Positions 1-64,000 of a stretch of 64,000 nt of DNA are shown here, in pieces. The DNA comes from Haloplasma contractile SSD-17B. GTDB taxonomy: Bacteria; Bacillota_I; Bacilli_A; Haloplasmatales; Haloplasmataceae. The notes beneath the pieces were generated by a model that saw nothing but the letters and a program-made list of their open reading frames with translations, ran no database searches and had not been told where the DNA came from. Location: assembly GCF_000215935.2 (NCBI RefSeq), contig NZ_AFNU02000005.1:124001-188000 (forward strand). The letters run 5' to 3'. Numbering within the stretch: position 1 is the stretch's first letter; every line of letters starts with the position of its first letter. The position numbers were made by a program, and so were the translations under genes.

Positions 1-304
1 CTTTTATTACAGGATTCTCACCAGCTGCTACTACCTGATAATCAAGAATAAATCGTTCATCATCAGCGTGATTTGATTTCTTATATAATTTAAATAGATC
101 TATTAGCTCTAACATATCCTCTTGATCAACTTCCTCAAATACGTTTAACACATCACGAATCGCCTTCTCTTTATGCGCTTCTGGTAATAAATCGACGTTC
201 CATGCACATTGTGCAAAGAGCATCAATAATTCTATTTCATCTTTTTCACCACTATGGTACGGCTCGATCATTTCAATAATGATATCAGATAATTTTTCAT
301 TCAT
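1..304 (-). CDS. Hypothetical protein, 3' end cut by window edge
   Basis: An open frame runs from an ATG at 304 off the left edge, giving about 101 visible residues. A GGAG ribosome site lies 8 bases before the ATG. The visible part is acidic and looks helical, with a hydrophobic pattern in the first 30 residues and no signal peptide or membrane segment. I do not recognise the family. The missing C-terminus could carry the identifying domain. Confidence 0.7.
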   Translation of the reverse strand, partial: MNEKLSDIIIEMIEPYHSGEKDEIELLMLFAQCAWNVDLLPEAHKEKAIRDVLNVFEEVDQEDMLELIDLFKLYKKSNHADDERFILDYQVVAAGENPVIK

Positions 305-492
305 CGTATTAACTCCTATATTTTTTATAATAAGTTTAAGTTTTCTTTAACTTATATACAATAGCATAATTTTAAGATTTATACAATGTGAAAAAGCTGC
401 AGTTCAGGACTACATCACGAGTGATACCATTATTAATACTACCTTAATTTTTTTCATTTGCACCCCCTTGGAAAAATGTAGTACATTACTTA

Positions 493-609
493 TTAGTGTA
501 TGACACTATATTGTCCGGTCTTCCTTACAGATTCGTCATTTTTTACGTTGGTACAGCTTGATAGTAACACGATGGAGCTTATTAGTAATAATAACTTTAT
601 TTTCCTCAC
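493..609 (-). CDS. Tiny lipoprotein-like peptide (38 aa)
   Basis: A GTG start at 609 sits 6 bases after an AAGGGGTG ribosome site. The product has a basic N-terminus (Arg-Lys-Ile-Lys), a run of Leu/Ile/Val and a lipobox Leu-Ser-Ser-Cys with Cys at about residue 19, then a hydrophilic tail of about 19 residues. This is the layout of a bacterial lipoprotein signal peptide with a very short mature part, as in lipoprotein-derived peptide pheromones. It lies downstream of the MMPL gene but behind that gene's terminator. It could instead be the surviving 5' end of a broken lipoprotein gene. Confidence 0.45.
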   Translation of the reverse strand: MRKIKLLLLISSIVLLSSCTNVKNDESVRKTGQYSVIH

Positions 610-726
610 AGTATACACCCCTTAAACTATAGGTACCTTTTAATATAAGTATACTCACAACTTATTGATCAGTCTATGCAATGTCTCTATTTTTTTGCTT
701 TATACATTGATCCATTAGACAAATAA

Positions 727-766
727 GAGCCCACCCTGTCCTTAACAGTCTAGACAGAGTGAGCTC
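727..766 (-). terminator. Intrinsic terminator of the MMPL gene
   Basis: Inverted repeat with arms at 727-740 and 753-766, a 14-bp near-perfect stem (two mismatches or wobbles), followed on the minus strand by TTATTTG. It lies 59 bases after the stop codon of the transporter gene. Confidence 0.7.
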
Positions 767-824
767 AAGTTGCTTAATTTATAACAGTAATGTGTTGCAT
801 AATCGCTATACAATACTTTATTGT

Positions 825-3800
825 TTAGTGCGACTTTACTTTTTTCTTCCTACATACAATTCGATCAAATAGGATTAAAAGTTGTGGTAAGAAGAAAATG
901 ACTAAGATGCATGATATTAATGCTCCTCTTCCGATTAACGTTCCTAAAGCGGCTGTAGAGCTTACGCTAGATACGAATCCAATGCTAAATCCAGATACAA
1001 TTAAGATTCCACCTGATGTTAGAACGGTAGGTAGCGATACATGGATTGCCTTTTTCACCGCATCGTACCGGTTATACGATTCCCTAAATCCTTTATATCG
1101 ACCTGTTACCACGATCGCATAATCAATGGTTGCACCCATTTGGATTGCTGTAACAATGATATAGCCTATAAAAATAATTGGTGTATCGGTTAGTGTTGAA
1201 ATAGAGAAATTAATCCATATTGACCCCTGTATAACTAAAACTAATAGCAAGGGGATCATAATCGATCTAAATGAGATGATTAAAATGAATAGGATTGAGA
1301 TAATCGTAATCGCATTAACGATTAATACGTCCTCATTAAATGAGTCTTTGATATCTAGGATATTTGCTGAATTCCCCAAGATATAATAACTTCCATCGTC
1401 ATAGTATTCGCTTAAATCAGTTCTTAACTCATTGACCAATTCCAGTGCTTCAGGAGCGTCATCCTTTAAGTTAATATTAAACATGATCCTTGCATAATCA
1501 TCACTTTCAAATTGATTAATTGCACTTGTCATTAATTGCTTGTTTTCTTTGATCTGTTCTTTTTGTTCATTATTCAATCCAAATGCTTCAGCATGTTCAT
1601 CCATAAAACGAACCAACTGAATTAATGAATACCTTGGGTTTTCTTCACTCACTGTATAAGTCGCATATAATAACTCGGTATTCGTTTCGTCCAGTTTAAG
1701 CAGGCTCGAGAATGTAGTAACATCTAGCTCTGAATCTGACATCGCAAGTAGTTGTTTAGTACTCGATAATTCGGTTCTTTGTTGTTCATTTAGGTTTAAC
1801 ATTTCAGCTTTATTTAATATGAAGTTAATTGTATCATTTAATTTGATTGATTGAGGCGTATACCCAGTCGAACTTGCATAGGCACCGTAAATTCCTAATG
1901 ATTCATTCTCTTCAAGTCCTAGTGTATTAGCGAATGTTTGTGAATTTATAGGTGTGTTGGATACCGAATATAAATTTAGCACCGATTCAAGTTGTGTGGA
2001 TGTAGTTTCATCAATGTTTAAAAGTTCCTTACTTGTGTACATAAACTCAAGCATTGTTTTGGTTTGATATGACGTGACTTCATAGTTCGTTGCCTCTGCA
2101 TACGCTGCATATATTCCCACTGATTGGTTAAAAGATATCCCCGTTGTAGTTGAGAATTCGCTCGGAGTTAGGGGTTCATTGTACAATAATAGATTAACCC
2201 TATTTAACTGTGATGTTTGTTCTTCAGTAAGGTTTAGGGTGTTTTGACGATCGACCATATAATGGATCATTGTTTGAAATTCAATTGTTGTGTTTGTTGT
2301 TTGGTGCTCTTGATTATATAGGTTATAGAGTGCTGTTGCTTCTTCAGTAGTCAGACCCATTATTGCAGAAAACTCAGTGCTTGTTAATTGCTGTGTTTTA
2401 TATTGAAGTATTTGGTCGGTTCCATGTAACTCAGTTACTTGCTCGTCATTAAGTCCTAAATTGGTTTGATTCTGAATCATAAATTCAAATACGTCTGTAA
2501 TACCAAACGATTGTTCATCTAGCCCCATTTCATATAGGGTATAAATAGCTGTCGCCGCTTCGTCTGTAATACCTAACAAATTAGCATAATTCGATGGGTT
2601 CAGTTCTGTTTCTTTTATGTCAATTAACTGTTTCGTTTGTTCAAGTTTAATAACTTCATCTTCTGGAATTTCTAAGATTGGTGCCTGATTGATCATAAAA
2701 TTGAGTACATCCGTCATTTTGTAGGTTAATTGGTTATTATTTAACTCATAAAGAGTATAGATTGTTTTTACTTCATCCTCTGTTAGGCCAAGAAGCAATG
2801 CTAAACTTTCATAACTGACTGGTTTATTGTTCAGTTTGATTATTGAATCGAGCTGTGTAACCATTTCAGCTTGTTCGTTCGATAAATGAAGCCCCTCTTT
2901 GTAATCGTTCATAAATGAAACGATGCTACTTAATTTGATAGGACCTAATGTTTCATCATTCTGATTTAGGTAGTAACCATAAATCCCCATTGCTTGTGAT
3001 GACTCGACCCCCATCACTTCAGCGTATTCCGTATAACTATACGCATTCCTGATTCCTAATGTCTCAATCCCATTCACACTATTCACATATGGCTTTCTTT
3101 CCATATAGGATATGATCTCCTGTTCAGCCTGGCGGTCTCCCTTCGGAATCAATAGTACTACAGTATGATCTGCTTCACCAAACTCTTGCATGTATTTTAA
3201 TTCCACCTCGTTGTCTAAGGCAAACTGGAATGTGTTCTGTCTTTGTAGCGTAAAGGCAAATGCTACAAGAGCAACAATTACGATTGGCATAAAAAAACGT
3301 GTTTTAAGGACATATTTATGAATGAATTTCATATCGGGAATAAAGGTTCTGTGCTTTGTTTTCTCAATAAGCTTGTTGAACACTAATAAGATTCCTGGCA
3401 TGAGTAAGAACACACTTAATAAACTACAAACAATACTCTTAGCTAGAACAATCCCAATATCGTATCCAATCGTAAACTTCATAAACATAATCGCTATTAA
3501 TCCAAAAATTGTTGTTAAACTACTAGCGCTGATTGATGTAATTGAATTCTTTAATGCATGAATAATTGCCTGATTGGCTGGCCGGTCTCTCTTTTCCTCT
3601 TCAAACCGGTGCAATAGTATAATTGAATAATCCATCGCCAAGGCAAGTTGTAAGACAATTGCTATTGAGTTTGTAACCGATGAAATCTCACCAAGAAATA
3701 AATTCGTTCCTCTATTAATGATTACAGATGCTCCTACTACAATTCCAAATACGATAATTTCTGCATACGAATTCGCATTTATAAACAGTATGATTATAAT

Positions 3801-4307
3801 AATGGGGATTGCAATCGCCATAATAATAGCCATTTCACGTTCTACATAATCCTGTTCTTCAACCTTCGCTACACTCGACCCTGACATCTCAATCTCATAA
3901 CCTTGTAATTCGTCTTTTATCTGATGGATCGCCGTTTTTGTGAGCTGCGAATAGTCACCCTCATCTAATGTAATCTTTAGTAGGGCATTTCCTTTCTTAT
4001 AATAGTCCTCGTTGCTTTCAAAGGCCACATGTAATACACCCTCAATATCTGAAAGCTGATCACGTAATTCATACGCATGATCTGGTGTTACATCCACAAT
4101 AACTAAATTAGCAACCCCATTTAGCCCAAACTCTTCCTCCATCTTATTTAACGCAAGTGTTGTACGAGATTCCTCTGGTAAATACTTTGTTAAATCATGA
4201 TTAATCTTTACACGCTGCATAGCAAAGATACTAGCCACACACGCAATAAAAAATAAGCTCATAAATAAATATTTCTTCTCAACTATAACTTTCGATAACC
4301 AGTACAT
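825..4307 (-). CDS. MMPL/RND-family membrane transporter with seven tandem repeats
   Basis: A 1160-residue RND-superfamily (MMPL/YdgH-like) membrane protein, probably exporting lipid or hydrophobic substrates by proton-motive force. One N-terminal membrane helix (about 13-30) is followed by an outer domain, a bundle of five helices (about 160-330), a helix near 340-360, a second outer domain and a C-terminal bundle (about 980-1150). Both bundles show the RND-like pattern of conserved Asp in a membrane helix (Met-Asp-Tyr-Ser and Ile-Asp-Tyr-Ala). The second outer domain (about 425-935) consists of seven copies of a unit of about 70 residues, each with Leu-Gly-Leu/Ile and Ile-Tyr-x-x-Tyr motifs. 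An AGGAGGG ribosome site precedes the ATG. It appears to be transcribed alone. The substrate is unknown. Confidence 0.88.
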   Translation of the reverse strand: MYWLSKVIVEKKYLFMSLFFIACVASIFAMQRVKINHDLTKYLPEESRTTLALNKMEEEFGLNGVANLVIVDVTPDHAYELRDQLSDIEGVLHVAFESNEDYYKKGNALLKITLDEGDYSQLTKTAIHQIKDELQGYEIEMSGSSVAKVEEQDYVEREMAIIMAIAIPIIIIILFINANSYAEIIVFGIVVGASVIINRGTNLFLGEISSVTNSIAIVLQLALAMDYSIILLHRFEEEKRDRPANQAIIHALKNSITSISASSLTTIFGLIAIMFMKFTIGYDIGIVLAKSIVCSLLSVFLLMPGILLVFNKLIEKTKHRTFIPDMKFIHKYVLKTRFFMPIVIVALVAFAFTLQRQNTFQFALDNEVELKYMQEFGEADHTVVLLIPKGDRQAEQEIISYMERKPYVNSVNGIETLGIRNAYSYTEYAEVMGVESSQAMGIYGYYLNQNDETLGPIKLSSIVSFMNDYKEGLHLSNEQAEMVTQLDSIIKLNNKPVSYESLALLLGLTEDEVKTIYTLYELNNNQLTYKMTDVLNFMINQAPILEIPEDEVIKLEQTKQLIDIKETELNPSNYANLLGITDEAATAIYTLYEMGLDEQSFGITDVFEFMIQNQTNLGLNDEQVTELHGTDQILQYKTQQLTSTEFSAIMGLTTEEATALYNLYNQEHQTTNTTIEFQTMIHYMVDRQNTLNLTEEQTSQLNRVNLLLYNEPLTPSEFSTTTGISFNQSVGIYAAYAEATNYEVTSYQTKTMLEFMYTSKELLNIDETTSTQLESVLNLYSVSNTPINSQTFANTLGLEENESLGIYGAYASSTGYTPQSIKLNDTINFILNKAEMLNLNEQQRTELSSTKQLLAMSDSELDVTTFSSLLKLDETNTELLYATYTVSEENPRYSLIQLVRFMDEHAEAFGLNNEQKEQIKENKQLMTSAINQFESDDYARIMFNINLKDDAPEALELVNELRTDLSEYYDDGSYYILGNSANILDIKDSFNEDVLIVNAITIISILFILIISFRSIMIPLLLVLVIQGSIWINFSISTLTDTPIIFIGYIIVTAIQMGATIDYAIVVTGRYKGFRESYNRYDAVKKAIHVSLPTVLTSGGILIVSGFSIGFVSSVSSTAALGTLIGRGALISCILVIFFLPQLLILFDRIVCRKKKVKSH

Positions 4308-4573
4308 AATTTTCCCTCCTATTTACACCTAATCCTTTTGTTATTATGTAGTAATTAAACCCTCCCTTTAACTATATTACAAAATAATTCATATATAACT
4401 GACCCTATTATTTTTTTGCCTATTAACACTATTTTAGACTTACCATTTTTAAAAGTGGGTCTTTAATCTAATGTTAGTTTCGTTTTATAATCGCAACACA
4501 ATCACACTTTGGTAATGTCAGTACTTTAAATAAGTTCAGCTTTTGTGATTACAATATAGGTTCAATTCATACA

Positions 4574-4622
4574 AAAATAGATACCCTTGAAGTAGTGTTA
4601 CTACTACAAAAGTATCTATTTT
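4574..4622. terminator. Bidirectional hairpin
   Basis: Arms of AAAATAGATAC type at 4574-4584 and its complement at 4611-4622, with an inner AGTAGT/ACTACT stem. A- and T-runs occur on both sides, so it could end transcripts in either direction. Confidence 0.55.
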
Positions 4623-4645
4623 ATGACTAATATAAACGGATTGAG

Positions 4646-4694
4646 AAAAACACTATTAAATGTTAAATCTAGCGTATAGATTTCTAGTGTTTTT
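4646..4694 (-). terminator. Probable terminator of the viperin gene
   Basis: AAAAACACTA at 4646-4655 pairs with TAGTGTTTTT at 4685-4694, with an inner AAATCTA/TAGATTT stem. A T-run follows on the minus strand. It lies 110 bases downstream of the viperin stop codon. Confidence 0.65.
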
Positions 4695-4804
4695 AACAAA
4701 TCGCTTTAATTGGTCACCGCTATAACGCGTTCATTATCATAATTATTAGTTGATCCTTTATAATTCCCTGGTTATTTATTTAGTTACTTCTTGATTAATT
4801 ATGA

Positions 4805-5647
4805 CTATGCCTTTATATAAACATCATCCATAGATTTCTTTTTGTATCTTGATTTATACCCTTCATCGTCATACTTACTCGTGCTTAACTCTTGTTCAAT
4901 TAAACTTACTTCTTTATAAATATTACTCATTGGCGTTTGATCACCAGTATTCATAATGAAATCACCATTTGGAATTACATTTAAGTATGTGTGCTTTAGC
5001 TCATTTTCTCGTTCTGTCGTTACATATGAGGTTTGGTTCAATTTTGTAAATGAATTAAATGCCACATCAGACGCATGAAACTCTTCTTGTTCTTGATCAT
5101 ACAGGACTACTTTAAACTGTTTCCACTGATCAATGTTAAATGTCGAAATAGTTTTCATTAAATTCTCACTAGCATTATATTTTGTGACTACTGTATTGAT
5201 TTTGATTAGGCAGTCATTTTTCCTAGCAACGTTTATGATCTGTTTTAACTCCTCTATACTTAACACATCGTGGTTAACAGTTCTGCCCACCATACGATTA
5301 TATTCAGGATTAAACGAATCAATACTAATTCCTATTACAGACAGGTGCTTTAAAACCCTAAGTACTCTTTCATCATCTAGACTTTTGCTTAAAATATAAC
5401 CATTTGTTACAAGACTTAACTTTACGTTATGATCGCGTGCAATATGAATCAAGGATAATAACAGGTCGATATCTAAGAAGACTTCGCCACCTACTAGGTT
5501 AATGGACTTTACTTTCTTACATAGTTCATGAAAGGTAGTTAATATCTGTTTTAGATTTGATTTATTATAGAACCGGAAACAGAATTTACAGTTCATATCA
5601 CATTCAGATGTATAATGGTAATTAATTTTTCGTTCACTTAATTTCAT
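4805..5647 (-). CDS. Prokaryotic viperin (radical SAM, ddh-nucleotide synthase)
   Basis: A 280-residue radical SAM enzyme. The 4Fe-4S motif is Cys16-x3-Cys20-x2-Cys23-Phe, as in viperins, with Asn-Tyr-His-Tyr-Thr just before it. Other viperin signatures follow in order: Gly-Gly-Glu-x-Phe-Leu, a Val-Thr-Asn-Gly strand, Ile-Asp-Ser-Phe-Asn then Asn-x3-Gly-Arg, Lys-Ile-Asn-Thr-Val-Val, and Gln-Trp-Lys-x-Phe. Known prokaryotic viperins convert a nucleoside triphosphate to its 3'-deoxy-3',4'-didehydro form, a chain terminator for phage RNA polymerases; which nucleotide is used cannot be read here. No nucleotide kinase gene lies beside it, though some viperin loci have one. It is monocistronic, followed by a terminator, and sits beside Wadjet. 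Another radical SAM enzyme is possible but less likely given the ordered motifs. Confidence 0.87.
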   Translation of the reverse strand: MKLSERKINYHYTSECDMNCKFCFRFYNKSNLKQILTTFHELCKKVKSINLVGGEVFLDIDLLLSLIHIARDHNVKLSLVTNGYILSKSLDDERVLRVLKHLSVIGISIDSFNPEYNRMVGRTVNHDVLSIEELKQIINVARKNDCLIKINTVVTKYNASENLMKTISTFNIDQWKQFKVVLYDQEQEEFHASDVAFNSFTKLNQTSYVTTERENELKHTYLNVIPNGDFIMNTGDQTPMSNIYKEVSLIEQELSTSKYDDEGYKSRYKKKSMDDVYIKA

Positions 5648-6012
5648 AGTTTGCTTCCCCCAGCATTTGTGTTAGCTATTGTTCATTATAGATGAGTCAC
5701 ATCACTTAACCTCATTCAAAAGTTAGACACACTTTATTTATATGCTTCTATTCTATAGTTTATATCTACCTTGTTTATAATCCCTGTACTAAGTTTAGAA
5801 TTAACGTTATCTTATAGTCCCTATTAATACAAGTTGCTGCTTTGATCTTATACAGTGGAACTCTCAAAATATTAATCTGGTAAAAATCGTTGCTAATTAT
5901 ATGGTTTACTAATGAGGTGTTAAGAATAAATATAAATTTTATTATAATGATGATCTGCATAAAAAAAGAGCTCTTAATTTTAAGAACTCCCTGTTTGTTA
6001 TATGAAATTTTT
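5648..6012. other. Promoter region of the viperin gene; CarD terminator
   Basis: AT-rich gap upstream of the viperin gene. The only open frame (5775-5960, minus) lacks a ribosome site and starts inside a terminator, so I do not call it a gene. The CarD terminator is at 5961-5990. Confidence 0.5.
5961..5990 (-). terminator. Terminator of the CarD-like gene
   Basis: A 9-bp stem (GAGTTCTTA with TAAGAGCTC, minus-strand reading) with a short AT loop, followed by seven Ts on the minus strand. It lies 22 bases after the stop codon. Confidence 0.8.
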
Positions 6013-6495
6013 CTATGAGACTCGTTCTAATATATACTCTTCTACTTGATCACTAGGAATATTTAATGCAAAACCAAACTCTGCATAGAGTAATTTCTGT
6101 GCATCATTTAACAATTCTTTATCTCTAAATGTCATCTTTTTATAATTTTCCGTTAGTTCTTTATTTTTTAAATAAAGTGTCTTAACGACTTTAATTAAGT
6201 CCTTCGTTTTGCCTGACTCGATCATTTCTCTGAATTTTAAACTTCTTTTTCTTGAATCGTTTAACCAGATTGGTTCAACTTCAGGCATACCCTCTATTAG
6301 TTCATTCACTTCGGATTCAGTAAGAACATCTCTTATCACTTTACTATTATTAACAGGTGTCTTAATCACCATACTTCCGTCAACTTGTTTTAAAACATAA
6401 TAGCCTTTTTCAGAATCAGTTTCATCTTGTTCTATGTCGATTATTTTAAATACGCCTCTTGTTCCATAGACAATAAAATCATTCACTTTTTTCAT
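6013..6495 (-). CDS. CarD-like transcription factor
   Basis: About 160 residues. The N-terminal 60 or so match the CarD/CdnL/TRCF RNA-polymerase-interacting domain: Phe-Ile-Val-Tyr-Gly-x-x-Gly-Val-Phe-x-Ile at the start, then alternating strands. A helical C-terminal domain follows, as in CdnL proteins that bind promoter DNA upstream of the -10. I chose the ATG at 6495, which has a strong AGGAGGG site 6 bases upstream, over the longer frame starting at 6543. It has its own terminator. Its position between viperin and Wadjet may be incidental, since CarD proteins usually act globally at stable-RNA promoters. Confidence 0.85.
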   Translation of the reverse strand: MKKVNDFIVYGTRGVFKIIDIEQDETDSEKGYYVLKQVDGSMVIKTPVNNSKVIRDVLTESEVNELIEGMPEVEPIWLNDSRKRSLKFREMIESGKTKDLIKVVKTLYLKNKELTENYKKMTFRDKELLNDAQKLLYAEFGFALNIPSDQVEEYILERVS

Positions 6496-6801
6496 GTGAT
6501 CCCTCCTCTTGACCTCATAATACTTTCTTTGAGAATCAATCATACTTTAATTATAACAAATTTTTCGATGAAAATGTGAATTCTAGTTGATTTAATGCGA
6601 TATTATTTAAAATTATTGCTACTTTTACGGCATAGTTGCATTAAATTAAGGAATGCGTTACATAAAAAAGATTAAGTTCCCTTAATAAAGTCACTATTTT
6701 TTAATTAAATATAGATTAATCTCCGTAATAGTGAATCACTCATTAAAGTAATTAATCAAGAAAAATTTAACATGATGAATAGATGAATAACAGGTCATTT
6801 T
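6496..6801. other. Gap downstream of Wadjet
   Basis: AT-rich. It contains the CarD promoter and a short palindrome near 6729-6750 (TAATAGTGAATCACTCATTA) that may help end the Wadjet transcript. There is no supported gene. Confidence 0.4.
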
Positions 6802-8001
6802 TTAACCTTTAACAATTTCCTGCTCTAATCGAATTCCTTTTTCAATCATATATTCAATTACACCGTGAAATTTCTTGTATGCTTCCTGAGCTAGTAATTC
6901 TTTTAGTTTCTTTTCATAAGCAGTATTGAATGTCATCGCGTAGGTTTCATAACGTTTTAACGTGTCTAGGTCCATTCGATAAGGATTAAATGGTATACCT
7001 GTTTTAGTTCTCAAGTGATTCAAGATACGGAATCCACCCAGATCAATGTCACCCCAATGATCAAATGCACTCACTTGATTAAACAGGTGAATCTGTTTTA
7101 GAAACTCACGTCGTATTGTATTGTGATAACCTCCAAGATAAATGACCAATTCCTTCTTAGGATTATACATATGGAAGGATGCCAGATTTTCAATAGTCAG
7201 CACTCGACCCACATCCAGTTCTAAAATTTCTAATTCTTTCAATAATAAAGTGCTTAGTCCGATTTCACCTTGAAGCCCGTCTAAATTTATCGTTTCCTGA
7301 TTGCATTTAAATACTCCCGTTCCTTTTAGATAGATATATCCAGGATTATTCAATATGTTTTCTTCGGATAAAATATCTACATCCTCATTATATGGTCCAA
7401 ACTCTTTCATAATCATAATGAGTTTACTTTCGAGTTCTTCGAAGTGCTTTGAATTATTGAATAGATTAATACTAAACATGCGTTTTGATACTTCATCTTT
7501 TGGTTTGAGAATCTCTTCTAACGTAGTTAGGACTTCCTTAGCATAATCAGTGTCATTTAAATCAAAATACCGTTGAATGCTTTTTCCTTCTCTAAGCCGT
7601 TCAACTAATGACGTTGCAAATTCACTGATCCATGACCCATGATTCACATAGTCGCCTAGTACATTAAGCATATTCTGTTCAAGTTCTTTTTTATTTACAC
7701 GATTTAGTATTCGATATACCTCATCTACTTGTTCTGTATTTAAACGTATTTTATCAATGATATTACCATATTCAAATTTTTTCCACAGGATGTGTATAAG
7801 TTCTTCAGACTCTAAATTTTTGCAGACTTCGCCTATTTCATCTTTAAGCTCATAACGTGTCTCATTAAAGTAATCCCCTAAATGACGCTTGGTAAACTTG
7901 AAGTCGATATGAACCGTAACTTGGTTGTCCCCTCTGAAAAGCTTACTGTTTTCATATCGATCAATTAATTTATTTAACAGGAATGTCCTATAATTTTTCA
8001 T
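6802..8001 (-). CDS. jetD: Wadjet protein JetD (TOPRIM-containing DNA-cleavage subunit)
   Basis: About 399 residues. JetD is the topoisomerase VI/Spo11-like nuclease that cuts circular DNA after extrusion by the SMC-like JetABC complex. The C-terminal half shows the TOPRIM (DUF2220) signature Trp-Gly-Asp-Ile-Asp-Leu-Gly-Gly (about 325-335), whose Asp pair binds metal. The N-terminal half corresponds to the DUF3322-like arm region. It is last in the operon and its start overlaps the end of jetC. I prefer the ATG at 8001, which has a GGAG upstream and a 14-base overlap; a longer reading from 8037 is also open. Confidence 0.88.
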   Translation of the reverse strand: MKNYRTFLLNKLIDRYENSKLFRGDNQVTVHIDFKFTKRHLGDYFNETRYELKDEIGEVCKNLESEELIHILWKKFEYGNIIDKIRLNTEQVDEVYRILNRVNKKELEQNMLNVLGDYVNHGSWISEFATSLVERLREGKSIQRYFDLNDTDYAKEVLTTLEEILKPKDEVSKRMFSINLFNNSKHFEELESKLIMIMKEFGPYNEDVDILSEENILNNPGYIYLKGTGVFKCNQETINLDGLQGEIGLSTLLLKELEILELDVGRVLTIENLASFHMYNPKKELVIYLGGYHNTIRREFLKQIHLFNQVSAFDHWGDIDLGGFRILNHLRTKTGIPFNPYRMDLDTLKRYETYAMTFNTAYEKKLKELLAQEAYKKFHGVIEYMIEKGIRLEQEIVKG

Positions 8002-11000
8002 GTAAGAACGGCTCCACATATGATCCATGTTCATCACGGTAAATAACTAAGTTTGTTTTTACAAAGGGACTAATTGTCTCTATCTTTTGAGGGGGTGCTG
8101 CTAATATGACCTGTAAATCTAACTTGTTTAAGAATTCCATCATGCTCTCAATGCGGTTTTCATCCATCTTATCAAATGCCTCATCAAATAGGATTATTCC
8201 GATTGAATCGCCTCCTAGATGATTGGTGTGATAGAGTTGAATAAAGGAGGCTGCAATCGCTACATAGTATGGTGTTTGAGTTTCTCCACCACTTTTTTCA
8301 CGACATACTTTTGAGAATGAAGACGTAGACCCACTACGATGCATGATTTTAATATCATAATCCATGTAAGTACGGTAATCGGTATATTCTTCTAATGCTT
8401 TTTGAGATTGCTCATCATTTAAACTAATGCGATCGAATAAATCGTCTAATGCCTCTTTATGACGTTCTCTAAATGATCCACCGAATAAGGTATTCCCACC
8501 GAGATTTGAGTCATCCGTGATCATATCGTAGAACTTACGATATTGTTTACTAGGCTTCCAATCAAACTTATACTCATCTTCACCAAAGAAAATTCCTTCT
8601 AAAGCATTGTTTAATTTTTTAAACTCATTTTGTGCCATTAGAATGTGTTCCTGAAGCTTTGAAATAAATTCGTCTTTAAACTGTTCCTCTGCCTTCTTTT
8701 TGGATTGACGTATCTTTTCCTCGTATTCGATTACTTTACTATCCTTTAGCCTCTTTGACTCCTCATAATAGGTATCCATTCCTTCTACTCCAGGAGCCGC
8801 ACCAAAGTCATAGTCACGGTTATAATCGCGTTGCTTTGATTGTAACTCATTTAATACATTTGTCCGTCGTGTGAACTGACCACTACGCTGCGAGGTATAA
8901 ACGTCGATCAGTTTTTCGAGATGATTATATTTTTCTGTAGCATCTTGATAACGTGATTCGGCCTTATTTAACACGGAAATGATCTGATCGATGACTTGAT
9001 TTAATGCAGGAGTTAGTGAACTGGATTTTCCGTTCAGTTCATCAAGTTTATTATTTAGAATACGTTCTTCCACCTGTAAATCTTGTAGATCCTTAATTAA
9101 TTGTTTTTCTTTTTGCTTAATCTCTTTTAATTCCTTATTCACCTGCTCAATATGAATCTGTAAATCGAGCATGGAAGCACGGTCTATTTTATTTAATTTC
9201 TTTTCGTTTTCAGAGATTTTATTCACCGTGTTTTGAACGTTAATTTTAATCTCACTGTTTTCAATGATGTAATTTAAATTAAGCCGCTTACATAAATCTA
9301 GGCAATGTATACAGTGATTAATCTTATCTCTATAGTCAGATAAAATGGCTAACTTCTCTGCACGGAGTTCGCGCTTTTGTTCTAATTGTTTTTTGTAAGC
9401 ATCTTGACCAATAAATGGAATCTTGTACACATCTTCTTTAATTTGTCTTGCTGTCTTATTTTTATAAACCATACACGTTGGCGTAATAGCTATACGATGG
9501 TTTTTTAACTCATCAACCGTCTCACAACGAACCACTTTATTTAAAAGCATATTAACATAGTTTGACGCATGCTTGTTTTTACTAGTCACCATATACGAAA
9601 GACTGTTTTCGTCTGACTCTTCGTATTGCTTTAAGCGCTTCGTATTCACGAGACCCGTCGTATGAATATTGCGCTTATACTTTACACGTTCATAGATTTC
9701 TAAAGCATGATCGAAATACTCCGGCTCAATGATTAAGTTAAACCGCTGTGTATTTAGGTATCCCTCGATTGCATTCTGCCACTTGTCATCTTTTACATTT
9801 AACAGTTCACATAAAATCTTAGGTTCAATATCTTTACCCAGTTCACGTTTTAAACCTTGATGAATCGCCTGTTGTAAATCCGTTACATAACGCGGATAAA
9901 CCAGTTTCTTACTAGATAAAGATTTAATATCCTGTTCAATTACAGCTAATCCCTCTTGTTCCTGACTGCGTTTAAAATCTAATGTTGCCTTCTTATTAAA
10001 CATCTGATCCTTAAACCCGTCAATCTCACTACTTAGAGACTTCGTTTTATTAATCAGGTCATTCATATTTGCTTCTGAAATTGTTTCATTCTTGTATTCA
10101 TAAAAGGGGACCATACTCGCTAAATTAACATCTAGTGCATTCATTTCCTTTACCGTGGTGAACGCCTCGTGAAAGATGTAATCAAGTTTCTGTTCCTTTT
10201 TCCTATATGTATCGAGATCAATATTTAGACTTCGAATTGTTTTCTCTAACTCTCTAATCGCTTGGTACGTATCATCATTAGCAAGCGACCGATCTAAATT
10301 CGCTTTCTCTTCAGAACGTTCCTCGATCTCTTTTTCTGTTTGATTTAATTTTGACCCCACCAAGTCTAATTTTGTTTCAATAGTACTTAGCTTATGCTTC
10401 TTATTATTAATGTTTTGTTCATTTAATTCTTTTGAAGCACGCTTAATGATATAGTCCTGAATTTTAATTGTTTCTTCTATATTCAGATACTCTTGATAAG
10501 ACCTGTCAATCGACTCTAAATCGGTAAGTTTTTGTTTAATAATTTTTAAATACTTTTCATACTCACGCAAGGTATGGATGTTATCTTTTAAGTACTCAAT
10601 GTCAACATCTTTTTCATCTAAAAGATACGAATAAACAAAATCTTTAATCTTATTAATCGGTTTAAACGCAAGTGCTTTAGGTAATAGTTCAAAGAAGCGA
10701 TCATTTAAAGACCCGAAACGATGCCTGAAATCTTTTCTAGCTTCATTTTGAGTAGTTAAGACTTTTGCCTGTTTACCCTTGATCGTTGCCTTAAAGTTGC
10801 TAATCGTTCTTGGGACATGATTTTCCTGTAAAAAGAGTGACTCGTTCATTTTCTGATCTTCAATTCGGTAAAAGTTAACCTTTGGTGTACTTAAATTCCC
10901 GGATGAGTCAATAACCGCTCCAATGATGAAGGATTTCTTCTTCTTCTCATCTAAAAATTCTAATGCAATATGAGAGCTCACATCCCCCGTCCGTTCATAC

Positions 11001-11242
11001 TGATTTGAATCACGCCCAGTTTTACAACGCACATAACCCATTAAATCACGCTTCGCTTTATCATTAGCCGCACTATTAAAGTATTGTTTACCAGCCGTTA
11101 ATACATACTGAATCGCATCAAGAATCGTTGACTTACCCGCTCCATTTTCCCCTGTAATTAAACAATTCCCCTCAACTGGGATCGTTTCGTTTGCTAGGTA
11201 GTGCCAGTTAATCAGTTTGATCTTCATCAACTTCTTCATCAT
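7988..11242 (-). CDS. jetC: Wadjet protein JetC (SMC/MukB-like ATPase)
   Basis: About 1084 residues. The N-terminal Walker A is Gly-Glu-Asn-Gly-Ala-Gly-Lys-Ser-Thr (about 31-39). Two long coiled-coil arms (about 225-420 and 610-830) flank a hinge-like globule near 450-590. The C-terminal end has the ABC signature Lys-Ser-Gly-Gly-Glu-Thr and the Walker B Ile-Ile-Leu-Phe-Asp-Glu-Ala-Phe. It is the loop-extrusion motor of the Wadjet anti-plasmid complex. The start at 11242 follows a GGAGGTGACG site and overlaps jetB by 35 bases. Translational coupling along the operon is likely. Confidence 0.92.
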   Translation of the reverse strand: MMKKLMKIKLINWHYLANETIPVEGNCLITGENGAGKSTILDAIQYVLTAGKQYFNSAANDKAKRDLMGYVRCKTGRDSNQYERTGDVSSHIALEFLDEKKKKSFIIGAVIDSSGNLSTPKVNFYRIEDQKMNESLFLQENHVPRTISNFKATIKGKQAKVLTTQNEARKDFRHRFGSLNDRFFELLPKALAFKPINKIKDFVYSYLLDEKDVDIEYLKDNIHTLREYEKYLKIIKQKLTDLESIDRSYQEYLNIEETIKIQDYIIKRASKELNEQNINNKKHKLSTIETKLDLVGSKLNQTEKEIEERSEEKANLDRSLANDDTYQAIRELEKTIRSLNIDLDTYRKKEQKLDYIFHEAFTTVKEMNALDVNLASMVPFYEYKNETISEANMNDLINKTKSLSSEIDGFKDQMFNKKATLDFKRSQEQEGLAVIEQDIKSLSSKKLVYPRYVTDLQQAIHQGLKRELGKDIEPKILCELLNVKDDKWQNAIEGYLNTQRFNLIIEPEYFDHALEIYERVKYKRNIHTTGLVNTKRLKQYEESDENSLSYMVTSKNKHASNYVNMLLNKVVRCETVDELKNHRIAITPTCMVYKNKTARQIKEDVYKIPFIGQDAYKKQLEQKRELRAEKLAILSDYRDKINHCIHCLDLCKRLNLNYIIENSEIKINVQNTVNKISENEKKLNKIDRASMLDLQIHIEQVNKELKEIKQKEKQLIKDLQDLQVEERILNNKLDELNGKSSSLTPALNQVIDQIISVLNKAESRYQDATEKYNHLEKLIDVYTSQRSGQFTRRTNVLNELQSKQRDYNRDYDFGAAPGVEGMDTYYEESKRLKDSKVIEYEEKIRQSKKKAEEQFKDEFISKLQEHILMAQNEFKKLNNALEGIFFGEDEYKFDWKPSKQYRKFYDMITDDSNLGGNTLFGGSFRERHKEALDDLFDRISLNDEQSQKALEEYTDYRTYMDYDIKIMHRSGSTSSFSKVCREKSGGETQTPYYVAIAASFIQLYHTNHLGGDSIGIILFDEAFDKMDENRIESMMEFLNKLDLQVILAAPPQKIETISPFVKTNLVIYRDEHGSYVEPFLHEKL

Positions 11243-11831
11243 CGTCACCTCCACGGTCATAACTTCTTAATTTATCATTTAGTTTCATAATATCATCCAC
11301 TTTGATAGCCATTAAAATGGTAGGATAAATAATAAGCCTCGTATCACCAAGCGCGTAGTCGCTATCAAGTGGATCAACAATATTATAGCGCTTAAACAAC
11401 CGTACAGCATTTCGTAATGTCGTCTTATCGAGCTGCTTATTACGAATCTTTAACCCATCGTATTCCGTCTTTATTTCCTCAATACGAATCGTGACGTTCT
11501 CTGCTAAGGAAAGCTCCTCTAGCTTACTCTGATAAATCTTTCGTAGTACGAGTAAGATGATACTCTCGTTTAAATTAAAATTCTTCCGATTCGTATTCTG
11601 AATATTGTTTAAATGAATCACACCGTAAGCCTCGTTAATCTCAACTTCCCAGTTCATATACTCAAAATACTCTATAAACAGATCCTTATGGGTTGTGATA
11701 AAATAATAGTCCTTTTTATTATCCTCTTTCTTCTTTGTCAGTAATGTAATGGCAAGTAATTTATTAGCAATGCGAGAAAATTCAGTTTTCTGCGTCTGGT
11801 TCAATCGATCATATAACTCGATAAAGTTCAT
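11208..11831 (-). CDS. jetB: Wadjet protein JetB (kleisin-associated, MukE-like, DUF4194)
   Basis: About 207 residues with the winged-helix and short-strand pattern of the DUF4194/MukE-like subunit that sits on the JetA kleisin. The C-terminus is strongly acidic (runs of Asp and Glu). The ATG at 11831 has an AAGGAG site 7 bases upstream; the longer frame from 11864 has none. It lies between jetA (45-base gap) and jetC (overlap). The assignment rests on length, gene order and overall pattern more than on single residues. Confidence 0.85.
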   Translation of the reverse strand: MNFIELYDRLNQTQKTEFSRIANKLLAITLLTKKKEDNKKDYYFITTHKDLFIEYFEYMNWEVEINEAYGVIHLNNIQNTNRKNFNLNESIILLVLRKIYQSKLEELSLAENVTIRIEEIKTEYDGLKIRNKQLDKTTLRNAVRLFKRYNIVDPLDSDYALGDTRLIIYPTILMAIKVDDIMKLNDKLRSYDRGGDDDEEVDEDQTD

Positions 11832-11876
11832 AATAACACTCCTTATCACATGTTCTTTTGTCATGGTAGGTTTAGG

Positions 11877-13283
11877 CTATTGTTTCCAAATCTCAAAATC
11901 ATTAAATTTAAAATCATTTATCTTAACTTCTGTTCCTAATTTCTTTACTTTATACTGAACAAGGTTACTTTTAGCATATACCCGTATATAAATCACCTTA
12001 ATAAAGTCTTCAAACGTATCAATCGGTATCTGAGAAGCATTCATGACCTGACGTCCCCCTAATAAACCGAGTACATACTTATTAATTGTCGTTTTACTAA
12101 GACGTTGCCTGTTCTTCTCCTTAAAACGGTCCAGTCGTTCCTTGCGCTCTTTTACCGAGATCGTTTTAGCCGCTAACGACTGTGGCTTAAACGATCGTCT
12201 TCCTTCGTTAGATACATATAATGACTGTTCATCAATAAAACTCTGTGGATAAACTCCAATGATGCCTATAATTTCATCTAAGTAATCGTTATTTAAGTCT
12301 AGATTTTTGTCTTTATAAGTCGTTGCTATGTATTTTAGAATCTCAGTTAGCTGTCCTTCTAAGTCCTTCGAACTATTAAGTACATACTTGACGCGTGTTA
12401 GAGATGCCTTTAGATACTGAGAGTTCTTCCTGTCAATCTCCTTGATGATTTCATCAATATGATTAATCGCATAAATGGTATCGTTTAACGAATTACGTAC
12501 CGAGTTATAGGCCTGTTCGATACTTTCTGCTTTCTCCATTTCAACGAGTTGTTCACTCACCTGTTTAATAAGATCTGCGTCTCGATTTAATTCCTCTAGC
12601 TTTTCAATAATTTTCGGCCTAAACTTACTCACATTATCACTCGTCTTTAAACGGTGGTATCCCTTATCTATAATGTTTGTTTCATAATCATTAAATTGTA
12701 AACTTAGAATATCTTCCGCACTCTTCAGTTTCGTAATTTGATCGGTGTACTTCTTGATATTTGAGTTCAGCGTTTTTAACCCACTAATGAGTTTCTTCGT
12801 ATTTTCATAAACCTGTTCAAGCATCACACTCGGTTGAACGGATTCATGACTGAATAACAATGTATAGATGGTATAAACATATCCCTGGTATTCAAGGCGA
12901 TCATTTTTCATCAGCTTGTCCATCGTCTCAATAAACGCAATCGCGTAATCAACTAAGTTAATGGTTTCAACATAATTACTATTTTCCTCAATGTCAATCC
13001 ACCCACACTCAGCAAACTTACGGATGAGCCCATTTGCACGGTCTCTAGAACTACGACCCGTGTTTTCTTCATCTTCATCAAAAATAGAAATCGATTCTTC
13101 GCCTAACTGATCAAGGTAATCCACTAATACATCGATTAAGAGTTCTCGTTCAATCCCATAGGAACTCAGTTCATTCGTACTCTTATATATTAAAAATATG
13201 CAGTCAGCATATATATGTTTGTTTTGTGATGATAGAACACTAAAAAAGTTTTCAGGTACAACATCAAATAGCTTGAGTTTCAC
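11877..13283 (-). CDS. jetA: Wadjet protein JetA (kleisin-like, DUF5716 type)
   Basis: A 468-residue first gene of the operon. The N-terminal winged-helix region (about 1-110) is followed by a long helical middle (about 130-330) and a C-terminal winged-helix-like domain, the layout of the kleisin/MukF-like subunit. Sequence style and the DUF5716-like C-terminus suggest the Firmicutes (type II) Wadjet variant rather than the DUF3375 type I form. The start is GTG at 13283 with an AAGGGGTTGAG site. The promoter probably lies in 13290-13360, inside an inverted repeat. Confidence 0.82.
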   Translation of the reverse strand: MKLKLFDVVPENFFSVLSSQNKHIYADCIFLIYKSTNELSSYGIERELLIDVLVDYLDQLGEESISIFDEDEENTGRSSRDRANGLIRKFAECGWIDIEENSNYVETINLVDYAIAFIETMDKLMKNDRLEYQGYVYTIYTLLFSHESVQPSVMLEQVYENTKKLISGLKTLNSNIKKYTDQITKLKSAEDILSLQFNDYETNIIDKGYHRLKTSDNVSKFRPKIIEKLEELNRDADLIKQVSEQLVEMEKAESIEQAYNSVRNSLNDTIYAINHIDEIIKEIDRKNSQYLKASLTRVKYVLNSSKDLEGQLTEILKYIATTYKDKNLDLNNDYLDEIIGIIGVYPQSFIDEQSLYVSNEGRRSFKPQSLAAKTISVKERKERLDRFKEKNRQRLSKTTINKYVLGLLGGRQVMNASQIPIDTFEDFIKVIYIRVYAKSNLVQYKVKKLGTEVKINDFKFNDFEIWKQ

Positions 13284-13320
13284 GTTCTCAACCCCTTATC
13301 GATTACTTACTTTCTAAATA

Positions 13321-13351
13321 TTCACTACTCTATATTGTAACATATAGTGAA
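13321..13351. promoter_or_regulatory. Inverted repeat at the Wadjet promoter
   Basis: TTCACTA (13321-13327) and TAGTGAA (13345-13351) flank an AT-rich core that would contain the jetA -10 element. It is a plausible operator, 40 bases before the GTG start. No regulator is identified. Confidence 0.45.
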
Positions 13352-13409
13352 CATGTTTTTATATATCATGTGGAAAATTGTCAGGGATTGGCGGAGGATT
13401 TGAACAATA

Positions 13410-13438
13410 AAAAAATGAGTACCCCGACTTGGATACTC
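13410..13438 (-). terminator. Terminator after the 52-residue lysine-rich gene
   Basis: GAGTACCCC (13417-13425) pairs with GGATACTC (13431-13438), and a seven-T run follows on the minus strand, 6 bases after the stop codon. Confidence 0.75.
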
Positions 13439-13443
13439 ATTGT

Positions 13444-13602
13444 TTATTTACTATTTTTCTTTAGGAAGTTTGATAATTCTTTTTTCTTACTTGAATATGC
13501 TTTTATCTTTACAATTTTTTTATCTTCTTTAAAAATTTTTGCTAATTCTTGACCTTCTTTTTTCGTTAATTTAGTATCATTAAGGAAACTAGTTGTAGCC
13601 AT
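13444..13602 (-). CDS. Small lysine-rich protein (52 aa), downstream paralogue
   Basis: A 52-residue basic protein with a strong AAGGAGG site 7 bases before the ATG at 13602 and its own terminator. The sequence has a short N-terminal motif ending Lys-Leu-Thr-Lys-Lys and ends in a Lys-rich helix with Phe-Leu-Lys-Lys. It resembles the 51-residue protein at 14252-14407 (shared Lys-Leu, Val-x-Ile-Lys, Lys-Lys-x-Leu and Phe-Leu-Lys spacing). The two bracket the acetyltransferase gene, 21 bases upstream. I infer a partner or antitoxin-like role; no family is recognised. Confidence 0.65.
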   Translation of the reverse strand: MATTSFLNDTKLTKKEGQELAKIFKEDKKIVKIKAYSSKKKELSNFLKKNSK

Positions 13603-13623
13603 ATTTTTTCCTCCTTATTAATT

Positions 13624-14217
13624 TTATAGTTCTTCAATAAAAAGTTCATCTGTTCTTCTTATTAACCGATTAAGTTCCGTATCATCATTTTTTATACTTC
13701 TAAAACCTATATGTTTGTAGTAATTCAATAACTCGTCTTTACATTCAAGTAATATTAATCGTCCTCCTGTTAAAACTAAAGATTGATATATTATTAAGTA
13801 TATCTCATCAAAGATAACACTACCAGGCAACTCATTACTAGAATAACGATCATTACGACCTACTTGACCTATAAGGTACGCTGCTGTAAAGTTTCTATAT
13901 TTTTGAGGATTATCTTCTTTATACCCAAATATAAACTCTTTGTTTACTGGTGATACTTGCGATATATCGATTGCTTTATTAGATGATAAAGTAAAATAAC
14001 CCATTAGTAATGTTTCTTTTTCGCTTGCTTCTTCTTCATTTAAAATCACATATGTTCTACTTATATTAGCATTCTCGAATTTTAACGCCAACCTGTGTAA
14101 AAATCCCTCTACATCCTTATTACTTCTACATCGAAATTGCCTTAATAATTTTCTAACTTGAGATTTACTCGCTTGTTTAAGTAAAGTAGATATAGAAGAA
14201 ACTGAATAATCTAACAT
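13624..14217 (-). CDS. GNAT-type acetyltransferase-like protein
   Basis: A 197-residue protein with a GNAT-like pattern: a strand ending in Gly-Tyr-Phe-Thr-Leu (about 73-77), Ala-Tyr-Leu-Ile-Gly-Gln-Val-Gly-Arg (acetyl-CoA loop region, about 113-121), a Gly-Gly-Arg-x-Ile-x-Leu-Glu-Cys strand and a final Tyr-Tyr-x-x-x-Gly-Phe motif. Similar stand-alone GNAT proteins occur on phages and mobile elements, some as toxins, but the substrate is unknown. It lies between two small lysine-rich genes in one likely operon (gaps 34 and 21 bases). Confidence 0.65.
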   Translation of the reverse strand: MLDYSVSSISTLLKQASKSQVRKLLRQFRCRSNKDVEGFLHRLALKFENANISRTYVILNEEEASEKETLLMGYFTLSSNKAIDISQVSPVNKEFIFGYKEDNPQKYRNFTAAYLIGQVGRNDRYSSNELPGSVIFDEIYLIIYQSLVLTGGRLILLECKDELLNYYKHIGFRSIKNDDTELNRLIRRTDELFIEEL

Positions 14218-14251
14218 TTTTACCCCGAAAATAATGTTGTAGAAAGACCTA

Positions 14252-14407
14252 TTATTTATCGCTATCTCCCTTTTCTAAATCTTTTAAAAATTTATTTAAT
14301 TTCTTTTTATGGCAATTCTTCTTTATATAAACATTTTTCTTATCCTTTATAGCTTGTACATCTGAGTCATTTAATTTTATTTCTTTAAAAAATATATTTT
14401 TGTTCAT
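14252..14407 (-). CDS. Small lysine-rich protein (51 aa), upstream paralogue
   Basis: A 51-residue ORF from ATG at 14407 with a GGTGA site 8 bases upstream. It is rich in Lys and Asp and ends in Phe-Leu-Lys-Asp-Leu-Glu-Lys. It resembles the 52-residue protein on the other side of the acetyltransferase gene. It would be the first gene of the three-gene set. Confidence 0.6.
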   Translation of the reverse strand: MNKNIFFKEIKLNDSDVQAIKDKKNVYIKKNCHKKKLNKFLKDLEKGDSDK

Positions 14408-14581
14408 AAATTTTCACCCACTAAATATAAACTATAATTAATATCTTGTGGATGATTGTTTCTTTTATGCAAATAACATGAAAAAATTACTAATTAATTA
14501 TATTTTAAACCATGTAAATTTTAATTTCAATGCTTTTCCATATAATTCCATAAATACAATATATTATATCTCATTTTAATT

Positions 14582-14782
14582 CTATATTCTATACATTTTA
14601 ATCGTCATTCTATGATCTTTATTTAAGATATAAAAGCCATTTCTTACATAGAAATTAATTTTAGAAGTTGATGCTTCTACGACTAGTATACCCAATTTTA
14701 GAGTTTCCTTCAAGTTCAACAGGACCACATCAATTATGAACCTCCTAAGTATAGCCCTCACCTGCCTCATCCAAATGACCAT
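14582..14782 (-). pseudogene. Acetyltransferase C-terminal fragment
   Basis: The 66-codon frame looks like the last third of a GNAT acetyltransferase: Val-Glu-Ala-Ser, then Asn-Phe-Tyr-Val-Arg-Asn-Gly-Phe, the usual alpha4-beta6-beta7 end. The N-terminal acetyl-CoA loop is missing and there is no ribosome site at the first ATG. I read it as a decayed or truncated gene, distinct from the intact GNAT downstream. Confidence 0.55.
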
Positions 14783-14838
14783 CTCATAGTATATTTACTC
14801 TCATCTCTCCTAAAATTTTAGTGTGTTTTGATTAAAAA

Positions 14839-14879
14839 ATCCCACCGATACCGCTTCATAGTAAGAGGTGTGGTGAGAT
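14839..14879. terminator. Hairpin with T-run on both strands
   Basis: ATCCCACC (14839 on) pairs with GGTGAGAT (14872-14879). T-runs follow on the plus strand and on the minus strand. It could terminate the HTH gene at 14925-15428. Confidence 0.6.
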
Positions 14880-14924
14880 AAATTTTTTTACTAAACTTTA
14901 ATTGTATTGCTCACTACGCTCAAC

Positions 14925-15428
14925 TTAATTCTTATTCTCAAACTTTTCAACAAGCTCTTCTGCTATAAATCTTAGATTAAGTATTTCTTTTAATGTCCTA
15001 CGATTAATGTCACTCTTAATAATATCTCGTATTCTTTTATAGGATCGATTGTATTCAACCGCTATCTCTTTATAACTGTATCCCATGCTCCTCATAATCC
15101 GAATGTCTATATTTCGAAGCCTCATGGTTCTAATACGCACTTCCGTCTGTTTAGCACGCTTTATTTGTTTCGATTCTTTTATGCTACGCTTTAACTCCAT
15201 AATTTGTCGTTTCTCTTCATAAACAATGTCTAGTTCTTCTTTTGAAAAATGAGAGTCAAACTCTGCCTTAATGTCATCAAAAATAACCTTATATCGATTC
15301 CCCTCTTCTTCCCACCGTCTAAGCAAATGCTTTCTAATAAAATCACCACGTTTATTAAGGTAGACAATGTGATCGATATAGTCCCTGATCAGTTTAGGTT
15401 TCGAATGATAAATTTCCTTAAAATTCAT
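14925..15428 (-). CDS. HTH-containing hypothetical protein
   Basis: A 167-residue, very basic protein. A helix-turn-helix of sigma-region-4/transposase type is visible near residues 108-138 (Ile-Arg-Ile-Met-Arg-Ser-Met-Gly-Tyr-Ser, then Ile-Ala-x-x-Tyr-Asn-Arg-Ser). The middle (70-105) is rich in Lys and Arg. It is probably DNA-binding. The family is not recognised; it may come from a mobile element. Confidence 0.6.
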   Translation of the reverse strand: MNFKEIYHSKPKLIRDYIDHIVYLNKRGDFIRKHLLRRWEEEGNRYKVIFDDIKAEFDSHFSKEELDIVYEEKRQIMELKRSIKESKQIKRAKQTEVRIRTMRLRNIDIRIMRSMGYSYKEIAVEYNRSYKRIRDIIKSDINRRTLKEILNLRFIAEELVEKFENKN

Positions 15429-15746
15429 ATAATTGTTTCCTTTGCTTATTATTTACTAACTATCTTATCAGATTAATCAACAAATTAATATAGTATCCGT
15501 CCATATATGCGTCATATTCTTTGTGGAAAGTAAATTAGTTCTTCACTATTAATGTTTTGCTAAGACAGCTTGATTTATACAACAACCCAAGCACCAATCC
15601 TTCACTTGCCACCACGCACTACTCTGCATCAACTTGACACACTCTTAGGAATGGTACCTTCCTCCAACACCTAAAAAAACACGAACTTTGAAGAAATTTG
15701 TCTTATAAATATGGTATACTTAAAGAAAAAAGCAAGAGGTGAAAAC
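15429..15746. other. Divergent intergenic region
   Basis: It lies between the minus-strand HTH gene and the plus-strand SEC-C gene and should carry both promoters. A TATACT -10-like box at 15716-15721 fits the plus-strand gene. No gene or repeat is seen. Confidence 0.4.
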
Positions 15747-17051
15747 ATGCCAAATAAACAAGATCATGGCAAGATGATATTAGACGGTTTAATGCGTATG
15801 AAAGATGACTTTGAGAACAGAAGACAGAGAGACATGTGGAAATATAAATATAAAGGAAATTCCATCCATGACTGTCTTTCTCTATTGACGAAAGATCACC
15901 TAAATGATATTAGGAATACTCTCTTAATCAATATACCAAGCAATCTAAAAAAGGCTGATCTATTAGAAAGACTAGAAACATATTTTTATAGATTCCTTAA
16001 AACTATATTCCCCTATTTTACGAACACACAATATGAATTTATTAAGAAGTTAGTTCAGAACAATGGTATTCTACGGTATAAAGAAAAAGATGAAAAAATC
16101 GTATTATTTTTACTAAAAGCAGGAATCGCATTCCCTGTTATGATGGACAGTGAGCAAGTTGTGATACTTCCTAAGGAAACCATTGAATTTTATGAAACAG
16201 AAGTAGAAACACCAGAACTAATCAACATGTTTAAACATAATACCGAAATGATAAAGGCTACAAAAGGGTTATTACAGTATTACGGAATTTTATCCTACGA
16301 CATGCTAATAAAAATAATGGTCTCGTTTTATCCAGATTTAGATATAGACTTTGGTGCTGTAATTCGCGTAGTAAAAATAGAAGTAGGATGTAACAATCAC
16401 CTTACTGAATATCGTGGCTACCTTCACCTAAGTGGTATAGATTGGAAAATAATTGATCCTATAATAGAGGATCCTCAACGAGCAAACTACGACTACTACC
16501 CAATTAATAAATTTAGAGCGATTAGTGCTGGTTCTCCTAGTTTTCTAGAAGAGACACCTGAAATAAAACACTTAATGGCATACTTGAACTACAACTTTAA
16601 CATCAATCAAGATGAATTGAAAGAGCTCATGAGAGAGCTAGTATTCTATATTAGAACGGGTCAACACATGAATATTTATATGAAGTTAATAGAAGCTAAC
16701 TTTGAAATTTCTGATATTGAAGAAGCTCAGGAAATCGCAAATATGCTACAAGCACTTCATAACAACACGAGATTGTGGCCATTAAAAGGGTACACGCCGC
16801 TCGAGGCAAGAGAAAGTACACCATTCAATGTAGAAGCACCAGTTATGGAAACTTCTAAGGTAAACGTTCAAGCACCTTTTATCGAAACTTTCCATACAAA
16901 AGTTCAAGCACCCATTATGGAAACTTCCCAGTCAAACATTCAAGACTCACAAACGAACAACCCTACAGTTTCTAAACCAAAAGTCGGTCGTAACGCCCCC
17001 TGCCCTTGTGGTAGTGGAAAGAAATACAAGAAATGTTGCCTTGAATTATAA
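15747..17051 (+). CDS. SEC-C zinc-binding protein
   Basis: About 434 residues. The last 20 residues are a classic SEC-C motif (Gly-Arg-Asn-x-Pro-Cys-x-Cys-Gly-Ser-Gly-Lys-Lys-x-Lys-Lys-Cys-Cys), a zinc-binding tail like that of SecA. The body is mainly helical. A linker near 360-410 has three degenerate copies of a unit of about 14 residues (Gln-Ala-Pro, Glu-Thr). SEC-C proteins are varied and often uncharacterised, so no role can be given. The ATG at 15747 with a GAGGTG site is preferred over the frame start at 15711. A strong terminator follows. Confidence 0.75.
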   Translation: MPNKQDHGKMILDGLMRMKDDFENRRQRDMWKYKYKGNSIHDCLSLLTKDHLNDIRNTLLINIPSNLKKADLLERLETYFYRFLKTIFPYFTNTQYEFIKKLVQNNGILRYKEKDEKIVLFLLKAGIAFPVMMDSEQVVILPKETIEFYETEVETPELINMFKHNTEMIKATKGLLQYYGILSYDMLIKIMVSFYPDLDIDFGAVIRVVKIEVGCNNHLTEYRGYLHLSGIDWKIIDPIIEDPQRANYDYYPINKFRAISAGSPSFLEETPEIKHLMAYLNYNFNINQDELKELMRELVFYIRTGQHMNIYMKLIEANFEISDIEEAQEIANMLQALHNNTRLWPLKGYTPLEARESTPFNVEAPVMETSKVNVQAPFIETFHTKVQAPIMETSQSNIQDSQTNNPTVSKPKVGRNAPCPCGSGKKYKKCCLEL

Positions 17052-17057
17052 GACGAA

Positions 17058-17088
17058 AGTCCTCCAGTACTTGATTGGAGGACTTTTT
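17058..17088 (+). terminator. Terminator of the SEC-C gene
   Basis: AGTCCTCCA (17058-17066) and TGGAGGACT (17076-17084), then a T-run. Nearly the same stem recurs at 19563-19594. Confidence 0.85.
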
Positions 17089-17162
17089 GTATACTTATTG
17101 TATTACTTACTAACTAATTTAAACTATTAGTTTATTTATCCGTTTATATTTACTTTTGTATA

Positions 17163-18623
17163 TTATTTATGGTTTCCGTTACATTCAAGTACTGTATTGT
17201 TTGAATTAAATACTTTGATCTTCGTCTGGTAATCTCCGATTTCAATCATTGAAATTACACCCTTATGAGGATCATCTTTATAACGTGAATTAGATAAGAA
17301 GAAAGCGTCATTGTTCAGCATTCCAGCACCGTAGATTGTATTGCCTTTAAGAAATGCTTCGTCTACTCCAATTCCATTTCCTATATTATGATAACTTCCT
17401 TTTCTTGTATTTAGGTTATAGTGCATGACATACCCAGAGTATTCGTTTGTAAATCCAACTTGTTTAGCATTCACATATTCATGTCCAAGTAAGTATACAT
17501 CTTCATCCTTAATAATCATTTCATTTACTGTAATATACGGAGTATTTCCTACTATTTTTTCCTCCCAGAGTTGGTTCATTGCTGAATCAACTAATTCAAT
17601 ATAAGCCTTCTTGTCATCAAGAGGTTTCCAAGTAATTAAGTAATTCTGATTCATTTGTTGTATATCAGTAATTACCTTGTTTTCATTATACTTATATTCG
17701 CTTTGTAGCGTTAAGTCTAAATTAAACTCTAATAATCGGTGCTGCAAGAAAATATCATGTGTCTGCTGATTAAAATTAACTATTCCAATAAACAGACGAT
17801 TATTTGTTATATTAATCATAGATACATCTAGCATTTCCCAATATTCAGTACTGACCTCATGTTTAAATGTATACGTATATGCATTAAGCAGTTCAAGTTC
17901 GTGGTTAAACTGATTAATTATTAAATAAGTGTTTTCCTCATCTGATTCATAGTCCCTATAGCGATTGTACTCGATCTTATAAATATATTTATCCGTGACT
18001 TTTTCATTAATGTACCGAGTTCCTCCCCCTATATTACTGACATCATAATCTGGTTTTTTTACCCGTAATTCATTAACTAACTCCCCAGCTTGATTAAACG
18101 TTAAATAAAGTGAATACTGGTCATCTTTTATATAACTACTAAATCTTCCTAAAACTAAATAGTTTCCATTATCAGTCTCTACGACTTGATCAAAATGTGA
18201 AGATGAAGATACATCATCATATACGTATTCCCAAAGAAGATTTCCATCAAATGAATACTTTCTTAATGTTCCAATACTATACTGACTCCCACCGTATTCA
18301 TGGTTCTCCTTATCATTAAAATTAACCATTCTTGATTGACTCCCTGATACAATTAATCCATCATCAACTTCAAGAATGTCATTATAAGATGTACCATGAT
18401 AATTTAAATCAAAAGGTTCTTGCTTTGATAACGAGTAAACTTGAAAAGGTAACGAAACTGTATACATAACAATTATTAATATAAATAACTTTCCCATAAT
18501 ACTTGTCTTTTTTAAACAAGTCATGAGTGACCTATTTTTCTTATTTTTAAAAATGAATAAAAATCCAATTAGTATTGCGTATAATAATATCCATATAACA
18601 GTCCATAACGTATTAATCATCAT
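17163..18623 (-). CDS. Membrane-anchored beta-rich protein of the DUF2975/HTH operon
   Basis: About 486 residues. Two membrane helices near the N-terminus (about 5-25 and 42-65) precede a large, probably extracytoplasmic part of repeated beta-strand units with a Tyr-Ser-Phe-Asp-Gly-x-Leu-Leu-Trp-Glu-Tyr pattern, like delta-60/PQQ propeller blades. I chose the ATG at 18623, 7 bases after an AGGGGGAAG site. It overlaps the HTH gene by 11 bases and is the third gene of the operon. Function unknown. Confidence 0.65.
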   Translation of the reverse strand: MMINTLWTVIWILLYAILIGFLFIFKNKKNRSLMTCLKKTSIMGKLFILIIVMYTVSLPFQVYSLSKQEPFDLNYHGTSYNDILEVDDGLIVSGSQSRMVNFNDKENHEYGGSQYSIGTLRKYSFDGNLLWEYVYDDVSSSSHFDQVVETDNGNYLVLGRFSSYIKDDQYSLYLTFNQAGELVNELRVKKPDYDVSNIGGGTRYINEKVTDKYIYKIEYNRYRDYESDEENTYLIINQFNHELELLNAYTYTFKHEVSTEYWEMLDVSMINITNNRLFIGIVNFNQQTHDIFLQHRLLEFNLDLTLQSEYKYNENKVITDIQQMNQNYLITWKPLDDKKAYIELVDSAMNQLWEEKIVGNTPYITVNEMIIKDEDVYLLGHEYVNAKQVGFTNEYSGYVMHYNLNTRKGSYHNIGNGIGVDEAFLKGNTIYGAGMLNNDAFFLSNSRYKDDPHKGVISMIEIGDYQTKIKVFNSNNTVLECNGNHK

Positions 18624-18831
18624 GATCTTCCCCCTCATGCTCTAAAATATCACCTGGTTGACAGTTAAGGACATCGCAAATAGCATCAAGCGTTGTGAAG
18701 CGTATTGCACGAGCCTTACCTGTTTTTAATATCGATAAATTTGCATTTGTAATACCGACTCTTTTAGCCAGTTCTGTAGATGTCAGTCCTCTTTCTTTTA
18801 ACACTTTATCTAAATTAACAAGGATCGTCAT
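18613..18831 (-). CDS. Small XRE/YozG-like HTH regulator
   Basis: A 72-residue Cro/C1-type helix-turn-helix protein: Ser-Thr-Glu-Leu-Ala-Lys-Arg-Val-Gly-Ile then Asn-Ala-Asn-Leu-Ser-Ile-Leu, and the Cys-Gln-Pro-Gly-Asp-Ile-Leu end typical of the YozG group. Its ATG directly follows the TAG of the DUF2975 gene, so translation is probably coupled. It is likely the regulator of this operon through the palindromes at 19431-19482. Confidence 0.88.
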   Translation of the reverse strand: MTILVNLDKVLKERGLTSTELAKRVGITNANLSILKTGKARAIRFTTLDAICDVLNCQPGDILEHEGEDHDD

Positions 18832-19407
18832 CTATATCGAGAGATCCGAATCTTCTTGAATGGTTTTACCATGTATGAAGTACTTAATCAGGACAATCAT
18901 TAGCCCATAAATTATTAGGTATTCATAGTTAAAAGAAAGAGTTGCAGTTGTGATATATGTAATGACAATAGAGACAAAAATCTTTATAATAAACAAATTA
19001 GCAATCCTTCTAAAACGCTCAACGACCTTCTCAGAAAACGATACTTCATTCGAAAAGTCTTTTAAGATCTGTATCGTAAATTCTAGGATTCCAAATATAA
19101 GAGCATTGTTGATAATCCCAAATAAAATAACAATAGGGGGACCCCAGTCGAATGCAGACACAGCATTTTCATTAAAATTAACAGTGTTTAAAACTTGTGG
19201 AAATCTTCCACGCTCAAATATAAAGTACGTTATTTGGTACATTGAAACTACAATATAGATCAGAGTCAATAGTTGAACAAATCGCGATAGTACAATTAAT
19301 ACTTTCGTACTCTTACTAGGCATCTTTTGTTCATATTTCTTATAGTTAATACTCGATACATATATTAATGTAGCTGTCATTACAGAAAAGATAATAAATT
19401 CAATCAT
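18832..19407 (-). CDS. DUF2975-like membrane protein
   Basis: About 191 residues with four predicted membrane helices (about 5-20, 35-55, 90-115, 145-185) and a Phe-Ser-x-x-Val-Val-Glu-Arg-Phe-Arg-Arg-Ile motif before the last pair, as in DUF2975 proteins, which are commonly paired with a YozG-like HTH. The ATG at 19407 has a GGAG site; the longer frame from 19446 lacks one. Confidence 0.78.
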   Translation of the reverse strand: MIEFIIFSVMTATLIYVSSINYKKYEQKMPSKSTKVLIVLSRFVQLLTLIYIVVSMYQITYFIFERGRFPQVLNTVNFNENAVSAFDWGPPIVILFGIINNALIFGILEFTIQILKDFSNEVSFSEKVVERFRRIANLFIIKIFVSIVITYITTATLSFNYEYLIIYGLMIVLIKYFIHGKTIQEDSDLSI

Positions 19408-19430
19408 AACGTCACGCTCCTTCTTTAATA

Positions 19431-19482
19431 TTTTATCGATTATCAATAAAATGTCAATGGTTTTTATTGAAATTCAATAAAA
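19431..19482. promoter_or_regulatory. Paired palindromes upstream of the DUF2975/HTH operon
   Basis: TTTTATTG (19462-19469) and CAATAAAA (19475-19482) form a perfect palindrome with a 5-base centre. A second, imperfect one (TTTTATCGAT...CAATAAAA) lies at 19431-19451. Both sit just upstream of the first start codon and are likely operators for the XRE protein. Confidence 0.55.
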
Positions 19483-19562
19483 AGTATGATTTTTCACTAT
19501 ATTTTCCTAGTTGGTCTATTATATTTTCGAGTTATAATAAATGCTGCCTTGAATCATATATA

Positions 19563-19594
19563 AAAGTCCTCCAATACATAATTGGAGGACTTTT
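19563..19594. terminator. Bidirectional terminator
   Basis: AAAGTCCTCCAA (19563-19574) with TTGGAGGACTTTT (19582-19594), T-runs on both strands. It probably ends the glycosyltransferase transcript (minus strand). Confidence 0.7.
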
Positions 19595-19714
19595 AGTATT
19601 AAATGTATTCTATAGTTTATTTTATAAGTTCAAATTCCGATTATCAGATGAGAGGTTTAGGTGAATAGTATGGCATTAGAATATATACTTATGTTCCGCC
19701 ATTTCGTTATAAAA

Positions 19715-20740
19715 TTAACCTAATTTAATTTTCTTTCTTAAATATTTATAGCCAGAAATCATTAGTTTGCCACGTAATTTCCAAGGCACATAGTTTAGAG
19801 GTGACGAAATCGAACGATGACGAAGCATCCTATACATTTTCAAATCATTTCGTCGTATATAGTCCCAAAGTTGTTCTAAGTTTTGTCTTCGCTCCTCTGA
19901 CTCTTTTGCTGTAGTAAACATAATAGTCGTTGCCATTATTGCACTTAAGCAGTGTTTCATATACTTTCTTAATCCTGTATGCATTTCATTAATTTCATCA
20001 AATGTATAAGCATCAATCATAGATTTCATCACTCGGATTTGTTGCTCATAGCGTTTTACGATATTGTTTATATTTACTGATTGGTCACTACGTCCAATGT
20101 AATAATGATATAAGTCAATATCAATATAGAAGATAGTATTCGTATATGGTAATGGTTTATATGCAAATATATTATCAACGTAAAATGTATGTTCAGGTAA
20201 TTGAGTATTACTTGTTTTCAATACTTCTGTTCGATATATTAAAGAGTGCATTAACAGGACTGAGGACATGTAGAATGGTTTAACATCTTTCCATGTACAT
20301 ATTTGATCAACAGGAAAATTCTTACGGAAGTTTCTTGTATAGGATTCAAAGGTATCAATTTTATCATAAATAAAGTTATTAATATATAAGTCAACAATGT
20401 TACCATTTAAAGTATGTTCTTTTATTGTTCTCAATAAAATTTTTAGTGCTCTTTGATTGACCCAATCATCTGAATCAACGACTTTAAAATACATACCTGT
20501 CGCCGCATCTTGACCAGCATTAACTGCTGAGCCATGTCCCCCATTCTCTTTATGAATAACCTTTACAATTGAAGGATATTGCTTTTGGTAATCATCGGCT
20601 ATCTTACTTGTTGTATCTGTCGATCCATCATTTACAATAATGATCTCAATATCTTCTCCACCAATTAAAAGGGAATCAAGACACTTATGTAAATAGGCTT
20701 CAGAATTATAACTTGGAACTGCAAAAGTTATTAATTTCAT
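19715..20740 (-). CDS. Family 2 glycosyltransferase
   Basis: A 341-residue GT-A enzyme. The N-terminus has Ala-Val-Pro-Ser-Tyr-Asn, Asn-Asp-Gly-Ser-Thr-Asp (about 37-42), Asn-Gly-Gly-His-Gly-Ser-Ala and the metal-binding Val-Asp-Ser-Asp-Asp-Trp (about 88-93). There are no obvious membrane helices; the basic C-terminus may touch the membrane. It follows the GtrA-like gene by 27 bases and probably modifies a lipid-linked or surface glycan with it. Confidence 0.88.
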   Translation of the reverse strand: MKLITFAVPSYNSEAYLHKCLDSLLIGGEDIEIIIVNDGSTDTTSKIADDYQKQYPSIVKVIHKENGGHGSAVNAGQDAATGMYFKVVDSDDWVNQRALKILLRTIKEHTLNGNIVDLYINNFIYDKIDTFESYTRNFRKNFPVDQICTWKDVKPFYMSSVLLMHSLIYRTEVLKTSNTQLPEHTFYVDNIFAYKPLPYTNTIFYIDIDLYHYYIGRSDQSVNINNIVKRYEQQIRVMKSMIDAYTFDEINEMHTGLRKYMKHCLSAIMATTIMFTTAKESEERRQNLEQLWDYIRRNDLKMYRMLRHRSISSPLNYVPWKLRGKLMISGYKYLRKKIKLG

Positions 20741-20767
20741 CTACATCACTTCATTTCATTGTATTTA

Positions 20768-21427
20768 CTACTCATTGATAACTTCAATCTCTGAAGTATT
20801 TTTAAATATAAGTTTAAAAATAGGATAGAATACCCAAAATGATATTGCACTGTAAATTACCATTGTGATAGAATCCGCGATTACTTCTCCTAAAGATCCT
20901 AACCCCCATGTATTAATTAATAATTTATAAATAGGTGCTTTATATAACCCTTGAGCAACTGCAGCAATAAACGTAATTGCTACATAAGCAATAAAATACC
21001 ACAAAGCAGCGATCCAAGGATTTTTCTTTGACTTAAATGTAATATTTCTTTGAGCAAAGAAATTAATTATTTGAGCTATAGCTAATGTAATTTGGACGGC
21101 TAAAAAGTAGGCTAGTCCACCACCGCCACCATTAGAAATTGCTCCTTCTGCATAATTAAAGATATAATATGTACTTCCATCAAAATTTTTAGCTATCGGA
21201 AATAATTGTACATTGATGTCAACTAGCTCTGTTAAAATAAAAATATTTCTGAATATCGGCATCAAAGCCATTTGTAATACCGTAATCCCGTTACTTAATA
21301 TAAGGAACATAATGAATTGAGCCGAACCAGGATGATTCTCCTTAAATTTTTTCCAACTATTTGTAATCCATTTAATAAGTGACATTTGAGTTGCCTTTTG
21401 AAATATATTATTTATTGTTTCTGTCAT
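20768..21427 (-). CDS. GtrA-like membrane protein
   Basis: About 219 residues with four membrane segments, a conserved Gln-Phe-Ile-x-Phe-Leu near the first, and Phe-Ala-Gln-Arg-Asn-Ile-Thr-Phe-Lys-Ser-Lys in the middle, the GtrA family signature. GtrA-like proteins are thought to help move lipid-linked sugars across the membrane. The ATG at 21427 overlaps the end of the GH3 gene by 20 bases, indicating one operon (GH3, GtrA, GT2). Confidence 0.82.
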   Translation of the reverse strand: MTETINNIFQKATQMSLIKWITNSWKKFKENHPGSAQFIMFLILSNGITVLQMALMPIFRNIFILTELVDINVQLFPIAKNFDGSTYYIFNYAEGAISNGGGGGLAYFLAVQITLAIAQIINFFAQRNITFKSKKNPWIAALWYFIAYVAITFIAAVAQGLYKAPIYKLLINTWGLGSLGEVIADSITMVIYSAISFWVFYPIFKLIFKNTSEIEVINE

Positions 21428-23873
21428 TAATCCTACCTCGTTTCTTCCCCTTTTTTTTCTTGGATTTTTTTCGCCCTTCATTTATAAACGTAATTAATCC
21501 TTTAAAGAATTGTCCATTAAACATCATGATGAGACCATCTAATTGCCCCCAACTAATTGCACCATCTGTCATTCGGGATAATCCTCTCATTGGCTGGTGG
21601 TATACTCCCATAATTAGTACATTGGCTGTACTATGCTTTCCAATTATATGTAGAACTTTATTTGCAAACAACACTCCATAGGAGAAGAATCTTCCAATCC
21701 ATCTTTTTGAGTATTTCAACTGTTCTACAGTGCTATTGTAATCTATAATCATTCGCTTCTTCTTGTAAAAATCATACTCTGCTGTTGGTACATTTTCCCC
21801 TAACAATGTCGCAAATTCCTTGAGTGAAATATCAGCTACTTGTCCAGAATAGTAAGATTTTAGCTCTTCGCGTTTATAGTTTGTATTTATCTCTGTCCCT
21901 ATTCCATTAATTATTTCTGTTAGTTTAATATCTACACTTGATGATGCAATAATCACTTCATAATCACAGTTTTCTATTTCCCATTCGTTTGTAGTATCAT
22001 TATAGAAACGGAATGTATATTCATCAAACGGTATAGTAACTTTTTTAGTTTCACCAGGTTCTAGTAATACTTTTTGAAAGCCTTTTAATTCTTTGTTTAC
22101 TCTAAATACTTTACTATTTTTAGCGCTAATATATAATTGAGCTACTTCAGCACCTATTACATCACCAGTATTTTTAATTTCAAAAGATACTTCTTTTTCA
22201 TTAACTTCAATATTGTGATATGCAAAACTTGTATACGATAAACCGTATCCAAATGGATAACGAACTGGCACATTAACCGTATCATAATATCGGTATCCTA
22301 CAAATAAACCTTCGCGATACTCTACACTTACTTCTTGCCCCGGAAAATTTGAAGCTGAGGAAACATGTTCATATGCATATGGATAACTTTCTGCTAGTTT
22401 TCCAGATGGATTTACTTTACCTGTAATCACATTTAATATAGCACGTGCTCCGGCTTGACCACTTAAATATGAGTGAACAACCGCATTGGTCTGTTTATCC
22501 CAAGACATATCTACTGCCGATCCACATGAGAGTATTACAACAACTTTTTTACCTGTTTCGTTTAATCTTTCTAATAATTGTACTTGATTATCTGGAATAG
22601 ACATATGATTTCGATCAATGCCCTCTACTTCAGAATATTCATCTAAACCAATATAAAGTAGTATTACATCAGCTCTATCAGCTAATTTTACTGCCTTATT
22701 GATTAACTTAATACTTTTTTTCCCATATCGGTTGTACCCTTGTTCAAAACCTACATAATTAAAATCATAACCATCTATGATTGATAATGTATCATCTATT
22801 TTTGTTGGATTAACAATAGAAGAACCTGCACCTTGATATCGTGGACTCTTAGCGAAGTCACCGATTATAGCAATCTTTTCTTTCGATTTTAACGGTAATA
22901 GTTTATTTTCATTTTTTAATAGAACAATTGATTCTTCAGCGACTTTTTGGGCCATTTTATGATGATTTTCTATATCAAAGCTAGTATGTTTATTACTTTT
23001 ATATATCTCGGATGTATCAAAAATAAGCTCTAGTAATCGATTGACATTTTCGTCTAGTATAGTTTCATCTAAGTTATTAGTTTCGATTGCTGTTTTAATC
23101 TCTTGATCAGTTTCACCACTGGTTGTTGGCATTTCTAATTCATTTCCTGCTTTTAACCCTTTTATACGATCATTACTTCCTCCCCAATCGGTGACAACTA
23201 CACCTGTATACTCCCATTCTTTACGTAAGATATCTTGCATTAGGTGCATATTTTCATTAGTGTGGGTGCCATTCACCATATTATAGGAGGACATAATTGA
23301 TTTCGATTTTCCGTTTTTAACCGCCATTTCAAAAGGTGTTAAATAAATTTCACGTAGCGTTCTTTCATCTATGATTGTATCAATAACCATACGGCGATAT
23401 TCTTGATTATTCGCAACATAATGTTTAACACATGCAGAAATTCCATTTGATTGGATTCCATTTATCAGTGACGATGCCATTGAGCCTGATAAATATGGAT
23501 CTTCACTAAAGTATTCAAAATTTCGTCCACACAATGGGTTCCTTTTGATATTTGTACCCGGTCCAAGTAATACATTTACGTTCTGAGACACAGCCTCCCT
23601 ACCAAGGTAATTACCCATCAATTTTGCTAGTTGACAATTCCAACTATTTGCTAGAGTAGCTGCAGTTGGATAGCAAGTAGCTGGTATACTTTCATTTAAT
23701 CCTAGGTGATCAGAGGCAACTGCTTGTTTACGTATTCCGTGTGGACCATCTGCTAAGAAAATACTTGGAATACCGTGTTTATCTATATCAACTGTTGTCC
23801 AAAAATCTTTTCCTGACATTAATGAAGCCTTTTCCTCTAAAGTCATATTATCAATTAAGTTCTTGTACTTCAT
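21408..23873 (-). CDS. GH3 beta-glycosidase
   Basis: An 821-residue cytoplasmic glycoside hydrolase family 3 enzyme in standard order: catalytic TIM-barrel (about 1-290, nucleophile Asp in Val-Val-Thr-Asp-Trp-Gly-Gly), alpha/beta domain (about 310-560, Tyr-Gly-Leu-Ser-Tyr-Thr at its end) and FnIII-like domain (about 570-650). It is followed by an unusual tail of about 150 residues with a Lys/Arg-rich end. No signal peptide is seen. It likely removes beta-linked sugars from oligosaccharides. The GtrA and GT2 genes follow in the same operon. Confidence 0.9.
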   Translation of the reverse strand: MKYKNLIDNMTLEEKASLMSGKDFWTTVDIDKHGIPSIFLADGPHGIRKQAVASDHLGLNESIPATCYPTAATLANSWNCQLAKLMGNYLGREAVSQNVNVLLGPGTNIKRNPLCGRNFEYFSEDPYLSGSMASSLINGIQSNGISACVKHYVANNQEYRRMVIDTIIDERTLREIYLTPFEMAVKNGKSKSIMSSYNMVNGTHTNENMHLMQDILRKEWEYTGVVVTDWGGSNDRIKGLKAGNELEMPTTSGETDQEIKTAIETNNLDETILDENVNRLLELIFDTSEIYKSNKHTSFDIENHHKMAQKVAEESIVLLKNENKLLPLKSKEKIAIIGDFAKSPRYQGAGSSIVNPTKIDDTLSIIDGYDFNYVGFEQGYNRYGKKSIKLINKAVKLADRADVILLYIGLDEYSEVEGIDRNHMSIPDNQVQLLERLNETGKKVVVILSCGSAVDMSWDKQTNAVVHSYLSGQAGARAILNVITGKVNPSGKLAESYPYAYEHVSSASNFPGQEVSVEYREGLFVGYRYYDTVNVPVRYPFGYGLSYTSFAYHNIEVNEKEVSFEIKNTGDVIGAEVAQLYISAKNSKVFRVNKELKGFQKVLLEPGETKKVTIPFDEYTFRFYNDTTNEWEIENCDYEVIIASSSVDIKLTEIINGIGTEINTNYKREELKSYYSGQVADISLKEFATLLGENVPTAEYDFYKKKRMIIDYNSTVEQLKYSKRWIGRFFSYGVLFANKVLHIIGKHSTANVLIMGVYHQPMRGLSRMTDGAISWGQLDGLIMMFNGQFFKGLITFINEGRKKSKKKKGKKRGRINDRNNK

Positions 23874-24177
23874 AAACCTATCACTACCTCTTTAAATATT
23901 TTTATTTTATAAAATTGCGATCCAAGATATATTTTTCATTTAATGATTTATACCGCTGAGTTTGTCAATTTCAATTTTCTTTTACTTTTATCATATAAAT
24001 TAATTATCCATAAAAGCATTTAAGAGAACGCTTTTATATGAGTGTATCTTAACATAATAAAAAAATTTGTGTTCAAGTTGAACACAAATTGTCATAAATA
24101 CTACATAGTTTGCACTTATTTTAACTGTTTTTAATCTTCTATAACTAAATATAAATCCATAATAACTCATGCTTGCT
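23874..24177. other. Promoter region of the GH3 operon
   Basis: It holds the inverted repeat TAAAAGC (24011-24017) / GCTTTTA (24030-24036), possibly an operator for a sugar-responsive repressor, and the terminator of the two-component operon at 24064-24090. No gene is seen. Confidence 0.5.
24064..24090 (-). terminator. Terminator of the LytTR two-component operon
   Basis: A near-perfect palindrome of about 13 bp per arm (AATTTGTGTTCAA and its complement), followed by seven Ts on the minus strand, 88 bases after the kinase stop. Confidence 0.85.
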
Positions 24178-25491
24178 TTAATCTTTCATAGGTATAAGAA
24201 TTGCTATTCGAAACCAATTATTATCAGTGTTTATTGTTACACTCCCATTGTATTTTTCTACGATACTTTTAATACTTTTAATCCCATAGCCATGATTTAA
24301 ACCATCATTTTTTGTTGAAGTCAGGTTACCATTTTCATACTTTAATTGATTTTCGTAGTAATTTTCAAATCGGATTAAAAGTAAATTCCTTTGTGAAAAA
24401 ACTGCTACTTTGATAATGCGCATCTCTCTATCATCAATTTCTCGCACACTTTCAATTGCATTATCAAGAGCATTACCAAATATAGAGCATATGTCTAGTG
24501 TAGACAGAAAGTCTAACAAGGTTCCGTCTGCAACACAAGTAAAATTAATACCATATTCTAAACACAAAATATTTTTACTAGTGAGTATAGTATCTAGTAC
24601 ACGATCACCTGTTTTATAGAGCGTATTATGAAATTTGATACCCGCTTCTAATTCACTTAAATAGCTTTCTCTTTTATTTAAATCTTTCTCTGAACGGATG
24701 ATAGATAATTGGTGTTTCAAATCATGGTACTTTTGGTTAATCATATCAATATTATCTTGTGACCGTAGGTAATGTTCATACTGTTTATTTAATACGTTTT
24801 CTAAAGCAATCACTTCTAATTTTGAATAAACTGATAGTTTGTGCTCTTTTAATGCGTATAATAGTAAAACACCTGAAAAGTTGACTAACGATCTAATATA
24901 AAATATTTCCAAAGGATACCGGCCAGAGATCGGAGTATTAAGATTTAAAAAGCTAATATTACTGATACCAAAGACGATAATTGTAATACTTAGGAATGAA
25001 AGTAAATCACTACTATTGATTTCTAACTTGAACTTTCTAATCTTATACCGTGATTCAACTAAGAATAAAATACCAAATATAAGTGCATAAATGAATACTA
25101 GAAATAGTAAATCAAGTATAACATTAGATTTTACTGCTGTATTTATTATAAAGAAATAATGGAGTTGCCACTCAAAAGACGCAGCAAACTCTGCTAAAAC
25201 AAAAGCTTGTGCACAGTAGAATCCAGTAGCTAGGAATGTATTACGAGTTGTTGAATAAATAAACCAAAACATTAGTGTAGCTGCAAACATCATTCCAGGA
25301 ATCCAAAGACTAAGTGGTAGAAAGCCTGCAAAATATTGAAATAAAGCTAAGATTAGTAAAGCTCCAATTATAATTGACCATAATTTCCATCCTTTAAAAC
25401 GTCTCTCCTGATTTAATATATATAATAGACAAAATAGCCACTCCGCTAACCCAGTATATAAACGGGGGATATTAATCATGATATCATTCAT
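24178..25491 (-). CDS. GHKL sensor histidine kinase (AgrC/ComD-like)
   Basis: 437 residues. The first half has about six membrane helices. A dimerisation helix with Tyr-His-Asp-Leu-Lys-His-Gln-Leu follows (about 247-254), then a GHKL ATPase domain with N-box Asn-Ala-Leu-Asp-Asn-Ala-Ile-Glu and G-box Gly-Tyr-Gly-Ile-Lys-Ser-Ile. This kinase class senses peptides or envelope signals. It overlaps the response regulator gene by 4 bases (ATGA). Confidence 0.88.
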   Translation of the reverse strand: MNDIMINIPRLYTGLAEWLFCLLYILNQERRFKGWKLWSIIIGALLILALFQYFAGFLPLSLWIPGMMFAATLMFWFIYSTTRNTFLATGFYCAQAFVLAEFAASFEWQLHYFFIINTAVKSNVILDLLFLVFIYALIFGILFLVESRYKIRKFKLEINSSDLLSFLSITIIVFGISNISFLNLNTPISGRYPLEIFYIRSLVNFSGVLLLYALKEHKLSVYSKLEVIALENVLNKQYEHYLRSQDNIDMINQKYHDLKHQLSIIRSEKDLNKRESYLSELEAGIKFHNTLYKTGDRVLDTILTSKNILCLEYGINFTCVADGTLLDFLSTLDICSIFGNALDNAIESVREIDDREMRIIKVAVFSQRNLLLIRFENYYENQLKYENGNLTSTKNDGLNHGYGIKSIKSIVEKYNGSVTINTDNNWFRIAILIPMKD

Positions 25492-26201
25492 ACTAAGGTT
25501 CTCCCAGCATACGAGGCTAATGCCTCCATAAAATCCTTTTTTCTTGGTCTACTAATTTTTAATTTATGACTCCCGACAATCGCAAATTCCCCTTCAATTC
25601 CTTGAACCATTGCTAGGTTCACTAAATAACAATTATTACACCGATAAAAGTTAGCGCTTAATAAATCTTTCTCCATATCCTTCATGGTCCCATAGGTTGT
25701 GTACTCAGAACTTTTTGTATAAAAGAATAATTTATGTTTAAAACTCTCGATGTAAAGGAGTTCAGTTACTTTTACTTTCGCCTTACCTTTTGATGTAGGT
25801 AGAATCACAAACTTATTCTCTCTTGATTTAATACGCTCTATGGAACGCTTTAATTCTTGTGAGAACACAAAATAAGAGACTGGTTTAAGTAAAAAATTAA
25901 GTGCGTCTACTGAATATCCCTTGATTGCATATTGCGACATATTTGTAATGAATATAATTGTTACATCTTTATCAAAGTCTCTTATTTTTTCAGCGGCTGA
26001 CATTCCGTCTAGTCTTTTCATTTCAATGTCTAGAAAAATAATATCATATATTGCTTCATAATCAGAGGTAATTTCATCGCCATCTGAAAAGTGAATCACC
26101 TCGAATTCCTCATTATTTTCTTCTGCATACTTATTGATATATTTTTCCAGTTTCATCCTACTTTTTTTAACATCTTCTACAATTGCAATTTTATAAATCA
26201 T
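25488..26201 (-). CDS. LytTR-family response regulator
   Basis: 237 residues: a receiver domain (acidic Glu-Asp near 9-10, phospho-acceptor Asp in Ile-Ile-Phe-Leu-Asp-Ile-Glu, Lys in Leu-Lys-Pro-Val) and a C-terminal LytTR DNA-binding domain (Tyr-Ile-Glu-Ser-x-x-His-Lys; Phe-Tyr-Arg-Cys-Asn-Asn-Cys-Tyr-Leu-Val-Asn). It is partner of the downstream GHKL kinase. Targets are unknown; the flanking glycosidase and UDP-galactopyranose mutase genes are candidates. Confidence 0.92.
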   Translation of the reverse strand: MIYKIAIVEDVKKSRMKLEKYINKYAEENNEEFEVIHFSDGDEITSDYEAIYDIIFLDIEMKRLDGMSAAEKIRDFDKDVTIIFITNMSQYAIKGYSVDALNFLLKPVSYFVFSQELKRSIERIKSRENKFVILPTSKGKAKVKVTELLYIESFKHKLFFYTKSSEYTTYGTMKDMEKDLLSANFYRCNNCYLVNLAMVQGIEGEFAIVGSHKLKISRPRKKDFMEALASYAGRTLV

Positions 26202-26250
26202 AATATTCCTCCTTAGGCAGAATATTTCATTTTATTTCTTTTCATCATTT

Positions 26251-27348
26251 TCATAGATTTTTTTGACTGCATTTTAGAGCCTCTATTATGATATCATCCA
26301 TATCATAGTATTTATATGATGCTAACCGGCCACCATAGATTACATTACTTTCTTTTTTAGCAAGCAATTTATATTTTTCGTAAATTTGGTTGTTGCTCTC
26401 ATTATTGATTGGATAAAACGGTTCATCTCCTTGTTGCCACTTTGATGGATACTCTTTAGTGATGATTGTCTTTTCTTGTTTTCCATAGTCAAAATGTTTA
26501 TGTTCAATGATTCGTGTATAGGGAACGGTACTTTCCGTATAGTTGACTACTGCATTGCCTTGATAATTTATTTTGTCATGTACTTCATGTTCAAAATTGA
26601 GAGAACGGTACTCTAATTCTCCATAGCAATAATTATAGTATTCATCAATCATTCCAGTAAAAATAATCTTATCAGCTAGTGTATCATAATAATCACGCTC
26701 ATTAAAATAATCTACATTTAATTCAATGTCTGTTCCTTCTAACATCTTTTCAATAATCTGTGTATAACCTCCGATTGGAATCCCTTGGTATGTATCATTA
26801 AAGTAATTATTGTCATAAGTAAAACGGACCGGTAATCGTTTTATAATAAAAGGCGGTAACTCTGTTGTTTTGCATCCCCATTGTTTTTCAGTATAGCCTT
26901 TGATTAATTTTTGATAGATGTCTATCCCAACTAGTGAAATCGCCTGTTCTTCAAGATTCTGTGGTTCATTAACTCCATACTCTATAATTTGTTTGGATAT
27001 TTTCTGTTTTGCTTCTTCTGGTGTAATTACACCCCACATTTTATTAAACGTATTCATATTAAATGGCAAATTGTAAACTTCATCTTCATAAATAGCAACC
27101 GGAGAATTCCTAAAATGATTAAAGTTAGCAAACTGATTCACATAATCCCAGACGTACTTGTTATTCGTGTGAAAAATATGAGCACCATATTCGTGAACTT
27201 GTATGCCTTGTCGCTCGCAGGTGTATATATTACCCGCTATATGATTACGACGATCAATCACTAAACATTTATAGCCCTTTTTTTTAGCTTCATATGCAAA
27301 TGTAGCCCCAAAAAGTCCTGCTCCTACTATTAAAAAATCATACTTCAT
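26251..27348 (-). CDS. glf: UDP-galactopyranose mutase
   Basis: A 365-residue flavoenzyme that interconverts UDP-galactopyranose and UDP-galactofuranose for cell-surface galactan. The N-terminal FAD motif is Gly-Ala-Gly-Leu-Phe-Gly-Ala (about 8-14), followed by Asp-Arg-Arg-x-His-Ile-Ala-Gly-Asn-Ile and His-Glu-Tyr-Gly-Ala-His-Ile-Phe-His-Thr, all diagnostic. The Arg-rich active-site strand and the C-terminal Gly-Gly-Arg-Leu-Ala-x-Tyr-Lys-Tyr-Tyr-Asp-Met are present. Length is normal for the family. Confidence 0.95.
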   Translation of the reverse strand: MKYDFLIVGAGLFGATFAYEAKKKGYKCLVIDRRNHIAGNIYTCERQGIQVHEYGAHIFHTNNKYVWDYVNQFANFNHFRNSPVAIYEDEVYNLPFNMNTFNKMWGVITPEEAKQKISKQIIEYGVNEPQNLEEQAISLVGIDIYQKLIKGYTEKQWGCKTTELPPFIIKRLPVRFTYDNNYFNDTYQGIPIGGYTQIIEKMLEGTDIELNVDYFNERDYYDTLADKIIFTGMIDEYYNYCYGELEYRSLNFEHEVHDKINYQGNAVVNYTESTVPYTRIIEHKHFDYGKQEKTIITKEYPSKWQQGDEPFYPINNESNNQIYEKYKLLAKKESNVIYGGRLASYKYYDMDDIIIEALKCSQKNL

Positions 27349-27702
27349 AATGAACTCCTTTCAAAACAAAATTAATTATTGTTATGGATCTTTAATAATC
27401 GATGGATTAACGTTCTATTTATTTTATACTTTTATTTTACCAAAAAAAACGTATATTATCGGTGGACTGAACTAGGTTGATTATTTATCTTACTTTATTG
27501 TATATGAAGAGAATATTCTTCTTTGTATATTCATTTTAGTTATGACACAATCGGATTACAATAACATTTCTATTCATACAAGCAAATAACAGATTAAAAA
27601 GGATGTTAATAAACACAAGTTTCTGCCTATTAACATCCTATTTTTTATTAAAGACCATAACCTAAAATCATCTTAAGCATGTAATTCGTATATTGCGGTC
27701 AT
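27349..27702. other. Gap between the permuted GH3 gene and glf
   Basis: It contains the glf promoter region and the bidirectional terminator at 27601-27638. There is no gene. Confidence 0.5.
27601..27638. terminator. Bidirectional terminator
   Basis: GGATGTTAATA (27601-27611) with its perfect complement at 27628-27638. T-runs follow on both strands. It ends the permuted GH3 transcript on the minus strand. Confidence 0.85.
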
Positions 27703-30606
27703 TTAAACTATTTCCTGTTTCTGTTGTTTCTTATGTCTCACTATTTTTATTGTTGTCATACAAACTACTACTAATGACCCACCCCAAACGATTCCATCAA
27801 GTACGTAAACTAGGGTTTGCCACCAAGGAGTAATTTCAATTAATGTAGATTCAGACGAAAGTCCATTCATGGCATTCGTTTGTGAGATTGAATAAATTAT
27901 ATCTTTTGACGCATTACGAACATGTGTCATAACGGTTGGATTGTCCAGATAATCATCTAATTTCCAGAATGTGTTGTTTGTATTTAACCATAGATTGGTT
28001 CCAGCATAAAGACCAGATATATGATCTTGATATAGCATAGCCCCTACGGATGCTTGGTCGGTGATTACAAGTCCTTCAAATCCCCACTCATCTCGTAATA
28101 CATTCGTCATTAATCCTTTATGTGCTCCCGACCAACGTGCTCCTAGTCGATTCATGGATGCCATTACTGCATTAGCTCCACCTTCTCTAACTGCACCTTC
28201 AAAACCTCGTAAATAGATTTCACGAATAGCCTGTTCGTTAGCAAAAACTGCACCACCAAATCGATTCGTCTCTTGATCATTTAAGGCGAAATGTTTAATA
28301 TACGTTTGAACACCTTTTTCACGTGCACCTGACACTACTTGAGCTGACAATTTACCAGATAAGTAAGGGTCTTCTGAATAGTACTCATAATTACGTCCAC
28401 TATATGGCGAACGATGAATGTTTATACCAGGCGCATACCAACCTGTTATATTAAGTGCAAGGCTATCTTCACCGATTGCTTTACCAACCTCATTTAATAA
28501 CTCAGTATTCCAGGTTGCTGCCATCTGAAGTGGTGTTGGATAGGCCATACCATGACGGCCAGGAATTAATGTGTCAGAGAAACCAGCAGTTCCATCTTTT
28601 GCTGCCGTTGGAGGTAATCCAATAGCGCTAATTGGAATAGTAGAATACCCCCCTAAGCGTACAAGGCGAGTCATCTGTTTTGCAGAAAGCTGATTAACTA
28701 AAGCATCCCATTTTGGATCATTAATATCCGTTTCAATTAAGTCAGCAAGTTGCAATTCTCCATATTCATCGTTTATAGTAGAGAATAGTGGCATTTCAGC
28801 AGAATTGTCATTAATCACTTGATCACCACGGTAATACTCTAAATCTTCAAGAAGCATAGATGGTGCTTCCCACTGACCATTCATATATACTGTTGGCCAA
28901 GTTTCTAACCAATTGTTACGAGATAAATATTGATATGTTTCATCATAATAGTTTATATTTACATCATCAAATTGATTCGTAATTGCATGGTCAGTAGTTT
29001 CTGATTTCCCATATGTTGTAGGATCTGTGTTTGCTACAGTATGAGTATAAACAAAATCAGAATTTCCTGGATTCTCTTCTAATGGTGATGGAACAAGTGT
29101 TTCACTTAAATTTGCGTCCTTAGTAATTAGTATATTATTAATCGCTGCATGAGAATCTTTAGCAGCAGTAAAATAATAATTACCTGCATCTAAAACATAT
29201 GTTTCTGCCACTTTATAATCATACGTTTTCATTTCTTCTTTATCGATTAGTACCGTCACTGTTGCACTTTCACCAGGTTCTATAAGATCTGTTTTAGTAA
29301 AGCCTACAAGCTCAACTGACGCCTTCTCTATACCATTCAATTTATTGGATTCTGTATATGGCGATTGCATATACATTTGAACAACATCTTTCCCTGCAGT
29401 ATCACCCGTATTTGTGACAGTGACATCTACCTTAAATTGATCTTGCTGTTCTTCAACCTGATAATCAGACCATTCAAATGAACTATACGACAATCCAAAT
29501 CCAAAAGGATATTGAACTTCATTACTATAATTATAATTTCCTGCATTACCTTGGTTTAACATCACATCTTCATAACGTGTTTCATAATAGCGATAACCAA
29601 CGTAAATCCCTTCAGCATACACTAAATAACGATCCCCTTGAAAAACGGATGAATTGCTAATTTCATAATCTCCAAAGTTGACTGCGGATGGAGCAGACAA
29701 AGAGTTTCTTGCATATGTATTTACAAGCCGTCCAGACGGATTTACATTACCATTAAATAATTGACCTAGTGCGTTTGACCCTGTTTGACCAAGACCAGCA
29801 ACCCACAAGACTGCATCAATTGGATACTCTTCTACAAAGTTTAATTCAATTGGGTTATTACTATTCACTACAACTACAACAGTATCAAAATGTTCAGTTG
29901 CAAGCTCAATCATATCTCGTTCATCATCATTAATCTCTAAGTAATAAGACCCGTTATCCATCGCTTCAACTGGTAAATCCGTGCTTTCTCCACCTGAACG
30001 CCCAATAAAGATAACAGCAGCATCTTTATAATTATCAAAACTTGATATAACATCGTCTGTATAAACATTACGAGGTACTTCATTAACTGCATATTTACCT
30101 GCACCGGTTACAGAAACTAATTCTTTACGATATTCACTACCAAGACCAGATTCATAGAATTCCCATAATTGTGGGTTCACACTATATCCTGCAGTTTCAA
30201 ATGATTCTTGAATAGTGATTGCTTTATCCGTATTTACCGCACCTGAACCAGCACCACCATAAACAGGATCTACCGAATTTTGTCCGAATAAACTTATATT
30301 TTTAATCTCCGAACCGAATGGTAAGGTACCGTTGGTATTCTTTAATAAGACAGCCCCTTCTTCAACAATTCGTTGTCCAAGTGACTCTTGATATTCCACT
30401 AAATCCTCATAAGAGTCAAAATCACTTGTATATATGTCTTCTACACGATTTTCAATACGTGTTGTAGGAGCATCTAAAACAGTTGAAATCAATGTAGAAT
30501 ACATTGATGTAACAATCGTTATCGCAATAAAAAGTGCTGAAATAACAAAACAACCAATATATTTTATTATTGACCTTCTAACAATATTTTTTTTCTTTTT
30601 TGACAT
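27703..30606 (-). CDS. Membrane-anchored GH3 glycosidase with permuted domain order
   Basis: About 967 residues. A Lys/Arg-rich start and one membrane helix (about 12-35) precede the GH3 alpha/beta C-domain (about 60-360) and an FnIII-like domain (about 370-480). The catalytic barrel comes last (about 640-880), with Gly-Arg-Asn-Tyr-Glu-Tyr-Tyr-Ser-Glu-Asp-Pro-Tyr-Leu-Ser-Gly and the nucleophile Asp in Val-Ile-Thr-Asp-Gln. A second membrane helix and a basic tail close the protein. Permuted GH3 enzymes are known. It probably acts outside the cell on beta-glycosides. The ATG at 30606 with a GGAG site is chosen. The lipoprotein gene lies 72 bases upstream. Confidence 0.88.
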   Translation of the reverse strand: MSKKKKNIVRRSIIKYIGCFVISALFIAITIVTSMYSTLISTVLDAPTTRIENRVEDIYTSDFDSYEDLVEYQESLGQRIVEEGAVLLKNTNGTLPFGSEIKNISLFGQNSVDPVYGGAGSGAVNTDKAITIQESFETAGYSVNPQLWEFYESGLGSEYRKELVSVTGAGKYAVNEVPRNVYTDDVISSFDNYKDAAVIFIGRSGGESTDLPVEAMDNGSYYLEINDDERDMIELATEHFDTVVVVVNSNNPIELNFVEEYPIDAVLWVAGLGQTGSNALGQLFNGNVNPSGRLVNTYARNSLSAPSAVNFGDYEISNSSVFQGDRYLVYAEGIYVGYRYYETRYEDVMLNQGNAGNYNYSNEVQYPFGFGLSYSSFEWSDYQVEEQQDQFKVDVTVTNTGDTAGKDVVQMYMQSPYTESNKLNGIEKASVELVGFTKTDLIEPGESATVTVLIDKEEMKTYDYKVAETYVLDAGNYYFTAAKDSHAAINNILITKDANLSETLVPSPLEENPGNSDFVYTHTVANTDPTTYGKSETTDHAITNQFDDVNINYYDETYQYLSRNNWLETWPTVYMNGQWEAPSMLLEDLEYYRGDQVINDNSAEMPLFSTINDEYGELQLADLIETDINDPKWDALVNQLSAKQMTRLVRLGGYSTIPISAIGLPPTAAKDGTAGFSDTLIPGRHGMAYPTPLQMAATWNTELLNEVGKAIGEDSLALNITGWYAPGINIHRSPYSGRNYEYYSEDPYLSGKLSAQVVSGAREKGVQTYIKHFALNDQETNRFGGAVFANEQAIREIYLRGFEGAVREGGANAVMASMNRLGARWSGAHKGLMTNVLRDEWGFEGLVITDQASVGAMLYQDHISGLYAGTNLWLNTNNTFWKLDDYLDNPTVMTHVRNASKDIIYSISQTNAMNGLSSESTLIEITPWWQTLVYVLDGIVWGGSLVVVCMTTIKIVRHKKQQKQEIV

Positions 30607-30678
30607 AATATATCCACTCCTTATTATAAAAAGAGGCAACATATTAGCGGTCACCTCTTTATATCCAAATATTTTACT

Positions 30679-31221
30679 TTATTCTAATCCTTCAAACGAT
30701 AATTGAGCTGTCTCGTCGTTCGCTGAATTTAATACGATGAATACAGTTTTTCCTTCAACATTTGATAAGAAGTCGGCCTTATCTTCGACCTCGATTCCTC
30801 CACCAAGTTCAACAATTGACCAGTCTTCTACTTTTTCGGAATCATAGTTAAATGAAAATCCACCCATAGTTGAATATGACGTGTAAATTGCACGGTTTGC
30901 ATCCGATAAAGTTAAAGAAGTAAATCCATCTACTTTATCCCCTTTTTCATAAGTTCCAAAAGATTCCCACACAGTTGTTCCAGCGTTTGAACCACTGATT
31001 ACTGTTACACCTGTCCTAACCATGTTGTACGTTCCATCATCATATAAATTTAACCTGTAAGACTCAACAGTTGATCCAATTTCAGCTCCTTGATACTCAT
31101 AAGGGGCTGTTTCACTGTAAACATAACTATCTGTAATTTTAGCTTCTTCTTCACTGCTACAAGCTGCTAATGTTAACATTACCCCTAACATTGCTAATAA
31201 TAGAAATCCTTTTTTAAACAT
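30679..31221 (-). CDS. Small lipoprotein upstream of the permuted GH3 gene
   Basis: 180 residues. The lipoprotein signal has Lys-Lys, then a Leu/Met-rich stretch ending Leu-Ala-Ala-Cys (Cys at 21), then an acidic linker and a beta-rich mature domain with Thr/Tyr/Gly strands. It is probably anchored outside the membrane and expressed with the GH3 gene. No family is recognised. Confidence 0.75.
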   Translation of the reverse strand: MFKKGFLLLAMLGVMLTLAACSSEEEAKITDSYVYSETAPYEYQGAEIGSTVESYRLNLYDDGTYNMVRTGVTVISGSNAGTTVWESFGTYEKGDKVDGFTSLTLSDANRAIYTSYSTMGGFSFNYDSEKVEDWSIVELGGGIEVEDKADFLSNVEGKTVFIVLNSANDETAQLSFEGLE

Positions 31222-31966
31222 ATTAATACTCTCCTTTTTATTTTATATTTATATTTAAGTCTAAATTAGACTAAAATACTCAATAGTAAATTTAATACTT
31301 ACTTACGTGGACTAGATTTTTATCTGATTTTATTTAACATCGTTACATTAATAATAATCTGAATAACAATATTTTATTTTTTGTTCCGTTATCTTTCCCC
31401 CTTCTTTGATTTAGCCAATAAATCATCATTAGTTTTAGAAACCGTCATTTCTTCATTACAATTATTGAGTTAGATTAAAACCAATATGTTGTATTAATGA
31501 TAACGGTTTCTAACTGTGGCAATTATAACATATAAAATATAAGGTACACCGTTTTAAGCACAAACTGTTATTTTTGATGCATATTTTGCAACTCTGTCTA
31601 TAAAAGCTATGATTAGTTAACTTTTAAATAAACAAAAGTCTTATATAATAAAAAAAGTGACTTGAATTTGGTCAATACAAAGCCACTATAATCACTTAAA
31701 GAGTTATATTGTTTCAAATAAAATATGTCTTAATTAATATATTATACTTTATTCACAAAAAAAACAACTTGAAAAATATACCTTAATGACAGTATTTAGA
31801 ACACTTTATCTTATTGCCATAAACGATGTATCAGTTATCTAGTTAAGGCATTTATATGATCACTTTAATACGATGATTCTGTACGAATAAAAACTAAAGA
31901 GCACCCTGATTGAGGATGCCCACTAGATAATAAATCATGCAGATATAAAGAGTTGATATTTTATAC
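31222..31966. other. Long promoter region with inverted repeats and a terminator
   Basis: 745 bases without a supported gene. TTAGAAACCGT (31435-31445) and AACGGTTTCTAA (31502-31513) are inverted copies 56 bases apart, likely operators for a LacI-type repressor of the lipoprotein/GH3 transcript; a TTATAAT box lies just upstream on the minus strand near 31523-31529. A ribosome-site-like AGAAGGGGGAAAG without a start codon lies near 31393-31405. A terminator is at 31651-31687 and a weaker GC-rich hairpin at about 31898-31925. Confidence 0.5.
31651..31687 (-). terminator. Possible terminator of the TOTE gene
   Basis: AGTGGCTT and AAGTCACT (minus-strand reading) form an 8-bp stem with a long loop, followed by a seven-T run. 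It is 280 bases downstream of the stop, so the weaker hairpin at 31898-31925 may act first. Confidence 0.5.
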
Positions 31967-34507
31967 TTAAATATCAAATAAAGTTTGTTGTTGTTCCGTT
32001 CTTTTAAATTCATTGTCATCTTTAATCTTATATCCTAGTGCCTTATAACCAATTAATCGTTTCTTGTACATACGTTCTAACATAGGATGTTGATCTACAT
32101 AGTCATAAATTAATACTTCTTCTTTATCTACATGATCACGGTGCAGCCTTCCCACATACTGTTGTAAAGTTCCTTTCCACGACACTGGCATCGTTAAAAA
32201 TAACGTATCTAGCCTTGGATCATCAAACCCTTCACCAACAAACTTTCCAGTTGCGACAACTACACATTCTCCCTTTTGATCTAAGTGCTTATTCATATCA
32301 CAAATTGTTTCTTTCAATTGCTTCTTACTCATTCCTCCACGCAGGGTAAATACATGAGGTACTTTTTCTTTAAATACCGAAACTAATATTTCTAAATGTG
32401 CTGTTCGTTCTGTTAAAACTAAAGGAGTTTTCTTATTATTCAAACAGTTAAGAACATCATCGATTATTATTTCATTTCTCTCATCATTCTTTACTAACCA
32501 ACTATATACATCGTATATCTTAGGTTTTTCACCCAAACTTTCAATGTTAGAGTTAATAAATTGTGGAAGCACTGAATGGTTGTATGATTTTTGTAAAATT
32601 TCAGCTTTTGCTTTAACTTCATAACGAACCTCACCTAGTTGCATTTTCACAATAGGATGATGCCCATCTTTTCTAACTAGCGTTGCGGTAAATCCATAAA
32701 CATACTTAGCCTTTATCTTTTTAAGAACCTGTTCAAAACTAATGGCAGAAATATGGTGACATTCATCAACAAGGACGATTCCATATTCTGAAATAAATTC
32801 TTTTACTTTTTGCCTATAATTCAAACTTTGTATTAATGCAACATCGATTATTCCAGTTCTTTTCTTTTTACCTGCTCCATACTGACCGATTTGGTCTTCT
32901 TTAGCGTTTAAAAATATCTTTAATTTTTCTTTCCATTGTTCGAGCAATTGTTTTGTATGTACAATAATTAGAGCATTTCGTTTAATCTTTGCTAACAGGG
33001 CAATAGCTATAACCGTTTTACCAAAGCCAGTTGTAGCAGACAGAATCCCAGTATTATATCTACTAAGCTCTTCTAATGCTTTTTCTTGTTTAGGCTTTAA
33101 TTTTCCAGAAAAATCAGTCTTAATAATTTCTCCTTCATTCCAATCATATTTTACTTTAACATCAGAACCATTCTTTGAGAAGAGTTCAATAACATCCTTT
33201 AAACATCCTCGAGGTAATGCTAGTGCATCTGCATAATCTTCTGAAGTGTCTATAACTCTTGGAATACTGTATGTTGGTAATCTTAACGACTTTGCCTTAT
33301 AAAATTTAGGGTTAGTAAAGGAAGCAAATGCCTTTAATCCATTAACTGCACTTTGTGTTAATAAGTATTTTGGTATATAAATCATATTAGAATAAACTAT
33401 TTCTATTTGTTTTGGTAATTCATCTATTTTTGAATTATTAGAACGCTTTTCCCTAAAACTTATTTTGTTTATTTGTGAACTGTTGTTAACAAACTCTCTC
33501 GCCTTATCTAAACTGACTTTTTTGATCGTATATAAAAAAGCCCATTGATCATCATATGGTTCGAAATTAAAATTAACAAACGCACTATTACCTTGATTTA
33601 ATCTTTTCTTTTGTAAAGGAATAGCAATCAAATTACCAAATCCACCCGGTAGTAGTTTATCTTGATTTGGAAAAAGTCGGTCAAATGATTTAAGGTGATA
33701 CCTTTTTTCCTTTGTTTTAGTCAACAATATATGTCCTAAGCGTCTCGCTATGGCTGCTTGTATGGGTTTTTCGAAAAATAACCATACATGACCTCCATTT
33801 CCAGAGCGAGACTTCTCAACATAAGCTGGAAAATCAGATTCCATACAAGTTTTTATAAATGCCTTTATATCATTTTGCCATCCCTTTTTATCAAAATCTA
33901 AAGCTAGGAAATAACAAGTATTATCTTTTAATAAGGGATATATTCCAACAGTTTCTGTACCGTCTAAATGTTTGTAATAAACATGATCAGTTAATTGATT
34001 ATAGGATTTATGGGATATCCCTTCTGCCCTTATTTTCTGATTAGCAGGATAATAACCTGATTTACCATTTTCATTTTCCCACCGTAAAGCGTATACATCT
34101 TGACGACCTTTAAACAAAGATTTATAAAGATTAATTTTATCTTTTATTTGAGAATATTTATTTACACCAGTTGTTTGAATTTGATTCTTTGCGTTAGTCT
34201 TTTGTGAAAAGTAATTAACTTGCTGATTTTTTATATCTAATTGCGCTGTATTTGTTTGGTTTGAATAATTTCTACTCCTATTAGTAGATGAGAGTGTATT
34301 CTTTTGTTCACTAACATTTCGTTGATTTTTTAATGACTTAAGCATTTCATTCTCACGTTTTAAGTCTTTATACTGTTCTTTTAATACATTTATTTGACGT
34401 TCTAAAACGGTATTTTTTTCTAATAGTTGTTTATTTTTATTTTCTAAATCTCCTATGATCTTTTTAATATAACTGAAATCAAATTTTTTATTTTTGTTTA
34501 CATCCAT
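31967..34507 (-). CDS. TOTE-type archaeo-eukaryotic primase fused to SF2 helicase
   Basis: 846 residues. A coiled coil (about 12-65) and a polar linker come first. A primase-like domain follows (about 120-330) with Leu-Ala-Leu-Asp-Phe-Asp (catalytic acids, about 205) and Gly-Gly-His-Val-Trp-Leu-Phe-Phe-Glu. The SF2 helicase (about 450-830) has Walker A Thr-Thr-Gly-Phe-Gly-Lys-Thr, Leu-Val-Asp-Glu-Cys-His-His, Thr-Ala-Thr and Gln-Tyr-Val-Gly-Arg-Leu-His-Arg motifs. This is the primase-helicase of the TOTE conflict systems predicted by comparative genomics. No other TOTE partner is evident next to it. Confidence 0.87.
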   Translation of the reverse strand: MDVNKNKKFDFSYIKKIIGDLENKNKQLLEKNTVLERQINVLKEQYKDLKRENEMLKSLKNQRNVSEQKNTLSSTNRSRNYSNQTNTAQLDIKNQQVNYFSQKTNAKNQIQTTGVNKYSQIKDKINLYKSLFKGRQDVYALRWENENGKSGYYPANQKIRAEGISHKSYNQLTDHVYYKHLDGTETVGIYPLLKDNTCYFLALDFDKKGWQNDIKAFIKTCMESDFPAYVEKSRSGNGGHVWLFFEKPIQAAIARRLGHILLTKTKEKRYHLKSFDRLFPNQDKLLPGGFGNLIAIPLQKKRLNQGNSAFVNFNFEPYDDQWAFLYTIKKVSLDKAREFVNNSSQINKISFREKRSNNSKIDELPKQIEIVYSNMIYIPKYLLTQSAVNGLKAFASFTNPKFYKAKSLRLPTYSIPRVIDTSEDYADALALPRGCLKDVIELFSKNGSDVKVKYDWNEGEIIKTDFSGKLKPKQEKALEELSRYNTGILSATTGFGKTVIAIALLAKIKRNALIIVHTKQLLEQWKEKLKIFLNAKEDQIGQYGAGKKKRTGIIDVALIQSLNYRQKVKEFISEYGIVLVDECHHISAISFEQVLKKIKAKYVYGFTATLVRKDGHHPIVKMQLGEVRYEVKAKAEILQKSYNHSVLPQFINSNIESLGEKPKIYDVYSWLVKNDERNEIIIDDVLNCLNNKKTPLVLTERTAHLEILVSVFKEKVPHVFTLRGGMSKKQLKETICDMNKHLDQKGECVVVATGKFVGEGFDDPRLDTLFLTMPVSWKGTLQQYVGRLHRDHVDKEEVLIYDYVDQHPMLERMYKKRLIGYKALGYKIKDDNEFKRTEQQQTLFDI

Positions 34508-34772
34508 AATATCAACTCAATTTTGTGTTTTTAGTTACGTGATTTTATTTTACCGAAAATGTTTGTAAAAAGAAATAGTTAGATTATTATTGCCTTAAAA
34601 ATTTAGTAAAGCATGTATGACACCTAAATCACACTCAGCATCAATAAATTAAAAAATATTACAAGAAAAAAAGACCACCTACTCTATAGTTGGATGATCT
34701 AATTCGTTTATATCTAAGAATTATTACTACTACATATGTTCTTTAACAATTTACATAGTTGAACCTATATTT
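34508..34772. other. Short gap with terminator
   Basis: It contains the TOTE gene promoter region and the terminator at 34672-34700. Confidence 0.5.
34672..34700 (-). terminator. Terminator downstream of the frameshifted small gene
   Basis: AGACCACCTACT (34672-34683) pairs with AGTTGGATGATCT (34688-34700), with a seven-T run on the minus strand. Confidence 0.75.
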
Positions 34773-34911
34773 TTATTTCTTGTCTTGTAAATCATTAAAG
34801 TTACTATCCTTCTGTTTGAGGACTTCTTTATACATTTGTGCGTAGTTTAATTGGGGTTTTTACTGTCTTATAGTCTTGATTTAAAATGGCTTTAATACTT
34901 TTAGTTGACAT
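34773..34911 (-). pseudogene. Frameshifted small gene (about 46 codons)
   Basis: An AAGGAGG ribosome site precedes ATG at 34911. Reading frame 0 gives a basic start (Ser-Thr-Lys-Ser-Ile-Lys) and then stops after 27 codons. Reading frame +1 from the AAAACCCCAA tract continues with a polar helical C-terminus (Tyr-Ala-Gln-Met-Tyr-Lys-Glu-Val-Leu) to a TAA at 34773. A single base deletion is the simplest reading; programmed +1 shifting at CCC is a less likely alternative. Confidence 0.45.
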
Positions 34912-34995
34912 TGGTTTTGCCTCCTTATTACAATCACTCATCTACTCACCTCATTTTTAGTCTCACTAAAAAGTATTCTTCTATTTGATCTATAT

Positions 34996-35772
34996 CTATA
35001 CTGCCTTTGCTACCCGACAATGTTCGTTCAGTTTGCAACTATTACATTTAGGAACTTTAGTACATATTTCACCATAGTTGTCAGCACAGAATATCCATAA
35101 TAGAGCATCTAAATATGCTTTTGAAACTCCTACTTCATCTGAGATAGTACTTAAAACTTTGATTGCTTCGTCTTCCGTAGAATTTAACTGTAAATAACCT
35201 AGACGATCCTCACTTAATACTCGCATTATATGACGATCTGGTTTCACTTCATCGATTCCAACATTTCTTAAATATTCAAATGCTAGAGGGTATCCTACTT
35301 GTTTTAATTTGTATTTACCTATTGAGATTTCTTTTGCTACTGAGCATGGTGATTTGCTTGTAACATAAACATCTAGACCACCATTTTCCTCATCTATTCG
35401 TTCAAGCATTTTTATATTATAGTGGAGTACTTCCATCTGTCTGTTAGTTGAAATTGAACCACACTTTAATTTAAACAGCCCTGCTGTAAAATAATTAGGA
35501 TTTGTAGCTAGTATGTTCTCTTTTTTAAAATTAAAGAACAACTCAGTTATTTTAACTTTATTCCTCTCTATATTTCTCCAGTTTTTATTGTTACTTGTTA
35601 ATAATGACAGCACTAGTCCTCTTATATGTTCATTAAAGGAAAAAGTTCTATTCTCATATTTTCTTTTGTGTATATTTTGAATATGTTCCATCTGAGCTAT
35701 TTCAGCTTCAACTGATTGACCATTATGTTCTAGTGTTTCCTTTACTAATTCAATTAATTGATGTGAGTTCAT
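34996..35772 (-). CDS. EndoIII-like HhH-GPD DNA glycosylase
   Basis: 258 residues. The C-terminus has a 4Fe-4S motif Cys-x5-Cys-x2-Cys-x5-Cys, one residue shorter in the first gap than EndoIII's usual x6. The helix-hairpin-helix region has Val-Gly-Tyr-Pro-Leu-Ala and then Lys-Pro-Asp-Arg-His, where Asp matches the catalytic aspartate. The lysine that EndoIII uses for lyase chemistry (Gly-x-Lys) is replaced, suggesting a monofunctional glycosylase. The N-terminal 60 residues differ from Nth. A GGGAGG site precedes the ATG. It probably belongs to the accessory region and may act on modified bases. Confidence 0.75.
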   Translation of the reverse strand: MNSHQLIELVKETLEHNGQSVEAEIAQMEHIQNIHKRKYENRTFSFNEHIRGLVLSLLTSNNKNWRNIERNKVKITELFFNFKKENILATNPNYFTAGLFKLKCGSISTNRQMEVLHYNIKMLERIDEENGGLDVYVTSKSPCSVAKEISIGKYKLKQVGYPLAFEYLRNVGIDEVKPDRHIMRVLSEDRLGYLQLNSTEDEAIKVLSTISDEVGVSKAYLDALLWIFCADNYGEICTKVPKCNSCKLNEHCRVAKAV

Positions 35773-36073
35773 GGTGTTCCTCCCTATTATTTACTATCCA
35801 GTTAACTTTTCCATTTTTAAGAAATAGTCTTTTCCCATATAATATCTCTTCTTGTAATAGTTGTATTTAATAAAAAAACAATAGCTTATAGAATCTGTAG
35901 ACTAGGATCAGTATGATTATAAAGAAAGTTCAAATAAATACCTGATTAATTCAAATGCTAATAGGATGATGCACAATACAGCTGATGCTCTTGCAAAGTT
36001 TTTTAAATTATGATTGATTTTTATAAAAGACATGACTAAAAGTTAAATGAGTGCAATAGTCATTCCAATTGTA
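35773..36073. other. Gap with one weak membrane-peptide ORF
   Basis: A 38-codon minus-strand frame (35917-36033) encodes one hydrophobic helix (Ala-Ser-Ala-Val-Leu-Cys-Ile-Ile-Leu-Leu) but has no ribosome site, so I leave it uncalled. Nothing else is seen. Confidence 0.35.
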
Positions 36074-36262
36074 TCAAATCGCGACAATATATAGAACGAT
36101 CACTAGAATTCCCCATATCCCAGCAGAAACAACACTCCCCTTCCCGTAATCGGCTATATGTTTTTGATAAAGCTCTGCATTTTCCACGTCTGCCTTATAT
36201 TCATCATACCTTAATTCAGTACGGAGCATTTGTTCCCGATGAATATCTTTATTCTTATGCAT
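36074..36262 (-). CDS. Small single-pass membrane protein
   Basis: 62 residues from ATG at 36262, with a GGAAG site. A charged N-terminal 40 residues is followed by one C-terminal membrane helix (about 43-62, Ile-Trp-Gly-Ile-Leu-Val-Ile-Val-Leu-Tyr). A tail-anchored protein of unknown function. Confidence 0.6.
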   Translation of the reverse strand: MHKNKDIHREQMLRTELRYDEYKADVENAELYQKHIADYGKGSVVSAGIWGILVIVLYIVAI

Positions 36263-36771
36263 AATAACCACTTCCTTTCTTTACCAGTATTATAACTATT
36301 ATAATATAAATAGTCGCTGTGTTAAAGAAGGAAGTTATTATTGATTACTACTTTTTTCCAAAAGTGCTGTTGGATAAAATTTGGTTTATGTGTTTCAAAT
36401 GATGACCCAAGTTTCTCAATTCATATACGCCCACTAAGATCATACACTGTAAAAGTCAGGTTAATTAATCTTAAATACAAGACATCCTTTAAACTGAAGT
36501 TCACAATAACCTTCACCACACACGCGTAATGGTAGAAGTTGCTTAGCCTATTACGGCGTATTTTTTAAGTATTTAAAAAATCAAAAACACTAAAACCTTA
36601 TACTTGTCCTAAGTGCATAATTAATGTCTAAAACTAAACTGTTTTAGGTTTAAATAAAGATTAATTTTTTTAGTTCAGAACTAATTTTTATGTTGAACCC
36701 ATCCAAAATTAACTAGTCTAACTTTTTCCAGTATGTTACAATTAAATTATCATAACTATTGGAGGGAAAGT
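36263..36771. other. Divergent intergenic region
   Basis: About 500 bases between a minus-strand and a plus-strand small gene. A short hairpin (CTAAAAC/GTTTTAG) lies near 36629-36648 and may be regulatory. Open frames here lack ribosome sites. I see no gene. Confidence 0.45.
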
Positions 36772-37050
36772 ATGAAAAAGTTATTACAAAAGTATGAAAG
36801 TAAAATTATTGCACTAACGTTTCCTACATCAAAAGATTTAACTACCGCTGTATTAAAAGAGGTCAGTGAAACATTCTTTACAATAGAAAATAAGGGTCTA
36901 AGACACCACTTTAATTATTCTGTCATACTAAGTGCATTGGATGCAGATGATGGAATTAGAGTAAAGAAATTTAAACAAGCTTTTCCATTAATTCTTACGA
37001 TGAATGATCAAGTTATGTATGGTATTGGGTCTGTAATTAAGGTTAGGTAA
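36772..37050 (+). CDS. Hypothetical small protein (92 aa)
   Basis: ATG at 36772 follows a GGAGGGAAAGT site. The product is basic, mixed alpha/beta, with an Asp-Ala-Asp-Asp-Gly motif near 64 and a beta-like C-terminus. No membrane helix, no recognised family. Confidence 0.6.
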   Translation: MKKLLQKYESKIIALTFPTSKDLTTAVLKEVSETFFTIENKGLRHHFNYSVILSALDADDGIRVKKFKQAFPLILTMNDQVMYGIGSVIKVR

Positions 37051-37250
37051 AGTTAGATAATGGCCATAAGCATATGAAATGAATGCTGACAAAATCTTTG
37101 CTAACTTCTTGAAAACCACTCTATACATAAATGAGATTAAATTTTACTACCACACAAATGTGTATCTTAATGTTACTTGCACCAAATGGAAATTACTGTA
37201 AAAGAGTGATGTGATTGATTTACATATATATTTATGAGGGGGAGTTATTA

Positions 37251-37631
37251 ATGTATTGTAGATTATGCGGGGAGCAAATCAATAAGAATACAGAAACATG
37301 CCATAACTGTGGATTTCATCCATTAACCGGATGCGCATATTGTCAAAGCTTTGGAAGTGAAACTGACCCTTATGCTAGTAAATGTGAGAACTGTAATGAA
37401 ACACTAGTAAATGTACCGATTAAAAATAATAATAACAAATCACGCAAACTTAAATCTAACATATTCGCATATGATTATTTTTTAGCATTTCTAATACCAG
37501 TAATAGGTTTCATGATCTATATGATGTATAAAGATGACCAAGATAGCGATATCCTAAGGGCAGCAACTAAAGTAGGTTTTTACACATATATTTTTCTTTC
37601 ACTAATATTCTTTGTTATCGCTCTATTTTAG
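37251..37631 (+). CDS. Zinc-ribbon membrane protein
   Basis: 126 residues. Four Cys-x2-Cys pairs in the first 60 residues (beginning Tyr-Cys-Arg-Leu-Cys-Gly-Glu) form a double zinc ribbon. A Lys/Asn linker follows, then two membrane helices (about 75-95 and 105-126). The ATG at 37251 has a GGGGGAG site. Such proteins are common in Bacillota and mostly uncharacterised. A terminator follows. Confidence 0.75.
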   Translation: MYCRLCGEQINKNTETCHNCGFHPLTGCAYCQSFGSETDPYASKCENCNETLVNVPIKNNNNKSRKLKSNIFAYDYFLAFLIPVIGFMIYMMYKDDQDSDILRAATKVGFYTYIFLSLIFFVIALF

Positions 37632-37649
37632 AATGCTTTAATTCAAAAT

Positions 37650-37699
37650 AAAAGGTCCCTTATTATCTATGTTTAGTAGATATTAGGGGACTTTATTTT
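37650..37699 (+). terminator. Terminator of the zinc-ribbon gene
   Basis: AAAGGTCCC (37651 on) pairs with GGGGACTTT (to 37694), with inner TATCTA/TAGATA pairing, then TATTTTG. Confidence 0.7.
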
Positions 37700-37762
37700 G
37701 TAGTACGGAGCTTTACACTAATCGATATTGATAACTTATTAATATGATATATCTGTTATAAC

Positions 37763-38434
37763 TTAGTAATGCTTTCTTTTTATAGCTGCTAGATGAGTAT
37801 CACGGACTTTTTTATTACGTGCTTCATTTAATAAACACAAATTGTAATAGAACTCGTTACATAGTTCATAATTATCTTTTTGATCCGGTTGATTATCCAC
37901 ATATTCAAAGAAGGAATCTGGATCCTTTACATTGCTTGCTTTAACAAATAATTCTGAACGATCGCTAAATACAACTACGTTTTTATAGTCTGTATCACAG
38001 ATATTTTTCAAACATTTTATATGCCAAGCATTTTGATGACTTGGATTTTGAAAGGTGACCTTATTTACCTTTGTATACGTCTTACTACTATTTTTATATT
38101 GATACTTATTTACAATACACTGCTTCCACTCTGCATTCTTATAGATACCATATATTTTTCCCGCATAATCTTTAAGTTCTAATACGTATATATTCCCTTT
38201 ATAAAAAAACATGATATCCACTTGGGAATATGGGAGTTCTTTATGGCTTGATGGTATATACAGATTGATTAATACCTTAGCTTCTTTACCATATCGTTTG
38301 TTGATTTCCTTATACAATTGACCATCAAAAGGATCGTCACCTGGGTATAACATAGAAGTTAGATACTGATTAATATCATCTTCAGGAATTCCCTTTTCAC
38401 TAACCATACTATCAATTATATTGCTGATAATCAT
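37763..38434 (-). CDS. NERD-domain protein
   Basis: 223 residues. The N-terminal half matches the NERD nuclease-related fold: Glu in a helix near 40, then Ser-Gln-Val-Asp-Ile-Met-Phe and Ile-Tyr-Val-Leu-Glu-Leu-Lys (PD-(D/E)xK-like acids Asp and Glu with Lys, about 73-92), then a Gly-x-Ile/Val strand. The C-terminal part has Val-Val-Val-Phe-Ser-Asp. A DNA-cleaving role is inferred. It follows the coiled-coil gene by 35 bases and probably belongs to the same transcript as the Abi/NTase pair. Confidence 0.75.
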   Translation of the reverse strand: MIISNIIDSMVSEKGIPEDDINQYLTSMLYPGDDPFDGQLYKEINKRYGKEAKVLINLYIPSSHKELPYSQVDIMFFYKGNIYVLELKDYAGKIYGIYKNAEWKQCIVNKYQYKNSSKTYTKVNKVTFQNPSHQNAWHIKCLKNICDTDYKNVVVFSDRSELFVKASNVKDPDSFFEYVDNQPDQKDNYELCNEFYYNLCLLNEARNKKVRDTHLAAIKRKHY

Positions 38435-38469
38435 TTCAGGACCTGTTATGGTGGTATTGACCTTTAATT

Positions 38470-39225
38470 TTAGTTAACATCAAAATAATTATGGTTCTTC
38501 CCTTTGATATGTTGATCAATGTTTTTATAGTACTTTCGGAAGGTAGAGATTACATCCTTATCCCAAACTACTTCCTTTAACGTCTTCTTATCTTTGAAAA
38601 AATGAGAGGCTTGTCCATACCGCTTTTGAATGTCTTTAATAAAATAGTAATTAGGTTCTTGCTGATCAGAAATTGTATCATTGAATTCCACGATTTTTTT
38701 AAAGTGTCTCTTAATGTTTATCCACAGTGTCTGGTAGGTGTCAATATTGGTGTAGTAATCTTTAAAATCGGTAAACACTGGTAGCAGTTTTTTGGTTTCT
38801 ATATCAAGATAATTATACACATCTTTATATTCTTCTAATATACGCCCCAACTTTTCATCCTGTTCAGGGTCTTTCTTAAACTCATTAATCTGATAGATAA
38901 ATTGATCACTTTTTTGTTTTTGTTCCTCTAAGATTTTATTCAGGTTTTCGCTATACGTAGTAAGAGAATCTAATTTCTCGATAAAATAGTCTATAATTTC
39001 AATTAGTTCAATTACTTTACTATCTTTTAATTTTTCTATAAACGTTTTATCACTGACTGTCTTAAATGTACGCTTAAACTTGCGCTTCGTTTTTTTGATT
39101 TGAGCGTTTGTTATTAATACCCTCTGAACTTTTAGTGCTTCATGAATTTTATTGAAGTACTCAATTTTATTTTGTATACCTTTGAGTTTCCTCTTGAATA
39201 GGAATTGTTTTATTTTATTGATCAT
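38470..39225 (-). CDS. Coiled-coil hypothetical protein
   Basis: 251 residues, highly charged, with predicted coiled coil at about 85-145. No signal peptide or membrane helix. A GGGGGAG site precedes the ATG. It sits between the Abi/HEPN-like and NERD genes. No family recognised. Confidence 0.6.
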   Translation of the reverse strand: MINKIKQFLFKRKLKGIQNKIEYFNKIHEALKVQRVLITNAQIKKTKRKFKRTFKTVSDKTFIEKLKDSKVIELIEIIDYFIEKLDSLTTYSENLNKILEEQKQKSDQFIYQINEFKKDPEQDEKLGRILEEYKDVYNYLDIETKKLLPVFTDFKDYYTNIDTYQTLWINIKRHFKKIVEFNDTISDQQEPNYYFIKDIQKRYGQASHFFKDKKTLKEVVWDKDVISTFRKYYKNIDQHIKGKNHNYFDVN

Positions 39226-39264
39226 CTTGCTCCCCCCGTGTTAGTTTATTACTTGTTATTGCAC

Positions 39265-40032
39265 TTAAATAATTACCCTTAAGTTTTCTGGTATACGAAG
39301 CTTTCCTTTATGTTTATCTTTAATACAATTATTTATTGCATTTTTAAATCCTTCTCTATACGTTCTTGGTAACATATATAATAAATTAGTTAAATTCTCC
39401 CTTAGACTATTACCTAAATCTTTTTTAGGCTGACATTCCTTGAGTTCTGTATTTAGCAATATATTATGATGAAAAGTCTTATTTCTCAGTTCTTTAATAG
39501 CATTTAAATTCATTTCAATTATGGTATAATCACTATAATTTGAATCAAATATAGTATTAATAATCCGTATATCTAAACAGAGAATCAGATTAATCGGTAA
39601 ATACATAGTAGATTCCTCTATAATATCGAAAAAAGATGTCTCATGTCTTTTTGTTTTTTTTAAAATTTTCATGCAATCATTGATCGATTCTTTTAAATAT
39701 TTATCATTACCAGTTTCAAGTATACTCCTTAAGAATAACTCTACGTTACTTTTAGACAATGACTCATTTTCATAACGATTATTTATAAACGCCCTCATAT
39801 ATACTTCAAGCATGGTTAAATAGTAAATAATATTTCTTCTTAATCGTATATCATAACGATATAAATCATAGATATGTTCATCAGTTATGTTACCTGTGTG
39901 TTGTTGTAAAATATCTATAACCTTTGAATATCGTTTAATCCCCTTTATAGTAAGCCATTTTTTAAATTCTATTTCATCCTTAATTATTATTCCTTGCTCT
40001 TTATAATTTTTTATAATAATTTCTAAGTTCAT
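39265..40032 (-). CDS. Abi/HEPN-like protein
   Basis: 255 residues, almost all helical. The early Tyr-Asp-Ile-Arg-Leu-Arg-Arg and the Glu-Val-Tyr-Met-Arg-Ala region resemble Abi_2 (AbiD/F) abortive-infection proteins. Near residue 190 it has Arg-Asn-Lys-Thr-Phe-His-His-Asn, which fits the HEPN Arg-x4-His RNase motif. It starts 13 bases after the nucleotidyltransferase stop with a GGTGA site. I infer an RNA-cleaving toxin controlled by its neighbour. Confidence 0.6.
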   Translation of the reverse strand: MNLEIIIKNYKEQGIIIKDEIEFKKWLTIKGIKRYSKVIDILQQHTGNITDEHIYDLYRYDIRLRRNIIYYLTMLEVYMRAFINNRYENESLSKSNVELFLRSILETGNDKYLKESINDCMKILKKTKRHETSFFDIIEESTMYLPINLILCLDIRIINTIFDSNYSDYTIIEMNLNAIKELRNKTFHHNILLNTELKECQPKKDLGNSLRENLTNLLYMLPRTYREGFKNAINNCIKDKHKGKLRIPENLRVII

Positions 40033-40045
40033 TATCTATTCACCT

Positions 40046-40678
40046 TTACGTGTAGTTATTAATTTCTTGTATAAAAATTTCAGTTGATGATATTTGCTCA
40101 CTAGCTGGTTTCTTTTTTACTTTACATTTTCTGGGAATAATATAATTATTACAAACATCTTCCTTCTGTTCTGCGGTCATTATATTAAATTTATTAAACA
40201 CAGAGTTATAGTCTTTTAACTGATTCCATGTGTACAGATTATTACCATTCCTTCTAATAATTTCACTCGGATTATTTAATCCTTTTATAATAACAAAATC
40301 TATTGAATAAACATTCTTATTATTCTTTCTATGTCTTAGTGTTATTGCAGTAGTGGAGTCTTCTACTTTTTCATTAAGTTTTTTAAATTTATTAATCGCT
40401 TTTAAAAAATCCTTTTTTATTGCTGTAGGATCATCTAATTCATTTTTACTATTATGTGTTAATATTAACTGAAAGTCTAAATCATAATGGTTGTCTGGAT
40501 CCTTTACAATTGTATTTCTTGTTGCAGATCCTACTAACTTGTGTATAAATTTATATTTTTCTTTAAGTTCCTTTCTAATTTCACTGATTATTTTTAGTGC
40601 CCTTAATCTAGATTCTTTACTATTCTTTTTACTTACCCTCTGGCATTTTGAGTTAATAGGAAACCCCTCCCATGTCAT
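40046..40678 (-). CDS. Nucleotidyltransferase (Pol-beta fold)
   Basis: Up to 210 residues. Gly50-Ser51 then Asp66-x-Asp68 and a third acid Asp127 in a hydrophobic strand give the full metal-binding triad of the nucleotidyltransferase superfamily (CD-NTase, MNT or tRNA-NT type). The start is uncertain: the first ATG (40678) has no ribosome site and lies about 10 bases after a TATAAT box, while a strong GGGAGGGG lies inside the frame 6 bases before an ATT codon at 40657. It may modify RNA, a protein (as MNT AMPylates HEPN toxins) or make a nucleotide signal. Confidence 0.7.
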   Translation of the reverse strand: MTWEGFPINSKCQRVSKKNSKESRLRALKIISEIRKELKEKYKFIHKLVGSATRNTIVKDPDNHYDLDFQLILTHNSKNELDDPTAIKKDFLKAINKFKKLNEKVEDSTTAITLRHRKNNKNVYSIDFVIIKGLNNPSEIIRRNGNNLYTWNQLKDYNSVFNKFNIMTAEQKEDVCNNYIIPRKCKVKKKPASEQISSTEIFIQEINNYT

Positions 40679-40708
40679 TTTTTTAACTATTATATTATTA
40701 TAGCAAAA

Positions 40709-40734
40709 AAAGCATTATCTTTCGATAATACTTT
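40709..40734 (-). terminator. Terminator of the DUF2075 helicase gene
   Basis: AAAGCATTATC (40709-40719) and GATAATACTTT (40724-40734) form a stem with a TTTC loop, followed by a seven-T run on the minus strand. It separates the MazG/helicase transcript from the nucleotidyltransferase transcript. Confidence 0.85.
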
Positions 40735-40756
40735 ACAAAAAATGGTATATTATATC

Positions 40757-42337
40757 TTACACAATTTCAAAAAAACTAGAGAGATAATCTCTCAAGTCCT
40801 CATCTACGACATAAATATAAGTTCCTTTGATCCCCCGAGTTAGTAATGTCTTATAAATATTTTTAATGTACGCAACTAATTCGCTTTTATCTTCTATTGC
40901 ACTTTTACCTTTTGTGTCCAGGTATTTTTCTTCATGGATCACTAACTTATTATTATGCTTATCATAAGACAGTTCTGGACCTATTATTACACCAGCATAA
41001 TTTAAATCATAACCTTGTATAGTATGTATGCATCCAACTTCATTGATTGAGTTTTCAGAGTTAACCCAGTCCTTTGCTTCAGTATTCCATTTTAACTTAA
41101 CACCATTAATAATGAAATCATACTCTGAATCATCTTTTTTCCATTCCCATGCAATTCCTGCAACTAATCTACATAGACCATACTGCTTTTCTAATTCTTT
41201 TATATCATTGTGCATAACCTTAATATCCTTATACAGTTTAACATCGTAATCATTAAATGTTTCAAATTCGGTTTGATTAAAGTTAAGGATATTATCTATA
41301 TAATTGATGTAATCTTCCCCACCTAATACTCTCATTTGCGATGATAAGAAATGTTCTATGGTTCCATACTGTTCCTTCAGTTGTGAAAACCTTTCTTGTG
41401 GAATATCAGATGGTTTTACACTCTGGTTTTGATCATAAAACAGTATTTGATGGTCTGATTGTAGTTGAATCCAATCTAGTTCTGTACCTTCATGTATATT
41501 TATACCTAATTTCCTATTATTATTATCAAATGATCCATAGTTTGTTATATTTTTTCTTCGCTTAAGTCGATGCGCCTCGTCTACTATTAATACATCATAT
41601 TTTTGCTTAACTACATCACTAGGACCTATTACCATTTTTGCTTTTAGTCCATTAATTGATTTGAATACTCGCTTTAATGTTTGGCGTAATGATGTCATCG
41701 GAATCACTAGTCCTACTTCTAAGTTTTTAGTGTTATCTAATGATTTCATTAACTTAACTAAATATAGAGCTAGGATTGTCTTTCCTGTACCAGGGCCTCC
41801 AGAGATAAGGTGTGTACTATTTTCTTGTAAGTCGATCACACCAATTATAGCATTAGCGGTGCTTTCCTGATCTAAACTTAAAGACTTATATGGGGAAAAC
41901 TTAAATAGGTCAAAGTTTCTAATTTGAATCAGACTATTTTTGGCAAGATTTTTATCTTTTAGTTGATCCCAGAGAATCTCTAGCTTAGCCTGATACTTTT
42001 CCCGTTCATAATAATTATGATTGATTAAACCCTTATTGCTATTTTGAAGTTTAAAAATACCATCAGCAGACATGTACTCAATTAATGATGATTCCAAATC
42101 TAAAGTTGCCGATTTATTAAACTCATTGTCAGATATTATGTGGATGTTATTCAATTTTTTTCTATCACTATTCTTATAATGTTCTTTACTCCTGTTAAAA
42201 GCATTAATCGTTTCTCCAACGTACGCCTCTTTACCATCTTCTAAGATATATACAACTGGCCAGTTCTTCCCTTGTTTAAATTTTTCTATATTCTTTATTG
42301 TATCTTCTTCAAATTTATAAGTCTTAATCTTATTCAT
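40757..42337 (-). CDS. GIY-YIG nuclease fused to DUF2075 helicase
   Basis: 526 residues. An N-terminal GIY-YIG-like domain (about 26-90: Val-Val-Tyr-Ile-Leu then Ala-Tyr-Val-Gly-Glu-Thr) is joined to an SF1-like DUF2075 ATPase. The ATPase has Walker A Gly-Gly-Pro-Gly-Thr-Gly-Lys-Thr (about 181-188), Walker B Leu-Ile-Val-Asp-Glu-Ala-His-Arg and a late Gln-Gly-Tyr-Asp-Leu-Asn-Tyr-Ala-Gly motif. Such fusions are known from defence islands, often next to a MazG-like enzyme as here (24 bases away). A GGGGGTGA site precedes the ATG. Confidence 0.87.
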   Translation of the reverse strand: MNKIKTYKFEEDTIKNIEKFKQGKNWPVVYILEDGKEAYVGETINAFNRSKEHYKNSDRKKLNNIHIISDNEFNKSATLDLESSLIEYMSADGIFKLQNSNKGLINHNYYEREKYQAKLEILWDQLKDKNLAKNSLIQIRNFDLFKFSPYKSLSLDQESTANAIIGVIDLQENSTHLISGGPGTGKTILALYLVKLMKSLDNTKNLEVGLVIPMTSLRQTLKRVFKSINGLKAKMVIGPSDVVKQKYDVLIVDEAHRLKRRKNITNYGSFDNNNRKLGINIHEGTELDWIQLQSDHQILFYDQNQSVKPSDIPQERFSQLKEQYGTIEHFLSSQMRVLGGEDYINYIDNILNFNQTEFETFNDYDVKLYKDIKVMHNDIKELEKQYGLCRLVAGIAWEWKKDDSEYDFIINGVKLKWNTEAKDWVNSENSINEVGCIHTIQGYDLNYAGVIIGPELSYDKHNNKLVIHEEKYLDTKGKSAIEDKSELVAYIKNIYKTLLTRGIKGTYIYVVDEDLRDYLSSFFEIV

Positions 42338-42361
42338 AATCTATCACCCCCATAATAGTAG

Positions 42362-42694
42362 TTATAACTCTGTATACTTATCTTTCTTACCATATGCTTT
42401 TTCCACAGGGTATTTCTCTTTGTTCTTCTTAAGCTTATTTTTTATTGCATTTTCAATATCTACGTCAACAGCGTCTGCAAATAATATACAATACATTAGT
42501 ACATCTGCTAGTTCATCAGAAATGTTTTCTTTGTTCTTAACTACTGCTTCTTCTGTAGAAGTCCATTGAAAATTCTCAAGTAATTCAGATGCCTCTAAAT
42601 TTAATGATATAGCCAGATCTTTAGCATTGTGATATTGCTTCCAATTACGTTCATCTCTAAATTTTAATACTTCCTTAATTAATTCTTTGTTCAT
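42362..42694 (-). CDS. MazG-like nucleotide pyrophosphohydrolase
   Basis: 110 residues. Helical all-alpha NTP-PPase with Glu-Ala-Ser-Glu-Leu-Leu-Glu (about 31-37) and Glu-Leu-Ala-Asp-Val-Leu-Met-Tyr-Cys (about 62-70), the metal-binding EExxE/ExxD motifs of MazG/iMazG enzymes. It hydrolyses nucleoside triphosphates to monophosphate and pyrophosphate. ATG at 42694 with a GGAAG site. It is first in the operon with the DUF2075 helicase. Confidence 0.88.
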   Translation of the reverse strand: MNKELIKEVLKFRDERNWKQYHNAKDLAISLNLEASELLENFQWTSTEEAVVKNKENISDELADVLMYCILFADAVDVDIENAIKNKLKKNKEKYPVEKAYGKKDKYTEL

Positions 42695-43105
42695 GTAGAT
42701 CAACTTCCTTTTATTATAAATTTATTTACATTATAGCAAAAAAAGCGCCAAAAATCATCAACGCTTTAATTTATTATGTTATCAAGTACATGTTATAAGA
42801 GTTTAGTTATGGTGGCGCTGGCGGGAGAAGGGTTCTATGCACAATAAAGATAGTTATTTTATTAACTTCTTATAGACAGAATTTTTAAGTTGATCTATAA
42901 ATTAATCATTATTTTTTTATAAAAATTCTTAGTTATGATCCACTGTTGCAACCCCTATAACTTTTATATCGCATTTTTATTTATAGGTTCTTTTTTTTCA
43001 ATCTCTTAAATCAATTCCACATAATAACTTTTTATTAAGTTTCTTAAGAAAGTATTCTTTATACATACCTTTTCTTAAATTTAAAATTTTAAAACAATTG
43101 AATAC
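42695..43105. other. Gap with promoter and AT-rich DNA
   Basis: It holds the MazG promoter region. A short locally GC-rich stretch (about 42809-42835) stands out in AT-rich DNA but matches nothing I recognise. The rest is AT-rich and runs into the IS66 fragment. Confidence 0.4.
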
Positions 43106-43480
43106 CGCCTAACAGAAGAAGAAGGTTTATGCCCTAATGGTCATGGACCAATTAAAGAGATTAGTACTGAGGTAACGAAGGAACTTATTGTAATCCCTCA
43201 ACAAATTAAAATGGTTGAACATGTGCGTTACGTATATGGTTGTGAACCTTGTGAAAATGAAAATACTAGCACACCAATCATTACTGCAACACTATGCCTA
43301 ACTGCGTAATCCCTGGTAGTTTAGCAGCTTCATCTTTAATCGCATTTATCATGAATAAGAAATATACGAATGGGATGCCTCTATATCGTATTGAACAAGA
43401 ATCTATTGGTGGAGCCCCTCACTCCGAACTTGCATCCATTTTAGTCAATCATGTTGTTACTCCACCTCAATTCAGCTAAA
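43106..43480 (+). pseudogene. IS66-family transposase fragment
   Basis: Two overlapping frames together match the middle of an IS66 TnpC. The first has a zinc-finger-like Cys-Pro-Asn-Gly-His, Ile-Pro-Gln-Gln-Ile-Lys, Val-Glu-His-Val and Tyr-Gly-Cys-x-x-Cys, ending at a TAA. The second, in another frame, starts Val-Ile-Pro-Gly-Ser-Leu-Ala and continues Ile-Met-Asn-Lys-Lys-Tyr, Pro-Leu-Tyr-Arg-x-Glu-Gln. The frameshift lies near 43290. The N-terminus, the DDE catalytic part and both ends of the element are missing. Confidence 0.8.
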
Positions 43481-43803
43481 CCAATACCAGCTACAAATGT
43501 CATCTTTCCATTTTTACGAGCAATTAGTAATATAACTTCATTAAATCTACGTAACCCTGAATCAGTCATTTTAAATCCATAGGCTGTTTGTAGTATTGCT
43601 TATTCCCACAACTCTAAAATGAAAGGTTGCCCATTAAATGGTGACTTTGTATGTTTACAGAACGTTTCAATGAAATCAATTCTTAAATTTCCTGGTTTTT
43701 CATCAAAATAGTATAATGGATTATGTAGGTCTTCTATAAGTTGATCTAATTCTGTTTTGAGTTCTTCTCCTACCATGATGTTTCCATTTTCTATTTCTTT
43801 GTA
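43481..43803 (-). pseudogene. Phage terminase large-subunit fragment
   Basis: Minus-strand frame matching the N-terminus of a TerL: Glu-Glu-Leu-Lys, Phe-Ile-Glu-Thr-Phe-Cys-Lys-His-Thr, Phe-Ile-Leu-Glu-Leu-Trp-Glu, an in-frame TAA near 43602, Gly-Leu-Arg-Arg-Phe and the Walker A Ala-Arg-Lys-Asn-Gly-Lys. Homology stops where the IS66 fragment begins. It follows the intact terminase-small-like gene. Confidence 0.75.
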
Positions 43804-43820
43804 ATATTAAATTAAATTAT

Positions 43821-44141
43821 TCATTCATTTGCTCTCTTAAAAAATTTATCAAAAGCATCACCTCCATCATCAACTTGTTTGCCAAGAATGCTATTTAATG
43901 TTTTGATTGCTGTTCCATATGAGTTAACAAGTTTTGTATAATATTTTGCTGCTTCGGTTTGTCGTTGTGCATCTTTGTTAGAGGTTTGAACAGCACCATA
44001 CTTTCTTATTTGCTCTTGTAACTTATCAAGTTCCACATTCAAAAATGCAGCTTGATAAATTAGATTATCTACTAACTCTGTCTTTGATTCATCGACAAAA
44101 GAAAAAAGCGACTTGAGTCGCTTGTATTCTTTATTAATCAT
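43821..44141 (-). CDS. Terminase small-subunit-like protein
   Basis: 106 residues, helical, with Leu-Phe-x-x-Val-Asp-Glu-Ser-Lys, an Ala-Ala-Phe-x-x-Val-x-Leu-Asp-x-Leu-Gln pattern and a Tyr-x-x-Leu-Val-Asn-Ser-Tyr region, like P27-type phage small terminase subunits. Its position just before a TerL fragment supports this. It is intact but probably orphaned. Confidence 0.6.
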   Translation of the reverse strand: MINKEYKRLKSLFSFVDESKTELVDNLIYQAAFLNVELDKLQEQIRKYGAVQTSNKDAQRQTEAAKYYTKLVNSYGTAIKTLNSILGKQVDDGGDAFDKFFKRANE

Positions 44142-44251
44142 ATATTGAAAATCTCTTTTCCGTTTATCAAAAAATCTACCTCGTGTTTTTTAATTGCCCA
44201 CCCGTACGGTACACTGGATTATGGTATTGTATTGATTACTATTGGGGTGGA

Positions 44252-44845
44252 TTACAATTTCACTTTTAATACATCCATAAATGTTTTTAGAAAATTTAAA
44301 TTACCATTCAATGTCCTAATATTTGTTGTTGTATTACCTTTAAACTCAGTTGGATTAGAGTAATAAGCATATCTGTATTCAACATATGCTTCGTTAAAAG
44401 GATCTAACAACTGAATGAACTTGGATCTGTCTTTCTTGCTTACGTTAGTAATACTACTACTATAGAAATTGTTTAAAGTATCTCTAATTATTTCATTTCG
44501 GACTTTTTTATCTAATTTATCTAAGAGAACTTTTAACTTATGCGTTTTTTGGCTTTTTATTGCATTTGATAACAAATGATTTTGAATTATTGACTCACAA
44601 CAAAAACACGCATTAACTACAAATGGTGTTACGTATGTAAAATCAACAGGATTTGTAATAGTTTCATTTTCGTGTTTGATTAAAATATCATTGGTAACAT
44701 TATAAAATCCCTCAATTTCTTGTTGAAGCACCATGTTGTGTTGTGGTATTATTTCTTTTTCAGGTTCTTTAACTATACCAAGTTTTCTAATCTTCTTACC
44801 ACATTTTACTATAGTATCACCAAACCAAAAGATAACTTTTTTCAT
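44252..44845 (-). CDS. Hypothetical protein in the prophage remnant
   Basis: 197 residues, mostly helical, with several Cys near 80-87. It overlaps the upstream 71-codon gene by 4 bases. No family recognised. The location between phage-type genes suggests cargo acquired with the prophage. Confidence 0.55.
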   Translation of the reverse strand: MKKVIFWFGDTIVKCGKKIRKLGIVKEPEKEIIPQHNMVLQQEIEGFYNVTNDILIKHENETITNPVDFTYVTPFVVNACFCCESIIQNHLLSNAIKSQKTHKLKVLLDKLDKKVRNEIIRDTLNNFYSSSITNVSKKDRSKFIQLLDPFNEAYVEYRYAYYSNPTEFKGNTTTNIRTLNGNLNFLKTFMDVLKVKL

Positions 44846-45057
44846 TGTCTCACCATCCCTAGATTAATAAATGCTTTTAGTATCTTGTCTTTATGTCTTT
44901 CAGGACAAAGATTAGTTCTAACATTATCGTCATAGCAATTTGGTGCTTTACTAGGATTAAGTCTACATTGTTCTTTCATATCAGCTATCCAATAATCTTT
45001 ATTAGTTAAATCATATTGTTCTTTTACATATATTCTAATTTGCTTGTATGTAGCCAT
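44842..45057 (-). CDS. Small phage-type protein
   Basis: 71 residues with Tyr-Trp-Ile-Ala-x-Met-Lys-Glu-x-Cys near 22-31, Asn-Leu-Cys-Pro near 49-52 and a C-terminal Phe-Ile-Asn-Leu-Gly-Met-Val. I recall this pattern from small proteins or domains near methyltransferases on Bacillota phages and mobile elements; the function is unknown. Confidence 0.55.
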   Translation of the reverse strand: MATYKQIRIYVKEQYDLTNKDYWIADMKEQCRLNPSKAPNCYDDNVRTNLCPERHKDKILKAFINLGMVRQ

Positions 45058-45099
45058 TTACATCACCCTTTCAGTGAATATTATACCACGAAAGGTAAT

Positions 45100-45261
45100 C
45101 TAAATCTGTAATATATTTCCATATTTATCAAATCGATGTAATTTCATGAAACGCTTATGTTCTGCATTATGACATTTCTTACACAAAAACTCCATATCTT
45201 CTAAATCACCACTTTTAATATGAAATTCTTTTTTTATTTCATCTAAATTTTTATATTGCAT
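45100..45261 (-). pseudogene. HNH endonuclease C-terminal fragment
   Basis: A 53-codon frame with a GGGATGGG site. It has Phe-Leu-Cys-Lys-Lys-Cys-His-Asn-Ala-Glu-His, the last half of an HNH motif. The first Cys pair and the catalytic His-His region are missing. HNH genes commonly lie just before terS/terL, in line with the remnant here. Confidence 0.6.
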
Positions 45262-45325
45262 AATATCCCATCCCTATCTACGTAATAATAAAGATTATAA
45301 TATAATTAATAAATGATATCATTTA

Positions 45326-46708
45326 TTAATTATCCATATCTGTTCTTTCTGTAGGACTAACACTATTAGTATCACTTGTCTCAAACTCATATATTTTTTT
45401 GATTTTTTCATTTACTTTAGTTTTTTCTCTGTTTTCCAGCTTATAATCCACCAGTATACTTTCATATTTTACTTGTTCTTCCAAATATTCTTCATTCATA
45501 TGCTCTTGTTCTTCAGCCTGTCTTTCAATATATTCTCTGCTACTTACCATTTTATTATAGTTATAATTTTCTTGTTCATCACTGCTTTTATAAATTCTAT
45601 GCTTCTCAACGTTATATAAGTAACCATTTATTAATATACCTTCACTATACTCACCTTCTGATATTAGTTCATCATTATAATACATCCTACCTTTACCATT
45701 AAGTTTCCCATCTACAAAATTTCCTTCATAAATAAACTTGTCTCTATCAAAATAAAAAGTATAGTTTGGTAATAATAACTTCTTTTTCCTGTATAATCTA
45801 CTATATATTTGATTATTATCTATACTATATTTATCATATCCCTTTATATATCCTTCCTTATCATATTTACAATCTCTTATGATTTTATTATCTATACTTG
45901 CTTTCTGCTCAATTATTTTATTATTTTTATAACAAGATGTTATGAAAATATTGTTAACAGTCGTCTCAGTAATCTTTAACTCATAAATCCTATTGATATC
46001 CATACTATAATATAATCTATCATCTTTCTTAGTCATTTTATTGCTATTTACTGGTTTAATTTTTTTGCAGTTAATTATATCTTTCAGTATTAAATACATT
46101 AATTTTATTCTGACATCAGCCATTAAGACTGGGTTATCACCGTTTGAAAAATATTCAATATTATTTATTTCAATATATTTTATAAAATCATTAATAATTT
46201 GTTTAGCAGTAAATCTCATCTCATTATTTTGAATTTTTTCTATTTTTGTATATAATTCAAATAACGACTGAATACTTTCTTTTGGAATTACTCCACTAAA
46301 TTTTGATATATTATTTCTCCAATTCTTCGAAACGTGAAACTTTCTATAAAAATTGTCACTATTTTTAGTTTGTTTATTATTTGTATATTTTAAGAAAGGA
46401 AGTAACTCATTATAAATATGTTCTATTTCATATATCAATACGAATGCATATTCTCTCATTTCATAAAAATAGTCATTATTTCTCTTCCTGAAGTTATCAT
46501 AATTTACTTTAACAATAAATAACGATAATATAGAAGTTAAAATTACTGACAAATAATTTAAAGCGAATCTAAGATTATCTAACTTGTCTAATTTAAATAT
46601 ATATTTTATTTCTTCATAATGAAATATAAATAAAATTAATGGACTTAGCACAATCACTAATATCATATTCACAATCAGCCATGTAATTTTTGATGAATAT
46701 ATTTTCAT
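45326..46708 (-). CDS. Membrane protein with MORN-like repeats
   Basis: 460 residues. Two membrane helices (about 9-30 and 45-65) are followed by a helical region to about 250. MORN-like repeats then occur at about 325-375 (Tyr-Glu-Gly-Asn-Phe-x-x-Gly-Lys-Leu-Asn-Gly-Lys-Gly, then Glu-Gly-Glu-Tyr-Ser-Glu-Gly), and an acidic coiled tail closes the protein. It lies 112 bases downstream of herA on the same strand. It could be an add-on to the SIR2-HerA system or independent. Confidence 0.65.
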   Translation of the reverse strand: MKIYSSKITWLIVNMILVIVLSPLILFIFHYEEIKYIFKLDKLDNLRFALNYLSVILTSILSLFIVKVNYDNFRKRNNDYFYEMREYAFVLIYEIEHIYNELLPFLKYTNNKQTKNSDNFYRKFHVSKNWRNNISKFSGVIPKESIQSLFELYTKIEKIQNNEMRFTAKQIINDFIKYIEINNIEYFSNGDNPVLMADVRIKLMYLILKDIINCKKIKPVNSNKMTKKDDRLYYSMDINRIYELKITETTVNNIFITSCYKNNKIIEQKASIDNKIIRDCKYDKEGYIKGYDKYSIDNNQIYSRLYRKKKLLLPNYTFYFDRDKFIYEGNFVDGKLNGKGRMYYNDELISEGEYSEGILINGYLYNVEKHRIYKSSDEQENYNYNKMVSSREYIERQAEEQEHMNEEYLEEQVKYESILVDYKLENREKTKVNEKIKKIYEFETSDTNSVSPTERTDMDN

Positions 46709-46819
46709 ACGCTCACTCCTCTAGGGGTATAGTTCTTGTGAAACTTAAATGTAATAAAATAATCTATAATGCATAAATAGTTATAAATTGTTACATGTCT
46801 GTCTATTTGTTCCCAGTTT

Positions 46820-48595
46820 TCAAAAAGGATCAAAAGCTTTATTCTCAATCTTCTTAGATTCCTTATTGCTAAAAATTCCTTCATCACCTAGTAATTTAAC
46901 ATTTCTACTTAATGGTTCATTAACTTCGTCTACTATTTTTATTTTAGCGAACATAGGAAATATGAATCCAGTACCAGATATAATACATTCCCCAGGTCCA
47001 AGAACAGATAGCATATCAATTTGTCTTTTATCCATAAAAGATACAGTTTTTTCAATATGTTTAATATCATTTTTATTTACTAGTTTATGAATAAAGTAAT
47101 TGTGTAGCTGTGATGTAATAGTTTCTGAGATATCAGAAGGTCTTTGACTAGATATTATTAAGAATACTCCATACTTTCTACCTTCTTTTATAATCTTTTC
47201 AAATACTTCAACGCTATTTGATGCTATATCATTACTTTCTTTACTCGGTTTAAGTATATTATGAGCCTCATCAATTACTATATTTCTAATCTGCTTGATC
47301 CCTTTACTTCTATCATTTTTTCTCATACTATCGAATATTAAGTCAGATATAATACTCGGAACTAATTCTCTAATTTCTTGATTTACTTGTCCCAATTGAA
47401 TAACTACAATATTTTTTTGAGATAAAGAAGTTATCTCATTTTCTGATTCATTAAAAATTTTATTAAAATCCTTTATTCGATTCTTTAATCGTGTAATTAG
47501 TGGTTTAACGAACTCTAGGTTATTTCCATGAGTTGCATATTGAAACACAGAATATATAAGCTCAAACTCAAACCTTTCTAGCCATGTCTTAGGTTCTATA
47601 ACCTTTATTTTTTCTAGACTTTGATGTTCAATATCATTAATAAAGTCAAAATGTTTCTTATTATCAAAATCTACTGTAGTATTACTTTTATCTATAAATG
47701 AGTTTGACCGACCACTAATGAATTGAAAGTCTTCCAATCCCATAATATATTTATAAAGTTCATTTCTAATCGTATATATTGCATTCTTTTGACAGTTTAT
47801 AATTGCCCACCTTATAGAGTTTATTTTCTGTTCTGAATCAAACTCACCCTTCATATTCCTTAGAGCTCGTTTAATAATTGGCATCTGTGTTTTCTTTGTA
47901 GCATTTAACAATACTCCTAGTTGATCTTCAGATAGTTTTGAATAATCAATTGGTATCCTTTTTTTACTTTGTGTTTGTGTAGTTAATTTAATAACTTCTT
48001 TATTTTGTAAGTTTGTTATAGCATTATCTCCATACTCATTATTCAAGTCAAATAATAATGTCTGGGCAATTTTACTATTGATCCTTTTATCCTCAATTAT
48101 ATTAAGGTATTCTTGTAGTATTTTGGTTAATGTATTAGATTTACCACTACCAGTATTACCAAAAATTCCAATGTGAGTTGGTATAACACTATTTAAATCT
48201 ATAGAAATTTTTCTAGTAGGTTCAAATAAGTCATTACCAATATTTAAATTCATTGAATCATTACTGACAAATAATGATTTATAATCATCCTCAGTAAACA
48301 GTCTAATTTTTGCACCTACTAATGGGAGATATCTAAGTCCTTGGCTGAATAATCCTTTCTCAATAGATCCTATCACGTTTAACTCCAATATTTTTTGATT
48401 TTTATCATTTACACTTACTTCTTCACCGGTAATTTGACAAACAACGGATACAAGACCTACATTTGTTTTGACGTACGAATTTATTTTTGGACCTAAAAAG
48501 ACATTACTGTTCTTAACCATATAAGGAGGGAGTTTTTCATAGAACCTACCTTTGACTCTAATTCCATATACACTAGTTATTTCACCTATTATCAT
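46820..48595 (-). CDS. herA: HerA-family ATPase of a SIR2-HerA system
   Basis: About 591 residues. N-terminal HAS-barrel-like region (1-110), then a DUF87/HerA motor with Walker A Gly-Asn-Thr-Gly-Ser-Gly-Lys-Ser (about 152-159), Walker B Ile-Val-Ile-Asp-Glu-Ala-His and Ser-Ser-Gln-Arg-Pro. HerA forms hexamers. With the SIR2 gene directly upstream (14-base overlap) this matches the SIR2-HerA antiphage system, which depletes NAD+ on infection. The ATG at 48595 follows a GAGG site. Confidence 0.88.
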   Translation of the reverse strand: MIIGEITSVYGIRVKGRFYEKLPPYMVKNSNVFLGPKINSYVKTNVGLVSVVCQITGEEVSVNDKNQKILELNVIGSIEKGLFSQGLRYLPLVGAKIRLFTEDDYKSLFVSNDSMNLNIGNDLFEPTRKISIDLNSVIPTHIGIFGNTGSGKSNTLTKILQEYLNIIEDKRINSKIAQTLLFDLNNEYGDNAITNLQNKEVIKLTTQTQSKKRIPIDYSKLSEDQLGVLLNATKKTQMPIIKRALRNMKGEFDSEQKINSIRWAIINCQKNAIYTIRNELYKYIMGLEDFQFISGRSNSFIDKSNTTVDFDNKKHFDFINDIEHQSLEKIKVIEPKTWLERFEFELIYSVFQYATHGNNLEFVKPLITRLKNRIKDFNKIFNESENEITSLSQKNIVVIQLGQVNQEIRELVPSIISDLIFDSMRKNDRSKGIKQIRNIVIDEAHNILKPSKESNDIASNSVEVFEKIIKEGRKYGVFLIISSQRPSDISETITSQLHNYFIHKLVNKNDIKHIEKTVSFMDKRQIDMLSVLGPGECIISGTGFIFPMFAKIKIVDEVNEPLSRNVKLLGDEGIFSNKESKKIENKAFDPF

Positions 48596-49511
48596 TATGT
48601 AAAACCTCATTTAGCAACTCTGTAAACACTAAAGTAGAATCTTTTTCTTTCGAATTTTTCTGTTTAATTTCTATAATTCTATCTTTTAGCGTCTCATCAC
48701 ACTTCTCATCATTATCATAGTTTATCCATATAATAGTAAGGCCTTTTTCGTATAAATCTGATAGTAATTTATTTATATGATTATCTCCCCATGAATATCC
48801 AATTATTATAATTACAGAATTTAATCTCATTAGTTCACTTTTCATACTAAACAAAAGTTGAAAGTATTTGTCATAAATTGCCTTATCATACTTTTGTACA
48901 CCAGGTGTAATTATATTTTCGAGTTTTAATTTACCTTTATAAACACTGCCATGTATTTTCGATACATTATAAGAAGGGATAACATTATTAATTTTTGAAT
49001 CAATAACATAATAATCATGGAATCTTACAGTCCTTGGATTATCACTAGTAATCACATTACATAGCGCACCAGTTGATTCAATTATATCTTCTACTATATC
49101 ATCATAATTTAAGGTAAATATATTTACTTTAGACATTGTTTCTATTGTGTTTTCTGATGATTCAATAAGTCTCTCAAGTTTTATAAACATATTCTTTAAA
49201 TTAATAAGTGACTGATGATTATAATCTATTACATTATAAAATGAATGAAATTCATCAACAAATGTTGTTAACACTTCTTTTTTACTAGATTCATCATCTA
49301 TAAGATCAAGAGACTCCTCAAATAATTTTATTTCTTCTTCTCCAAGATTCTCACACATTTTTTGCATTGTATCTTTAAAACCATTTAATAATTTAAAGCC
49401 TCCACCGTTTACACCTGCTCCAAATAAAAAGTTAATGTGCGAACTTGATAGTATTTGATCAAGTTTATACTTTAAAATATTTTCTTTATAGATATTATTA
49501 TCTTCTATCAT
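48582..49511 (-). CDS. SIR2-domain NADase
   Basis: 309 residues. Gly-Ala-Gly-Val (31-34) corresponds to the NAD-binding GAGxS loop. Leu-Asn-Tyr-Asp (about 153-156) supplies the catalytic Asn, Lys-Ile-His-Gly (about 195-200) the catalytic His, and Ile-Gly-Tyr-Ser-Trp-Gly-Asp a late SIR2_2 motif. All core residues are kept, so it should hydrolyse NAD+. It forms an operon with herA. Its promoter holds a sequence shared with the HTH-OLD promoter (see 49585-49600). Confidence 0.88.
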   Translation of the reverse strand: MIEDNNIYKENILKYKLDQILSSSHINFLFGAGVNGGGFKLLNGFKDTMQKMCENLGEEEIKLFEESLDLIDDESSKKEVLTTFVDEFHSFYNVIDYNHQSLINLKNMFIKLERLIESSENTIETMSKVNIFTLNYDDIVEDIIESTGALCNVITSDNPRTVRFHDYYVIDSKINNVIPSYNVSKIHGSVYKGKLKLENIITPGVQKYDKAIYDKYFQLLFSMKSELMRLNSVIIIIGYSWGDNHINKLLSDLYEKGLTIIWINYDNDEKCDETLKDRIIEIKQKNSKEKDSTLVFTELLNEVLHNDNR

Positions 49512-49569
49512 TTTCTACCCCTTTCTACAAGTATGTATTAAAACTGAACTACATATTTCTCTCTATTAT

Positions 49570-49600
49570 AACATTTTACAGTCCAATTTTACATATTTTT
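49570..49600 (-). promoter_or_regulatory. SIR2-HerA promoter with shared operator-like sequence
   Basis: A TATAAT box (minus-strand reading, near 49565-49570) is preceded by two ATGTAAAA-like half sites. The 16 bases AATTTTACATATTTTT at 49585-49600 recur exactly at 55491-55506. Confidence 0.55.
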
Positions 49601-49694
49601 CTATTTTTACTGTTATAATACACGTTAAATACAATCAAACAATAAACCCCTACTTTTTACTAAAAGTTATTCGAATAAAATATCTAATTAAAGA

Positions 49695-49716
49695 ACCTAC
49701 AGCAATCGCTGTAGGT
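49695..49716 (-). terminator. Hairpin after the JAB-E1 gene
   Basis: ACCTACAGC (49695-49703) and GCTGTAGGT (49708-49716), a perfect 9-bp stem with a 4-base loop, 15 bases after the stop. The T-run on the minus strand is weak (TCTTTAATT). Confidence 0.7.
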
Positions 49717-49730
49717 CTATTTAATACTTA

Positions 49731-51122
49731 TTATTTTCCAACTAGCTGTTTTAAGTTTAAAGCCTTGGCTGTGTAACTATTCTTTATAACGCAATTACAT
49801 TTACAATTATTCTCAGAATGATTGAGTGTGATAACGCCACCTATTGCATGGTACAACTGATTAAATTTATAATTTAATATATTATCTATAGATGTAACGT
49901 AACCTAAAAATAAGTTAACTTCTAAAGAAGCCAGGTTCATGCTAAAAGAAAATACATTTTCTCTACCATCATTGTTATTGTAATCAACGTTAATATATAC
50001 CGCATCTTTAGCTTGACCATATTTCTCATCTTGCACCTTCCCATAATCATATACATTTCCACAGTCCATACAAATTTTACTAGGTGCAATTATTTGTGTT
50101 CTCCATGAGATATTACGTGGACCATGTAAATTTTCCGATAATTCAATTAGCACTCCACCATCTATAACAGGTATTAGATGAGATATTGCTATATAGTTTA
50201 ACACATATCTAGGATAATGTTTGTCAACGCAGGAGAAGATAAAATCACAGTCTAATATTTTAGTTAGACTAGAATCATCTTCTAACTTTCCAAAATGTGT
50301 ACTAATTTCCAAATCAGATGATGTAGCAGAATTTTTTATATTTCTTTTTGCTACATTAATTTTTTTTCTTTTCAAAATTGAATCAATTTTTTTTGCGCCA
50401 TCTGTTCTATCAAGATTTCTTTCTTCAATTCTATCGAAATCGATCAAATAAAACTTTCTGACACCAATACGGGCTAGGGCGCTAACAACTAAACTTCCAA
50501 CACTTCCTAATCCGACTATTGCTACTCTAAAATCTTCTATATGTTTTTGATGCTCATCACCCCATACTGACATTGTTGCAATTTTTCTTTTTCTGTTAGA
50601 AATATTCGTTTGAGATAGTCCTGGATTATAAAAGCATTTAAAATCCTTATCAACAATTCGAATTTTTCGCACGTCTACTTTATGGTATAATGACTGCTTC
50701 TTTTTCAACCAGAAACGTCCTGATATTGTACCATCTGTACCTATAGTTAGGCCTAATAATGGTTTCTTTGTTTTGGAGTATATTATAGGTGCAAGTTCCT
50801 CTCTTTCAGCAGTTATATCATCTTTACTCATTTTTTGCCACCCAGGTGTAAAGTGATTATGTATTAATCCTAAACCACAATTCTCTGGAATATTAGCTAA
50901 TACTCTTAGTAAATAAGATTGCTTAAAAGATACATTGCCATTTAAATTCAATTCCTCATCATTAGGCAAAGGAATTTCGTTATCAATTACAGCTGTTATC
51001 CTTTTTACCCCTTTTGATTCACGCCAAAAGAAAAACGTTAGTCTTTCTTGGTTGGAGTCTCTCATTAAGTCACGAAAAATACTTTGTGCTGAATTAGTTA
51101 GTGCTACATCGTATTCTATCAT
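49731..51122 (-). CDS. JAB protease-E1 activating enzyme fusion
   Basis: About 463 residues. The N-terminal JAB/JAMM domain (1-150) has His88-x-His90, Ser99 and Asp102 (zinc ligands; the His-x-His to Ser gap is 8 rather than 7) and an early Glu near 35. The C-terminal ThiF/E1 domain has Gly-Leu-Gly-Ser-Val-Gly (204-209), Asp-Phe-Asp and Asn-Leu-Asp-Arg, Cys-Val-Asp-x-His-Tyr-Pro-Arg, and two Cys clusters near 352-355 and at the C-terminus. It should adenylate and transfer the Ubl, with the JAB part trimming or removing it. The start at 51122 overlaps the E2 stop by one base. Confidence 0.85.
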   Translation of the reverse strand: MIEYDVALTNSAQSIFRDLMRDSNQERLTFFFWRESKGVKRITAVIDNEIPLPNDEELNLNGNVSFKQSYLLRVLANIPENCGLGLIHNHFTPGWQKMSKDDITAEREELAPIIYSKTKKPLLGLTIGTDGTISGRFWLKKKQSLYHKVDVRKIRIVDKDFKCFYNPGLSQTNISNRKRKIATMSVWGDEHQKHIEDFRVAIVGLGSVGSLVVSALARIGVRKFYLIDFDRIEERNLDRTDGAKKIDSILKRKKINVAKRNIKNSATSSDLEISTHFGKLEDDSSLTKILDCDFIFSCVDKHYPRYVLNYIAISHLIPVIDGGVLIELSENLHGPRNISWRTQIIAPSKICMDCGNVYDYGKVQDEKYGQAKDAVYINVDYNNNDGRENVFSFSMNLASLEVNLFLGYVTSIDNILNYKFNQLYHAIGGVITLNHSENNCKCNCVIKNSYTAKALNLKQLVGK

Positions 51123-51511
51123 TAATTTATATCCTCTATAAACGTATACAATAATTGAGTCCATAAATCTTGAGGAGTCGCAGGTTGATTAATAAATCTC
51201 CTGCTCCAATATTGCCATTCTACACCTATTTTACTTTTAAGGACATTACGAGCAGTCACATTTCTACCATTTACGTTTTTAGTAATTCTTTTAAAACTGG
51301 CTAAATGTGGTGAGACGTGTACTGAAGGGTGAGGACAGAAAGGAACTGTGTTTGTGTTCTTTATTGCAATACTTACCAGAGACCCTTCATAAGGGCCTGC
51401 TGGTAATTTATAGTTCTCAATGATTAAATATTGACCGTCAGCTACTGTTTCCCATCTAGTAGATAAGTTAAGTTCATGATTTATAAATCTTTTAAAATCT
51501 TCTATTGTCAT
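51122..51511 (-). CDS. E2-like protein of the ubiquitin-like module
   Basis: 129 residues. Beta-rich core with Gly-Pro-Tyr-Glu-Gly-Ser-Leu-Val-Ser-Ile-Ala-Ile and Val-Pro-Phe-Cys-Pro-His-Pro-Ser-Val-His, resembling a prokaryotic E2 (UBC) fold. The single cysteine is Cys59, placed before the Pro-x-Val strand rather than after it as in classical E2s. It lies between the Ubl and JAB-E1 genes, which is the main support for this call. Confidence 0.65.
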   Translation of the reverse strand: MTIEDFKRFINHELNLSTRWETVADGQYLIIENYKLPAGPYEGSLVSIAIKNTNTVPFCPHPSVHVSPHLASFKRITKNVNGRNVTARNVLKSKIGVEWQYWSRRFINQPATPQDLWTQLLYTFIEDIN

Positions 51512-51526
51512 AAAATATCACTACTT

Positions 51527-51754
51527 TTAGGATACAGGGTTAGGTCTCTTAGGTATAACTAAGAATTCTTCGTTAGGATTGATATTTTCTTCAATTGACT
51601 TTTCTAGAATCTTTTGTGGGTTGTTTGCTCTAACAAGGTCATTATTTTCTGGATTATAACCTGCTTTTGTTAAAATATTATAAGGTGTTATTTTTCTGTT
51701 TGTAGTTTCTTGTTTTACTGAATTTACGTAATATGTTATCTTTTTTTCTTTCAT
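51527..51754 (-). CDS. Ubiquitin-like protein
   Basis: 75 residues. Beta-grasp pattern: Ile-Thr-Tyr-Tyr-Val-Asn, Arg-Lys-Ile-Thr-Pro, a helix Tyr-Asn-Ile-Leu-Thr-Lys-Ala-Gly-Tyr, and a last strand Glu-Glu-Phe-Leu-Val-Ile-Pro, like multiubiquitin-type Ubls. The C-terminus ends Pro-Asn-Pro-Val-Ser with no Gly-Gly. The ATG at 51754 has an AAGGAG site, so the frame extension from 51769 is not used. A perfect palindrome (CACATTTTTAATGTG, minus strand) lies just upstream. Confidence 0.7.
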   Translation of the reverse strand: MKEKKITYYVNSVKQETTNRKITPYNILTKAGYNPENNDLVRANNPQKILEKSIEENINPNEEFLVIPKRPNPVS

Positions 51755-51842
51755 AATTCTCCTTTTCACATTAAAAATGTGACTTGCGATGGTCGCAACC
51801 CTATTTTAAACATCTATTACATTTAATGAAAGAACTATGAAA

Positions 51843-51871
51843 TTAACCATCATTTATTCTACACATATAGA
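51843..51871 (+). promoter_or_regulatory. Promoter-like pair for the structured RNA
   Basis: TTAACC (51843-51848) and TATAGA (51866-51871) with a 17-base spacer, four of six matches each. It predicts a start near 51878. Confidence 0.4.
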
Positions 51872-51877
51872 ATCTCC

Positions 51878-51995
51878 CCTTTCGTAAAGAAGGGGACTTG
51901 TGTTTTAGAGTATAGTTTGATATACTATTAATGTTTAAATAAAAATACAAGTCCTTTTAGAGATTAATGTTGGCAGACATTAGTCTCTTTTTCTT
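51878..51995 (+). ncRNA. Candidate structured small RNA with intrinsic terminator
   Basis: A 13-bp stem (51894-51906 with 51942-51954, one G.U pair) encloses a 6-bp hairpin (AGTATA 51909-51914, TATACT 51921-51926). It is followed by a 12-bp terminator hairpin (51959-51970 with 51977-51988, one G.U pair) and TTTTTCTTT. The T-run occurs only on the plus strand, opposite to the flanking genes. No reading frame of note is present. It is divergent from the Ubl gene. Family unknown. Confidence 0.5.
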
Positions 51996-52092
51996 TACAT
52001 ATATAAATTTGTCATTTTACGTGCCGACATATTGCACACTAATATTATTTAATGTCCTCATAGTATTGGACATGTAGCATGATACTATAAGA

Positions 52093-52887
52093 CTAAACAG
52101 TTTTTCTGTCCCTAATTTCTAAAACTTTATTCAATATATTTTTAGCAGTTTTCGATTCAAGAGGCTCTCCAGAAGTATGCCCCAATTCCTTTAGGGCCTG
52201 ATCTAATAGTAAATTAAATTCTTCTTTTCTCTTATTTCTCAACTCTGTTAACTCCTCTACTCGTTTTATAAATTTTTCATGATAGGAGTTAAAGTCTTTT
52301 ATATACTTGACATAGTAATCTTCATTAATATTATTACTATTATTACTATTATTTAAAAACAACGATAGCGAATTATATAAACTTGCTTCAATGTTTTTAG
52401 CAAATACTTCTTTTGTTTCTTCATAATAATTCACATCGATTATATTATTAATTTTACCGAAATAACTAACTATATATTTAAATAATGATTCCTTTAACAT
52501 TTCGTCACTTACCAAGAGTATTGTTTCAAAATACTTTTCAGTATGACTGTCAAGCTTTTCCACCATTAACTCATTAAATTTTTTAATGAGTCTTTTTTGA
52601 TTTGTGTTAAATTTATTAAAGTTGACAATTTCATCATGAGGTTTTGTCTTACTTTTTATTTTATTTATAATTAGTCTCTTTTCGTCATTAGAATGATGCT
52701 TGTTTGTAAATTCTTCTAGTGATTCAACCATAAAAAGATCACTTAATTGGATTTGTATGTGACTTGGTATATCTTCTTTCTTCCCATTCAAGTATCCATT
52801 CAAAGTTTGCCTTGATATACCTAAATAATCGGATAACAATTGTTGTGAAATACCTAGTTCTCTAATTTTATCCTTCATCTTTATCAC
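52093..52887 (-). CDS. HTH protein with long C-terminal helical region
   Basis: 264 residues. The N-terminal helix-turn-helix (about 10-42) has Ile-Ser-Gln-Gln-Leu-Leu-Ser-Asp-Tyr-Leu-Gly-Ile-Ser-Arg-Gln-Thr-Leu. A long charged helical region follows with an Asn-rich patch (about 185-195). It is similar in plan to the 175-residue HTH protein at 54911-55438. A near-consensus promoter precedes it. It probably binds the TGACAC sites upstream. A phage-sensing or repressor role is inferred. Confidence 0.7.
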   Translation of the reverse strand: MIKMKDKIRELGISQQLLSDYLGISRQTLNGYLNGKKEDIPSHIQIQLSDLFMVESLEEFTNKHHSNDEKRLIINKIKSKTKPHDEIVNFNKFNTNQKRLIKKFNELMVEKLDSHTEKYFETILLVSDEMLKESLFKYIVSYFGKINNIIDVNYYEETKEVFAKNIEASLYNSLSLFLNNSNNSNNINEDYYVKYIKDFNSYHEKFIKRVEELTELRNKRKEEFNLLLDQALKELGHTSGEPLESKTAKNILNKVLEIRDRKTV

Positions 52888-52920
52888 TCTTTTTCATTAT
52901 TTATCTTTATTTCCAAATTA

Positions 52921-52949
52921 AGTATATCATACCAGGTTATGTATGTAAA
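52921..52949 (-). promoter_or_regulatory. Promoter of the HTH gene
   Basis: -35 TTTACA (52944-52949) and -10 TATACT (52921-52926), minus-strand reading, with a 17-base spacer. Confidence 0.7.
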
Positions 52950-52985
52950 GTTATTTTGTCGTATTTTTGTCAAACGACACATTTT

Positions 52986-53043
52986 GTGTCATAAACTCTT
53001 GACACCACTATGTATGACACTGACACGACATTTTAGATGACAC
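52986..53043. repeat. Cluster of five TGACAC/GTGTCA sites
   Basis: GTGTCA at 52986 and TGACAC at 53000, 53015, 53021 and 53038; an ACGACAC variant lies at 52974. They sit between the OLD gene stop and the HTH promoter. Likely an operator array. Confidence 0.6.
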
Positions 53044-53058
53044 TTCATGTTTACATCA

Positions 53059-54918
53059 TTATAACATTAGTCTTTCTATCAATTGTTTGAAATTAGATAA
53101 CGTTTCAGCACATAAGTTACCTTTATAATCATTTATGTTGTTTTTAAAATTTACTGAACTATAATATTTCTTTTCGTCAATAAATTTAAATTTTCTTCGG
53201 TCTTCTTCCACAAATAAGTCTTCAATCTCGTTAAATTCATCATTAACTTCATTCAATTGTATTATTTCAATATTATTATTATCTTTTAGATAATTGTATA
53301 ACTCCACACCAGCTTTATCAGAGTCTACTAATAATATTGGATCTTTCGTTACCTTTAGTAATTGAGTCAATAGGTTTTCTTTTTTTATCCCCTGTATTGG
53401 CAATACTGTTAAGTTATTGATGTTTAATAATTTCTTAAAAGCAATTAAATAGTTGTAATCTGTAACACCTTCTACAAATATCACAGTATTTTCTGTATTG
53501 ACTAATATGTTTTTTCTTACTGTTAAAGCACTTCTTATCGGGTATAACACATCTGCGTTATTTTCATCGATAAGGGTAAATTTATTATTTATATAAGTAA
53601 TATAATTTCTTTTTTCAACTACTCTTAGTTCATCAAGGCTATCAACATCTATCAAGAATGGTGAATGAGTGCTTACAATAAATGTCCATTGATTTTTTAC
53701 TGCCAAGTCTTTAATTAATTTTCTTAATTCTAGTTGACCTATAACATGAAGATTAGTTGCAGGTTCATCCATTAATATGATAGACCCCTTATCTAATGTA
53801 TTATCAGATATCATATTAAAGAAAAAATTAAAGAACCATTTAAATCCACTAGATTGATCATCAAAATAAACACTTTGATTTGAATCGCGTATAATGAAAT
53901 CTATTCGACTTGTTTCAAGTGATACACTAAAATCATATTGTGATTTATTTATTTGGTATATCGCATTAAATTTATCGGATAATATTTTTTATTCTTCATT
54001 AACCTGATCTTCGAAATCCTTTAATACCCCTTTATTTGTTCCTCCAAATTGTATAAATTTTTTGTAACAAGTTTCTAAATGCTCTAATTTAAAATTATCC
54101 AGCATTGTAAATAATTTTGAGAAAAATATAAGGTTAGACAATTTACCATTACTAACATCACTAAACATATCGTTTGAGCTAAAGGTTATTTTGTCATTAT
54201 AAACAAAGATAGTTGGTTTTAATTTTAGCCCGTACTTATCCTCAAATTGATTCATAATCTTTGTTTGTTGATTTTCATCTTCTTTAGTCATGTCTCTAAG
54301 TTTTATGAGGTCATCATATATTGATTTTAATTCATTATTTCGTTGATATTCTTGATTAAAATGTCTATTTTTCCAGAGACTGCTAACTAATTGATTAAGT
54401 GTATTCCACATGGCATAAAGATCATTTTGTGTTTTACATTTGCTGATTGCATTAAATACCCCTTTCAGTAATTCATGAAAATTTCTGTAATGAGAATTTA
54501 TAATCATTTTAAGCATTTTATCTTTATTTTTAATTAATCGTTCTATAATTTGTTGCGTTTCAGATTCGATTTCTTTCAGTTTTTCTTCTTCATTATTTGG
54601 TATATAATCTACATACTTTCTAGTACCTTTAACCTTAACTTCATATCTTCCTTCATCTGTGTTAACTACATATTTAACTTTCGGCACAAGATCTTTTTCA
54701 TATATAAATTTAGGTGCATTAGCTTGTCCTATTTTTTCTCCATTAAACTGATTAATCGCTTCAATAATATTCGATTTTCCAGAGTTATTTAAACCTATTA
54801 TAACTACTAACCCTCCTACACCCTCATCCATATTATCGATTGCCGTTAATTCTAAATCTTCATATTCGTTAATTCCTAGTGTTCTAAAGTTCTCAAACTT
54901 AAATAATCGCTTAATCAT
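53059..54918 (-). pseudogene. OLD-like ATPase/TOPRIM nuclease, interrupted by an in-frame TAA
   Basis: Two long frames are the same frame, separated only by TAA at 53989-53991; joined they make about 619 codons. The first 309 residues have Walker A Gly-Leu-Asn-Asn-Ser-Gly-Lys-Ser. After the TAA come a Ser-Ser-Gly signature (Gln-Ser-Ser-Gly-Phe-Lys-Trp), Walker B Ile-Ile-Leu-Met-Asp-Glu-Pro, the H-loop Ser-Thr-His-Ser-Pro and a TOPRIM domain (Val-Glu-Gly-Val-Thr-Asp; Leu-Val-Asp-Ser-Asp-Lys). This is the ABC-ATPase/TOPRIM layout of OLD-family nucleases (as in GajA). The downstream piece has no ribosome site. The upstream HTH gene overlaps it by 8 bases. It is a nonsense mutation, a sequencing error or read-through. 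Confidence 0.8.
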
Positions 54919-55438
54919 TCTCTAATCCCTCCGTTAACAATTTTTTAACCTCTTGTAGTTTTTCTTCAGTTCTTTCTACTTTTTTATTCATTACTGCCAG
55001 TCCATAAAGTATTTGAAAATGTTGATCTAAATTAATGTCTTCTAAAGCTTTTCTGTTATTCATTAATTTAAATACTATATTTAATGACTTTAAGAATGAC
55101 TCGTCTTTTACATATTTAATTATATTAAGTAAAAACTGTAATTTATCTGTGGAAGTTTCATTTTTTAAACATTCAATTATCTCACTGACAAGAAGATCTT
55201 CCCTACTAAATATTTTATCTTCATTTAATATACTAATTATATAAGTAATGACGTCTTTTTTAGTAATATCATCATTACTTTCTATGTAAAAGAAAATTTT
55301 TCTAATTGATGGATTAAGGTTCTCATAATTTTCATTTTCAAAGTCCTCAATATATTTATATAATGTTGGTCTAGATATACTCAAGTAATTAGATAACTCT
55401 GTTAATCTAAGGTTAATCATACGTAATTTATCTCTCAT
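54911..55438 (-). CDS. HTH regulator of the OLD-like operon
   Basis: 175 residues. N-terminal helix-turn-helix (Leu-Ser-Asn-Tyr-Leu-Ser-Ile-Ser-Arg-Pro-Thr-Leu-Tyr-Lys-Tyr, about 15-30) and a helical remainder with a coiled C-terminus (about 150-170). It overlaps the ATPase start by 8 bases. Its promoter contains ATGTAAAA repeats, so it likely regulates itself, and by shared sequence possibly SIR2-HerA. Confidence 0.72.
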   Translation of the reverse strand: MRDKLRMINLRLTELSNYLSISRPTLYKYIEDFENENYENLNPSIRKIFFYIESNDDITKKDVITYIISILNEDKIFSREDLLVSEIIECLKNETSTDKLQFLLNIIKYVKDESFLKSLNIVFKLMNNRKALEDINLDQHFQILYGLAVMNKKVERTEEKLQEVKKLLTEGLEND

Positions 55439-55459
55439 ACTAACACCTCTTTAACTAAT

Positions 55460-55506
55460 AGTATAGAGTGTTTTACATTTATTGTCAATTAATTTTACAT
55501 ATTTTT
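55460..55506 (-). promoter_or_regulatory. Promoter and operator of the HTH-OLD operon
   Basis: -35 TTGACA (55483-55488) and -10 TATACT (55460-55465), 17-base spacer, near consensus. ATGTAAAA half sites lie in the spacer and upstream. AATTTTACATATTTTT at 55491-55506 is identical to 49585-49600. Confidence 0.75.
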
Positions 55507-55545
55507 GTAAAAACTTTTTACGTAAAATGTAAATTTAAATACACA

Positions 55546-55575
55546 AAACCCAGAATAATGATTATCCTGGGTTTT
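55546..55575. terminator. Terminator between the RM operon and the HTH-OLD promoter
   Basis: AACCCAG and CTGGGTT arms with inner ATAAT/ATTAT pairing; a six-T run on the plus strand and four Ts on the minus strand. It should end the type I RM transcript. Confidence 0.75.
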
Positions 55576-55590
55576 TTATAATTATTATAT

Positions 55591-56316
55591 TTATAATTCC
55601 CTAACAACTTCCTCATCCAATATTGCCTTTCGACTTTTCCAGTCTGGCATTAGAACTGTCTGTATTTGATAGAATTGTTTGTCGTGGTTTTTGTGGATGA
55701 AGTGGATGAGTTCGTGTAGTACTACGTAATCTATACAAAACTTTGGTGCTTTTATTAGGTCAAAGTTAAGTTGTATTGTTTTTTTCTCTCGTAAACATGA
55801 ACCCCATCTTGCTTTCATTGTTCTAATGATGATATCTGGTTTTTGTATTTGATACTTTTCAACCAAAGGATACACTCGTTCCAAACTCTCGTTAAACTTT
55901 ATTTTCGCTTTAGCTCTAAACCACTCATCTAATAATGCTTCTTTTTTCTTAGTGTACTTCTTGTCTTTTATATACAGATGAAAGTAACCTCTATATAACT
56001 TAACTTCTTCACTGTCATCTGTTTCCTTAACTTTTAATCGATACTGTTTCCCCAGGTATTTAAATGTTTCGCCACTAATGTATTCTTTTTCAGTCTTATT
56101 TTCTGGTTGTACTTCTTTAAAATAGTTAACTTGTTTAAGAATCCATTGTGCTTTTTCTTTTACAAAGTCGGTTATAAATTCAAGTGGTACTTCTTCACCT
56201 GCTGATACTATAACTGTCATATCGGGTTTCACATTAAGGTTAACATGTTTAACCTTTTTTCTATGCAGTTCAAATTCAATTGTATGTCCACTGTATCTCA
56301 CCTGGTAAACGTTCAT
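55591..56316 (-). CDS. YgjP-like (M48-type) metallopeptidase
   Basis: 241 residues. The zinc motif His-Glu-Leu-Ile-His-Phe-Ile-His (about 202-209) and the upstream Arg-Trp-Gly-Ser-Cys (about 168-172) mark the YgjP/DUF45 family. Such genes are often the last gene of type I RM operons; their role there is not established. It follows hsdR by 8 bases. Confidence 0.85.
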   Translation of the reverse strand: MNVYQVRYSGHTIEFELHRKKVKHVNLNVKPDMTVIVSAGEEVPLEFITDFVKEKAQWILKQVNYFKEVQPENKTEKEYISGETFKYLGKQYRLKVKETDDSEEVKLYRGYFHLYIKDKKYTKKKEALLDEWFRAKAKIKFNESLERVYPLVEKYQIQKPDIIIRTMKARWGSCLREKKTIQLNFDLIKAPKFCIDYVVLHELIHFIHKNHDKQFYQIQTVLMPDWKSRKAILDEEVVREL

Positions 56317-56324
56317 GTTATCAC

Positions 56325-59300
56325 CTAATACCTTCTTAATGCTACCTTCATGTTTTCTTCAATGATTTTATCAAAATCTTCTACATTTAATTCAGGAAGA
56401 TGTTGTCGCTTAAACTTGAACAATAAGAAATCAATATCCTGCTTCATTTTCTTGTGCACATCATTATTATCGTGCCAATCAACTTTAGAATGATCATCGA
56501 TGATCATATCAATTGATAGAGCAAGTTCTGCAATTTCGTTCTCTTTATCCTCTATATTAACTACATTTTCAATTACTTCTTTCGTTACACCATAGAATGC
56601 TTGTGCATGATTATTATTCTTAATTGCTTTAGGATACGACACACCTGTGTTTCCTTTTCGCAAATCATCTTTTAGTTTATTCATGCTTTGTAAGTATTCT
56701 GCATCAGAAATACGTTTCTCTCTATAATTTTCTATTGTTTCAGTGATTAGTTCTGAAAACTTCTTATAGAATGCAGGATCTTCTTGATACTTCTTACTTA
56801 TATGTTTTGTCATTCTTGTACGAATTGCATCCGCTTTTGCTCGTCTGGAGCCCAGATCATCGAGTTCTTTTTCAAATCCTTTTTCATCTAAGATATTAAC
56901 TGGGTTAGTAATTCGAATCACTTCTTCAGCTGCAATATAGTTATCCATAATACTTTGCATCTTCGCTTCATATTCTTTATGATCAATAGTATCTGAGTAT
57001 TGTAATTTTACTGAACCTCGCAATTCCTGAAAGAATTTTAAGTCACGTTTATATTTCCCTAGTTCTTCTTCGCCCAATGCATTATAGACATGTTCCGACT
57101 CTAGTGCTATACCCATGAATTTAGCAAATTCTCTTAGATAGTTATAGAAATCATCACGTAATTTATCATCTTCTAAAAAGATTGCATATTGTTGTATTTT
57201 ATCTTTAACATTTTTATACGAGATAGAACTAAAGTGTTGAACTAAGTTAGAATAAGCCCCCCTTAGTTGGCTTACGACACTAATGACGTCTACTAATGCA
57301 CCTTTTAAGTCTTCACTATCAAAATTCTCAAGTCCTGCACCCGAATAGGTTTCCATAGCATCGTTTAGTTGATTAATAAGTCCTCTGTAATCCACAATGT
57401 AACCAAAGTCTTTTCCTTCATATAGACGATTTACACGTGCAATTGCCTGTAGTAGATTGTGTTCTTTCATTGGCTTATCAATGTAGAGTACCGTTGCTCT
57501 TGGGGCATCAAATCCTGTTAGTAGTTTGTCTACAACAATTAGGAGATCAATTTCATCTCCATCAACAAAGTCACTTTTCACATGTTGTTCGTAGCGTTCT
57601 GCATCTCCATATTGATTCATCATTTTATTCCAGAAGTTAATGATGATATCTTTAGATGTTTCATCAATGGCTTCATGACCCTCTCTTTGGTCTGGGGGGG
57701 ATATGACTACAGCACAGTTTAGGTCACCTAAATCTTCAAATGCTTTTAAGTATTGGACTGCTTCTTTCTTAGAACTTGTTGCAAGCATAGCTTTAAACTG
57801 AGAATCTTTATTCTTGTAAGAATTTTTAAAATGTTCATTTATATCATAGGCAACTAAATTGATTCGTTGTTCAGATGATGCGATTCGTTCAAACTTACTC
57901 CACTTTTTCAGTACTTCTTCCTTTTGTTTTTCTGATAAGTTACGTGTAATGATTTCAAGACGAGTATCAATGGCCTTCTGATTGACAGTTTGTTCAATCA
58001 TTCTCCCTTCATATAGAAGAGGTAAAATTGCTTTATCATCAACACCATCTTTAATCGTATATTTATGGATTAACTTTCCGAACTTCACCATTGTACTTTT
58101 CTCTTTTTTCATAAGTGGTGTTCCTGTAAACCCTAAGTAACACGCATTCGGTAATACTTTCTTCATTTTCATATGAAGTTCCCCGTACTGAGTACGATGT
58201 GACTCATCAACTAGTACAAAGATATCTTTTGATTCAATAGGATCTTGTTCTCCTGATGCTGTATCAAATTTATGAACAAGTGACGTAATTACATCTGCTC
58301 CATCAGTGTTTAATAGTTCTACTAAATGATGACCTGTTTTTGCACGATCGGCATTTAGTCTTGAATGATTAAATGTCTTATGGATTTGCTCATCTAAACT
58401 AATACGATCAGTAATCACTAGTACTTTAGGGTGAATGTCTGTCATTTCAGATAAGATGAATCGTGTTAACATCACCATCGTCAATGATTTACCAGATCCC
58501 TGTGTATGCCAAATGACACCTGATTGACGGTTACCATCTTTATTTGTTTTACCAATTGTGTCTATTATCTCCTTAATTGCAAAGTATTGTTGATAACGTG
58601 CGATCTTCTTTATATTTTTATCATATAGTGTGAAGTATTGTGTTAATTCAATTAATCGTTTGGGATGAAAGAGTGAGATTATATTTTGATCTTGGTTTGT
58701 TGGAGTACGATCAGTGACAAACTTACTTAATTGAGTTGTATACCAATCACTCTCTTCTTCTTTCCATACTGACCAGAACTTTTTAGGTGTTCCACTTGTA
58801 GCATACTTCGCTTCATTCTTATTGGTAGCCATAACGACTTGGACATATTTAAAGAGTTGGGGAATGTAGTTTTCCTTTTGGTTTCTGATCATCTGGCTAA
58901 TTCCTTGATTAACAGTTATAGATGACTTCTTGCATTCAATTACTCCAAACGGTATTCCATTTACAAATAGTACAATATCAGGTCGAATTGTTCCTTTTCC
59001 ATCCATACGTTCTACAATGAATTCTTCCATCATATGAAATTCATTGTTTTCAGGGTGTTCCCAATCAACATACTTTAGACTGAAAGATCTAGTTCCATTT
59101 CCATCCGGTAACTTTTCAGGATAGCTACGTCCTAATAGTAGCGCATCATAAATTTTCTCATTTGTTTTAACCAATCCATCGACTAATGGTATATCTAAAT
59201 CACGGACCGCCTGTTCAATATTTTTCTTACTAAACTTATATTTACTCTCTTTATACTCATATTCATTTAACTCGATTAACTTTTTATACAAAATATCTTT

Positions 59301-59435
59301 TAGAATCACATTATCAAGTGATCCCCTCATTGAGTCTGCAACATCAGTTGTTAGTTTCTTATATCCCATTTTCGCTACCACTTCTAATGCTGGTATTTGT
59401 GAGATATTTTGTTCGTTAAATTCATTTTTCATCAT
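56325..59435 (-). CDS. hsdR: Type I restriction enzyme, R subunit
   Basis: About 1036 residues. The N-terminal nuclease has Pro-Asp-Ile-Val-Leu and Gly-Val-Ile-Glu-Cys-Lys-Lys. The SF2 translocase has Gln-Gly-Ser-Gly-Lys-Ser, Val-Asp-Glu-Ser-His-Arg and Gly-Phe-Thr-Gly-Thr-Pro motifs, and a helical C-terminus contacts the methylase. It cuts DNA lacking the host methylation after ATP-driven translocation. ATG at 59435 with a GAGGTG site. Length is normal and the frame intact. Confidence 0.94.
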   Translation of the reverse strand: MMKNEFNEQNISQIPALEVVAKMGYKKLTTDVADSMRGSLDNVILKDILYKKLIELNEYEYKESKYKFSKKNIEQAVRDLDIPLVDGLVKTNEKIYDALLLGRSYPEKLPDGNGTRSFSLKYVDWEHPENNEFHMMEEFIVERMDGKGTIRPDIVLFVNGIPFGVIECKKSSITVNQGISQMIRNQKENYIPQLFKYVQVVMATNKNEAKYATSGTPKKFWSVWKEEESDWYTTQLSKFVTDRTPTNQDQNIISLFHPKRLIELTQYFTLYDKNIKKIARYQQYFAIKEIIDTIGKTNKDGNRQSGVIWHTQGSGKSLTMVMLTRFILSEMTDIHPKVLVITDRISLDEQIHKTFNHSRLNADRAKTGHHLVELLNTDGADVITSLVHKFDTASGEQDPIESKDIFVLVDESHRTQYGELHMKMKKVLPNACYLGFTGTPLMKKEKSTMVKFGKLIHKYTIKDGVDDKAILPLLYEGRMIEQTVNQKAIDTRLEIITRNLSEKQKEEVLKKWSKFERIASSEQRINLVAYDINEHFKNSYKNKDSQFKAMLATSSKKEAVQYLKAFEDLGDLNCAVVISPPDQREGHEAIDETSKDIIINFWNKMMNQYGDAERYEQHVKSDFVDGDEIDLLIVVDKLLTGFDAPRATVLYIDKPMKEHNLLQAIARVNRLYEGKDFGYIVDYRGLINQLNDAMETYSGAGLENFDSEDLKGALVDVISVVSQLRGAYSNLVQHFSSISYKNVKDKIQQYAIFLEDDKLRDDFYNYLREFAKFMGIALESEHVYNALGEEELGKYKRDLKFFQELRGSVKLQYSDTIDHKEYEAKMQSIMDNYIAAEEVIRITNPVNILDEKGFEKELDDLGSRRAKADAIRTRMTKHISKKYQEDPAFYKKFSELITETIENYREKRISDAEYLQSMNKLKDDLRKGNTGVSYPKAIKNNNHAQAFYGVTKEVIENVVNIEDKENEIAELALSIDMIIDDHSKVDWHDNNDVHKKMKQDIDFLLFKFKRQHLPELNVEDFDKIIEENMKVALRRY

Positions 59436-59474
59436 AATATCCACCTCATAAATTAATATCAAAAAGTGAAGAAA

Positions 59475-60707
59475 TTAATCCTTCACTCTTACAATCCCAG
59501 TTAATAATAATTGCATTAATCCTTTTTTCTGTTGTTTAAGTTGGTCTAGTTGCTGTTCCAGGAGATTTATTTCTTTGTCTGCAGTTGATAAAACATCAGC
59601 TATTGCTTTCTGTTCTTTTAAATCTGTCGGCATAATAATTTTAAATGTTTCTAATGGATTACGTGTAATCTGTGGTTGTCCCGATCCTGAAACTAACTTT
59701 TGAAAGTTTGAATTTAAACACAGATAGTAAACAAAATCTTTCACAACATCTTTATTTTCATCAGTATTAAGTACCATCGCATTTCCTGTTATCCATGATT
59801 TTGCTTTAGATTTATTCACAGTACCACATGTTGATCCCCGACAAGTTATCATTATTTGCCACGTATCATGATTATATTGATCATAGTATCCAATTAAACC
59901 ATTTGCTCCATAAACAGGATATCCTGATGCTTTTAATTGTGACTGAGATATTGTTTGAGGCTGATAAAGTTTACCTACTTGTTTTAATTTTACTTCGTTC
60001 CACTCACCAGTAAATTCTTTTAATCGTTTTTTACCAGTTAAAAGTAATTGCATTAATCCTCTTTTTTGTTCTTTTTTTTGCTTAATTAGTTCTTCCTTTA
60101 AGTCGATTGCTTTATCCCATGTTGAAAGGATGTTTGCTATTTTATTTTGTTCAGATAAACTTGGTAGTGGTAATAACAATGATTTTAAATCTCTAGAGTA
60201 TATATGAACTACCGAGTGGCCTTGGCCAACTTTTCTTCTTTGACTATTAATTAACGGTCCATTTAATGCAAACCCTAAATATTTACTATTGTTAGATTGT
60301 ACTGGCCTAAGGATTACTATATCTCCTCCAGCATATGCTTCTTTGTCTTCCAAGTATGCTACAGACTTACCAATCTCTTCTAATGTTTCCCCAGAACCTG
60401 CAAATAAGATATCACCCTGCATAATTAATTTAGCATTATGGGTTTCACTTTTAGGAATAAATGAAATAAAATTCTTTATATAATTATGATGTTTTGTATA
60501 TATCTCACCATACCGAATACATGGTATTCCATCTTCAACTAGTTCTTTTTTAGAGATACCTTTTCCTTTTAAAAACTCACCTATATCCCCTATCTTTACT
60601 AATTTCCAATCATCAGGAATTATTCCAACCTTTGTTCTTTTATACCCAATCGGAACTATATTGTTATTTATGTTATCTATTTTTTCACTGACTCTATCTA
60701 TCATCAT
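59475..60707 (-). CDS. hsdS: Type I restriction enzyme, specificity subunit
   Basis: About 410 residues with two target-recognition domains (about 25-170 and 210-350), each followed by a conserved helix ending in Lys-x-Gly-Leu-Met-Gln-Leu-Leu-Leu-Thr-Gly. This internal repeat (near 195 and 400) is typical of two-TRD HsdS proteins that read a bipartite site. ATG at 60707 is chosen. The recognition sequence cannot be read from sequence alone. Confidence 0.93.
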   Translation of the reverse strand: MMIDRVSEKIDNINNNIVPIGYKRTKVGIIPDDWKLVKIGDIGEFLKGKGISKKELVEDGIPCIRYGEIYTKHHNYIKNFISFIPKSETHNAKLIMQGDILFAGSGETLEEIGKSVAYLEDKEAYAGGDIVILRPVQSNNSKYLGFALNGPLINSQRRKVGQGHSVVHIYSRDLKSLLLPLPSLSEQNKIANILSTWDKAIDLKEELIKQKKEQKRGLMQLLLTGKKRLKEFTGEWNEVKLKQVGKLYQPQTISQSQLKASGYPVYGANGLIGYYDQYNHDTWQIMITCRGSTCGTVNKSKAKSWITGNAMVLNTDENKDVVKDFVYYLCLNSNFQKLVSGSGQPQITRNPLETFKIIMPTDLKEQKAIADVLSTADKEINLLEQQLDQLKQQKKGLMQLLLTGIVRVKD

Positions 60708-60713
60708 AAACAC

Positions 60714-62237
60714 CTACAACCCTAATTCATCTAGGTATATTTGCATCTGTTCTTCAACTTCTTTTAACTGATTAGTAACGTTATTTATGTTACTCTTAAC
60801 TTCATCCATATCTACAGGTTCTTCTTCTTCAAAAGTATCAACATAACGAGGGATATTAAGATTGTAATCATTCTCTTTAATCTTATCTAATGAAGCTACA
60901 GAACTAAATTTATCTATCGTTTCATATTTCTCATAAGCATCTACAATTCGTTCAATGTCTTCTTCTCGTAATACATTTTGGTTTTTACCTTTTTCATAGT
61001 ATTCTTCACCACTTGCATCAATAAATAATACATCTTTTTTATTTCGATTCTGTTTAAAAATCATTATAGTTGCAGGAATACTAGCTCCAAAGAATAAGTT
61101 TGCAGGTAAACCAATCACTGCATCAAGCAGGTTCATATCAATGATTTGCTTTCTAATCTTTCCTTCTGAACTTCCTCTAAATAACACACCATGCGGTAAT
61201 ACGACTCCCATACGTCCACCTTCTGCTAATGAGTGTAACATATGTTGAACAAAGGCATAGTCACCTTTACTCTTTGGAGGAACCCCCCAGTCAAAACGTA
61301 CATATGGGTCGAGTGATGGTTCCATCTTGAACTTCTTATCATTATCACCACTGAATCCCATTGCCCACTTATCCAATGAGAACGGTGGATTGGCCACTAT
61401 TACCTGGAATTTCATTAGTTTATCATTTTCTAAATGTTTTGGATTTGCTAGAGTATCTCCCCATGCAATCTTAGCATCATCTAAACCATGAAGAAACATA
61501 TTCATACGTGCTAATGAATGAGTTTGTCCATTTCGTTCTTGACCATACACCTGTGCTTTTCCACTAGGAATCTTGTCAAATGCTTTTAATAGTAATGATC
61601 CAGAACCACACGTTGGATCATAGATGCGATCATTTTCCTGTGGTTTAACTAATCTTGATAATATTTCTGACACTTGTGATGGAGTAAAGAACTCTCCACC
61701 TTTTTTACCTGCATCTGATGCAAAACGTGAAATTAGATACTCATAGGCATCACCAATTACATCTGTACCTATCAAACGAGAAGGTGCTAAGTTTAACTTG
61801 TTAAAGTCTTCTAATAGGTGTTTTAACATCGCATTACGATCTTTTGTATTTCCTAATACTGATTCAGAGTTAAAGTCGATGTTTTTAAATACACCTCTTA
61901 ACTTCGTTTTGTTTTCTTCTTCTATATGTGCTAATGCTGTATTAATAATCTCACCAATATTTGATGCGTTACGTTTATCATATAAATAATCAAATGTAGA
62001 ACGTTCATCAAGTACAAAACGTCCATATCTAAGTTGACGTTCTACCATCGCTTCATCATGATCAAACTGTTCCATTAATTCATTTTTTCTTTCTTTGTAC
62101 ATATCACTTACATATTTAATAAATAACATTACAAGAATGTAGTCTTTATAGATTGATGAGTCAATTTTTCCTCTAAAGGTGTCACATGCTTGCCATAAGA
62201 TACTATTAACTTCTGATTGTGTAAATTTCTTTTCCAT
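60714..62237 (-). CDS. hsdM: Type I restriction enzyme, methyltransferase subunit
   Basis: 507 residues. N-terminal helical domain, then an adenine-N6 methyltransferase with Asp-Pro-Thr-Cys-Gly-Ser-Gly-Ser (SAM binding, about 208-215) and catalytic Asn-Pro-Pro-Phe (about 284-287), then a coiled C-terminus. It is first gene of the hsdMSR operon; GGAGGG precedes the ATG. Confidence 0.95.
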   Translation of the reverse strand: MEKKFTQSEVNSILWQACDTFRGKIDSSIYKDYILVMLFIKYVSDMYKERKNELMEQFDHDEAMVERQLRYGRFVLDERSTFDYLYDKRNASNIGEIINTALAHIEEENKTKLRGVFKNIDFNSESVLGNTKDRNAMLKHLLEDFNKLNLAPSRLIGTDVIGDAYEYLISRFASDAGKKGGEFFTPSQVSEILSRLVKPQENDRIYDPTCGSGSLLLKAFDKIPSGKAQVYGQERNGQTHSLARMNMFLHGLDDAKIAWGDTLANPKHLENDKLMKFQVIVANPPFSLDKWAMGFSGDNDKKFKMEPSLDPYVRFDWGVPPKSKGDYAFVQHMLHSLAEGGRMGVVLPHGVLFRGSSEGKIRKQIIDMNLLDAVIGLPANLFFGASIPATIMIFKQNRNKKDVLFIDASGEEYYEKGKNQNVLREEDIERIVDAYEKYETIDKFSSVASLDKIKENDYNLNIPRYVDTFEEEEPVDMDEVKSNINNVTNQLKEVEEQMQIYLDELGL

Positions 62238-62326
62238 CGATAACCCTCCATGTATTTTTTACAATTAATTCTATTATACAATTAATTAGATCATTTTTCT
62301 ATAGTACTCATATAAGACAGCACTTT

Positions 62327-62680
62327 TTAAAATATAAATCCTGCTATACCATTTAGAACTAGCGCAATGACTGATCCTATAACAGCAAACAAAACCTTAC
62401 CAATTATACTGCCTAACAATCCTCTTACTTGTAAACAACCTAAAATAATACCTACTATTCCAAAAGTAATAAAGCTACCAAACATTACAGTTAATATAGA
62501 TTTATTTATTAATTGAGTGGTTAGCTCGTTCATACTACTCATTAAAATCCAGAACATCTCTAAAGTAACATTTAATAATCTTTTCCCTAAATTGAACGCA
62601 GCAATAAATCCATGTTTAATATAAGTGACTACTAATAGTAAAGTAACAAAAGTAACTAAACCTGACTCTTTTATATCCAA
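62327..62680 (-). CDS. Small hydrophobic membrane protein
   Basis: About 117 residues with three membrane helices. The ribosome site AGGAGGG touches the ATG at 62686, so the TTG at 62680, 6 bases after it, is the likelier start. It is located between the RM operon and unrecognised genes. A holin-like role is possible but not shown. Confidence 0.55.
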   Translation of the reverse strand: MDIKESGLVTFVTLLLVVTYIKHGFIAAFNLGKRLLNVTLEMFWILMSSMNELTTQLINKSILTVMFGSFITFGIVGIILGCLQVRGLLGSIIGKVLFAVIGSVIALVLNGIAGFIF

Positions 62681-62790
62681 TATCATCCCTCCTAAACATA
62701 TATCTATTATTTTATAGTGATTTGTTACGGTATATGGTTATCAAAAGGAAATACCATAGTTCTGAAAATAAATAATACTCTTTAAATTTA

Positions 62791-62831
62791 AAAGGCTAAG
62801 ACACATATCAGTATATGATCTTAACCTTTTT
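62791..62831. terminator. Terminator after the 62851-63396 gene
   Basis: AAAGGCTAAGA (62791-62801) and TCTTAACCTTTTT (62819-62831), one mismatch; T-runs on both sides. Confidence 0.65.
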
Positions 62832-62850
62832 AAATATTAATTATAACATC

Positions 62851-63396
62851 TTATACCAAACTTTTTGTTTCACTCTCTTTTGTAGCATTAATTATATAGG
62901 TATTTAACGACCTAGTAAACGCCTCATTAAATGAATTAATTTTTTCTATTTTGAAGTTCTCAAATTTTTCTACATATAACTTAAATGTTTCGATATAGAA
63001 CTTCTTAGAAAATACAACCTCATGCATTCCTGTTCCTAATGTATCTATATCTATCTTTTTAATTTCTTTCAAATACTCTCTAGCAAAACGTGGTTTAGTT
63101 TTAAAGAACTTTTTACAATTATACTTTATGCAATTATATATATATTGTTTACGATCCCCTTCTCTCATTTGTATAATGTTTTCAGTATAATTTTGAGTTT
63201 CTAAATCTATAAGATCATTCCCATCATAATCCTTATAAAATAATTCTAGAAGACTATCAGTTGTTTTGAGATTATCAACAAATTTATAAAATTCTTTACT
63301 TACTTTATTAGCTAGTTTATTAAGTGCATCTTTTTTAGATTTTGCTAAAAGAACTTCGAATTCATTATCAAACGTAATACCGTATAAATTTTTCAT
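62851..63396 (-). CDS. Hypothetical protein
   Basis: 181 residues, basic and helical, no membrane segment. It starts 2 bases after the upstream gene's stop. No family recognised. Confidence 0.6.
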   Translation of the reverse strand: MKNLYGITFDNEFEVLLAKSKKDALNKLANKVSKEFYKFVDNLKTTDSLLELFYKDYDGNDLIDLETQNYTENIIQMREGDRKQYIYNCIKYNCKKFFKTKPRFAREYLKEIKKIDIDTLGTGMHEVVFSKKFYIETFKLYVEKFENFKIEKINSFNEAFTRSLNTYIINATKESETKSLV

Positions 63397-63398
63397 TT

Positions 63399-63818
63399 TT
63401 ACTCCCTCGTTTCTGTAGTTTTAACTACTTCTTTTATTATTTGTTTAATTTTATTTTCTGCGAAATTCTCTGCATTTGCGATCATTATTTCAGTAACATC
63501 ACCATCATATTTCTCTCTACCATCCAATAATATCTTAAAAAACATTTTGTCAAATAGATATTCCATATAATATGCATTCTTAGCATTTATTAGTACCTGA
63601 TTATCAATTTCATATAGATCAACCAGCAACATATTTTTTAATGTATTCTTTAAATTTTGTTTGTTCAGATTATTTTTATAATTCTTTTTATAATGTTGTA
63701 ATGCTCTCTCTACAATCTCTCTCTTCGATGTATATCCATATAATCTATGCGAATTCAACAATCGCATAAAATCATCACTAAAAGTTGTACTATATTGTTT
63801 GATATCAGTTTCAAGCAT
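63399..63818 (-). CDS. Hypothetical protein with RHH-like start
   Basis: 139 residues. The first 40 (Tyr-Ser-Thr-Thr-Phe-Ser-Asp-Asp-Phe, then Lys-Arg-Glu-Ile-Val-Glu-Arg-Ala-Leu) resemble a ribbon-helix-helix or similar small DNA-binding domain; the rest is helical. Its ATG overlaps the stop of the upstream partial gene. Confidence 0.55.
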   Translation of the reverse strand: MLETDIKQYSTTFSDDFMRLLNSHRLYGYTSKREIVERALQHYKKNYKNNLNKQNLKNTLKNMLLVDLYEIDNQVLINAKNAYYMEYLFDKMFFKILLDGREKYDGDVTEIMIANAENFAENKIKQIIKEVVKTTETRE

Positions 63819-64000
63819 TTTTATCCCCCTTTAGAATCTTTTCGACATTATCACTATCTGCATCAATTATACTTCTTGCTTTTTTGTAACTATAAGCAAG
63901 TACTTCTTCACAAGGTTGTCCACTATTGTTTATGTCTAGGACTTCATTTGCAAATATTAATTTATTTTTTATTATTTGTCTGTTATTTTCATTTAATATA
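63811..64000 (-). CDS. Hypothetical protein, 5' end cut by window edge
   Basis: About 62 visible C-terminal residues, ending at TGA (63811-63813), which overlaps the next ATG. Charged, helical, with no motif recognised. It appears to form an operon with the next two genes. Confidence 0.55.
   Translation of the reverse strand, partial: ILNENNRQIIKNKLIFANEVLDINNSGQPCEEVLAYSYKKARSIIDADSDNVEKILKGDKNA

Follow-up and report, generated by a model that had tools for sequence, protein, structure and literature searches.

A C-terminal glycine is, to our knowledge, close to universal among ubiquitin-like proteins (Ubl) that are conjugated. A small operon in Haloplasma contractile SSD-17B, encoding a Ubl that ends in serine, an E2-like protein and a fusion of a JAB protease with an E1 domain, raises the question of how a Ubl of this kind could be activated, passed on and removed. 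The operon lies in a stretch of 64,000 nucleotides (contig NZ_AFNU02000005.1, positions 124,001 to 188,000), hereafter called the window, to which all coordinates refer unless a locus is named.

Organization of the operon and its relation to Bub

Three compact, co-directional genes occupy 49731-51754 on the minus strand, and the open reading frames were found where the initial annotation had placed them. The features of the operon and its borders are:

51527..51754, minus strand: Ubl (BubA-like), 75 amino acids, ATG start, AGGAG ribosome site
51122..51511, minus strand: E2-like protein (BubB-like, Prok-E2_E), 129 amino acids
49731..51122, minus strand: JAB-E1 fusion (BubCD-like), 463 amino acids
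49694..49717, minus strand: intrinsic-terminator-like hairpin with a 10-bp stem and a T-rich tail, ending the operon ahead of the SIR2 gene
51784..51798, no strand: TTGCGA-N3-TCGCAA, a perfect palindrome chosen by eye, some 30 bases ahead of the point where the Ubl gene starts

The Ubl and E2 genes are separated by 15 bases. The JAB-E1 open reading frame could be extended to 51164 (477 amino acids), but the start giving 463 amino acids appears likelier because its ATG overlaps the E2 stop codon (TAATG), and the numbering of the JAMM residues given earlier (His88, His90, Ser99, Asp102) is correct for this start. The three-gene arrangement is not a product of chance, because Ubl and E2 homologues were found upstream of a homologous JAB-E1, in the same order, in most of the 90 loci examined (Ubl in 86, E2 in 85). 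The operon is probably a unit of its own, since the terminator-like hairpin parts it from the downstream SIR2 gene; the hairpin was detected on both strands, and the region contained 9 terminator-like sites versus 1.3 expected. The leader of the Ubl gene (51755-52092) is long and contains several hairpins, a long-range repeat (GGACTTGT...ACAAGTCC) and the palindrome, which has no other exact copy in the window and is a weak candidate for an operator or a hairpin. A search of Rfam with the whole window and with the 5' leader of the Ubl gave no match.

The JAB-E1 protein contains a ThiF domain (Pfam, E = 7e-30), and among named NCBI families ThiF/MoeB come closest to its E1 domain. The residues of the JAMM motif were conserved among 88 JAB-E1 sequences at 99 % (Glu26, His88, Ser99, Asp102) or 100 % (His90), which bears out the proposed fusion of a JAMM metalloprotease to a ThiF/E1 domain and adds Glu26 as a fifth residue that had not been named. 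Taken together, the JAMM residues and those of the E1 nucleotide site are 97-100 % conserved in these sequences, the window included, suggesting that both activities are under selection. The nearest solved relative is Citrobacter BubCD (PDB 9ea4, 2e-13), with the alignment running over the E1 half.

The E2-like protein matched the Pfam family Prok-E2_E (PF14462) above the family cut-off (E = 2.3e-7), and its AlphaFold model, built from an alignment of relatives, had a UBC fold (pLDDT 88.5), as expected for the E2-like protein that had been proposed. The best structural match was Citrobacter BubB (Z 10.2, rmsd 3.1, 112 residues), the similarity to which is weak at the sequence level (9eae; 0.011 with a single sequence, 5e-4 with a profile). 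The following matches of the model were nearly all E2/UEV proteins, eukaryotic E2s among them, at Z 5-6.7, values that would be middling taken alone yet are consistent in kind. The 75-residue protein, modelled in the same way, had the ubiquitin fold (pLDDT 90.1), in agreement with the beta-grasp assignment, and resembled bacterial multi-ubiquitin proteins (Z 9-10; VIA Z 10.2 to 8u38) and ubiquitins (Z about 8). Neither a missing UBC fold nor a missing beta-grasp fold, the two outcomes set beforehand as refuting the proposal, was thus observed. Pfam Multi_ubiq did not match the window Ubl, and matched 7 of 31 Ubls of its branch.

Because Citrobacter BubB is the best match of the E2-like protein and BubCD the nearest solved relative of JAB-E1, the operon is placed with Bub, which Iyer, Burroughs and Aravind described as operon type 6e (2006, PMC1779556), and the proposal of a Bub-related operon for Ubl conjugation and deconjugation stands as a predicted activity. 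The fusion of protease and E1, noted initially, is not distinctive; it is the norm in this group, being the BubCD arrangement and, in the excerpts of the 2006 account used here, a part of type 6e, noted in some actinobacteria, with an N-terminal JAB-E1, a Ubl of 70-75 residues and an E2 fold lacking Cys. Neither a conserved E2 Ser nor a Ubl end without Gly is mentioned in those excerpts.

Citrobacter BubA-BubB-BubCD (PDB 9ea4, 9ea8, 9eae, 9eav) likewise combines Ubl, Prok-E2_E and JAB-E1 in one operon and shares with the window operon the JAMM residues, the E1 nucleotide-site residues and an E2 serine, but BubCD is only 20-22 % identical to the window JAB-E1 and lacks the zinc-type cysteines kept in the window E1. 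Identity between JAB-E1 proteins is 30-45 % within the branch of the window, and only 20-22 % between the window and the Gly-type operons. In Bub operons of the characterised type the Ubl has Gly at its end (Citrobacter, TTEG-type), whereas it has V-S or V-A there in the window branch; in the solved structure of Citrobacter BubA, residues 155-229, the last residue is exactly Gly229 (numbering on the plasmid homologue).

The window operon was accordingly filed as a Bub-like variant branch and not as a plain member: it has an N-terminal JAB-E1 with intact JAMM and adenylation residues, a UBC-fold Prok-E2_E protein and a ubiquitin-fold Ubl alongside, and it lacks a C-terminal Gly on the Ubl and a DUF6527 gene. 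The latter gene is present in most of the other-branch (Gly-type) operons inspected, and most DUF6527-bearing operons have T-T-E-G or N-N-G at the equivalent Ubl site. It is absent from the genome of the window and was not found in 80 genome loci when searched with a single-sequence query from one seed. The link with Gly is imperfect, as two operons of the Gly type lack an annotated DUF6527 in their vicinity.

Two other known systems were rejected as a home for the operon. Bil operons encode E1, E2 and protease as separate proteins and use a Cys-type relay. They too hold a complete bacterial set of Ubl, E1, E2 and protease (PMC12687455); membership was ruled out on the E2-like protein, in which no catalytic Cys is conserved (Cys59 not conserved in 82 sequences). 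Type II CBASS shares the E1, E2-fold and JAB activities in Cap2/Cap3, but it conjugates cGAS and not a Ubl, and Cap2 is an E1-E2 fusion with catalytic cysteines; the window operon has no CD-NTase or Cap2 fusion, its E1 is fused to JAB and its E2 is separate. No PADLOC model matched the window E2 or Ubl.

The branch and the C-terminal end of its Ubl

Prok-E2_E was present in one of 392 genomes of a sample of the phylum and JAB-E1 in one of 395 genomes of a sample of the class, in both cases the genome of the window. A search of genome contigs with a single protein query gave no match, while an alignment query gave 116 relatives. The best 80 of these were fetched, found with patterns derived from the V-[S/A] branch itself, and they came from Spirochaetota, Bacillota, Chloroflexota, Acidobacteriota, Bacteroidota, Actinomycetota, Pseudomonadota and other phyla. 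The window JAB-E1 pairs on the tree with a sequence from Spirochaetaceae (45 % identity). Plasmid-borne relatives occur in Nocardioides, Rhodococcus, Mycobacteroides and Clavibacter; searches of phages, of viral contigs and of plasmid DNA gave no close homologues. The patchy and wide occurrence suggests horizontal spread.

The window Ubl ends in FLVIPKRPNPVS (RPNPVS), Ser75 being the last residue. Its single Gly is Gly32, and as no Gly follows, trimming cannot yield a Gly end; a hidden upstream Gly as the mature end was thus ruled out for the window. The lack of a terminal Gly-Gly had been noted for this Ubl, and the lack is real, but it is no peculiarity of the window Ubl, since V-S or V-A is the rule across the branch. 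A profile from which the C-terminal residues had been left out retrieved 86 Ubls, and an exact V-A or V-S end was present at 69 of the 86 loci. The penultimate residue was Val in 80 of 84 Ubl tails and the last residue Ser in 43, Ala in 40 and Gly in none, nor did Gly occur at either of the last two positions in any of the 84. About six switches between the Ser-type and Ala-type end were seen on the branch tree. This Gly-less branch with V-[S/A] ends (80 loci and plasmids) is new relative to the limited literature with which it was compared.

Eight Ubl-E2 fusions each have V-S or V-A at the junction, and in two of three tailed Ubls the same pair stands right before a short tail, the exception being L017 (TPTSWR). 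The position of the pair points to processing there. The three tailed proteins (L017:4259-4567, TPTS-WR; L031:4217-4633, TPVA-SRNRV; L071:4404-4637, TRVS-WRENV; the tail follows the hyphen) are natural precursors for tests of JAB cleavage.

Possible routes of activation and transfer

We consider it probable that the operon is a Gly-less cassette of the Bub type. The E1 half of JAB-E1 would adenylate the terminal residue of the Ubl, Ser75 here and Ser or Ala branch-wide, and the UBC-fold protein would then take over the Ubl, its invariant Ser103 most likely holding it as an oxyester until it is attached to a target. Fused or tailed Ubl precursors may be cut after V-[S/A] by the JAB half, which may also strip the Ubl off targets. 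In CBASS the C-terminal residue may be Gly or Ala, and a Ser in place of the C-terminal Gly of cGAS abolishes conjugation while Ala is tolerated (PMC10097602). This counts against the model, in that a Ser terminus needs an adapted E1, and the Ser-ending half of the branch, including the window, is the more surprising.

Ser103 (WQYWSRR) is 100 % conserved and the sole fully invariant residue among 82 E2-like proteins. Its equivalent is kept in Citrobacter BubB (WSRH) and in Gly-type/TTEG operons of Synechocystis, R. phaseoli, Pontibacter and others. In the AlphaFold model it sits 10 residues ahead of the last helix, which would put it in the region holding the catalytic Cys of E2s, as a topological argument and not a measured superposition. 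The E2-like protein does have exactly one Cys, as described initially, but this Cys59 is not a conserved residue, the aligned site holding V, T, N, Y or S in other members of the set of 82 sequences, and it was ruled out as the catalytic residue. Nor did the 88 JAB-E1 sequences show a conserved Cys in the region where ThiF/MoeB carry their catalytic one. With no conserved cysteine at the usual place in either enzyme, Ser103 is the most likely acceptor, though it could instead have a structural or hydrogen-bonding role. A study of Bub by Ye, dated 2026, reportedly may describe a non-thioester (oxyester) mechanism.

Evidence against the main model includes C298 of the E1 domain, which is 97 % conserved in the 88 sequences and might, in principle, be the site of a thioester. 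A conventional thioester relay through C298 or another E1 Cys, in which the E2-like protein has no catalytic role and serves as an RWD-like adaptor for presenting Ubl or target, would also fit the judgement of Iyer et al., in the excerpted part of their account, that E2-like domains without Cys in operons of type 6e are inactive (PMC1779556). It is nevertheless judged unlikely: C298 belongs to an SCVD motif in the adenylation domain, outside the region where ThiF/MoeB have their catalytic Cys, the other conserved cysteines of JAB-E1 are paired zinc-type residues (C351/C354 paired with C440/C444, of which C351, C354 and C444 are conserved), and an inactive adaptor has no obvious need for an invariant Ser.

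That the Ubl is mainly a processed, oligomer-forming (filament) signal, the end of which is only capped by E1 and E2 and for which target conjugation is minor, is suggested by solved bacterial multi-Ubl relatives that form filaments (PDB titles 9d59, 9d5b). Those proteins are multi-domain, whereas the window Ubl has a single domain, and we regard this as very improbable. Least probable of all is a carrier of sulfur or a small molecule in a biosynthetic pathway, like ThiS or MoaD, for although the E1 domain is nearest to ThiF/MoeB, sulfur carriers require a C-terminal Gly-Gly that the window Ubl, ending without Gly, does not have, the Ubl is accompanied in its operon by a protein of E2 fold and by a JAB peptidase and by no metabolic gene, and the nearest solved relatives are Bub proteins.

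The cassette proposed for the window may represent a widespread Ubl branch that works without glycine or catalytic cysteine, by activation of a terminal Ser or Ala, an oxyester on the E2 serine and conjugation. This wider claim is put forward tentatively, with less than even confidence.

Genomic surroundings and implications

Protection of the host cell against phage by Bub operons has not been demonstrated (PMC13373217). The physiological role of the window operon may lie in defence or in a stress response. The antiphage role proposed earlier is plausible because the surroundings are rich in defence genes, including SIR2-HerA, type I restriction-modification, Wadjet JetD, TOTE primase-helicase and OLD-like genes. 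Directly downstream, past the terminator, SIR2-like (PF13289) and HerA genes (46820-49511) form a separate unit, a defence pair of the SIR2-HerA type. At 53059-54918 two adjoining open reading frames correspond to the N-terminal part and to the C-terminal part with TOPRIM of an OLD/GajA-like ATPase, and the gene looks split or broken. The defence-rich stretch extends over 6802-62237, with Wadjet JetD (6802), a TOTE primase-helicase (31967), a Schlafen group 3 helicase (40757) and type I restriction-modification genes (56325-62237). At 40046-40678 an oligonucleotide cyclase model of PADLOC was matched weakly (5e-6).

A DNA-damage regulator (CapW, CapH+CapP or CapK+CapS) lies beside only about half of the Bub operons (PMC13373217). 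HTH and ImmA/IrrE (M78) genes are common beside the relatives of the window operon and resemble the Bub-adjacent CapH+CapP (PMC13373217); the HTH protein by the window operon (52093-52887) has no M78 peptidase. This protein, ahead of the Bub-like operon, and a second HTH protein (54911-55438), ahead of the OLD-like genes, have similar N-termini (LSxYLxISRxTL) and are possibly related regulators. Actinobacterial plasmid relatives (L005:831-3066, L006:1753-3146, L010:5657-6334) adjoin sigma-70-like or HTH-ImmA/IrrE genes, possibly another control of Bub-like operons.

If the proposed mechanism is true, the sites of E1, E2 and JAB can be adapted to a Ubl terminus that bears a side chain. The branch offers a natural panel of Ser-type and Ala-type ends for studying how Ubl enzymes read the terminus, and it may provide a new conjugation tool.
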